Virus record (IMG/VR): IMGVR_UViG_3300047309_000114
Coordinates: 1-29,817 of that record
Source: a virus
Length of the DNA stretch: 29,817 nucleotides
Direction: 5' to 3' (one strand)
A program made the position numbers and the translations under genes. Position 1 is the first letter of the stretch; each line of letters begins with the position of its first letter. The notes under the pieces were generated by a model. That model was not told the DNA's origin, did no database searches, and saw only the letters and a program-made list of their open reading frames with translations. Positions 1 to 29,817 of the stretch are shown one piece after another.

Positions 1-45
1 CTGTTAATCCGAAGGTCGGGTGTTCGAGCCACCCTCGGGGAGCCA
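1..45 (+). tRNA. tRNA-Asn(GTT), 3' part only
   Basis: The first bases read CTGTTAA, an anticodon loop with anticodon GTT, followed by the anticodon stem 3' strand, a variable loop, a T-arm with the conserved GTTCGAGCC-type loop, the acceptor 3' strand and an encoded CCA ending at 45. The 5' half lies outside the window. The gene stands directly next to a phage integrase, so the 3' end probably doubles as the attachment core. Anticodon identity is read directly; the D-arm cannot be checked. Confidence 0.9.
1..45. other. probable prophage attachment site (att core within tRNA-Asn 3' end)
   Basis: A tRNA 3' half lies 40 bases from the stop codon of a tyrosine integrase. Integrases of this class commonly use the 3' end of tRNA genes and rebuild the gene on insertion. 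The exact core cannot be fixed because the second att copy is not in the window. Confidence 0.5.
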
Positions 46-54
46 ACCAAATCA

Positions 55-82
55 AGGGCTTGGAGAGATCCAGGCCCTTTTT
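55..82 (+). terminator. intrinsic terminator after tRNA-Asn
   Basis: AGGGCTTGG pairs with CCAGGCCCT (one G-U pair) around a 6-base loop and is followed by TTTTT. It sits 9 bases after the tRNA CCA and just before the integrase stop codon, so it most likely ends the tRNA transcript. The stem could also form in leftward RNA but lacks a T-run on that side. Confidence 0.75.
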
Positions 83-85
83 CTT

Positions 86-1138
86 TCAGACGCTGTGCAA
101 AGAACGTACACCGTCGGGCTTTGACGACAGAATCCTGTCCATCACCGCTGCCTTCCGGTGCAGGTGGGACACGTCCAGATGGGCGTAACGCTGCACCATC
201 CGCTCGCTTCTCCACCCACCCATCTCTTGCAGATCCGCCAGCGCAACACCTGACTGGCGCATCAGGCTGGCCCAGGTGTGACGCAGATCGTGCCACCTGA
301 CGTTTACCAGCCCCGCATCCTGCAACGCCTTCTTCCACATGTCGGACGGGAGCCACATGTGCGGCGTCCCATCTTCCTTGGAAAACACGTACTCGGTGTG
401 CTTCCCAATCTGGGCGCGGATCACAGTCATGGCGGTCTCGTTCAGTGCCACGGAGAACGGGTTGCCGTTCTTCATCCGAACGCCTGGGAGCCTGATGTAG
501 CGCCCGACCAGATTGACCTCACTCCACTTCAACTGGAAGACGTTGCCCTGTCTGAGGCCCGTTGCGACGGCCAGGAGGGCCATGAAGTTGAACGGCTCTG
601 GCAGGACTTGCACCAGGCGCTCGACCTCATGCGGCTCGAGGTACCGCTCCCGTTCCTCTTCTTCGTTGTACAGCTCAACGAAGGGGACGTCATCGACCCA
701 CTCCCACTTCAACTTCGCAGCTCTCAGAACTGAGCGCAGGAAGGCGAGCTTGCGATCCACCGTTGCTGGCTTGATCGGGCCTTTCCTTCCAGCCCGACCG
801 AGCTCGTCATCGCGGATGTCGCGGATCTGCTCGGCGGTGAGCTCGTCAATGTAAATGATGCCGGCGGATTGCAACTCTTCCTTCCACCAGTTGGCCGATC
901 GGATGTCATCCCGAATCGACTTCTTATCACCGTTGTCCTTGACGTACCGCTCGATCGCATCAGCCAGGGTGTAGCGGGGCTTGTCGTTGAGCAACCGGCC
1001 ACGCCATGCCTCTGCCTTCAACCGATCGTGATACTCCTGCGCTTGCTTCGGATCGCTGGTCTTGCAACTGCCCCGGTACGACTTGCGCTTCACCATGAAG
1101 CTGTACCAGTACGTACTGCCACGGAGGTAGATAGACAT
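86..1138 (-). CDS. int: tyrosine-type site-specific integrase
   Basis: This is a phage integrase that inserts and excises the genome at the adjacent tRNA-Asn. The C-terminal catalytic domain shows the family's key residues: the box I arginine in ATGLRQGN, the HDLRHTWAS box II (H-x-x-R-H) and the nucleophile tyrosine in MVQRYAHLD. The N-terminal part begins MSIYLRGSTYWYSF, typical of the arm-binding region of short integrases, followed by a SAM-like core-binding domain. The start at 1138 is preferred because GGAG lies 8 bases upstream and the extra 22 residues of the longer frame (to 1204) look non-coding. That gives 350 residues, a usual family length. It is the last gene of the leftward early block but is separated from it by about 190 bases, so it may have its own promoter. 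Confidence 0.96.
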   Translation of the reverse strand: MSIYLRGSTYWYSFMVKRKSYRGSCKTSDPKQAQEYHDRLKAEAWRGRLLNDKPRYTLADAIERYVKDNGDKKSIRDDIRSANWWKEELQSAGIIYIDELTAEQIRDIRDDELGRAGRKGPIKPATVDRKLAFLRSVLRAAKLKWEWVDDVPFVELYNEEEERERYLEPHEVERLVQVLPEPFNFMALLAVATGLRQGNVFQLKWSEVNLVGRYIRLPGVRMKNGNPFSVALNETAMTVIRAQIGKHTEYVFSKEDGTPHMWLPSDMWKKALQDAGLVNVRWHDLRHTWASLMRQSGVALADLQEMGGWRSERMVQRYAHLDVSHLHRKAAVMDRILSSKPDGVRSLHSV

Positions 1139-1330
1139 GCCAAAAGCTCCTCTACCCGCCGCAGACCGCACCCTAAAGGTACGCTCCGTGACGGATTTTT
1201 TCAATGGGTTAAGGGGGTGGGGTACTCAGGAAGTCTGGTCGAGTGTGTCGGCTCCGGAGCTTGAAGGCCAGGAAACCCCAGCCTCCCGACAGCAGACCAG
1301 TGCATGCAGAACTTCCCTTTCCCCCAAAAC

Positions 1331-1561
1331 TTACGCTGCCTTGTCGAAGCTGAAGCGGGGCCTGGCCCACAGCATCAGCTTGATCGGCTTGGCGCCAACG
1401 GCCAGGAGCTCACGCTCTTCCCACAGCTTGGGCGCAAGCTCTGGATAGCCAGGTCCAACGAAGGCCGTGGAGTTGCGGTAGTGCGGTACGAAGATGATCG
1501 CGCCCCACTTGTAGGCGGTGTACTCGTAGCGATCCGCAATGACTTTGTTGTTGTCTTCCAT
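1331..1561 (-). CDS. hypothetical phage protein (76 aa)
   Basis: A small soluble protein of unknown function with many aromatic residues (YEYTAYKWG, FVPHYR) and no recognisable motif or membrane segment. ATG is preceded by TAAGGAACAAG, a fair Shine-Dalgarno that overlaps the stop codon of the gene before it, so it is probably translated as part of the leftward early operon. About 190 bases without a convincing gene separate it from the integrase. I do not recognise the family. Confidence 0.7.
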   Translation of the reverse strand: MEDNNKVIADRYEYTAYKWGAIIFVPHYRNSTAFVGPGYPELAPKLWEERELLAVGAKPIKLMLWARPRFSFDKAA

Positions 1562-1569
1562 CTTGTTCC

Positions 1570-1773
1570 TTACTGCAAGCGGCTGATCATCGACAGGATC
1601 TGACCAGCGTTGAGGTTGCTTTTACGCAACATCTTCTTGGCTTCCTCCCGAATCTCCAGCCATTCCCTGGTGTCCTGAATGCTGCCGTTGGCCACGCGCT
1701 CGGGCACCTTGTTGATATGTTCCTCGAGCCTTTCTTTCAACCGCTCGAGCTGGTCTTTTTCTGCAATGTTCAA
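1570..1773 (-). CDS. small helical protein, TTG start (67 aa)
   Basis: The sequence is almost wholly charged and helix-forming (DQLERLKERLEEHINK, WLEIREEAKKML), suggesting a short coiled coil or helical bundle. The start is TTG: it overlaps the TGA of the 42-residue gene upstream by two bases, and GGGGG lies about 8 bases before it. No catalytic motif is visible and I do not recognise a family. Its tight coupling to neighbours supports it being real. Confidence 0.65.
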   Translation of the reverse strand: MNIAEKDQLERLKERLEEHINKVPERVANGSIQDTREWLEIREEAKKMLRKSNLNAGQILSMISRLQ

Positions 1774-1898
1774 CAGCCGTACCCCCAGCAGAACAATGTC
1801 TGCACAACCCTTGCAGCGAATCCGATGAATGTCCAGCTCACAGCGAACACCAGGAACGCGCCAACCAAGGTGGCCGCACCTCTAATAAAGTCGGTCAT
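1770..1898 (-). CDS. tiny membrane protein (42 aa)
   Basis: Translation gives a protein starting MTDFIRGAATLVGAFLV and ending in CWGYGC, with one or two hydrophobic segments (roughly residues 9-22 and 23-36) broken by SWTF. It overlaps the preceding gene by ATGA and the following TTG-started gene by three bases, and GAGGA lies 7 bases before the ATG. The function is unknown. Small single-span proteins in this position can be host-takeover or superinfection-exclusion proteins, but nothing here proves that. Confidence 0.6.
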   Translation of the reverse strand: MTDFIRGAATLVGAFLVFAVSWTFIGFAARVVQTLFCWGYGC

Positions 1899-2119
1899 AT
1901 CATGTCCTCGATCTTCTTCAAGGAGACCCGGCCTGCTCGCACCGCTTCCGTGAATTTCGCTGACTCACGCGCTGCAATGTCACCAATCTCTTCGCGCCAC
2001 TGCTGATACAACTCGTACCGCTTGGTGGGCGAAGTGATGTACATGGCCTGCTTAACGCGAGCAACGAAACGCTTGCGGCTTTCGCGGAGCTGTTCAGCCC
2101 AGATCTCCTCCTGGTTCAT
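1895..2119 (-). CDS. hypothetical protein, helical (74 aa)
   Basis: A charged, mostly helical protein (EEIWAEQLRESRKRFVARV near the N-terminus, a C-terminal KKIEDMI) with no motif I recognise. It overlaps the MazG-like gene upstream and the tiny membrane protein downstream by 4 bases each (ATGA), so the three are translationally coupled. Unknown function. Confidence 0.7.
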   Translation of the reverse strand: MNQEEIWAEQLRESRKRFVARVKQAMYITSPTKRYELYQQWREEIGDIAARESAKFTEAVRAGRVSLKKIEDMI

Positions 2120-2565
2120 ACGAATGCAGCCAAGTCAGGAGCAGTCCAGCCCTCGGGCTTGCCAATCTTTCCGCCTTCCTTGAGGACGGGTTTGCCGTCC
2201 ACCAGCTTGGCGTCATTCGATGCAAGCACCGCCTGGTCGGCGGCGTCCTTGTCGAAGCCGGCGATGTAAGCGACACCGTTAAGCGTCACCTCCAGATCGC
2301 ACAGGGCATCGAGGGCGTCCTCACGCTCGTCATCGCTGATGCGGATGTAAGCGTCACCTTTTTTCAGATCTGCGGCGAAGTCATCAAGGACATGCACAGC
2401 GGCAGCGAGAACCTCGACGGGCAGGGTTTTCCCTTTGATCTCGACGGTGTGCAGGAACTCGATGAATTCCTCGATGTGGCACCCGACTTGAACTGACAGG
2501 TTCTCCATGCTCGGCTCTTTGCCACACGCCTTCAGCCAGGCGGCAGTGCGTTGGAAGTTTGTCAT
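2116..2565 (-). CDS. MazG/PRA-PH-like nucleotide pyrophosphohydrolase
   Basis: This protein of 149 residues looks like the all-alpha NTP pyrophosphohydrolase superfamily (MazG, dUTPase-2, phosphoribosyl-ATP pyrophosphohydrolase). The evidence is an acidic helix at residues 32-36 (EEFIE) and a second acidic helix at 82-90 (EDALDALCD), the metal-binding pattern EExxE...D of that superfamily. The next stretch, LEVTLNGVAYIAG, is common in phage members. Such enzymes cleave nucleoside triphosphates to monophosphate and pyrophosphate, to clean the pool or blunt (p)ppGpp signalling. The substrate cannot be read from sequence. It sits among small unknowns in the leftward early operon, overlapping its neighbours by 4 bases each. 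Confidence 0.75.
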   Translation of the reverse strand: MTNFQRTAAWLKACGKEPSMENLSVQVGCHIEEFIEFLHTVEIKGKTLPVEVLAAAVHVLDDFAADLKKGDAYIRISDDEREDALDALCDLEVTLNGVAYIAGFDKDAADQAVLASNDAKLVDGKPVLKEGGKIGKPEGWTAPDLAAFV

Positions 2566-2738
2566 TCGGCCTCCTCTGCTGCTGCCTCTTGGGCTGCAAC
2601 CTGTGCGGCCTGGGTCTGAGCATTCGCTTCGCTGATGATGAAGTCCATCAATGGACGCACTTCAGCGTGTTTGCCCTGGTCCAGGTGGCGCAGGATGATG
2701 TTGAGCTGTTCGATGGTGAAGGTGAGGGTGATGTTCAT
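2562..2738 (-). CDS. hypothetical protein with Ala/Gln-rich tail (58 aa)
   Basis: MNITLTFTIEQLNIILRHLD is a compact strand-helix start found in many small phage proteins; the C-terminus is an Ala/Gln/Glu-rich helix. The ATG at 2738 is chosen over one four codons upstream because it makes an ATGA overlap with the previous gene and has GGAA 6-7 bases before it. Function unknown. Confidence 0.7.
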   Translation of the reverse strand: MNITLTFTIEQLNIILRHLDQGKHAEVRPLMDFIISEANAQTQAAQVAAQEAAAEEAE

Positions 2739-3067
2739 GCGAGTTTCCAAATGGTTTTAGGTGAGCGATGGCAGTTGGCAGAACGTTGTTTGCCGTAACC
2801 ATCAGATTTGATGTACCCCTCCTTGGCAAGCCTAGAGGCAATGAAGCCCCAGGCACGCTGATCAGGAGGGTGCGGGAAGCCAAGCTTGTCAGCCCAGATC
2901 CTGACGTCTTCAGTCATGAAGCCGTCGTGATGAAACTTGGCGTACAGCTTAAAGATGATGGTGGCCTCTTGCGTCCACTCATCGTTCTTACGGTTAGCGC
3001 GCGAAGCGGCAAGCAACGCACCGGTCTCTGCGCCCTGCTGTGCGAGGTCGGCGTTGATGACGTTCAT
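2735..3067 (-). CDS. hypothetical protein, possible winged-helix (110 aa)
   Basis: The central part (EDVRIWADKLGFPHPPDQRAW to RLAKEGYIKSDGYG) resembles a small wing-helix layout in which a DNA-reading helix is followed by a glycine turn, and it ends in a basic region. Related phage proteins are usually annotated only as hypothetical. It overlaps DUF3310 (upstream) and the 58-residue gene (downstream) by 4 bases each. A regulatory or DNA-binding role is an inference from fold hints. Confidence 0.7.
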   Translation of the reverse strand: MNVINADLAQQGAETGALLAASRANRKNDEWTQEATIIFKLYAKFHHDGFMTEDVRIWADKLGFPHPPDQRAWGFIASRLAKEGYIKSDGYGKQRSANCHRSPKTIWKLA

Positions 3068-3288
3068 TCCTCCAGCTCCTTCTCGAACTGGATCAGCATC
3101 TCGATGTAGTGCTTGGCCTTCTCGAGGTCGGGAATGCCGCCCTTGCTACGCCAACGAGTGACGTACTTGATGACGTTGCCCTCGAAATAACCGAGGCCAT
3201 TCTTGTAGACGTACTCGACCGGCTGGATGGGCAGCTCCTTGTAATGGTTGCCGCCCACTTGAGCTTTCAATGAATCAGGCTGAGACAT
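3064..3288 (-). CDS. DUF3310 (SaV-like) phage protein
   Basis: The 74-residue product carries the hallmark of DUF3310: VGGNHYKELPIQPVEYV near the N-terminus, then a GNVIKYVTRW helix and the C-terminal KAKHYIEMLIQFE. DUF3310 proteins are common in phages of many hosts, often near nucleotide-metabolism genes, but have no proven function. The start at 3288 (MSQPDSLK) is set by where conservation begins; the longer frame upstream only overlaps the HTH gene. It overlaps the HTH gene by about 14 bases. Confidence 0.88.
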   Translation of the reverse strand: MSQPDSLKAQVGGNHYKELPIQPVEYVYKNGLGYFEGNVIKYVTRWRSKGGIPDLEKAKHYIEMLIQFEKELEE

Positions 3289-3451
3289 GTTCCTCTCCGT
3301 ATTGCTGCTTGAGGAACTTGTCCAGATCCTCCTGCTTGAATCTCCACTGCCGCCCCACCTTACCGGCAGGGAGTCGCTTCTCACGCGCCAGTTTGCGCAG
3401 AGAGAAGACGCTGACACCGAGATACTCGGCGGCTTCAAAAATCGACATCAT
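3275..3451 (-). CDS. excisionase-family / MerR-like HTH DNA-binding protein
   Basis: The 58-residue protein (MMSIFEAAEYLGVSVFSL) has a typical MerR-type winged HTH layout: helix-turn-helix at about residues 5-25, then GKVGRQWRFKQEDLDKFL, the wing-plus-helix signature of excisionase-family (HTH_17) proteins. These bind DNA as recombination directionality factors or small regulators. GGAGG lies 6 bases before the ATG at 3451. It overlaps the nuclease gene by about 17 bases. It could be the Xis partner of the integrase, although it is 2 kb away and lies inside the recombination operon, so a regulatory role is equally possible. Confidence 0.85.
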   Translation of the reverse strand: MMSIFEAAEYLGVSVFSLRKLAREKRLPAGKVGRQWRFKQEDLDKFLKQQYGEEHVSA

Positions 3452-4301
3452 TTGCGACCTCCGTCGGCTGTTGCGCTTTGATGCGCTTGTATTGCTCGCA
3501 GAACGGAGCCACCTCACAGTAGCCCTCACATCTGCGGTTCACCCCTGGGCGTTCCTCGACGTAATGGCCGTCAGGGATTTCGCCCAGCTCTTCCTTGATG
3601 AACACCACCCGTTTCGCTCGCTTGCCGCCATCTTTCATCAGGGCGTACGAGGTACCGGAGTACCAGCGCTCTTCTTCGGTGCATTCAATCGGGGCTGGAT
3701 TGTCCTGGGCGTCGGCGGCTTTGTGAAGCATGACGCGCTGACGCACATACTCCTCGGCTTCTTGTAGTGTCCAGACCGGAACCTCGATGATTGCCACGTT
3801 GCGCTGGGGGTAGTCCGGGTTGCGCTTTGCCTCGCTTGGCTTCCAGTCACGGAAGATCGCAATCACCTGCAAGCGGCTGACTTCGTAACCATTTTTGTGA
3901 GCCAGCCAACGCAAGCAATTGAGCTGTCGCTCCCAACCCGAATCGCCTTTGGCCTTGTAGACCGAGCAGACCTTCCAGTCTTGGAGGACGCCGTCTTGCA
4001 GGTGCAGTCGATCGTACTGACCGCTGACGCTCCATCCATCGACTGTGCTGTACAAACGCTCTTCGACCAGGGCGCTAGTTCCTGCGCGTTCCAGGACGGT
4101 GTGAACCGCCTGGCCCATCAGTGCCCAGATCCGATCGCTCACGTCCTCGACCACCAGGTTCGCGTACTTCTTGCGGAGCACACGAAGTTGAGGCGCGTCG
4201 ATCAGCTTGGTCACGCTGATGTCACCGCCACCCGTATACGGGTCGTTCTTGATTGCGTTCACCAACGCATCAGGAAGACCGTGGATGTTGGTGAGATTCA
4301 T
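3435..4301 (-). CDS. Cas4/RecB-like PD-(D/E)XK exonuclease with probable Fe-S cluster
   Basis: This 288-residue protein is probably the exonuclease that makes single-stranded DNA for the ERF annealing protein two genes upstream. Visible motifs are GQAVHTVLE (His67), SGQYDRL (Asp97), QDWK (Asp108, Lys110) and RQLNCL (Gln126), the order of the RecB/Cas4 nuclease family. Cys207 and the trio Cys258, Cys262, Cys268 (RCEGYCEVAPFC) match the split four-cysteine Fe-S cluster pattern of Cas4 and AddB. It starts one base inside the previous stop codon (TGATG). Strand polarity cannot be read. It is not a CRISPR Cas4: no cas1, cas2 or array is present. Confidence 0.85.
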   Translation of the reverse strand: MNLTNIHGLPDALVNAIKNDPYTGGGDISVTKLIDAPQLRVLRKKYANLVVEDVSDRIWALMGQAVHTVLERAGTSALVEERLYSTVDGWSVSGQYDRLHLQDGVLQDWKVCSVYKAKGDSGWERQLNCLRWLAHKNGYEVSRLQVIAIFRDWKPSEAKRNPDYPQRNVAIIEVPVWTLQEAEEYVRQRVMLHKAADAQDNPAPIECTEEERWYSGTSYALMKDGGKRAKRVVFIKEELGEIPDGHYVEERPGVNRRCEGYCEVAPFCEQYKRIKAQQPTEVANDVDF

Positions 4302-4549
4302 CAGAAGTCCACCTTGACTGCGCCGCCGTTGCCACGCGCACCGCCCTTGCTGTACGTGCCGTCATCGAGCTTCAACGTACCGCTACGGAACGGGTTGCCG
4401 TTCTTGCTCACGCGATCCCACAGGGCGACCTGGTACTTGGTGCCATCTGGGAAGGTCACTGTTCCGGTCTGGATGGGCGCCTTGTCATTGGTGCGGCGGT
4501 TGTTGTCAAAGATGACGATTTCAATTTGGTTGTTATAGGTTGCGGACAT
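4301..4549 (-). CDS. small beta-rich protein in SSB position (82 aa)
   Basis: The sequence is predicted strand-rich (NQIEIVIFDNN, TGTVTFPDGTKYQVALWDR, GTLKLDDG) with a Gly-rich, basic tail ending in VKVDF. It lies between the ERF annealase and the nuclease, where phage recombination operons often carry a single-stranded DNA-binding protein. An OB-fold or SSB-like role is therefore attractive but based on position and strand content only. I recognise no conserved family with certainty. Confidence 0.75.
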   Translation of the reverse strand: MSATYNNQIEIVIFDNNRRTNDKAPIQTGTVTFPDGTKYQVALWDRVSKNGNPFRSGTLKLDDGTYSKGGARGNGGAVKVDF

Positions 4550-4561
4550 GTTGGTAGTTCC

Positions 4562-5137
4562 TTACTTGTTGGTGGATTCAGCGGCCTTCTGTTGAAGACG
4601 CGCAACGACTTCAGCGGTCTTCGCCAATGGAAGATCGTTGATGCTTTGCAAGCCATACGCCTTGGCGATGGCAGACAACTCGACGCCAGCCTGTGCGGCC
4701 AGGTTGGTGATGGTCTCGAGCTCCCCGGCAGATATCTTTTTGATATCAGCTTTCTTGGCGGGAGCGGCGGTAGCAGCGTTGCCATCGTCGTCCTCGGGAG
4801 CGATGCCGCATGCCGCCATCAGTGAATAGCGACGGGCATAGGTAAGGGCGGAGCCGTAGCCCTGGGCGTCTTGCTTGGATGCGGGGACGTGCAGCTTGCC
4901 GGCGCTGAAGGTCTCGCCAGATTCGTGGATGAACATCGTCTCCACGATCACGCCGTTGTCGCACTCATGGGTCTGCTGGATCAGCGCCACGCCGTTGTCA
5001 TTGAGGCTGTCGATCACGGCCTCGACACAGGCGGCGAGGTCTGCGTAGCGGCTCTTGAAGTGGGGGTTGCTACTGGTCTTCAGCGCGGCGCCGAAGCCTT
5101 TCTGTGCCTTGACCAAGGCTGATGCAATCTTTTGCAT
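4562..5137 (-). CDS. erf: ERF-family single-strand annealing recombinase
   Basis: The 191-residue protein begins MQKIASALVKAQKGFGAAL and contains SNPHFKSRYADLAACVEAV and GYGSALTYARRYSLMAACGI, the core signature of the ERF superfamily (P22 Erf). These proteins anneal complementary single strands and drive phage recombination and circularisation. A basic and acidic linker (DDDGNAATAAPAKKAD) leads to a C-terminal helical domain. It is the first gene of the leftward operon; CAGGAG lies about 5 bases before the ATG. With the downstream nuclease it forms a Red-like pair. Confidence 0.93.
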   Translation of the reverse strand: MQKIASALVKAQKGFGAALKTSSNPHFKSRYADLAACVEAVIDSLNDNGVALIQQTHECDNGVIVETMFIHESGETFSAGKLHVPASKQDAQGYGSALTYARRYSLMAACGIAPEDDDGNAATAAPAKKADIKKISAGELETITNLAAQAGVELSAIAKAYGLQSINDLPLAKTAEVVARLQQKAAESTNK

Positions 5138-5239
5138 AGTGCTCCTGAGAGTGGGTTGATGGTAGATTTCTTGCCGTAATACAGCGCATTCGATGTATTG
5201 CAGTGGAGTGAATTGTATTTGTATGAATATCCAAAGGTA

Positions 5240-5257
5240 ATTAGGGATTTCCCTAAT
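5240..5257. promoter_or_regulatory. candidate operator, palindrome ATTAGGGA-TT-TCCCTAAT
   Basis: Two perfect 8-base arms flank a TT centre. The site overlaps the region where a leftward -35 element would sit (TACAAT on the minus strand is about 23 bases further on). Dyad length and position suit a dimeric HTH repressor, but no binding protein is identified. Confidence 0.5.
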
Positions 5258-5309
5258 AGATTTCGAGTTTTGTGCAGGGATAATGAAGGCCGTCAGTGCC
5301 CCATGTGTA

Positions 5310-5338
5310 CTGACATACGCCGGACCTGATGGTATGAA
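5310..5338 (+). promoter_or_regulatory. sigma-70-like rightward promoter candidate
   Basis: CTGACA (5 of 6 matches to TTGACA), 17-base spacer, TATGAA (4 of 6 to TATAAT). It would start transcription near 5345 and give a leader of about 90 bases before the primase-helicase ATG, with the TGTA-NN-TACA repeats inside the leader. Sequence match only. Confidence 0.4.
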
Positions 5339-5374
5339 ACACTGATCATCTGGTCTAGATCACACCAAACAATC

Positions 5375-5427
5375 TGTAACTACATACTTACTCGTTAAGT
5401 GCACATGTAGCTACAAAGATGTACGTA
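5375..5427 (+). repeat. TGTA-NN-TACA repeated elements
   Basis: TGTAACTACA (5375-5384) and the perfect palindrome TGTAGCTACA (5406-5415) are 31 bases apart, about three helical turns; a partial third copy TGTACGTA (5420-5427) runs into the Shine-Dalgarno TAGGAG of the primase gene. Spacing on one DNA face suggests cooperative protein binding. Function is inferred. Confidence 0.5.
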
Positions 5428-5434
5428 GGAGCTC

Positions 5435-7162
5435 ATGAAAAATTTTTCAGACTTTGGGATTGACCTGCACGGCAAGTCCGGCGAAGAGGTCAAGACCACC
5501 TGCCCACAGTGCTCACACACACGGAAGAAGAAGAGCTATCCGTGCCTGAACGTGAACACGGAGAAGGGCGTATGGCACTGCCACCATTGCGGATGGTCAG
5601 GTGGCCTTGGTACAGGGGTCATCAATCGCTCGGCACCGCCGGCAAGACGGGTCTATCCCCGCCCCGAGTTCCGCCCCGCCGCCCTGAGCGAGGGTGCTCA
5701 GTCGTTCTTCCACAAGCGTGGCATCACGACAGAGGTTCTGATCCGCAACCGTGTCGCCCTCGAGAGGGTGTACATGCCGCAGATCGAGGACGAAGTCACA
5801 GCGATCGCGTACCCCTATTTCAAGGGCGGCGAGATCGTGAACATCAAGTACCGCGACAACGGGAAGAACTTCCGCCAGGTCGCAGGTGCAGAGAAGATCG
5901 TCTACAAGTACGACGACATCAACGATGACATGACCATCATCGTGGAGGGTGAGATGGATGCCCTCGCTCTGGAGGTTGCAGGTTTCCGCCAAGCAATCTC
6001 AGTCCCCGATGGCGCACCCACACCCGAGTCAAAGAACCTTGAGCTCAAGTTTGAATTCCTGAGCGACGAACGTTTCGACAAGGTGAAGCAATTCATCTTG
6101 GCGGTGGACTCAGACGAGCCAGGCAAGAAGCTCGAAGACGAGCTCGCCCGACGTCTCGGTCGTGACAAGTGTCTGCGCGTGGTGTGGCCAGAGGATTGCA
6201 AGGACGCCAACGAAGTCCTTGTCAAGCACGGCGCACAAGCCCTGCATCACTGCATCGAAGACGCCAAGCCGTTCCCTGTTGAGGGTGTGTTCTCGGTCAA
6301 TGACATCGAGGAAGACATCAACAACATGCTCGAATTTGGGATGATCAAGGGCGAGCCCACTGGCTGGGACTCAGTCAATGGTCTGTACACCCCCGCACCT
6401 GGCCAATGGAGTCTGGTCACTGGCATCCCTTCGATGGGCAAGAGCGAGTGGCTCGATGCGATGGCAATCAACATCGCAGAGAACGCAGGGTGGACCTTCG
6501 GCATCTGCTCTCCAGAGAACCAGCCCATCTCCTGGCATGCCGCCAAGCTGATGGAGAAGCGCATGGGTGAGCGTCTGGTTGCAGGGCGTGTGAACCAGGC
6601 CAAGTTTCAAGAGGCTAAGGCATGGGTTAATGACCACTTCAAATTCATCATGCCCGAGGAACCCAGCCTCGAGGCGGTGCATGCCAAGGCGAAGTTCCTG
6701 ATCCGTCGCCACGGCATGAAGGGTCTGATCATCGACCCGTACAACGAGCTCGATCACACCAAGCGCAAGGATGGAGTGAGCGAGACCGAGTACGTCAGCA
6801 CCTTCCTGACCCAGCTCCGCAAGTTTGCTCGAGACAACCAGATCCACACCTGGCTTGTGGCGCACCCCGCCAAGCTGATGAAGGATCTTAAGGGTGTGTA
6901 TCCCGTTCCCGATGGGTACACCGTCTCAGGCTCGGCGCACTTCTACAACAAGGCCGACAACATCATCGCCGTCCACCGTGACGTGCGTAACCCCCAGGCC
7001 CCGACCGAGGTTCACGTCCAGAAGATCCGCTCTCGTTGGCTCGGCAAGCGAGGCACGGCGTATCTGCAATGGCAACCCAACAGCGGTCGGTTCAAAGAGT
7101 TTGATGGTGCGTATCACCCGCCGACAGGTTCTGAGTACCAAGCAGCAAAGGACGGCGAATGA
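5435..7162 (+). CDS. DNA primase-helicase (T7 gp4 / Twinkle type)
   Basis: A bifunctional replication protein of 575 residues. The N-terminal zinc-binding domain shows C23-x2-C26 and C49-x2-C52 (HCHHCGW). The Toprim primase core has the EGEMDAL motif (Glu171) and the DSDEPG motif (Asp224, Asp226). The RecA-like helicase domain has Walker A GIPSMGKS (330-337), a Walker B-like LIIDPYNEL (Asp434) and WLVAHPAK near 473-480, as in DnaB-type ring helicases. It would prime and unwind at the phage fork. TAGGAG lies 4 bases before the ATG. It leads the rightward operon and overlaps the next gene by 4 bases. No DNA polymerase gene is seen in the window, so the host replicase is probably recruited. Confidence 0.95.
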   Translation: MKNFSDFGIDLHGKSGEEVKTTCPQCSHTRKKKSYPCLNVNTEKGVWHCHHCGWSGGLGTGVINRSAPPARRVYPRPEFRPAALSEGAQSFFHKRGITTEVLIRNRVALERVYMPQIEDEVTAIAYPYFKGGEIVNIKYRDNGKNFRQVAGAEKIVYKYDDINDDMTIIVEGEMDALALEVAGFRQAISVPDGAPTPESKNLELKFEFLSDERFDKVKQFILAVDSDEPGKKLEDELARRLGRDKCLRVVWPEDCKDANEVLVKHGAQALHHCIEDAKPFPVEGVFSVNDIEEDINNMLEFGMIKGEPTGWDSVNGLYTPAPGQWSLVTGIPSMGKSEWLDAMAINIAENAGWTFGICSPENQPISWHAAKLMEKRMGERLVAGRVNQAKFQEAKAWVNDHFKFIMPEEPSLEAVHAKAKFLIRRHGMKGLIIDPYNELDHTKRKDGVSETEYVSTFLTQLRKFARDNQIHTWLVAHPAKLMKDLKGVYPVPDGYTVSGSAHFYNKADNIIAVHRDVRNPQAPTEVHVQKIRSRWLGKRGTAYLQWQPNSGRFKEFDGAYHPPTGSEYQAAKDGE

Positions 7163-7365
7163 TTACACCGCAAGACCACCCAGATTTTGTGGGCGGATGG
7201 ATTTGGAACGAGCTCGAGATTCGTTGGATTGAGAACCGCATCGCCCAGGTCATTGCCGCTGAGCGTGAAGCATGCGCCGAGATCGCTGACCACTATCACG
7301 TCCCCATGCTTGACACGGTGGCCGACATCATCGCCGCCAAGATCCGAGCAAGGGGCAAGCAATGA
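7159..7365 (+). CDS. hypothetical small protein (68 aa)
   Basis: The N-terminus is DHPDFVGGWIWNELE and the middle is an amphipathic helix (RIAQVIAAEREACAEIAD). The phrase AAEREACAEIAD recurs in many short phage proteins of unknown role. It overlaps the primase-helicase stop and the next gene by 4 bases each, so it is part of the replication operon. No function assigned. Confidence 0.75.
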   Translation: MITPQDHPDFVGGWIWNELEIRWIENRIAQVIAAEREACAEIADHYHVPMLDTVADIIAAKIRARGKQ

Positions 7366-7655
7366 ACTACCGCAACCGCAAGCTCCTCGACCTGGCGCGT
7401 GACAAGGCATGCGTCATGTGCGGTGCAAACGACGGAACGATCGTGTCAGCCCACAGCAATTTGTCCGAGCACGGCAAAGGCATGGGCATCAAGGCAGACG
7501 ATTCGATGGTGGCTTGGCTCTGTCACAGATGCCACGTCAACCTTGACCAAGGCGGCGAGATGAGCCGAGCAGAACGCAGGGACTTCACATTGACTGCGAT
7601 TTGCAAAACACACCAAGCAATGTGGAGAGACGAACTGATTGAGGTAAAGAAATGA
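7362..7655 (+). CDS. YbcO/DUF1364-like HNH-type zinc protein
   Basis: The 97-residue product has C17-x2-C20, an SAH motif (His31) and C54-x2-C57-H58 (CHRCH), the same Cys-Cys...AH...CxxCH pattern as the YbcO/DUF1364 family of lambdoid phages, which has an HNH-like fold and is thought to be a nuclease. In lambdoid phages such genes accompany replication and junction-processing genes, as here (a resolvase-like gene lies 3 kb downstream). Catalysis is inferred from the family. Confidence 0.7.
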   Translation: MNYRNRKLLDLARDKACVMCGANDGTIVSAHSNLSEHGKGMGIKADDSMVAWLCHRCHVNLDQGGEMSRAERRDFTLTAICKTHQAMWRDELIEVKK

Positions 7656-8032
7656 GTGACATTAAAGAGAACCTGGCGGAGGTCAAGGCCGAGGCCAAGA
7701 CCATGCTCGAGACCCTGGCCGCTATCCGTGGCAAGCAGTACTCCGAGACCGTGCGTGTGCTGCTTCTGTGCCGCCAACTGGCAGAGATCACCAACGCCAT
7801 GGCCATGGAGATGAAGAGCACCAACCCCGGCATGGCAGCGGCTTGCGCTGAAGCTGCGATGCACTCCCTGATGCAGATCGCAACGTGCCAACGCATCGTC
7901 GGTGCGGTCAGCGATGACGATTGGGCAGCGATGGCAACGGACACAGGCAGTCTGATCAAGAGCATCAACGGCCTGATGCGTCGTGCTGTTGAGGCCGGTA
8001 TGTCAGGCGAGCAGTTCGGGGGTCACGCCTAA
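7652..8032 (+). CDS. hypothetical helical protein, paralogue of the gene at 15606-15959
   Basis: A 126-residue helical protein. Residues about 18-45 (ETLAAIRGKQYSETVRVLLL) align with the product of 15606-15959 (DSIRAINGDKYARTVEITLN): both share A-I-x-G-x-x-Y-x-x-T-V followed by a Leu-rich helix, and both are of similar length. It has no cysteine motif or membrane segment. The function is unknown. It overlaps its neighbours by 4 bases and 1 base. Confidence 0.75.
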   Translation: MSDIKENLAEVKAEAKTMLETLAAIRGKQYSETVRVLLLCRQLAEITNAMAMEMKSTNPGMAAACAEAAMHSLMQIATCQRIVGAVSDDDWAAMATDTGSLIKSINGLMRRAVEAGMSGEQFGGHA

Positions 8033-8220
8033 TGTTGAACAGCCAGATCATCCTCGAAGGTTCACTGGACTCTGGCCCTGCCATATTCGAGTGCAACAAA
8101 TGCAACAAACCCCGCCAAGAAAAGGACGGGGTGTACATGGGTAGCAAATTCATCTGCGGTTCCTGCTGGCGCAAGAAGGCCGTAGTCCGGGCAAATGCGT
8201 TGAACAGGAGCGGCAAATGA
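8032..8220 (+). CDS. small zinc-ribbon protein (62 aa)
   Basis: C21-x2-C24 and C42-x2-C45 form a treble-clef or zinc-ribbon pair, followed by a basic tail (WRKKAVVRANALNRSGK), so it may bind nucleic acid or a protein partner. The ATG shares its A with the previous TAA (TAATG). No specific family recognised. Confidence 0.7.
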   Translation: MLNSQIILEGSLDSGPAIFECNKCNKPRQEKDGVYMGSKFICGSCWRKKAVVRANALNRSGK

Positions 8221-8654
8221 TAAGCACAGGCAAAGTCGTTGCGAACGCTGGATCACATCGGATCATGTACGCCTTGGCGAACGGTCCGATGCACAGCAAA
8301 GAACTCAAGGTGATTGCGGGAGCAATCAATAGCGTCAGCCGATTCGATGGTGAATACATGGCCAGGCTCGAGAGCAATGGCTTTGTCAAGCGACACGGAG
8401 ACCAGTGGGCACTGACCAAGCGTGGCCACGAAAAGCTCGAGGAGCTCGGCCCCGCCAAAGGTATGCGGCTCAAGCGCCAGTACGCATACCAGGCTGTGCT
8501 CGAGCGACCGAACTTCGATCCCGAGCAGCACATCGAGCACACGATCAAGCGACCTGGGTCGATGGACTTCTTGGAATGCCCGAGCAGGATCGGCAACACC
8601 CTTTATTACAGAGACGGACGACGAGTAACGATTGGAGAGAACGATGGACATTGA
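8217..8654 (+). CDS. winged-helix DNA-binding protein (145 aa)
   Basis: Residues 1-65 look like an ArsR/MarR-style winged helix: HRIMYALANGPMHSKELK, then a recognition helix region (SVSRFDGEYMARLESNGFVKR) and a wing ending in TKRGHEKLEEL. The C-terminal half (FDPEQHIEHTIKRP onward) is unlike a dimerisation arm and I do not recognise it. It may regulate the replication operon or later genes. It overlaps the previous gene by 4 bases and the next by 11. Confidence 0.72.
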   Translation: MISTGKVVANAGSHRIMYALANGPMHSKELKVIAGAINSVSRFDGEYMARLESNGFVKRHGDQWALTKRGHEKLEELGPAKGMRLKRQYAYQAVLERPNFDPEQHIEHTIKRPGSMDFLECPSRIGNTLYYRDGRRVTIGENDGH

Positions 8655-8976
8655 AGAACTGATTGAACGATTCCGCCAACTGGCCGACAGGTACGCCCCT
8701 GCTCGAGCCAACAGGGAATACCTGGACGAGTACAAGAAGTCGATGCTCGCCATGCTGATGAAGGACGCCGAGCGCAACGGGTTCAACTCAGGCGTGGCGC
8801 AAGAGCGTGAGGCCAGGGCAAGCGAGGGCTACCTCAAGCTGCTCGATGACCTCAAGACTGCGGTGATGGAGGAAGAGAAGATCCGCTACCACCTCAAGGC
8901 GGTTGAGCTGGAGATCGAGATCTACCGCACCAAGAGCGCCAACGAGAGGGCGGAACGGAGGGCGTATGGCGCATGA
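8644..8976 (+). CDS. coiled-coil hypothetical protein (110 aa)
   Basis: MDIEELIERFRQLADRYAPA opens a long helical protein, with a second helix at VMEEEKIRYHLKAVELEIEIYRTK. ATG at 8644 is chosen because GGAGAG lies just upstream; an in-frame TTG four codons earlier is less likely. The end of the preceding winged-helix gene overlaps it. The family resembles short phage helical proteins sometimes placed beside recombination genes, but no function is supported. Confidence 0.72.
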   Translation: MDIEELIERFRQLADRYAPARANREYLDEYKKSMLAMLMKDAERNGFNSGVAQEREARASEGYLKLLDDLKTAVMEEEKIRYHLKAVELEIEIYRTKSANERAERRAYGA

Positions 8977-9172
8977 CTTCGATGACTGGTGGGCATCCAT
9001 CAGCGAGCCCGAGCGCAAGATGATCGGGCGCACCAATGCCAAGTACGTGTGGATCTGTGCCACCGATGCGCGGCGTATGCGTGACGCTCAGATCGCTGAC
9101 AGCTGGGACAACGGGAGTCACGGCAACGTGGCCAAGTCAATTGCTCGGTGCATCCGAGCGCAGGAGATTTAA
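8966..9172 (+). CDS. hypothetical protein (68 aa)
   Basis: Begins MAHDFDDWWASISEPERKM and ends SIARCIRAQEI. The ATG at 8966 follows GGAGG by 4 bases and overlaps the preceding stop by 11 bases. An acidic, Trp-rich N-terminus and a helical tail are visible; no motif. The gene and the next one share a TAATG junction. Unknown function. Confidence 0.68.
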   Translation: MAHDFDDWWASISEPERKMIGRTNAKYVWICATDARRMRDAQIADSWDNGSHGNVAKSIARCIRAQEI

Positions 9173-9555
9173 TGAAGTGGTGTGACAGAGCCCTATGGCA
9201 AAGCAGGTACGCCTTCGGGTTGTGTCTGAGTGAGAAGGACTTCAACAAGGAAATGAAGCGGATGAACGTGCCGTCTTATCAGTGGCCTCGATGGGTGAGT
9301 GATGGGGCGAATGCCACCACCCATTTCCTCGAGCATCCCGATGGCGGCAAGGCAGCGATCGTCTGTCTTGGCGAGGTCAGCAAAGATCTGACGGGTGTTC
9401 AGGTTGCCTCGCTCTTGGTGCATGAGGCGGTGCATATCTGGCAAGAGCACTGCGATTGGCTGGGCGAGAAGGAGCCTGGCTCAGAGTCCGAGGCGTATGC
9501 CATCCAGTCGATCTCGCAGAGACTGATGGAAGCGTACATGGAGGCAACGCGATGA
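9172..9555 (+). CDS. HEXXH-containing protein, putative zinc metallopeptidase
   Basis: The 127-residue product contains HEAVH (residues 84-88) with a Glu at 105 or 107 in GSESEAYAIQ as a possible third zinc ligand, the pattern of gluzincin-like or SprT-like zinc metallopeptidases. The hydrophobic stretch before it (VASLLVHEAVHIW) fits the active-site helix. The start at 9172 is fixed by TAATG overlap and an AGGAG 7 bases before. The role is unknown: it might cleave a host or phage regulatory protein, or act structurally. Confidence 0.7.
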   Translation: MKWCDRALWQSRYAFGLCLSEKDFNKEMKRMNVPSYQWPRWVSDGANATTHFLEHPDGGKAAIVCLGEVSKDLTGVQVASLLVHEAVHIWQEHCDWLGEKEPGSESEAYAIQSISQRLMEAYMEATR

Positions 9556-9695
9556 GCGCCTGGCTGATCGTGGCGACGGGCTTGGCGTACGCATACGTGG
9601 CGTTGGAGCAGGGCATGAAAGGCAACTGGTCGATGACCGTTGTGTATTCAGGCTACGCCTTCTCCAACATTGGTTTGTATTTGATGGCGAAGTAA
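9552..9695 (+). CDS. small membrane protein, two spans (47 aa)
   Basis: MSAWLIVATGLAYAYVALE is a membrane segment, followed by a short polar turn (QGMKGNWS) and a second apolar segment (VVYSGYAFSNIGLYLMA). The start makes an ATGA overlap with the metallopeptidase-like gene. It is unusual among replication genes. Function unknown. Confidence 0.7.
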   Translation: MSAWLIVATGLAYAYVALEQGMKGNWSMTVVYSGYAFSNIGLYLMAK

Positions 9696-10088
9696 ATGGA
9701 AAAGAGAGATTGGGGATCGGTGACGACCAAGATACTGCGGATGTTTGCCGAACACGGCGAGATGACCCGCAAAGAAGTGTGCGATGCGATCGGGCTGGAC
9801 AGGATGTACATCAGCTCCATCCTGACCAGGCTGAACAAGGCAGGGAAAACCCTACCCAAGCGCATCCATGTGGTGCGGTACGTGTACGACGAGGAGGGGG
9901 CGCGACGTTACCCTCGAGCGGTGTACGCCCTGGGTGATCTGCCTGATGCGAAGAAGCCGAAGTCTGATCCAAAGGAAAACCAGAAGCGGTACCGAGAAGG
10001 ACTGCGCCGCCGCATGACCGGCAACAGCGTGTTCAACCTGGGCCTTACGAGACGTCAGTACACTGAGATATACAGAAAGGCAGCATGA
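9696..10088 (+). CDS. winged-helix regulator (130 aa)
   Basis: Residues 8-50 (TKILRMFAEHGEMTRKEV, then GLDRMYISSILTRLNKAG) are a MarR/Rep-type winged helix, followed by the wing RIHVVRYVYDEEG. The C-terminus is basic (ENQKRYREGLRRRM). It begins directly after the previous stop. It could control the operon, but no operator is identified. Confidence 0.75.
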   Translation: MEKRDWGSVTTKILRMFAEHGEMTRKEVCDAIGLDRMYISSILTRLNKAGKTLPKRIHVVRYVYDEEGARRYPRAVYALGDLPDAKKPKSDPKENQKRYREGLRRRMTGNSVFNLGLTRRQYTEIYRKAA

Positions 10089-10291
10089 TGGAAAAGAAAA
10101 AGATCACGGTGGAGTTTGCGCCGGGCGCGTTCGACAACTTCGAGGGCACGCAGGATGAGCTCCAAGAGCTGATCGCTGAGATTCACCGGTTGGCGCAGTC
10201 GGGCGAGATGTTCGAGAGGGCGAAGCCCCTGACTGAGGAAGAGGCCGAGGAAATATTGGGGCGCCGGGATGGGGAAAGGCGGGTGCAGTGA
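10085..10291 (+). CDS. hypothetical acidic protein (68 aa)
   Basis: KKKITVEFAPGAFDNFEGTQ at the start and an acidic helical end (LTEEEAEEILGRRDGE). Two ATGs lie in tandem at 10085 and 10088; the first overlaps the previous TGA. Similar short acidic proteins (KITVEFAPGAFDNFEGTQ) are widespread in phages, with no assigned role. It overlaps the nuclease gene by one base. Confidence 0.75.
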   Translation: MMEKKKITVEFAPGAFDNFEGTQDELQELIAEIHRLAQSGEMFERAKPLTEEEAEEILGRRDGERRVQ

Positions 10292-10746
10292 TGGGCAAGA
10301 TCAACAGCCGAGCCAAGGGGGCGCAGGGCGAGCGTGAATTCTGCAAGGCATTGGGGGAGTATCTGGGAGACGCGCTGGTCGAGCCGCTCAAGAGGAACCT
10401 CGAGCAGACCAGGAACGGGGGACATGACATCCTGGGCCTGGAGGGGTGGGCCTTGGAGATCAAGAGGTACAAGGTGGTCAAGGAGTCCGACATCAAAGCC
10501 TTCTGGGAGCAAGCCGTAGAGCAGGCCAAGAGGGTCGGAGCCACGCCAGTGCTGGCGTACCGTGAAGACTTCCAATCGTGGCGCGTCAGGATCCCTTGGG
10601 GATTCATGATGGACGACGAGTGGGATGAGGATGTGGACTTCACCCTCGAGATGAGCATCAAGGCGTTTGCCTCGATCATCCGCGAGCAACTTATAGCAAC
10701 GCAAGTGTTGCAAGAAACCAAAACACCAACGACATTATCGTCATAG
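10291..10746 (+). CDS. PD-(D/E)XK endonuclease, Holliday-junction-resolvase-like
   Basis: The 151-residue protein has the nuclease pattern GEREF (Glu14/Glu16), GGHDI (Asp46) and LEIKRYK (Glu56, Lys58), as in the Hjc-like and phage PDDEXK_15 endonucleases. Such enzymes resolve branched recombination or replication intermediates before packaging. The ATG at 10291 is preferred over the GTG one codon upstream. As the last gene of the rightward early operon it is followed 48 bases on by a strong terminator. No junction substrate can be inferred beyond the fold. Confidence 0.82.
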   Translation: MGKINSRAKGAQGEREFCKALGEYLGDALVEPLKRNLEQTRNGGHDILGLEGWALEIKRYKVVKESDIKAFWEQAVEQAKRVGATPVLAYREDFQSWRVRIPWGFMMDDEWDEDVDFTLEMSIKAFASIIREQLIATQVLQETKTPTTLSS

Positions 10747-10794
10747 AGTCATGGCTCACAAAGCCACGCGCAGATGACGCGAACACTCAATAAG

Positions 10795-10820
10795 CCCCCG
10801 GCCACGAACCGGGGGTTTTT
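10795..10820 (+). terminator. intrinsic terminator of the rightward early operon
   Basis: CCCCCGG / CCGGGGG (7-bp arms) with a CCACGAA loop, followed directly by TTTTTC. It ends transcription of 5435-10746. The next leftward unit converges on it. Confidence 0.9.
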
Positions 10821-10831
10821 CTTTGATCGAA

Positions 10832-10856
10832 CGTGGAATGATTAAGCCGGCGTGAG
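10832..10856. repeat. CRTGGAATGATT repeat, copy 1
   Basis: CGTGGAATGATT at 10832-10843 followed by AAGCCGGCGTGAG. Read leftward it lies just after the terminator at 10861-10900, as the other copies lie after leftward terminators. No leftward gene follows it here, which weakens a plain-promoter reading. Confidence 0.6.
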
Positions 10857-10860
10857 TGGT

Positions 10861-10900
10861 AAAAAAACAACAGCCAGGGCTCAAGGCCCTGGTCTGTTGT
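10861..10900 (-). terminator. intrinsic terminator of the leftward unit
   Basis: On the minus strand ACAACAGACCAGGGC pairs with GCCCTGGCTGTTGT (one mismatch), followed by a run of seven T. It lies 8 bases after the stop of the HTH gene. Confidence 0.92.
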
Positions 10901-10907
10901 CAAAGGA

Positions 10908-11312
10908 TCAGCCCCTGAACCAGCGACGGATGCGCTGGAACAGGCTGAGCTTGGGCTCGATCATCTGGACGGGCAGCTCGATCGCTGGCGGATGCTGCAC
11001 AGCGGCGACTGGCTTGTCTGACCGCTTGTTCCTGGCCGCAGGCACATGGCCTCCGAGGTGACGGTAGACGGTTGAGCCAGAGCAACCGACCAGGGCTGCT
11101 ATCTTAGCGGCGCTGTGGCCACTTTCCCGAAGCGTGCGGATGCGGCGCTGCTGTTTCTCTGTCAGCTTGGACGACGACTTGCCACGACGTTCGTAGGGTA
11201 GGCCGCTGCGGTCAAGGTAGTCATACACCGAGGGCGGTGTCATGTTGAACATCTTGGCGATGTCGTCAACCTTGGTGTCGGTCTGGGTGTAGAGATGCCA
11301 GATCTGAAGCAT
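10908..11312 (-). CDS. Hin-like double helix-turn-helix protein
   Basis: Two HTH segments are visible: KVDDIAKMFNMTPPSVYDYL and, 45 residues on, LRESGHSAAKIAALVGCSG to STVYRHLGG, the second close to resolvase/Hin C-terminal DNA-binding domains. Catalytic resolvase residues are absent, so it is a DNA-binding protein and not a recombinase. The start is uncertain: an ATG at 11423 gives 171 residues but overlaps the next gene by over 100 bases with no Shine-Dalgarno. The ATG at 11312, two bases past that gene's stop codon, is favoured; a TTG near 11327 is also possible. Confidence 0.7.
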   Translation of the reverse strand: MLQIWHLYTQTDTKVDDIAKMFNMTPPSVYDYLDRSGLPYERRGKSSSKLTEKQQRRIRTLRESGHSAAKIAALVGCSGSTVYRHLGGHVPAARNKRSDKPVAAVQHPPAIELPVQMIEPKLSLFQRIRRWFRG

Positions 11313-11313
11313 C

Positions 11314-11526
11314 TCATTGTGGTTCAGGCGCAAACGCCTTTCGGATTTCAGACTTTTTGTTGAGCTCCCATCGGTGGTCTGATGCTGAGACGGGGAAGAT
11401 GATTGTTCTGCTGCGTATACCATTGGTTAAAACTGCATGAAAATGTTTCTTGGACTGCACAAGGGATTCGACCCGAAGGCCGAGCCCGTTGCACAACTTG
11501 GTGATGTTTAGTTTGCGTCGATCCAA
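11314..11526 (-). CDS. small hypothetical phage protein, TTG start (70 aa)
   Basis: Reads SKKHFHAVLTNGIRSRTIIF then a SASDHRWELNKKSEIRKAF end. This H-F-x-V-L-x-N-G-x-R-S...SDHR pattern occurs in small proteins of many phages with no known function. The TTG start at 11526 has GGAGGGA just upstream and overlaps the preceding gene by 19 bases. It looks more coding-like than the overlapping 5' extension of the HTH gene. Confidence 0.68.
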   Translation of the reverse strand: MDRRKLNITKLCNGLGLRVESLVQSKKHFHAVLTNGIRSRTIIFPVSASDHRWELNKKSEIRKAFAPEPQ

Positions 11527-12044
11527 ATCCCTCCTCTCGACTTGATCTTGACCTCGACTGGTTCAGCGCCCTTGGGCCAGCTGATGTAGCCGAGCTCGGT
11601 GATTACTGATTGTGGATGTGCGTGGTAGGCCAGCGCCACATCCGCCGATGTAATGCGTCCAAGTCTGCGTCTTGCTTGCTCGATCGTGTCTCCCGTTTCG
11701 ACTGATCCATCCCGAGCCACCAGGAAATAACAGCGTTCGTTGAGATTGATGTTCTCAACTGGCGCCGTGTCCTCCAGTGCCCGATTGACCAGCTCGTCGG
11801 ATGCAATCCCAATGAAGTCGTCTCGATCCCATTGGGCACTCTCACCGTCTGCGATATGGATCCCGTAGACGATGTCTGAAAGGCTGCTCTCCTTGCAGCC
11901 GAAGCCTCCTGTTGCGTGAAAGATTTGAAAGCGTGGCGACTGGTATCGCCGGTTGAGCGCCGTGTGCTTGAGCACCAGGCGTTTGTTCTTCAGGTATCCG
12001 ACAAGGGGCATGAGCCCCTCGTCGCCTGCAACAATGCAGTTCAT
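11508..12044 (-). CDS. conserved-type hypothetical protein (178 aa)
   Basis: It contains FQIFHATGGFGCKESSLSD, then IHIADGESAQWDRDDFIGIA, a pattern I associate with hypothetical proteins of several phages; the C-terminal part (SVITELGYISWPKGAEPVEV) is beta-rich. No catalytic motif can be named. It is in the same leftward run as the amidoligase and amidotransferase, so it may take part in that system. It overlaps the 58-residue gene upstream by 4 bases. Confidence 0.72.
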   Translation of the reverse strand: MNCIVAGDEGLMPLVGYLKNKRLVLKHTALNRRYQSPRFQIFHATGGFGCKESSLSDIVYGIHIADGESAQWDRDDFIGIASDELVNRALEDTAPVENINLNERCYFLVARDGSVETGDTIEQARRRLGRITSADVALAYHAHPQSVITELGYISWPKGAEPVEVKIKSRGGIWIDAN

Positions 12045-12217
12045 CCACCTCCCTCGTTGGTCAGGTCGATCTGGTTGAAGAGTTGGTCGGAGATGTCACC
12101 GGGGATCAGGTCAGCCATGTGCATTGAAAGCAAGGCATCAGTTATCTCAAGCAGTCGTTCATCATTCCCTAGCGCATCGCCTATCTCGAGCGAGACATGC
12201 TGTTGCCAGCGGTCCAT
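12041..12217 (-). CDS. small acidic helical protein (58 aa)
   Basis: Begins MDRWQQHVSLEIGDALGND. It starts behind a strong Shine-Dalgarno (GAGGAGGCGC before ATG) and ends in an ATGA overlap with the next gene. The protein is acidic and helical and has no known motif. Confidence 0.68.
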   Translation of the reverse strand: MDRWQQHVSLEIGDALGNDERLLEITDALLSMHMADLIPGDISDQLFNQIDLTNEGGG

Positions 12218-12225
12218 GCGCCTCC

Positions 12226-13266
12226 TCAGTTGATCATCGAAGGTTGGATGGAGTCGGTGCGGAACAGATCCTCGATCCAGATCGCGGCCTCGTTGGGTTC
12301 CTCGGCAACCATTTGCTCGAGCTCCCCGTTGTCCAGGTCGTCGTACCAGTAGCCGATGACAGCGGCTGCTTTGTACGGAGCCTGCTTGCACCACGACTCG
12401 ATGCCGGCCAGGCCGTTACGCATCCAGCAATTGAACGCAGCACGGATCATCGGGCGGATCTCTTGCGGCGAATAGTTCACCACTTCACGGGCGATCTCAA
12501 CTTGATCCGCTTCTTCTTCTTTAACGACTTGTCCCTTGGCTTCAGTGGTAGCTGTTGACCCTTTGCTGTACCAGGCGTTGTCTTTTTGGCCGTGCCACCA
12601 TTCGGTGTACGCAGTGCCTTGGTCTTCGTCTTCCCAATACCGCGAGCGGTTGTACCCCGAGTACTGGTCGGTGTAGCCGGTTTGGGTTTGGTACGACGAA
12701 CGAAAACCAAACTTCGTGGTAGACCAGGCGTAAGTGTTGCTCAGCCAGGCTCCCACGAAGTTAACTCCGCTTTGTTGGTTAATGATGACGATCTCTCCGT
12801 CCGCACGGACGAGGCCGAATTTGTTGCCGCCTCCGATGATTCCGCCGATCATCTTCTGCCAGTCCGGATCGGTCATCAGGTCTGGGTTGGCTGTCAGCGC
12901 AGGCGCGATGATGTTGCGGATGAAATGCCAGGTGTCGGACTTGGACTTGTCGGCGGTGTTGCCGGTGGACAGGACGCCGTTGTGTGCCAGCCAGATGTCG
13001 TCGGTCACACGATACGGATGGCAGTTGTCCATGTCGATGTCGCCGTGCGTCTGCATACGGGCATGCCACACGCAGTCACGGCCTTCGGCGTGCTTCTGAT
13101 AGAAGTCGTACATATCCTGGCCGCTGGTGGGCAAGCACTTGTACACATGGATCTTGCCGTGCTCGGCATACATGACGCCGAAGCCGTCGCTGTTTTTGAT
13201 GTACACGTCTTCGATGAAGTCTTTGGTGAAGACGGTAGAGGCGGGTTGGTTAACGAGCAAACACAT
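12226..13266 (-). CDS. class II glutamine amidotransferase (Ntn hydrolase)
   Basis: The 346-residue protein starts MC, so Met removal would expose Cys2 as the N-terminal nucleophile. The rest of the GAT-II signature follows: NSDGFGVMY (24-33), HARMQTHG (68-75), NCHPYR (81-86), LAHNGVL (93-99) and SDTWHFIRNI (110-119). The C-terminal half (from about 200) is Tyr/Trp/Ser-rich and acidic and not recognised. Class II amidotransferases release ammonia from glutamine for an amide-forming or ligase partner; here the amidoligase gene lies 13 bases upstream. A specialised peptide-processing role, not plain ammonia supply, is possible. Confidence 0.85.
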   Translation of the reverse strand: MCLLVNQPASTVFTKDFIEDVYIKNSDGFGVMYAEHGKIHVYKCLPTSGQDMYDFYQKHAEGRDCVWHARMQTHGDIDMDNCHPYRVTDDIWLAHNGVLSTGNTADKSKSDTWHFIRNIIAPALTANPDLMTDPDWQKMIGGIIGGGNKFGLVRADGEIVIINQQSGVNFVGAWLSNTYAWSTTKFGFRSSYQTQTGYTDQYSGYNRSRYWEDEDQGTAYTEWWHGQKDNAWYSKGSTATTEAKGQVVKEEEADQVEIAREVVNYSPQEIRPMIRAAFNCWMRNGLAGIESWCKQAPYKAAAVIGYWYDDLDNGELEQMVAEEPNEAAIWIEDLFRTDSIQPSMIN

Positions 13267-13279
13267 GATTGAAATTTCC

Positions 13280-14719
13280 TTAAGCAGTTTGGAGGACGGC
13301 GTTCATATAGGGGCGGAGAATGGTTGTCTCGGCAGCACCCTTGTCGTTGATGTAGTCGATGAAGTTGTCACCGGTCAGTGACGCAGCATCGTTGGTGACA
13401 GACATCGAGCAGAAGTCAGTCAGCGCATTGCAGAACTCGACGGCAGCGATCACCGACTCGTACTTGAGCGAGCCCTTGAAGATACGGAACTCGATCGTGT
13501 GGCGCGGTGTGACGTTGATTGCCTCGTACCGGTCGGTAGACTGGTGAGCACTGGCCAGATCCTTCTGCTTGATCTTGCAATAGCCTTCCGCATAGCGGCG
13601 AGCGATAGCACGGATCATGGACTCGTTCTGCGGATCGTTGACGAACGTCACGATCTTGGCGATCTGGATCTGCGTCAGGTTGTCCTTGTTCACATGCACA
13701 TGCAAGCCGCAGGTGCGCGTGTTGTGGGAAAGCAGATACCGAACGGCGTCCTTGTTGCGAAGGAACTGCCACATCTCATGATGAGCAGGCAGTGACATCG
13801 GCTGGGTCACGATCTCGAAGCCGTTGCTGAGCGAGCCGTCGTTCTCGAAGAACACCTTGGCGCCACGCTCGCCACCGTTGATGACGTCGTGCAGCAGACT
13901 GGCCTTCTCCTCACGGCTGACCATCATGTCCTTGATCTCCACCTCGAGCTCGACGCCGAACCAGCGATGCTTGATCTTTGACCATTCATCAATGATGATG
14001 CGCTGATGAGCCTTGCTCGAGTGATAGCTGCCGATGATCGGCGGAGCTGGTGGTTCGTAGTCAAAGTGGACATACGAGTCCAGGTCATCATCGTAGTTGA
14101 AGTCATCGTCGTTTTCGTCAATGACGCAGTAGTTGCCGTTTTCATCCCGAGCATCTCTCGCGCAGTCTTCGTGAACGTGTGCGTCATAGCGATCAGACCA
14201 CCGATAGTTGTTGGCCACGCAATGACGGCACACATGCTCATCGTGGTACGTGTGAACGATCTTGGCGTCGTATTCCCAACGACCGCAATCATCGCAACGG
14301 CAGATGTCAATCTGCTCGCGCAGCCACTCCTCGCAGTTGATCTCGTCAGGAGCGCCATCAAACATGTTGGTGACACGACGCAGCTTGTCAAGGTTACGCA
14401 TCGAGCCAAGAGCCTTGTCGATCTTGACCATGTACACCAGGACAGCGAATCGGTTGTCATGATTGCGGGCGCACTTGCCGTAGCAAGCAGTTGCCATTTC
14501 GGAAATCCGATTACGCATTGAAGAAAGGATGGCCTTCTGTTCTTCGTTGTCTGTTGCGCCGATCTTGCCGGCCAAAGAGTTGAGAGCTGTGGCCAACGAC
14601 GCCATGAGTTCGCCAGCTGCCGCAGAGTTGCGCTGATGCAGGTTGCAGAAGCGGCTGGAGAACGTCTCGGTAGATTCGTTCATCCAGCGCTGCATAACAG
14701 GGAGGTTGTAGAGTTCCAT
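13280..14719 (-). CDS. amidoligase (Amidoligase_2 / GCS-like ATP-dependent ligase) with zinc ribbon
   Basis: The C-terminal half carries the amidoligase signature: WFGVELEVE (253-261), ENDGSLSNGFEIVTQP (292-307), CGLHVHV (337-343) and HTIEFRIFKG (407-416), as in the family of ATP-dependent amide-bond ligases related to glutamate-cysteine ligase and glutamine synthetase. A zinc ribbon (C140, C142, C145, C164, C167) and an acidic D-rich linker (about 200-222) precede it; the N-terminal 135 residues are helical. The product would ligate an amino acid, peptide or amine to a carboxylate. ATG at 14719 is supported by GGAGACCAA upstream. The amidotransferase follows 13 bases on; substrate unknown. 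Confidence 0.88.
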   Translation of the reverse strand: MELYNLPVMQRWMNESTETFSSRFCNLHQRNSAAAGELMASLATALNSLAGKIGATDNEEQKAILSSMRNRISEMATACYGKCARNHDNRFAVLVYMVKIDKALGSMRNLDKLRRVTNMFDGAPDEINCEEWLREQIDICRCDDCGRWEYDAKIVHTYHDEHVCRHCVANNYRWSDRYDAHVHEDCARDARDENGNYCVIDENDDDFNYDDDLDSYVHFDYEPPAPPIIGSYHSSKAHQRIIIDEWSKIKHRWFGVELEVEIKDMMVSREEKASLLHDVINGGERGAKVFFENDGSLSNGFEIVTQPMSLPAHHEMWQFLRNKDAVRYLLSHNTRTCGLHVHVNKDNLTQIQIAKIVTFVNDPQNESMIRAIARRYAEGYCKIKQKDLASAHQSTDRYEAINVTPRHTIEFRIFKGSLKYESVIAAVEFCNALTDFCSMSVTNDAASLTGDNFIDYINDKGAAETTILRPYMNAVLQTA

Positions 14720-14737
14720 TTGGTCTCCATGAAAATG

Positions 14738-14757
14738 AAAAACCCGCCGAAGCGGGT
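14738..14757 (-). terminator. intrinsic terminator upstream of the amidoligase
   Basis: Minus-strand CCCGC-TTCG-GCGGG with an extra-stable tetraloop, followed by TTTTT. It ends 18 bases before the amidoligase start, so the amidoligase-amidotransferase unit needs its own promoter or antitermination. Confidence 0.88.
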
Positions 14758-14810
14758 CACGAAAGGGAGAGCAGAGGAACAAGGAAACAGTGGATAGGGA
14801 TCAGGGAATC

Positions 14811-14851
14811 AAAAGAAGGGAAGCGAAGCCCCGCCTTCGATAGAGGCGGGG
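14811..14851 (-). terminator. hairpin terminator-like element with delayed T-run
   Basis: CCCCGCC / GGCGGGG, a 9-base loop, followed on the minus strand by CTTCGCTTCCCTTCTTTTG. Two other leftward hairpins (18723-18764 and 19319-19362) end in similar CCCTTCTTTT-like tails, so these look like a family of leaky terminators. Confidence 0.55.
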
Positions 14852-14863
14852 AGAAGCGGGGTC

Positions 14864-15025
14864 TCAGGAAGAGGAAGCCTTCGAGATAGGCTGAGCCAGG
14901 AGCCAATTGCTGCCGAGATAGCGGATGGATGTGACCCACTGCTTGGCGTAGCGGCGGCGTTGCTTCGGTGTCCAGTCATGATTGGCAAAGACACGACGGA
15001 ATCTGCGCAGATGATATGTGTTCAT
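14864..15025 (-). CDS. small basic protein (53 aa)
   Basis: Begins MNTYHLRRFRRVFANHDW and is rich in Arg and Trp (TPKQRRRYAKQWVTSIRYL), so probably nucleic-acid binding or structural. Too short for a standard search but in frame between coupled neighbours: its ATG overlaps the stop of the 36-residue zinc-ribbon gene (ATGA) and a hairpin follows the stop. No family recognised. Confidence 0.6.
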   Translation of the reverse strand: MNTYHLRRFRRVFANHDWTPKQRRRYAKQWVTSIRYLGSNWLLAQPISKASSS

Positions 15026-15132
15026 GGTTTTACCTTTCCTTCTCCAACGTCACAAAATGAGCAGCGGCGTTGCCAGACCCAGACCCTGACCTCGCCGCAC
15101 TCGCAGCATTGCATCTTGAACAGATTCCTCAT
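15022..15132 (-). CDS. tiny zinc-ribbon protein (36 aa)
   Basis: Residues MQCCECGE and CSFCD give two Cys-x2-Cys knuckles separated by 11 residues. It starts one base after the stop of the 127-residue gene and overlaps the following gene by 4 bases, so it is tightly embedded. It could fold around one zinc. Role unknown. Confidence 0.6.
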   Translation of the reverse strand: MRNLFKMQCCECGEVRVWVWQRRCSFCDVGEGKVKP

Positions 15133-15133
15133 C

Positions 15134-15517
15134 TCACCACCAGCTGTCGTAGAACACTGCCATGCCATCGTCAATGATGGCTTCACGAGCCTTCTCGATA
15201 AAGTCCTCGAGAGATTCCATGTCATCGTCGTCCAGTTCGGCGGTACCGAAGAAGAATCCTTGCACCGACACGAAGATGGCTGAGTCCTGACACTCACGCT
15301 CCAGTCTCGCCAGGTCATCGAGCGTCAGCCGCACCGTCGTGCAATTGAAGTCGTCCTTGGCTCCTCCTTTCTCGCGGTACAGGTTTTCCATCCATCCGTG
15401 CAGATGGTTGAACTTTCGCCAATACGCCAGCTCGACCGGGTCGGTGAGCTTGACGTCAACTTGTTCATTGCCAACATTCTTGGCCGGCACGGCCCATGCG
15501 TACATGTCCAATCCCAT
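15134..15517 (-). CDS. MGLDMYAW-type phage hypothetical protein (127 aa)
   Basis: The opening MGLDMYAWAV, the AYWRKFNHLHGWMENLY block and the FNCTTVRLTLDDLARLE block are typical of a phage and marine-virus family sometimes mislabelled phosphoglycerate kinase. No kinase motif (no P-loop, no PGK signature) is present, so I regard it as unknown. The ATG follows the 29-residue gene by 2 bases, whose last codons supply GGAGG as Shine-Dalgarno. Confidence 0.78.
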   Translation of the reverse strand: MGLDMYAWAVPAKNVGNEQVDVKLTDPVELAYWRKFNHLHGWMENLYREKGGAKDDFNCTTVRLTLDDLARLERECQDSAIFVSVQGFFFGTAELDDDDMESLEDFIEKAREAIIDDGMAVFYDSWW

Positions 15518-15519
15518 GA

Positions 15520-15609
15520 TTACCTCCAGGTGTAGTAGAAAAAGAAAACTGCCAACACAAACAAACCGATGACGTGCCTACGTATCGCTTTGAATTCTTG
15601 CTCTGTCAT
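15520..15609 (-). CDS. tiny membrane protein (29 aa)
   Basis: MTEQEFKAIRRH is followed by an apolar segment VIGLFVLAVFFFYYTW, one span with a basic N-terminal side. The start overlaps the preceding stop by ATGA, and its end provides the Shine-Dalgarno for the next gene. Function unknown. Confidence 0.55.
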   Translation of the reverse strand: MTEQEFKAIRRHVIGLFVLAVFFFYYTWR

Positions 15610-15959
15610 TCGTCATCCTCCATAAGCTTCTCGCAGCCCTTCATTTCGATGTCCATAATCTTCTTCGCCCAATCGAGCATCTGACCTGGATCAGTGTCTT
15701 CGATCTCAGCGTTCCTGGCGCTGAGTGCGATCATGTGAGCGATCGACTTGTTGATTGAGAGCCATACACCGAGCGCTTTCTCCTCAGTGATGTGCTCCTC
15801 AAACTTGGCAAGGAAGTGACCGACCAGGTCACGCAGCTTGAGCAGGTTGAGAGTGATTTCAACCGTCCTGGCGTACTTGTCTCCGTTGATGGCGCGGATG
15901 CTGTCCATCATTTCGACGGCAGACTCGAAGATCTGCTCTGCTTGTTCTTCGTTACTCAT
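15606..15959 (-). CDS. hypothetical helical protein, paralogue of the gene at 7652-8032
   Basis: The 117-residue product shares a DSIRAINGDKYARTVEITLN block with the replication-operon protein at 7652, and an adjacent Leu-rich helix. It is preceded by the CRTGGAATGATT repeat and GGAGGAAAAC. The N-terminus (EEQAEQIFESAVEMM) is acidic and helical. Function unknown. Confidence 0.75.
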   Translation of the reverse strand: MSNEEQAEQIFESAVEMMDSIRAINGDKYARTVEITLNLLKLRDLVGHFLAKFEEHITEEKALGVWLSINKSIAHMIALSARNAEIEDTDPGQMLDWAKKIMDIEMKGCEKLMEDDE

Positions 15960-15968
15960 GTTTTCCTC

Positions 15969-15990
15969 CGTGGAATGATTGAGTCGTGAG
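15969..15990. repeat. CRTGGAATGATT repeat, copy 2
   Basis: CGTGGAATGATT (15969-15980) then GAGTCGTGAG. Read leftward, it lies between the terminator at 16005-16025 and the start of the gene at 15959, directly beside that gene's Shine-Dalgarno, as expected of a promoter or leader element. Confidence 0.6.
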
Positions 15991-16004
15991 TTGTTGATGG
16001 AAAT

Positions 16005-16025
16005 AAAAAACCCCGGCGTGCGGGG
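16005..16025 (-). terminator. intrinsic terminator of the 16-18 kb leftward unit
   Basis: On the minus strand CCCCG / CGGGG around a 5-base loop, followed by TTTTTTATT. It lies 31 bases beyond the stop of the gene at 16056. Confidence 0.88.
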
Positions 16026-16055
16026 CTGTGTGTATCAGTCAAGCAGGTACAGGTA

Positions 16056-16262
16056 TCAGTCGAGCGGTTTGTAGATCGTGTTCAGAGTCTCGAAGGATCC
16101 GTCCTCAAACTTCTGGACGATCTCTGACGTGCGAACCCATTGTGTGCCAAGCTTCGGATGGTCAAGCGCATACAGCCTGGCCATCTGAATATCTCTGCCG
16201 GTCTTTTCGATCTTGTAATCGAAGACCTCAACCTCCCCCAGGAAATGAACTATCGGTTTCAT
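16056..16262 (-). CDS. small hypothetical protein (68 aa)
   Basis: MKPIVHFLGEVEVFDYKIEK is a strand-rich start; the end KFEDGSFETLNTIYKPLD resembles a small beta-barrel. It overlaps its neighbour by 35 bases and has AAAGGCGAAT before ATG. Its 3' end lies within a tandem repeat of GTATCAGTCRAGC (16032-16044 and 16053-16065). Unknown function. Confidence 0.7.
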   Translation of the reverse strand: MKPIVHFLGEVEVFDYKIEKTGRDIQMARLYALDHPKLGTQWVRTSEIVQKFEDGSFETLNTIYKPLD

Positions 16263-16479
16263 ATTCGCCTTTCTCTACTGCCTTCAAGGCACGCTTTGCT
16301 GCATTTTTGGCACGCAATCTCACCTGGCTGGTGGCGCGAGTGCCGTCGTATTCGGGCATCTCAAGGAGATCCTTGAGCGCTGTGTACAGAAGCTGAACCT
16401 GTGCATCACGCACGGCTCCCTTCCGCATGAAGTAGAGGGCGGCTTCATCAACGCCGTCTTTGACCAGGATGTTGCTCAT
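16228..16479 (-). CDS. hypothetical protein (83 aa)
   Basis: A mostly helical, basic protein (RATSQVRLRAKNAAKRALKA) ending in a flexible Gly-rich tail. The start overlaps the previous gene by 4 bases. I see no catalytic motif and do not recognise a family. Confidence 0.7.
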   Translation of the reverse strand: MSNILVKDGVDEAALYFMRKGAVRDAQVQLLYTALKDLLEMPEYDGTRATSQVRLRAKNAAKRALKAVEKGEYETDSSFPGGG

Positions 16480-16817
16480 GACGGCATGTACCCTGGCTCA
16501 GATTGCAGCTCGGTCAGGATTTCCATAATGTTGGCGACAACGCTCGGATGCTTGCCGCCGATCGTCCATTCATCAATCATGACCGTGTCGGTGCCGTCGT
16601 CACCCAGATAGTTGTGTCCGTTCTTCCAGTTGTAGATCGTGGCAACCTCGCCGGAATCAAACTGGATCCACCACTCAGCATCCACTTTGTACCCGTCTCC
16701 GTCCATCGGCTCACCGAAGCAAGCAACCAGATCGAAGTATGAGCAGTCGATATTGCCAACCTTGTGCGTGTCAAAGATGTGGATCCCGACCAGTTCGTTG
16801 TGTGTCTTGAATGTCAT
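16476..16817 (-). CDS. hypothetical protein (113 aa)
   Basis: An acidic, aromatic protein: VDAEWWIQFDSGEVATIYNW and GHNYLGDDGTDTVMIDEWTI. Many Trp/Tyr residues suggest a small beta fold, but I recognise no family. It overlaps the genes on both sides by 4 bases. Confidence 0.72.
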   Translation of the reverse strand: MTFKTHNELVGIHIFDTHKVGNIDCSYFDLVACFGEPMDGDGYKVDAEWWIQFDSGEVATIYNWKNGHNYLGDDGTDTVMIDEWTIGGKHPSVVANIMEILTELQSEPGYMPS

Positions 16818-17032
16818 GCTCTCATCCTCAGTTTCTGTTGATCTGCGGCTGGCAGCAATTCCTCTGCGTGGACTTCTCTGCCGCCGATTACATAGCTCAC
16901 CCTGCCGAACTTGTTCATCTTGACCTTCTCAACCACTCCGATGAATGGTTCGCCAAGCCAGGGGAACGGATAGACAGGTACTCGATCGCCAACTTTGGCG
17001 TGGACTTTCTTCCAGTCGATGTCATGTCGCAT
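16814..17032 (-). CDS. small beta-barrel (SH3/KOW-like) protein (72 aa)
   Basis: VGDRVPVYPFPWLGEPFIGV then KMNKFGRVSYVIGGREVHAE suggests a small barrel as in KOW/Tudor-like domains. No proven role. It overlaps the gene at 16476 by 4 bases and lies 2 bases after the gene at 17035. Confidence 0.65.
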   Translation of the reverse strand: MRHDIDWKKVHAKVGDRVPVYPFPWLGEPFIGVVEKVKMNKFGRVSYVIGGREVHAEELLPAADQQKLRMRA

Positions 17033-17034
17033 GG

Positions 17035-17292
17035 TCAGAATGGGATGTCTTCGTATTCACCTGAACCTCCGTCGCGTTGGTAGTGTTGTTGCTCGTACTC
17101 ACCGAAGATCTGATCCCATTCATCGGCGGTCATACCAGTCACGATGAACTCGCGCTGGTCATCGGTCAGATTGGGGAACACGTCCTGAATCAGGGCGCTG
17201 GTGGTTGCCCACATCACGATCTGTTGTTCGGTGACGGGCAGATCCATGGTGCGGGTGATGCCAGTTGCCTGGCTGGTGCGGGTGATCAGCAT
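17035..17292 (-). CDS. phage protein of unknown function (85 aa)
   Basis: MLITRTSQATGITRTMDLPV then LIQDVFPNLTDDQREFIVTG and MTADEWDQIFGEY. This REFI-x-TG-MT-x-EWD pattern appears in many phages without a function. It starts 3 bases after the stop of the preceding 51-residue gene. Confident as a gene, not in function. Confidence 0.78.
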   Translation of the reverse strand: MLITRTSQATGITRTMDLPVTEQQIVMWATTSALIQDVFPNLTDDQREFIVTGMTADEWDQIFGEYEQQHYQRDGGSGEYEDIPF

Positions 17293-17295
17293 TTG

Positions 17296-17451
17296 TTACT
17301 CCTTTTCAATCAGATCAATGGCCTCAATGAGCAGTTGTCTTGCATCATCAATCTCTGGCTGCTCCTCAAACACATCCTGAGTGTTGTCAACCAGCCAGTC
17401 ATTCAGGATGCTCTCCGCCCTGGTGATGAGAACTTTAATGTTCGGGTTCAT
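17296..17451 (-). CDS. small acidic protein (51 aa)
   Basis: The product begins MNPNIKVLITRAESILNDW and ends EAIDLIEKE, an acidic helical protein. GAGGAGGAT precedes the ATG by about 8 bases, and its ATG overlaps the stop of the 39-residue gene upstream (ATGA). No family recognised. Confidence 0.62.
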   Translation of the reverse strand: MNPNIKVLITRAESILNDWLVDNTQDVFEEQPEIDDARQLLIEAIDLIEKE

Positions 17452-17567
17452 TCTTCATCCTCCTCTTCGACTTCGACGCGGATGAACCTGGCGCCCTCAA
17501 AGATCTGAATGACCTCGAAGTCAATGCCGGCCTTGTCCAGCGTCTCGTACAGTTCTTGCGCGGTCAT
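17448..17567 (-). CDS. tiny acidic protein (39 aa)
   Basis: MTAQELYETLDKAGIDFEVI followed by ARFIRVEVEEEDEE, a strand-helix pair with a very acidic end. ATGA overlaps on both sides tie it to the neighbours. Unknown. Confidence 0.6.
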   Translation of the reverse strand: MTAQELYETLDKAGIDFEVIQIFEGARFIRVEVEEEDEE

Positions 17568-17764
17568 GATCCAGCCCCCAGCAGCTCCAGCCGCTTGATG
17601 CAGTCCTCGACTGTTTCGATGGCATCCTTTGGGTTGCCAGCAGTCAAGTCATACAGCGCACCGTTGAGCTGTTCCCAGATGACCTGGAGCTCGGCGTCTT
17701 CGTCCCGATTCATCGGATGCGGGATCGGGATGCCATTGGTTGGGTTGAAGATTGGTCGTTGCAT
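17564..17764 (-). CDS. small hypothetical protein (66 aa)
   Basis: The N-terminal half is extended and Pro-rich (IFNPTNGIPIPHPM), the second half helical and acidic (DAIETVEDCIKRLELLG). It lies 3 bases after the stop of the DUF6876 gene upstream and overlaps the 39-residue gene by 4 bases. No motif recognised. Confidence 0.65.
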   Translation of the reverse strand: MQRPIFNPTNGIPIPHPMNRDEDAELQVIWEQLNGALYDLTAGNPKDAIETVEDCIKRLELLGAGS

Positions 17765-17767
17765 GGT

Positions 17768-18124
17768 TCAGTACTCCGAGGTCAGCATTAGAACTTTGTC
17801 AGTCAGGAAGAAGCGCCACTCACCGGCAGGGCAGTCGGTGTAGATCTGCTTGCGTGACCAGACCTGGCCGTCATTGCCATCGGTCACGATGATGTTGGCG
17901 GTGCCGTCCTTGACGTCCATCGTGATGGACATGAACGGATTGCGGCGAACCTTGCTCATCAGCTCGGTGCCCAGGATGTCCAGGAACCAGTACGCGCCAG
18001 CCTTTTGGGCGAAGTACTGAACGCCATCGGTGTAGCGCATCCAGGGATACAGCGGGTTGAAGTGGTAACGCTCGGTGCCAATGAACTGGCTGAGCTGGGA
18101 TTCAAGGTCAATGGTGTTTGGCAT
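17768..18124 (-). CDS. DUF6876-family phage protein (118 aa)
   Basis: The residues FIGTERYHFNPLYPWMRYTD, DGVQYFAQKAGAYWFLDIL and the C-terminal TDCPAGEWRFFLTDKVLM with the terminal SEY match the DUF6876 pattern (a T-G-x-x-x-Y-H start and T-D-G-V...Y-W-x-L-D core). These proteins occur in phages and mobile elements; function unknown. ATG at 18124 (MPNTIDLESQ) has GAGGGA 8 bases before and the repeat CRTGGAATGATT just upstream. Confidence 0.8.
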   Translation of the reverse strand: MPNTIDLESQLSQFIGTERYHFNPLYPWMRYTDGVQYFAQKAGAYWFLDILGTELMSKVRRNPFMSITMDVKDGTANIIVTDGNDGQVWSRKQIYTDCPAGEWRFFLTDKVLMLTSEY

Positions 18125-18132
18125 ATTCCCTC

Positions 18133-18175
18133 CATGGAATGATTGGTTAGTGAGCACTATCAACGTGGAATGATT
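18133..18175. repeat. CRTGGAATGATT repeat, copies 3 and 4 in tandem
   Basis: CATGGAATGATT (18133-18144) and CGTGGAATGATT (18164-18175) are 31 bases apart on one face of the helix. Read leftward they follow the terminator at 18194-18225 and precede the Shine-Dalgarno of the DUF6876 gene, so they probably mark a leader or promoter. Confidence 0.65.
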
Positions 18176-18193
18176 GAGCCGGGAACGGCGCAT

Positions 18194-18225
18194 GAAAAAC
18201 AAAGACCGAGGCTGGCGAACCAGCC
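18194..18225 (-). terminator. intrinsic terminator of the 18.2-18.6 kb gene
   Basis: On the minus strand GGCTGG-TTCG-CCAGCC, with TCGGTCTTTGTTTTTC after it: a stable tetraloop hairpin with a slightly delayed T-run. Confidence 0.82.
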
Positions 18226-18243
18226 CCGATCGTTGCGATGTGG

Positions 18244-18645
18244 TTACAGCGGTGCGTCTTCAGCCTTGGGGGCGGTGACTGTCACACGCAGCGGCTTGAC
18301 CAGACGCTCACGCACACGGGCGATGAGCATCTCAGCAGCAGCGTTGGTGTCCTCCTGAGAGGCAGCGTTGTCGAAGGCAACCAGAGCCTCCAAGAGGTAG
18401 ATCTGGGTTGACTTCTCACGAACGCCGGCTCCGGGCAGGTCACGGCCACCGAGAGCGGCAGCACGCCCGATCTGGGCCAGGGTGGCGGGTTGCATATCGC
18501 GCTGGGCGATAGCGGCAGAGATGGCCTGCGATGCTTCTGAGCGGGTAGCAGGCACGGTGTTGATGCCGAGAGCCACTAAACGCTGGATCTGAGCAGCGGT
18601 AGGAGCAGCGGGATTGGCAACGGTTTGAGCGATAGCGATGGTCAT
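18244..18645 (-). CDS. Ala-rich hypothetical protein (133 aa)
   Basis: The product begins MTIAIAQTVANPAAPTAAQI and is a soluble, Ala-rich helical protein (REKSTQIYLLEALVAF, EMLIARVRERL). ATG at 18645 follows AAGGAG by 7 bases. It forms its own unit, with hairpins before and a terminator after. I recognise no family. Confidence 0.72.
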   Translation of the reverse strand: MTIAIAQTVANPAAPTAAQIQRLVALGINTVPATRSEASQAISAAIAQRDMQPATLAQIGRAAALGGRDLPGAGVREKSTQIYLLEALVAFDNAASQEDTNAAAEMLIARVRERLVKPLRVTVTAPKAEDAPL

Positions 18646-18700
18646 GGTTTTCTCCTTAAAGGAAGTTGAACAAAGGAACACGAAAGCAAACAAGGGAACA

Positions 18701-18715
18701 GGCGCCGAAGGCACC
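18701..18715 (-). terminator. hairpin GGYGCC, leader of the 18.2 kb gene
   Basis: The minus strand can fold GGTGCC-TTC-GGCGCC, followed by TGTTCCCTTGTTT. It lies downstream of the 18723-18764 hairpin and 56 bases before the ATG at 18645. It may act as a weak second terminator or a stabilising leader hairpin. Confidence 0.35.
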
Positions 18716-18722
18716 AACAAAC

Positions 18723-18764
18723 AAAAGAGGGAGGAATCCGCCCCTCGATAGGGGGCAGGATTCC
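18723..18764 (-). terminator. terminator-like double-stem hairpin
   Basis: GGAATCC (18733-18739) pairs with GGATTCC (18758-18764), enclosing CCCCT/AGGGG. On the minus strand it is followed by TCCCTCTTTTGTTTG. It follows the stop at 18788 by about 24 bases and resembles the tails at 14811 and 19319. Confidence 0.65.
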
Positions 18765-18787
18765 GGAAAGCCAGCCGGAGGCAGAGC

Positions 18788-18964
18788 TCAGATGAGCGGA
18801 CGCTGTTGGCTGGAAGTGGAGTAACGCTGTTGGTAGGCTTGGCAGCGTTTGAAGTCAGCGTGATTCATCACGCCAGAGCCAAGGCAGGTGAAACACTTGC
18901 CAAGGTTGCGATAGACCCCAGTGCCGTAGCACTTGGGGCAGGTGACAGATTCACCGCGCTTCAC
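18788..18964 (-). CDS. DnaJ-type zinc-finger mini-protein, GTG start (58 aa)
   Basis: TCPKCYGTGVYRNLGKCFTC ends in LGSG, that is two CxxCxGxG repeats as in the DnaJ central zinc finger. The start is GTG at 18964 in a GTGA overlap with the 28-residue gene; GGTGG precedes it by 5 bases. It has no J-domain, so chaperone function is not implied. It may bind unfolded protein or RNA. Confidence 0.65.
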   Translation of the reverse strand: MKRGESVTCPKCYGTGVYRNLGKCFTCLGSGVMNHADFKRCQAYQQRYSTSSQQRPLI

Positions 18965-19047
18965 GATGACCACCAAGCAACGAGAGCCATGGCAAGGCAG
19001 ACACCGATCACGATCGCCAGCAAGCAGTCTTTGATGTGGTTGTTCAT
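18961..19047 (-). CDS. tiny membrane protein (28 aa)
   Basis: MNNHIKDCLLAIVIGVCLAM continues ALVAWWSS, one hydrophobic span. Its ATG overlaps the stop of the 56-residue membrane protein by 4 bases and its stop overlaps the GTG start of the next gene by 4 bases. Too small to identify; its position between two coupled genes supports it. Confidence 0.55.
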   Translation of the reverse strand: MNNHIKDCLLAIVIGVCLAMALVAWWSS

Positions 19048-19214
19048 TGCTGTGCCTCCAACCAAGCCATAACAGGCGTGAAGGCGAGCGAGAGAGCGGC
19101 AACGATAAGCAAAGTTGAGCTCTCGACACCGAGAACAGCTACGCCATATAGGTAGCCAGCAAGGCAGATGAAGGTCTTGAGTGCAAAGTAAACAGTGAAG
19201 TGATGTTTGAACAT
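19044..19214 (-). CDS. small two-span membrane protein (56 aa)
   Basis: MFKHHFTVYFALKTFICLAG opens the first span and LLIVAALSLAFTPVMAWL forms the second. GGAG lies 6 bases before the ATG at 19214. It is the first gene of the large leftward block. Two adjacent tiny membrane proteins suggest a membrane complex, a lysis accessory or exclusion role; none is proven. Confidence 0.65.
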   Translation of the reverse strand: MFKHHFTVYFALKTFICLAGYLYGVAVLGVESSTLLIVAALSLAFTPVMAWLEAQQ

Positions 19215-19248
19215 AGTCAGCTCCAAAAGGGTTTGAGAAATCAACAGG

Positions 19249-19313
19249 TTATCCACAAGAAATCACGCAAAAGTCCTCATATTCTGAGAAATCTGTGGAT
19301 AACTTGTGGATAA
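19249..19313. other. cluster of three perfect DnaA boxes (candidate origin)
   Basis: TTATCCACA at 19249-19257 on the plus strand, and TGTGGATAA at 19294-19302 and 19305-19313, the same box on the other strand, the last two 11 bases apart. The consensus DnaA box is TTATCCACA. Three exact copies in 65 bases are unlikely by chance. DnaA-dependent initiation is inferred. Confidence 0.65.
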
Positions 19314-19318
19314 GTACA

Positions 19319-19362
19319 CCAAAAAAGGGAAAGTTGAGCCTTCCCTCATCAGAGGGGAAGGC
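19319..19362 (-). terminator. hairpin with delayed T-run beside the DnaA boxes
   Basis: GCCTTCCCTC pairs with GAGGGGAAGGC (one bulged G) and is followed, reading leftward, by CTCAACTTTCCCTTTTTT. Acting leftward it would stop incoming transcription just before the DnaA boxes. Confidence 0.5.
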
Positions 19363-19480
19363 GAAACGACATCACATCTTTAGCACAAACGTCACGCAAA
19401 CCCTTGTTTCTGCTGGTTGTGTGACGGATTAACCATCAGTGCTTCGCCACGCATGAGGGTAGGCCCTGGCGTACCGTGGT

Positions 19481-19550
19481 CTTGGACGTGAGGTACGGGG
19501 GTATGAGGACTCCAGTGCATATCTGATCTCACGTCCGAGTCCCCTTTTTT
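19481..19550 (+). ncRNA. structured RNA with exclusive stems and terminal T-run
   Basis: Stem A pairs 19481-19492 (CTTGGACGTGAG) with 19528-19539 (CTCACGTCCGAG), 12 bp with one G-U. Stem B pairs GGACTC (19507-19512) with GAGTCC (19537-19542), which is next to CCTTTTTT. The two share bases 19537-19539, so they compete, or can combine as a pseudoknot if A shortens. This is the logic of an attenuator or a small RNA with its own terminator. No promoter is identified and no family is recognised. Confidence 0.5.
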
Positions 19551-19622
19551 GAATGAGAGACCTCAAACGTCGATCGACAGCCGTGCAAGGAGCCGCTAAA
19601 TCGGGCCTTGGCTGCGTTTTCT

Positions 19623-19642
19623 GGGGTAGGGGTAGGGGTAGG
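19623..19642 (+). repeat. GGGGTA tandem G-tract
   Basis: Three GGGGTA units in a row, followed by GG, could form a short G-quadruplex in DNA or RNA. It lies 20 bases before the Shine-Dalgarno-sequestering leader. Confidence 0.55.
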
Positions 19643-19659
19643 TACCCACCGGACCAAAA

Positions 19660-19724
19660 AATCGCTCCTACGGGGGCCTAAGGAACCCCGGCTATGCTGT
19701 GTTTTTCAGCACACAGGAGCGATT
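19660..19724 (+). promoter_or_regulatory. leader RNA burying the Shine-Dalgarno (three-way junction)
   Basis: AATCGCTCCT (19660-19669) pairs perfectly with AGGAGCGATT (19715-19724), which is the Shine-Dalgarno of the gene at 19726. Inside it, CGGGG/CCCCG (19671-19675 with 19686-19690) and TGCTG/CAGCA (19695-19699 with 19707-19711) can form two hairpins, giving a three-way junction. Translation of the downstream gene would be off until this opens. Whether a ligand, protein or temperature opens it is unknown. Confidence 0.6.
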
Positions 19725-19725
19725 G

Positions 19726-19989
19726 ATGTTGCAGTCACACGATGTACAGGCGTTTTTGAACCAGTTTGAGGCGTTGAAGCAGGTCGATGTACGCCCAGAG
19801 AGCGAAATCATCGACGCTCCGTGGCTGGTCAAGCTGTCCGGAAGCGTCTTGCTGTACGGTGAGCCGCATTACTTCGAGTCCAACCTGGACTTGCGCCAGT
19901 TTGGTGGGGTGAATGACCTGATGAAGCTGGTGGAACAGCTCCTGAAGACGTTCGCTGCGGCGTCCGAGAAGGTCAAGCTCGGTCAGTGA
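19726..19989 (+). CDS. hypothetical protein under leader control (87 aa)
   Basis: MLQSHDVQAFLNQFEALKQV starts the protein; the rest (IDAPWLVKLSGSVLLYGEPH, then a C-terminal helix) is strand-helix and acidic. AGGAG lies 6 bases before the ATG but is paired in the leader structure above. No family recognised. It is isolated by non-coding DNA on both sides, so it is probably a regulatory or early switch gene. Confidence 0.78.
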   Translation: MLQSHDVQAFLNQFEALKQVDVRPESEIIDAPWLVKLSGSVLLYGEPHYFESNLDLRQFGGVNDLMKLVEQLLKTFAAASEKVKLGQ

Positions 19990-19990
19990 C

Positions 19991-20272
19991 GCCTGTATAT
20001 AGCTATATATAGACTATATACACTATATATAGATATATATATGTATACCGGTATCCAATGGATACCGATATACAACCGATATACAAAGAACCGGTATATA
20101 TCGAACGGTATATACCGGTATTTTTTTATCTATATTTCCTTCTCATACACACCCTTTGTCTTTAGGACAGGGTGTGTATGAGAAATAGACGTAGAGATAT
20201 ACATCTGTTATCGGTATACATCGGTACGGTATATACCGGTATCTTATATACCTATATTTGCAAGGAGTGTGC
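19991..20272. repeat. AT-rich iteron and palindrome region
   Basis: About 280 bases dominated by TATATA runs, with many copies of CCGGTATA/TATACCGG (for example near 20046, 20091, 20112 and 20234) and the 8-bp-arm palindrome CGGTATCC-AAT-GGATACCG. No coding potential is visible. Such AT-rich, repeat-dense DNA is typical of replication origins, or of packaging and recombination sites. It interrupts the path from the 87-residue gene to the terminase. Confidence 0.7.
20140..20184. repeat. perfect 16-bp-arm hairpin or cruciform
   Basis: TTCTCATACACACCCT (20140-20155) is the exact reverse complement of AGGGTGTGTATGAGAA (20169-20184), with a 13-base loop. It lacks a T-run on both sides, so it is not a simple terminator; a cruciform or RNase III site is possible. 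Confidence 0.75.
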
Positions 20273-20636
20273 CAACTGTTTTAGGTGTTAACCCTGATTG
20301 GTTTTGGATGCAGCACCAGGCAAACTTCATCTGTGGTTTTTCTGAATGCCATAAGCGCCCAGCGGAAGGTGGCGCGTAACATCCGCAGCCAGGGCCGGGG
20401 CCGATTCCCCATGGGACGCTCCTCCCTCGAGTGACCTGGCCGACTGGTGCCCGTAAGGCACCACACTCGCCGACCTCTTGCGTAAATGGGGTAGTGCTCC
20501 GCACTGACAGACTGCGAGGAGTACACGGCCAGCGCCAGTGATTGAGTTCATGCGGCGTGTCGGGAGCCTAACGTCTGTCATTCCAAATCCCCAACGAAAA
20601 TCAGCCCATGCCACCAACGGCAGGTATGAGGTTGAT
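20273..20636 (+). other. non-coding region before the terminase genes
   Basis: Apart from a doubtful 37-codon reading frame (GTG at about 20270, ending at a TAA near 20380, product with GFSECHKRP), no gene is seen. A perfect hairpin TGGTGCC-CGTAA-GGCACCA lies at 20445-20463 and a GTGC-TCC-GCAC element near 20493. The position directly upstream of terminase small subunit is where cos or pac sites and TerS-binding sites occur in many phages, but no direct evidence of a nick site is visible. Confidence 0.45.
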
Positions 20637-20876
20637 ATGGCAGCACGACTTCGCAAGACCCATCAGGACGACGTCCGCAAAAAGATTCAAGTTTCACAGC
20701 TCATCAATCGGCTGACCGATTGCGCCATGGGCAAGGTGGAGCTCACCTCGCAGCAGGTCCAGGCCATCAAAGTCCTGATGGACAAGTCGCTGCCGAACCT
20801 GTCTGACGTGAAGATCGAGACGGGTTCGCAGGGCATCACGTTCAACCTGAACGCCAACCTTCCAAAGCCGCAATGA
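20637..20876 (+). CDS. terminase small subunit
   Basis: The 79-residue product (MAARLRKTHQDDVRKKIQVS, then QLINRLTDCAMGKVELTSQQ) is a basic helical HTH-like protein, a form typical of phage small terminase subunits that recognise packaging sites. ATG at 20637 is chosen: GAGGTTGAT precedes it and upstream in-frame codons look non-coding. It overlaps the large subunit by 4 bases. The DNA site it reads may be the region just upstream. Confidence 0.82.
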   Translation: MAARLRKTHQDDVRKKIQVSQLINRLTDCAMGKVELTSQQVQAIKVLMDKSLPNLSDVKIETGSQGITFNLNANLPKPQ

Positions 20877-22330
20877 CGTTGGAGGTTGCACAACATGACG
20901 ACGGGTTGGTCACGTATTACCCGCCCGGACCCAACGCAGCCAGCTTTCATAACGACCATTCCTTTGTACGGGGACTCATGGGGCCTGTCGGTTCTGGCAA
21001 GTCCTCTTCCTGCTGCGCCGAGATCGTCATGCGAGCCTGCAAACAGGAGCCCTGGTACGACGGGGTCCGGCGATCTCGGTGGGCCATCATTCGAAACACC
21101 TACCCCGAGCTGAAGTCCACGACCATCAAGACCTGGCAGACGTGGTTCCCGCAGAACGTGGCGCCCATCCGCTGGGATACCCCGATCACCTCGACCATGA
21201 GGATTGACGACATCGGGGACGGCACGGCCATGGAGCTCGAGGTCATCTTCCTGGCGCTGGACTCAGAACTAGACACCGGAAAGTTACGGTCTTTAGAACT
21301 TACCGGTGTGTGGATCAATGAAGCGTCGGAGATCTCCAAGGCGGTCTTCGACATGTGTACCCAGCGTGTGGGTCGCTACCCGTCAAAGCTCAAGGGTGGC
21401 CCGAGCTGGACCGGCGTGGTGATGGACACCAACCCGCCCGACGACGACCACTGGTACTACCAGATCGCTGAGGTCGAAACGCCCAAGGGTTGGAAGTTCT
21501 TCCGCCAGCCAGGCGGAATCTATCGGGACGAGGACGGCAACTACCACCCGAACCCGGACGCCGAGAACATCGACAACCTGCCCAGCGGCCATGAGTACTA
21601 CCTGCGCCAGGTGGGCGGCAAACAGGAAGGCTGGATCAACGTCTTCCTGATGGGCAACTATGGGACGACATCAGATGGCAAGCCCGTCTATCCGGAGTGG
21701 AACGATCGAGTCCATGTTTCTGACAAGAAGCTCGAGCCGGTGCGTGGTCTGCCCATCATCCTGGGCTGGGACTTCGGGTTAACCCCAGCTTGCATCATCG
21801 GCCAGCAGATGCCCAATGGGCGCCTGGTCATCCTCGAGGAGATCATCTCCGAGGACATGGGTATCCGTCAGTTCACGTCGGACATCGTTCGACCGATCCT
21901 GACCAACAAGTACAACGGCTTTCAACGGTTCTCGGAAGGCGACCCCGCCGGCCAGATCCGCGCCCAGACCGACGAGCGTACCTGCCTCCAGGAGCTGCTC
22001 GAGCTGGGCATCCCAACCGAACCGGCGGCAACCAATGATTGGATACCCCGGCGAGAATCGGTTGCATTCTTCCTGACGCGAATGATTGACGGCGGACCTG
22101 GGCTCTTGCTTGACCCAAGCTGTTCGACGCTTCGCAAAGGATTCAATGGTCGCTACCGGTATGAGCGCGTGAAAAGTTCAGGCGCTGCACGATACAGGGA
22201 CCGTCCCGTCAAGGATGCCTTCTCGCATCCCCATGACGCTCTTCAGTATTTGTGCATGAGGGTGCGAAACGGTCTGCGGCCAGCAAGGGCTCGTTCGATC
22301 GTCCAAGCATCCAGTAAGGGTTGGACATGA
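20873..22330 (+). CDS. terL: terminase large subunit (packaging ATPase-nuclease)
   Basis: The 485-residue protein has Walker A GPVGSGKS (37-44), Walker B TGVWINE (144-150, Glu150) and a MDTNPPDD motif in the ATPase domain. The RNase H-like nuclease domain shows GWDFGLT (Asp300), EGDPAG (Asp357) and a C-terminal SHPHDALQY acidic patch. It cuts and pumps DNA into the procapsid through the portal encoded next. Its ATG overlaps the small-subunit stop (ATGA). Confidence 0.96.
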   Translation: MTLEVAQHDDGLVTYYPPGPNAASFHNDHSFVRGLMGPVGSGKSSSCCAEIVMRACKQEPWYDGVRRSRWAIIRNTYPELKSTTIKTWQTWFPQNVAPIRWDTPITSTMRIDDIGDGTAMELEVIFLALDSELDTGKLRSLELTGVWINEASEISKAVFDMCTQRVGRYPSKLKGGPSWTGVVMDTNPPDDDHWYYQIAEVETPKGWKFFRQPGGIYRDEDGNYHPNPDAENIDNLPSGHEYYLRQVGGKQEGWINVFLMGNYGTTSDGKPVYPEWNDRVHVSDKKLEPVRGLPIILGWDFGLTPACIIGQQMPNGRLVILEEIISEDMGIRQFTSDIVRPILTNKYNGFQRFSEGDPAGQIRAQTDERTCLQELLELGIPTEPAATNDWIPRRESVAFFLTRMIDGGPGLLLDPSCSTLRKGFNGRYRYERVKSSGAARYRDRPVKDAFSHPHDALQYLCMRVRNGLRPARARSIVQASSKGWT

Positions 22331-24339
22331 ACGGAATCGCCATTGGAATGATTGGCGCACCTCAACCGGTAGAGGTGGACGTCAAGGTCGAGCAGAAGAA
22401 CGATTTGATCGACATCCTCTATACGGGGTTGTCGGGTCACATCAGCGACTGCTGGGAACGCGCCAAGTTCTCGAAGACCGAGATCACTGAACGCTTGCTC
22501 AAGTGCGAGCGCCAGCGTCGAGGTGTCTACGACCCGGACAAAGCGATGGAAATCGCCCAGACCGGTGGCTCGGACATCTTCATGCGCATTACCGACATCA
22601 AGGCCAGGGGCGCAGCCAACTGGATCAACGACGTCATGCTCGGCGGCGGCAAGCGTGCCTTCGAGCTCCAGCCTGGTAAGGAGCCTGAGCTCCCGCCCGA
22701 GATCGCTGCCGGCATTGTTGAGCTCGTCCAGATGGAGATGCAAGCCTTCATCCAGGCCGGTGGCCAGGTTCACCCTGAAGCCTTCCGTGTCCGGATGGAA
22801 GAGGTCCACGACACGATCATGGCTCGCATGCGCGAAGAGGCGGAGAAGTGCGCCAACCGCATGGAGAACAAGATCGAGGACCAGCTCACCGCTGGCGGAT
22901 TTGAGCAAGCCTTCCGCGACTTCGTGGATGACTTCGTGACCTACCCGACCGCGATCCTCAAGGGTCCGGTCGTGCGCCGCAAGAAGACGATGAAGTGGGG
23001 ACCGAAGTTCCAGCCCCTGATCGTCAACGACTTCGTGCGCGAGACCAACCGCGTCTCACCCCACGACATCTTCCCGTCGCCCAACTCCAGCACCGTCAAC
23101 GACGGGTACCTGATTGAGCGTCACCGCCTGACACGCGCCAGCCTCCAGGCCATGCGCGGCACCCCTGGGTACAGCGACAAAGACATCGACCAGGTGCTCG
23201 AGCGCTTTGGCGAAACTGGTTTCCGCCAGTGGCTGATGGGCGACCAGGAACGCGATCGTCTCGAGGGTAAACCCCACGCCCGTCTGTACACCAAAGAAGT
23301 GATCGAGGCCCTGGAGTTCTGGGGCTCGGTGTCCGGCAAGATGCTCATTGATTGGGGCTTCAAGAAGAAGATTGACCCGATGAAGGAGTACGAGGTCAAC
23401 GTCTGGCAAATCGGCCCCTTCATCATCAAAGTGCAGTTGAACCCCGATCCCCTGGGCCAGCGCCCATACGAGATCGCACAATGGGTTCCCGTCCCCGGAT
23501 CCTTCTGGGGCACGGCGCTCCCCGAGCAGATGCGCGATGTGCAGATCATGTGCAACGCCGCTGCTCGCAGCTTGGCCAACAACATGGGGATTGCCTCCGG
23601 TCCCCAGGCCGAGATCGCGGTTGACCGTTTGCCTGATGGCGAGAACGTCACCTCGATGTACCCCTGGAAGATCTGGCAGACCACGTCCGATCGCACTGGC
23701 GGCGGTCAGCCTGCCGTCAGGTTCTTCCAGCCCAACATGAATGCGCCCGAGCTCATGAACGTATACCTGACTTTCATGAAGCAAGCCGACGAAGTCACCG
23801 GGATCCCGAACTACGTGTACGGCGGTCAGGCTTCAGGTGGCGCTGGGCGTACGGCGTCTGGCCTGTCGATGCTGATGGACAACGCAGCCAAGGGCATCAA
23901 GTCCGCCATCGCTTCCTGCGATGTGGTGATCGCCTCGATCGTTGGCCGGATGTACGTACACAACATGCTCTACGACTCGGACGCCTCCGCCAAGGGCGAC
24001 TTCAAAGTCATGGCCAAGGGTGCGATGGGCTTGGTTGCCAAGGAGCAGTTGCAGATGCGCCGCAACGAATTCCTGCAAGCCACCGCCAACCAGATCGACA
24101 TGCAGATCGTCGGCATGGAAGGCAGGGCGTACCTCCTGCGCCAGGTGGCCGAATCCCTCCAGATGGACACCGACAAACTGGTGCCCACCCCGGAGGAACT
24201 CAAGTTCAAAGAGCAGCAGATGCAAGCCGCTCAGATGCAACAGCTGGCGCTGCAACAGCAGCAACAACCCCAAGCCCCAGCGACACTGGACGCCGCAGGC
24301 AATCCTGCCGGTGGCCAAGACGCCAACCTTGTTCAATAA
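22327..24339 (+). CDS. portal protein
   Basis: At 670 residues it fits the large podovirus-type (P22-like) portal class. It follows terL directly, with ATG at 22327 in a 4-base overlap and AAGGG upstream. Central segments (DFVDDFVTYPTAILKGPVV, AQWVPVPGSFWGTALPEQM) resemble portal proteins, and the C-terminal third ends in a Gln-rich helix (QMQQLALQQQQQPQ), a common portal barrel tail. It would form the dodecameric DNA gate. Confidence 0.88.
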   Translation: MNGIAIGMIGAPQPVEVDVKVEQKNDLIDILYTGLSGHISDCWERAKFSKTEITERLLKCERQRRGVYDPDKAMEIAQTGGSDIFMRITDIKARGAANWINDVMLGGGKRAFELQPGKEPELPPEIAAGIVELVQMEMQAFIQAGGQVHPEAFRVRMEEVHDTIMARMREEAEKCANRMENKIEDQLTAGGFEQAFRDFVDDFVTYPTAILKGPVVRRKKTMKWGPKFQPLIVNDFVRETNRVSPHDIFPSPNSSTVNDGYLIERHRLTRASLQAMRGTPGYSDKDIDQVLERFGETGFRQWLMGDQERDRLEGKPHARLYTKEVIEALEFWGSVSGKMLIDWGFKKKIDPMKEYEVNVWQIGPFIIKVQLNPDPLGQRPYEIAQWVPVPGSFWGTALPEQMRDVQIMCNAAARSLANNMGIASGPQAEIAVDRLPDGENVTSMYPWKIWQTTSDRTGGGQPAVRFFQPNMNAPELMNVYLTFMKQADEVTGIPNYVYGGQASGGAGRTASGLSMLMDNAAKGIKSAIASCDVVIASIVGRMYVHNMLYDSDASAKGDFKVMAKGAMGLVAKEQLQMRRNEFLQATANQIDMQIVGMEGRAYLLRQVAESLQMDTDKLVPTPEELKFKEQQMQAAQMQQLALQQQQQPQAPATLDAAGNPAGGQDANLVQ

Positions 24340-24348
24340 GGAACGATC

Positions 24349-24564
24349 ATGAAACGACCCTATGGCGCAAAGCAGGCCAGCGCAAAACAAATGGCCGACG
24401 AACCGATGAGCGCCGGCATGCGCATGGCTGACGGCGGAATGGTCGAGGCGGACGACGTCGATGACTACCCGTTGATGCGCCAGCAGCCTGGCTTCTTGCC
24501 GGCCAACACCTGCGACGAAACCCAGGGTCCTGGCGTTCGTTCGCTCCAAGACTACAAGAAGTGA
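24349..24564 (+). CDS. small structural-operon protein (71 aa)
   Basis: MKRPYGAKQASAKQMADEPM, then repeated Met/Gly/Ala segments (GMRMADGGMVEADDVDDYPL), suggest a disordered or head-associated protein. AAGGAACGATC precedes the ATG. Similar small genes lie between portal and scaffold in several phages with no proven role. Confidence 0.7.
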   Translation: MKRPYGAKQASAKQMADEPMSAGMRMADGGMVEADDVDDYPLMRQQPGFLPANTCDETQGPGVRSLQDYKK

Positions 24565-24803
24565 TTGGCGTGTTAGGGAAACCACCAATTACAGTTCTTC
24601 AATCGTTGGCTTCATTGGAAGGCAACCATGACTTTGAACGAGTTTGTGAGTGGATCGAAGGATCGCTGGAACAAATTCGTGATGAAACTGCGACAACTGA
24701 GAGCGAAGTTCGCACTCGTTGGATGCAGGGAGCGTCTCAAGCGTTGGGTGAGTTCTTGGAAAAGAAGCGCAACGCAAGAGACATCCTCCGAAAACTGAAG
24801 TGA
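24561..24803 (+). CDS. small phage protein, GTG start (80 aa)
   Basis: Helical: RVCEWIEGSLEQIRDETATT and MQGASQALGEFLEKKRNAR. The GTG start makes a GTGA overlap with the preceding stop. The E-W-I-E-x-S-L-x-x-I-R...QG-A-x-x-L-G-E-F-L pattern is familiar from short phage proteins next to head genes. Function unknown. Confidence 0.72.
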   Translation: MIGVLGKPPITVLQSLASLEGNHDFERVCEWIEGSLEQIRDETATTESEVRTRWMQGASQALGEFLEKKRNARDILRKLK

Positions 24804-24806
24804 TTC

Positions 24807-24819
24807 GCCCCGTCGGGGC
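24807..24819 (+). other. short GC hairpin in the scaffold leader
   Basis: GCCCCGTCGGGGC, a compact self-complementary 13-mer, without a T-run. It sits in the 125-base gap before the scaffold gene and could stabilise or pause its message. The same gap holds TAGGGAAAACCCTA, a weaker inverted repeat. Confidence 0.4.
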
Positions 24820-24928
24820 AAACCGCAGGACCTATGGCGGATTGCATAGGCACCGAGAACACCGGAACGAAGCATTAGGGAAAACCCTAGAGGCCCCTGA
24901 AGCGTAGTGAAGGCTCAAGGAGTTTGAA

Positions 24929-25873
24929 TTGAACCTACCACGCGCCGTCCTCGAGGCGGAAAGAAAGGCAGACGAAGCTCTTCAACGACTGCAACAGGCT
25001 CGACAGCCCCAGCAGACACCACCTGAGACGCCGCCAGCGACTCAAGGTGTTTCGGATCCCCCGGCCAATACGCCGGCTCCGAGCGAACCAGCAGCCACGG
25101 CACCTGCACCTGCAAGCACCCCTCCTGCGCCGGCCAGCCAGGAAGGAGACGACAAGTGGGAAGCCAGATACAAGACGCTGCACGGCAAGTACAACGCCGA
25201 GGTTCCGCGACTGCATGCGGCGATCAAAGAGCGTGATAGCAAGTTGAATAGCCTGACCGAAGAAGTGGAGGCGTTGAAGGCAAGCCTGACGAAACCGAAG
25301 GAATCGTTGGTCAAGCCCGAGGAAGTGAATGAGTTTGGTGAGCCGCTGGTTGACCTGATCCGCCGCGCAGCGCGGGAAGAGGTTCAGAGCAAGGATGCGG
25401 AGATCGCTGCACTCAAGAAACGGCTGGAGTCGATTGACAGCAATGTGACCCAGAACAGAGAGGTGAGCTTCTTTGACAAGCTGACCGCATCGGTTCCGGA
25501 TTGGATGGCGATCAACGACGACCCCGACTTCCACGCATGGCTCGGTGAATCCGATGAGATCACCGGCTATACACGCCAAGCCATTTTGTCGGAGGCTGAA
25601 GAGAAGCGCGATGCGGATCGCGTTGCCAGATTCTTCAAAGCGTTCAAGAAGGTTCAGGAAAATACGTCGGCGGCAGCAACTGCTTCGCTTGACTCACAGG
25701 TTGCACCAGTGGCGACTCGGACCCCCGAGGCACCTCCGGGCAAGAAGATCTGGACTCGCGCAGAGATCGCTGATTTCTACGCTCGAGACCGTCGAGGTGA
25801 GTTGAACGAGAAGGATGCTGCGGCCATTGATCAAGAAATTCAGTTGGCGATCCGCGAACGAAGAGTGCGGTAA
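24929..25873 (+). CDS. scaffolding protein (putative)
   Basis: The 314-residue protein is highly charged and helical with a disordered, Pro/Ala-rich N-terminal third (PPETPPATQGVSDPPANTPA) and a long coiled coil (IKERDSKLNSLTEEVEALKA). It ends in basic residues (AIRERRVR). This composition, and its place just before the capsid gene, fits a scaffold that directs capsid assembly. The start is TTG with AGGAG 8 bases before. No sequence signature proves the role. Confidence 0.75.
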   Translation: MNLPRAVLEAERKADEALQRLQQARQPQQTPPETPPATQGVSDPPANTPAPSEPAATAPAPASTPPAPASQEGDDKWEARYKTLHGKYNAEVPRLHAAIKERDSKLNSLTEEVEALKASLTKPKESLVKPEEVNEFGEPLVDLIRRAAREEVQSKDAEIAALKKRLESIDSNVTQNREVSFFDKLTASVPDWMAINDDPDFHAWLGESDEITGYTRQAILSEAEEKRDADRVARFFKAFKKVQENTSAAATASLDSQVAPVATRTPEAPPGKKIWTRAEIADFYARDRRGELNEKDAAAIDQEIQLAIRERRVR

Positions 25874-25903
25874 GCCGGCTAAAAGAACCTGAAAGGTTTC
25901 ATC

Positions 25904-26890
25904 ATGTCTCTCGCAGCAGCAAGTAACTACTACGGCTCCGGCAACGCTGGCGCCTACGATTCGACCACCGGCTCTAACTTCATCCCCGAGGTATGGTCCG
26001 GCAAGCTCCAGGTCAAGTTCTACAAGAGCACCGTCCTGGGCGAAATCACCAACAACGATTGGGAAGGCGAGATCAAGGGTCAAGGCGACAAGGTCTACAT
26101 CCGTTCGATCCCCACCATCACCATCTCCAGCTACACCAAGGGCCAGAACCTGACCTCCCAGGTTCCCACCTCGACCCCGCTGGAACTGAACATCGACAAG
26201 GGCAAGTACTTCGCCGTCGTTCTGGACGACGTGGACGCTACCCAAGCCGACGTCAAGTTGATGGACATCTTCACCAATGACGCCAGTCAGCAGATGAAGA
26301 TCGCCATCGACGGTGATGTTCTTGGTACCGTGTTTGCCGACGCCGCCGCCGCCAACAAGGGTGCCACCGCTGGTGCCATCTCTGGCGACATCAACCTCGG
26401 CGCCACTGGTGCTCCCCGCCAAGTCACCTCGGCCAACGTTCTGGACATGATCCTGGATATGGGCCAGTGCTTGGACGAGCAGAACGTGCCTGAAGATGGC
26501 CGTTGGTGCGTCATGCCCGCCTGGATGGCCTCGATGATCAAGCGCTCGGACCTCAAGGCCGCGTACTTGACCGGCGACAGCGTTACGCCCCTGCGTAACG
26601 GCAAGCTGGGCATGGTGGATCGCTTCACCCTGTACGTCAGCAACAACCTGTCCAGCGTGACCGACCTGGGCGCTGACGCCGCCTCTGGCGGTACCGGTTC
26701 CAACGCCGACTACAAGGCTTGGAACATCATGGCCGGCACCCGCGATGCCATCTCGTTTGCCTCGCAGATGACCAACGTCGAGACCCTGCGTGCCCAAAGC
26801 ACGTTTGGCAACATCGTTCGTGGTCTGAACGTGTACGGCTACAAAGTGACCAAGCCCGAAGCTCTGGTTGCTGGCTACGTCCGCAAGTGA
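25904..26890 (+). CDS. major capsid protein
   Basis: The 328-residue protein follows the scaffold directly and has codon use like a highly expressed gene. It shows strand-rich blocks (DKVYIRSIPTITISSYTKGQ, NIDKGKYFAVVLDDVDATQA, FTLYVSNNLSSVTDLG) like those of P22-coat-like or N4-gp56-like capsid proteins with an HK97-type fold. An intrinsic terminator follows at 26911. Fold identity is inferred from position and pattern. Confidence 0.86.
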   Translation: MSLAAASNYYGSGNAGAYDSTTGSNFIPEVWSGKLQVKFYKSTVLGEITNNDWEGEIKGQGDKVYIRSIPTITISSYTKGQNLTSQVPTSTPLELNIDKGKYFAVVLDDVDATQADVKLMDIFTNDASQQMKIAIDGDVLGTVFADAAAANKGATAGAISGDINLGATGAPRQVTSANVLDMILDMGQCLDEQNVPEDGRWCVMPAWMASMIKRSDLKAAYLTGDSVTPLRNGKLGMVDRFTLYVSNNLSSVTDLGADAASGGTGSNADYKAWNIMAGTRDAISFASQMTNVETLRAQSTFGNIVRGLNVYGYKVTKPEALVAGYVRK

Positions 26891-26910
26891 TCTTCACCTG
26901 CTGACCAAGA

Positions 26911-26939
26911 GGGAGGGGTTTGCCCCTCCCTTTTCTTTT
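26911..26939 (+). terminator. intrinsic terminator after the capsid gene
   Basis: GGGAGGGG-TTTG-CCCCTCCC, perfect 8-bp arms, followed by TTTTCTTTTGG. It may lower expression of the downstream connector genes relative to the capsid, as in many phages. Confidence 0.9.
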
Positions 26940-26950
26940 GGAGAAACTGA

Positions 26951-27202
26951 ATGCAAAAGCTTTTACGACAGAAGACATCCGGCCACATCTACGTTTGGAC
27001 TGAGGCCCTGGCCAGCCGCGACGACATGGAGCCCTACGAGCCCCAGGCCAAGCCGGCTCCGGAACAAAACCCCAACGAAAATTCAGAGACAGCGCAGCCG
27101 GAAACGGTGGCAGACCTTGGTATTGAGGATGCCCTCGAGGCATTCCGCAAAGAGGTCCGCAAGCCCGGACGCAAAGCCAAACCACAACCGGGTGAAGCAT
27201 GA
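26951..27202 (+). CDS. small hypothetical structural-operon protein (83 aa)
   Basis: KLLRQKTSGHIYVWTEALAS is followed by a disordered Pro/Glu-rich middle and a basic tail (RKEVRKPGRKAKPQPGEA). TTGGAG precedes the ATG. It overlaps the adaptor gene by 4 bases. Head-associated or decoration-like by position; no motif. Confidence 0.7.
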   Translation: MQKLLRQKTSGHIYVWTEALASRDDMEPYEPQAKPAPEQNPNENSETAQPETVADLGIEDALEAFRKEVRKPGRKAKPQPGEA

Positions 27203-27891
27203 AAGTCTCTGACGTCCTTTCTCGGGTCCGATCAATCCTTAATGACGCCGACTCCAGCGCCTACCGCTGGACTGACCAAGAGTTCATCGACGCCATCAAC
27301 GATGCACAGGGCCTCATCGCCGTGTATCGGCCTGACTGTTTCCCTGTCAGCGCTGTCATCAGCCTGGTCGCTGGATCCAAGCAATCCATCCCAAGCGGCG
27401 GCTATCGCCTGCTGGACGTCATTCGCAACGTGGCATCGGACGGCGTAACCGCTGGCCGAGCCATCCGCCCAACCGATCGTGACACCCTGGATGCCTACGA
27501 TCCGTACTGGCACACGAACACCAAGAAGTCCGAGATCAAGAACTCGGTCTACGACGAGCGCAATCCGACCAGCTTCTGGGTGAATCCCCCGGCAGTGGCC
27601 GGCACCAAAGCCGAGATCCTGTACGCCAAGCGTCCGACCGTCGTCACCGCGAGCAGCGATGACCTGACGATCTCCGATGCGTATTTCGAGGGCATCGTCC
27701 TGTACGTCCTTTTCCGGGCGTACGCCAAAGAAGCCGACTACGCCGGAAACGCCCAGCTCGCCTCGAGCTACCTGTCGCTGTTTGCTTCGCTGATGGGCAT
27801 CAAGCTCCAGAAGGACGTGGCGTTTGGCATGTCCATGAACCGTAAGGGCGCGGAAAGCAATCCCGCCGCAATCCAGGCTGGAGGCGTGTGA
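27199..27891 (+). CDS. head-tail adaptor-like protein (230 aa)
   Basis: The start MKVSDVLSRVRSILNDADSS and the WTDQEFIDAINDAQGLIAVY block resemble phage adaptor or head-completion proteins (DUF6682-like). These attach below the portal and begin the tail. The middle has DERNPTSFWVNPPA and the tail is helical. The ATG overlaps the previous gene by 4 bases. Confidence 0.72.
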   Translation: MKVSDVLSRVRSILNDADSSAYRWTDQEFIDAINDAQGLIAVYRPDCFPVSAVISLVAGSKQSIPSGGYRLLDVIRNVASDGVTAGRAIRPTDRDTLDAYDPYWHTNTKKSEIKNSVYDERNPTSFWVNPPAVAGTKAEILYAKRPTVVTASSDDLTISDAYFEGIVLYVLFRAYAKEADYAGNAQLASSYLSLFASLMGIKLQKDVAFGMSMNRKGAESNPAAIQAGGV

Positions 27892-28544
27892 TGGCTGCGT
27901 CGTACGAAGACTTCTTCCCCAACATCCTCCCCGAGGTTCCTGGCGCCGCAGAGATGCTGGTGGCCAACGCCGTCAAGAATGCGGTGATCGAGTTTTGCGA
28001 GAAGAGCCTGGTTCTCCAGCGCGATCACGATCCGGTGACGCTCAAGACTGGCGTGGTCGATTACGACCTGGAGCCGCCCAAGGGTTACATCGTGGTCAAG
28101 GTCATGAAAGCCTGGCTCGAGAACAACGAGCTCGGCCCTCTGGCTCCAGACCTGGTGCGTGAAGCGTCGGTCTACAACCGTCTGTTCGAATCGTACCAGG
28201 AAGCCAACAGCACCCCTCGCGCATACCTCCAGAAGGATGAGCGATCGGTGTCGGTGTGGTACCCGCCAGAGAAAGACTATCCCAACGGCTTGACGATGCG
28301 TGTTGCGCTCAAGCCGACCCGCGCCAGCGACGGCGTTGAGAGCGTGATCCTCGAGGACTACGCCGAAGTCATCGCTTCTGGTGCTCTATCTCGCCTGATG
28401 ATGAGTGCGGGTAAACCCTATACCAACGTCGAGATGGCTGCGGTTCACAAGGGTCTGTTCCAGCAAGGCATCAACGTCGCCCGTAGCCGCGCTCTGCATG
28501 GTCAGGTCCGTTCCAATCTGAGCGTCAAGCTCCGGAGAATCTGA
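27891..28544 (+). CDS. structural protein, probable connector or tail protein (217 aa)
   Basis: MAASYEDFFPNILPEVPGAA, then KNAVIEFCEKSLVLQRDHDP and beta-rich middle sections. Phage connector or tail-tube-adaptor proteins near portal genes have this pattern (short helical start followed by DYDLEPPKGYIVV and a Trp-Tyr-Pro block). ATG at 27891 is preferred over GTG at 27888. It overlaps the next gene by one base. Confidence 0.7.
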   Translation: MAASYEDFFPNILPEVPGAAEMLVANAVKNAVIEFCEKSLVLQRDHDPVTLKTGVVDYDLEPPKGYIVVKVMKAWLENNELGPLAPDLVREASVYNRLFESYQEANSTPRAYLQKDERSVSVWYPPEKDYPNGLTMRVALKPTRASDGVESVILEDYAEVIASGALSRLMMSAGKPYTNVEMAAVHKGLFQQGINVARSRALHGQVRSNLSVKLRRI

Positions 28545-28894
28545 TGCCAGCAGCAACCTATGACTTTGAGATCGAGCAGGGCACGACCCTGCTCAAGCCC
28601 ATACAGTGGAAGGACAGTGCCGGCAATCCGGTGAACATGACCGGCTACACCGCCAGGATGCAGATCCGCAAGAGCGTGAGCTCTGACGAGGTGTTGCTCG
28701 AGCTCACCACCGCCAACGGTAAGTTGTCGATCGCCCCGTCAACCGGGACGGTCACGATGATCTTCAGCGCTACAACCACGGCGGCAATCACCTGGACTCG
28801 CGGCAAGTACGACTTGGAGGTCGTGTCTTACGACGGAACCGTGACCAGGCTGATTGAGGGCGAGATCACCGTATCCAAGGAGATCACGCGATGA
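28544..28894 (+). CDS. beta-sandwich (BppU-N/Ig-like) structural protein (116 aa)
   Basis: An all-strand domain (YDFEIEQGTTLLKPIQWKDS, GYTARMQIRKSVSSDEVLLE, KYDLEVVSYDGTVTRLIEGE) similar to the N-terminal domains of baseplate or minor tail proteins such as BppU. It lies directly before the tail fibre, with an ATGA overlap. It is plausibly a tail or fibre attachment component. Confidence 0.7.
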   Translation: MPAATYDFEIEQGTTLLKPIQWKDSAGNPVNMTGYTARMQIRKSVSSDEVLLELTTANGKLSIAPSTGTVTMIFSATTTAAITWTRGKYDLEVVSYDGTVTRLIEGEITVSKEITR

Positions 28895-29817
28895 GCGACC
28901 TGGTCGTTGTAGAAGATACCGGCTCAATCGTCGTAGTGCAGGAGGTTGCTCCTGCCTCGATCGTTGAGGTTGCTGCCGTTGGTCCGCAGGGGCCGCAAGG
29001 CCTTACGGGCGCCAAGGGTGACAAAGGCGACACTGGTGATGTGACGCCTGCCGCCACTGCTGCCGCAACCACGGCGACAAACGCCGCGACATCAGCTTCT
29101 GCATCGGCCACGTCTGCAAACAACTCGGCGGCTTCTGCTGGCACGTCAGCTACCAATGCTGCGGCTTCTGCCACTACGGCGACCACTAAGGCATCTGAGG
29201 CAACCAGCGCAGCGTCTACCGCAACTGGCGCCGCAAACACCGCAACTGCGGCGGCAGCTACCGCAAGTACGGCGGCAACCACGGCCAGTAATGCGGCCAC
29301 GACAGCCAGCACCGCAGCAACCACGGCAACCACCAAGGCTGGGCAGGCAACCGACTCGGCAACAGCTGCCGCAGCATCGGCCACGACCGCCACCACCAAA
29401 GCCAGCGAAGCTGCATCGAGTGCTACCAATGCTGCAAACTCTGCCGCTACGGCGCAGAGCCTGGCAACCAGCGCTCAGACGTCGGCAACCACCGCATCGA
29501 CTGCCGCCACAACCGCCACCACGCAAGCCACAACCGCCACCAACTCGGCGGCGTTGGCTCAGGATTGGGCAACGAAAACCAGCGCCGAAGTCGTTACGGG
29601 GCAGGGATACGGAGCCAAGAAATACGCCCAGGATGCCGCTACGTCGGCCACGAATGCCGCAAGCTCCGCTTCCAGTATGACGACCAGCGTCAATACCGCT
29701 ACGACCAAGGCGGCGGAGGCTGCGACCAGCGCTACAAATGCAGCCGCATCGGCAACCACGGCCACGACTAAAGCGTCTGAAGCTGCGACAAGTGCAGCAA
29801 ACGCAGCCAGCAGCGCT
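28891..29817 (+). CDS. tail fibre protein, collagen-like and Ala/Ser/Thr-rich, 3' end missing
   Basis: The product starts MSDLVVVEDTGSIVVVQEVA, has a collagen-like segment (GPQGPQG and GAKGDKGDTG, roughly residues 31-50), then about 250 residues of Ala/Ser/Thr repeats such as TTKASEA and SATNAAASA, as in lambda Stf-like fibres. One non-repeat block (QDWATKTSAEVVTGQGYGAK, near 230-255) interrupts it. It would bind the host surface, with the receptor tip outside the window. AGGAG lies about 7 bases before the ATG at 28891 (ATGA overlap). The frame is open to the window end, so the gene is 3' truncated by the window. Confidence 0.9.
   Translation, partial: MSDLVVVEDTGSIVVVQEVAPASIVEVAAVGPQGPQGLTGAKGDKGDTGDVTPAATAAATTATNAATSASASATSANNSAASAGTSATNAAASATTATTKASEATSAASTATGAANTATAAAATASTAATTASNAATTASTAATTATTKAGQATDSATAAAASATTATTKASEAASSATNAANSAATAQSLATSAQTSATTASTAATTATTQATTATNSAALAQDWATKTSAEVVTGQGYGAKKYAQDAATSATNAASSASSMTTSVNTATTKAAEAATSATNAAASATTATTKASEAATSAANAASSA

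Follow-up and report, generated by a model that had tools for sequence, protein, structure and literature searches.

Does the close placement of an amidoligase gene and a glutamine amidotransferase gene in a phage genome reflect a shared function, and if so, what might the two proteins do? The question is raised by the virus record IMGVR_UViG_3300047309_000114 of IMG/VR, which was analysed over its whole length of 29,817 bases (the window). On the plus strand of the window are podovirus-like genes for the head and for packaging (terminase at 20873, head-tail adaptor at 22321 and major head protein at 25904). A primase/helicase gene lies at 5435, and Erf, exonuclease and MazG genes are on the minus strand. 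The two genes of interest are on the minus strand as well: an Amidoligase_2-family gene (13280–14719, 479 a.a.) is followed downstream by a gene for a class II glutamine amidotransferase (GAT-II, an Ntn hydrolase; 12226–13266, 346 a.a.), with a gap of 13 bases (13267–13279). The open reading frames, the gap and the family assignments are as given in the initial annotation.

A terminator-like hairpin (14741–14758, minus strand) lies directly upstream of the amidoligase start, and another (10874–10892, minus strand) closes the minus-strand gene block on its downstream side. Between 10500 and 21000 we counted 23 terminator-like hairpins, as compared to 7.8 in shuffled sequences (about threefold), several of them on the minus strand and directly upstream of genes. 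AT-rich palindromes and repeats of the ACCGGTATATACCGGT type are clustered between 19996 and 20260, within a largely non-coding stretch (19.3–20.5 kb) that separates divergent gene blocks; this cluster is possibly an origin or a regulatory site.

The two proteins and their predicted folds

The amidoligase scores 43.7 bits against the Pfam family Amidoligase_2 (PF12224), well above the cut-off of 22, matches the PHROG amidoligase families 16683 and 2443, and is conserved in more than 100 relatives. Its C-terminal ligase domain (residues 244–479; 13283–13990, minus strand) is predicted to adopt the fold of the glutamine synthetase/glutamate–cysteine ligase (GCS) superfamily: the closest fold matches of the domain model are YbdK (Z 12.3), glutamine synthetases (Z about 11), a plant glutamate–cysteine ligase (Z 10.9) and Dop/PafA (Z about 10). 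The fold is common to all of these, but identity to the superfamily is only about 13%, and the window protein adds an N-terminal helical and zinc-ribbon region and has a dedicated GAT partner. Residues E257, E259, D294, S296, H340, H342, R375, R397, N402, E410 and R412 are near-invariant in the ligase domain; leaving R397 aside, these residues are found in 95–99% of 117 relatives and are likely to be ATP-, metal- and substrate-site residues. Family, fold and conserved residues together predict an ATP-dependent amide-bond-forming enzyme.

The N-terminal part of the amidoligase alone has no match among the PHROGs, and when the amidoligase profile was run against solved structures, only a chance match to HSP90 came up. 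The whole AlphaFold2 model has a pLDDT of 77.6 and a pTM of 0.54. An acidic segment (residues 187–218; 14066–14161, minus strand), previously read as a linker, is predicted by AlphaFold2 to form beta strands with a block pLDDT of 66–82, and so is not a simple linker.

For the GAT, the Ntn glutaminase domain covers residues 1–196 (12679–13266, minus strand). The profile searches that had been proposed for both proteins, clearly positive for the amidoligase, were nominally negative here: GATase_4 scores 21.5 bits (cut-off 23) and GATase_6 scores 15.3 bits (cut-off 27), although a Pfam cut-off is not a biological feature, and 11 out of 12 members of the GAT family match GATase_4 at an E-value of 0.01. 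A profile built from the GAT relatives matches the glutaminase domain of GlmS (1xff; E 5.4e-6), and the model of residues 2–192 resembles EgtC (Z 10.6), PurF (Z 9.3) and GlmS (Z 9.1). The pLDDT is mostly 80–90 over residues 1–196, and the pTM of the whole GAT model is 0.54. Structure prediction, suggested as a check in the initial annotation, thus gave folds in keeping with the family of each protein.

C2, H68, R70, T73, G75, H83, P84, N96, G97 and D111 of the GAT are found in 98–100% of 112 relatives. Of these, R70, T73, G75, H83, P84, N96, G97 and D111 make up the glutamine-binding set, which could be aligned to that of GlmS, namely Arg, Thr-x-Gly, His-Pro, Asn-Gly and Asp (D111 is outside this alignment), and at the position where GlmS has a Trp adjoining the arginine, the window GAT has a Met. 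The figure of 100% for C2 is partly by construction, as a Met-Cys start was used in collecting the relatives, but the window GAT itself starts with MC, placing the Cys directly after the initiator Met. The C-terminal half of the protein had been described as unlike known ones. It begins with a low-confidence stretch at residues 195–263 (12478–12684, minus strand; pLDDT about 20–24 in most blocks), which is probably disordered judging from the model, and continues with a segment of predicted helices at residues 267–345 (12232–12468, minus strand). The C-terminal part alone matched no PHROG.

Neither protein matches any PADLOC defence model, and on this ground membership in a known anti-phage defence family was rejected.

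Conservation of the pair among viruses and in bacterial genomes

We drew two collections from IMG/VR, one by the amidoligase and the other by the GAT, which have contigs in common. The partner gene was found in the same order and on the same strand in 79 out of 79 and 76 out of 76 viral loci untouched by a contig end. Loci in which the two genes at first seemed apart proved to hold overlapping stop-to-stop ORFs, except for L023 and L108, both truncated and so left out. In bacterial genomes 25 loci were recovered, all with the GAT directly downstream of the amidoligase; these counts are of related sequences, taken from among the nearest relatives, rather than of independent events. The spacing was measured for 192 pairs with the true GAT starts, and 96 of the 107 non-redundant pairs are within 50 bases of each other or overlap. 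By comparison, no other gene of the window occurs in more than 38 of about 159 loci, a difference that is explained in part by the limited flanks fetched. The pair is therefore real and not a chance arrangement, as none of the close relatives with a complete locus has lost it, and it has been retained across very diverse phages, in keeping with the expectation that the two genes would be neighbors in related phages. Together with the profiles, predicted folds and catalytic residues, this synteny supports a functional link between the two proteins.

The 25 bacterial-genome loci come mainly from Clostridia, with others from Veillonella and a gammaproteobacterial MAG, and the genomic contexts examined include integrase, terminase or helicase genes. 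Ruminococcus flavefaciens YL228 (G002, contigs C6 and C9) has four amidoligase genes, each beside a GAT gene, and one of these pairs adjoins an integrase gene. More than one copy is also seen in clostridial loci: L188 has tandem amidoligases and L199 has two amidoligase–GAT pairs.

There are exceptions, which argue against obligate pairing: a few related amidoligases, those of Clostridioides difficile phage AR1086-1 and of a Microcoleus phage, have no detectable GAT. A candidate GAT beside the AR1086-1 amidoligase (L010, 4850–5860) was rejected, the neighbor being a RlaP-family nucleotidyltransferase. A distance of 1.1 kb separates the two genes in a Christensenellales phage.

Two further genes trail the GAT in the window: a 58-a.a. 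ORF (12041–12217, minus strand; AGGAGG before its start) and, overlapping it at the start, a 178-a.a. ORF with no assigned function (11508–12044, minus strand). Both ORFs follow the GAT at a constant short spacing in 33 loci, as in the window (the 58-a.a. ORF is 6–18 bases 3' of the GAT), which makes four genes the unit in the nearest branch; the wider family retains only the amidoligase and the GAT.

Known phage pairs and the position of the zinc ribbon

The pair in the window belongs to a kind of gene pair that was known from phages before, and is less unusual than the initial annotation suggested: amidoligase or GAT genes are annotated in the phages treated in PMC3890496, PMC3517423 and PMC10580990, and the pair has been discussed in several phage groups. 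An amidoligase gene followed by a GAT gene is found in LUZ24 (gp18–gp19, 11 bases apart), tf (tf_21–tf_22), BroderSalsa, HTN1, Bas87 and Laroye; RIO-1 has both genes, but separated. The LUZ24-type GAT is found in 326 phage records.

In the relevant passages of PMC5498523, a seven-gene peptidoglycan-modification cassette is described that is thought to block superinfection, with its GAT placed among the degradation genes; PMC10580990, in its discussion of these genes, applies the idea of wall modification and superinfection to the amidoligase–GATase pair. The wall idea goes back to Iyer et al. 2009 and Hardies et al. 2013, and is given here as related in PMC10580990 and PMC5498523. The sections of PMC3890496, PMC3517423, PMC10580990 and PMC5498523 that deal with these genes report no biochemical test of this hypothesis.

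The LUZ24/tf/phiEco32-like cassettes (LUZ24, tf and Bas87) resemble the window in that a PF12224 amidoligase is directly followed by a GAT-II, 11–77 bases apart. They differ in that genes for a COOH-NH2 ligase, an ATP-grasp protein and a gamma-glutamyl cyclotransferase (GGCT) flank the pair, and the LUZ24 amidoligase is too diverged to be detected by the profile of the window family. We searched the window (a fragment) and 26 pair-bearing records (40–67 kb, some of which may be incomplete) for these flanking genes: the COOH-NH2 ligase (PF14395) and the gamma-glutamyl cyclotransferase (PF06094) are absent from the window and from 26 out of 26 records, with LUZ24 as positive control for both. 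The ATP-grasp family PF08443 had no match in any record, LUZ24 included, whose own ATP-grasp protein was missed too. A full peptidoglycan cassette in the window branch was rejected on the absence of the COOH-NH2 ligase and the cyclotransferase from these sequences.

Two other phage groups have pairs that can be compared with that of the window. The Methylophilales (OM43) phages MEP401 and MEP402 (PMC10580990) have a two-gene unit in the same order, with a 10-base overlap in MEP402. Both catalytic domains are homologous to those of the window proteins and zinc-ribbon-type cysteines are on the amidoligase; however, overall identity is about 20–27%, their amidoligase is longer, and their GAT is without the C-terminal helical segment. 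Genes 98–99 of the Arthrobacter phage Laroye are also an amidoligase followed by a GAT, both detected by the window-family profiles, and cassette genes are absent from the part of the genome examined around them, but here neither protein has a zinc ribbon, and the host is an Actinobacterium.

The ribbon of the window amidoligase (residues 142–167; 14219–14296, minus strand) has the form CxxC...CxxC, zinc binding being predicted from the motif. A ribbon of five cysteines had been proposed. All five (C140, C142, C145, C164 and C167) are present in the window protein, but only the pairs 142/145 and 164/167 are conserved among 117 relatives (C142 85%, C145 91%, C164 93%, C167 91%; C140 only 2%), leaving a four-cysteine ribbon. 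In the window branch the ribbon is found on 90 out of 100 amidoligases versus one out of 108 GATs (the background is three out of 235 long ORFs). The opposite holds for LUZ24, tf, BroderSalsa, HTN1, RIO-1 and Bas87, in which it is on the C-terminus of the GAT in six out of six cases (L217, which is LUZ24, and L218, L219, L220, L221 and L223) and on the amidoligase in none of the six. We found no description of this difference in the literature. A zinc ribbon that is on either partner depending on the phage group suggests a single physical complex, which the ribbon would serve rather than one enzyme; what is compared between the two groups is the position of the ribbon.

A possible mechanism and its alternatives

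Our preferred reading, to which we assign a probability of about 0.5, is that the pair is a phage-encoded two-subunit glutamine-dependent amidoligase that alters a host carboxylate early in infection. The GAT-II would hydrolyse glutamine with its N-terminal cysteine, exposed once the Met is removed; the glutamine-synthetase-fold subunit would activate a carboxylate at the expense of ATP, in the form of an acyl phosphate, and would join to it the ammonia set free by the GAT, or else a small amine. The zinc ribbon and the helical parts may hold the subunits together or recruit the substrate. Of this reading, the analysis shows the gene structure, the family, the predicted fold, the catalytic residues and the steady pairing among close relatives, whereas the complex, ammonia as the intermediate passed on, the timing and the wall as target are inferred. 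Peptidoglycan stem peptides or their precursors are the leading candidate for the altered carboxylate, by analogy with the cassettes of LUZ24, RIO-1 and phiEco32 in the literature; against this target, the window branch has neither the COOH-NH2 ligase nor the cyclotransferase, from which the wall hypothesis drew its detail. A comparison with MurT–GatD is one of function only, as the folds differ on both sides (MurT–GatD combines a Mur ligase with a class I GAT). It too consists of a ligase and a glutaminase encoded by two co-transcribed genes, and it amidates a glutamate carboxylate of the wall (PMC3267633).

The main rival explanation comes from the top fold matches of the two models, YbdK and EgtC: the ligase would make a gamma-glutamyl bond or another amide of glutamate, in the way of YbdK/GCS-type enzymes, and an EgtC-like GAT-II would remove the glutamyl group, with glutamine not acting as an ammonia donor. 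EgtC, an Ntn hydrolase that acts in the biosynthesis of ergothioneine, is not known to serve as an ammonia donor, and with EgtC as the best match of the GAT model, ammonia transfer is putative; yet PurF and GlmS follow within about 1.5 Z, and fold does not reveal the substrate. The Met that replaces the Trp of GlmS beside the arginine favors removal of a glutamyl group, as does the place of the cassette GAT among the degradation genes in the account of PMC5498523. The whole glutamine-binding set is kept in the relatives, but the same glutamyl-binding residues are needed for both reactions, so the sequence does not separate the two readings. Such a cycle would need cyclotransferases and second ligases for its completion, and these are absent. 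We consider this explanation possible but rather unlikely.

The fold matches of the ligase domain to PafA and Dop (Z about 10) raise another alternative, namely that the product of the pair is a soluble amide metabolite, or that proteins are tagged with a small amine or peptide in the manner of the Pup ligase PafA, with the zinc ribbon and the extra domains binding the protein target. But the matches to glutamine synthetases and YbdK are equally good or better, and the only candidate for a tag peptide beside the pair is the unassigned 58-a.a. ORF, which some members of the family lack; we find this alternative improbable. GAT-II and amidotransferase chemistry is also used in some phage DNA modifications, so that the pair might attach amides to modified bases of the phage DNA. 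However, thymidylate synthase family genes were found in none of 27 pair-bearing records and QueC in only one (a weak match), and a comparison of 20 window proteins with the PHROGs brought up no DNA-modification gene, which makes this role very improbable.

A broader form of the two-subunit amidoligase is offered tentatively, and we would not be surprised to see it fail: a self-sufficient, mobile glutamine-dependent enzyme in phages and prophages of unrelated hosts, in which the ribbon has moved between the partners and docks onto or recognises one host macromolecule, and of which the larger cassette would be an elaboration and not itself the functional unit.

Amidoligase and GAT-II pairs are common in phage genomes, with wall modification as the hypothesis for their role. 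The window pair stands out by a gene set reduced to the minimum and by a zinc ribbon on the opposite partner: the two genes by themselves form an invariant core, lacking the COOH-NH2 ligase and the cyclotransferase, which narrows what needs testing, and the ribbon on alternate partners suggests that the two proteins physically associate. The question is experimentally accessible in a laboratory strain through E. coli phages with the pair (e.g. Bas87).
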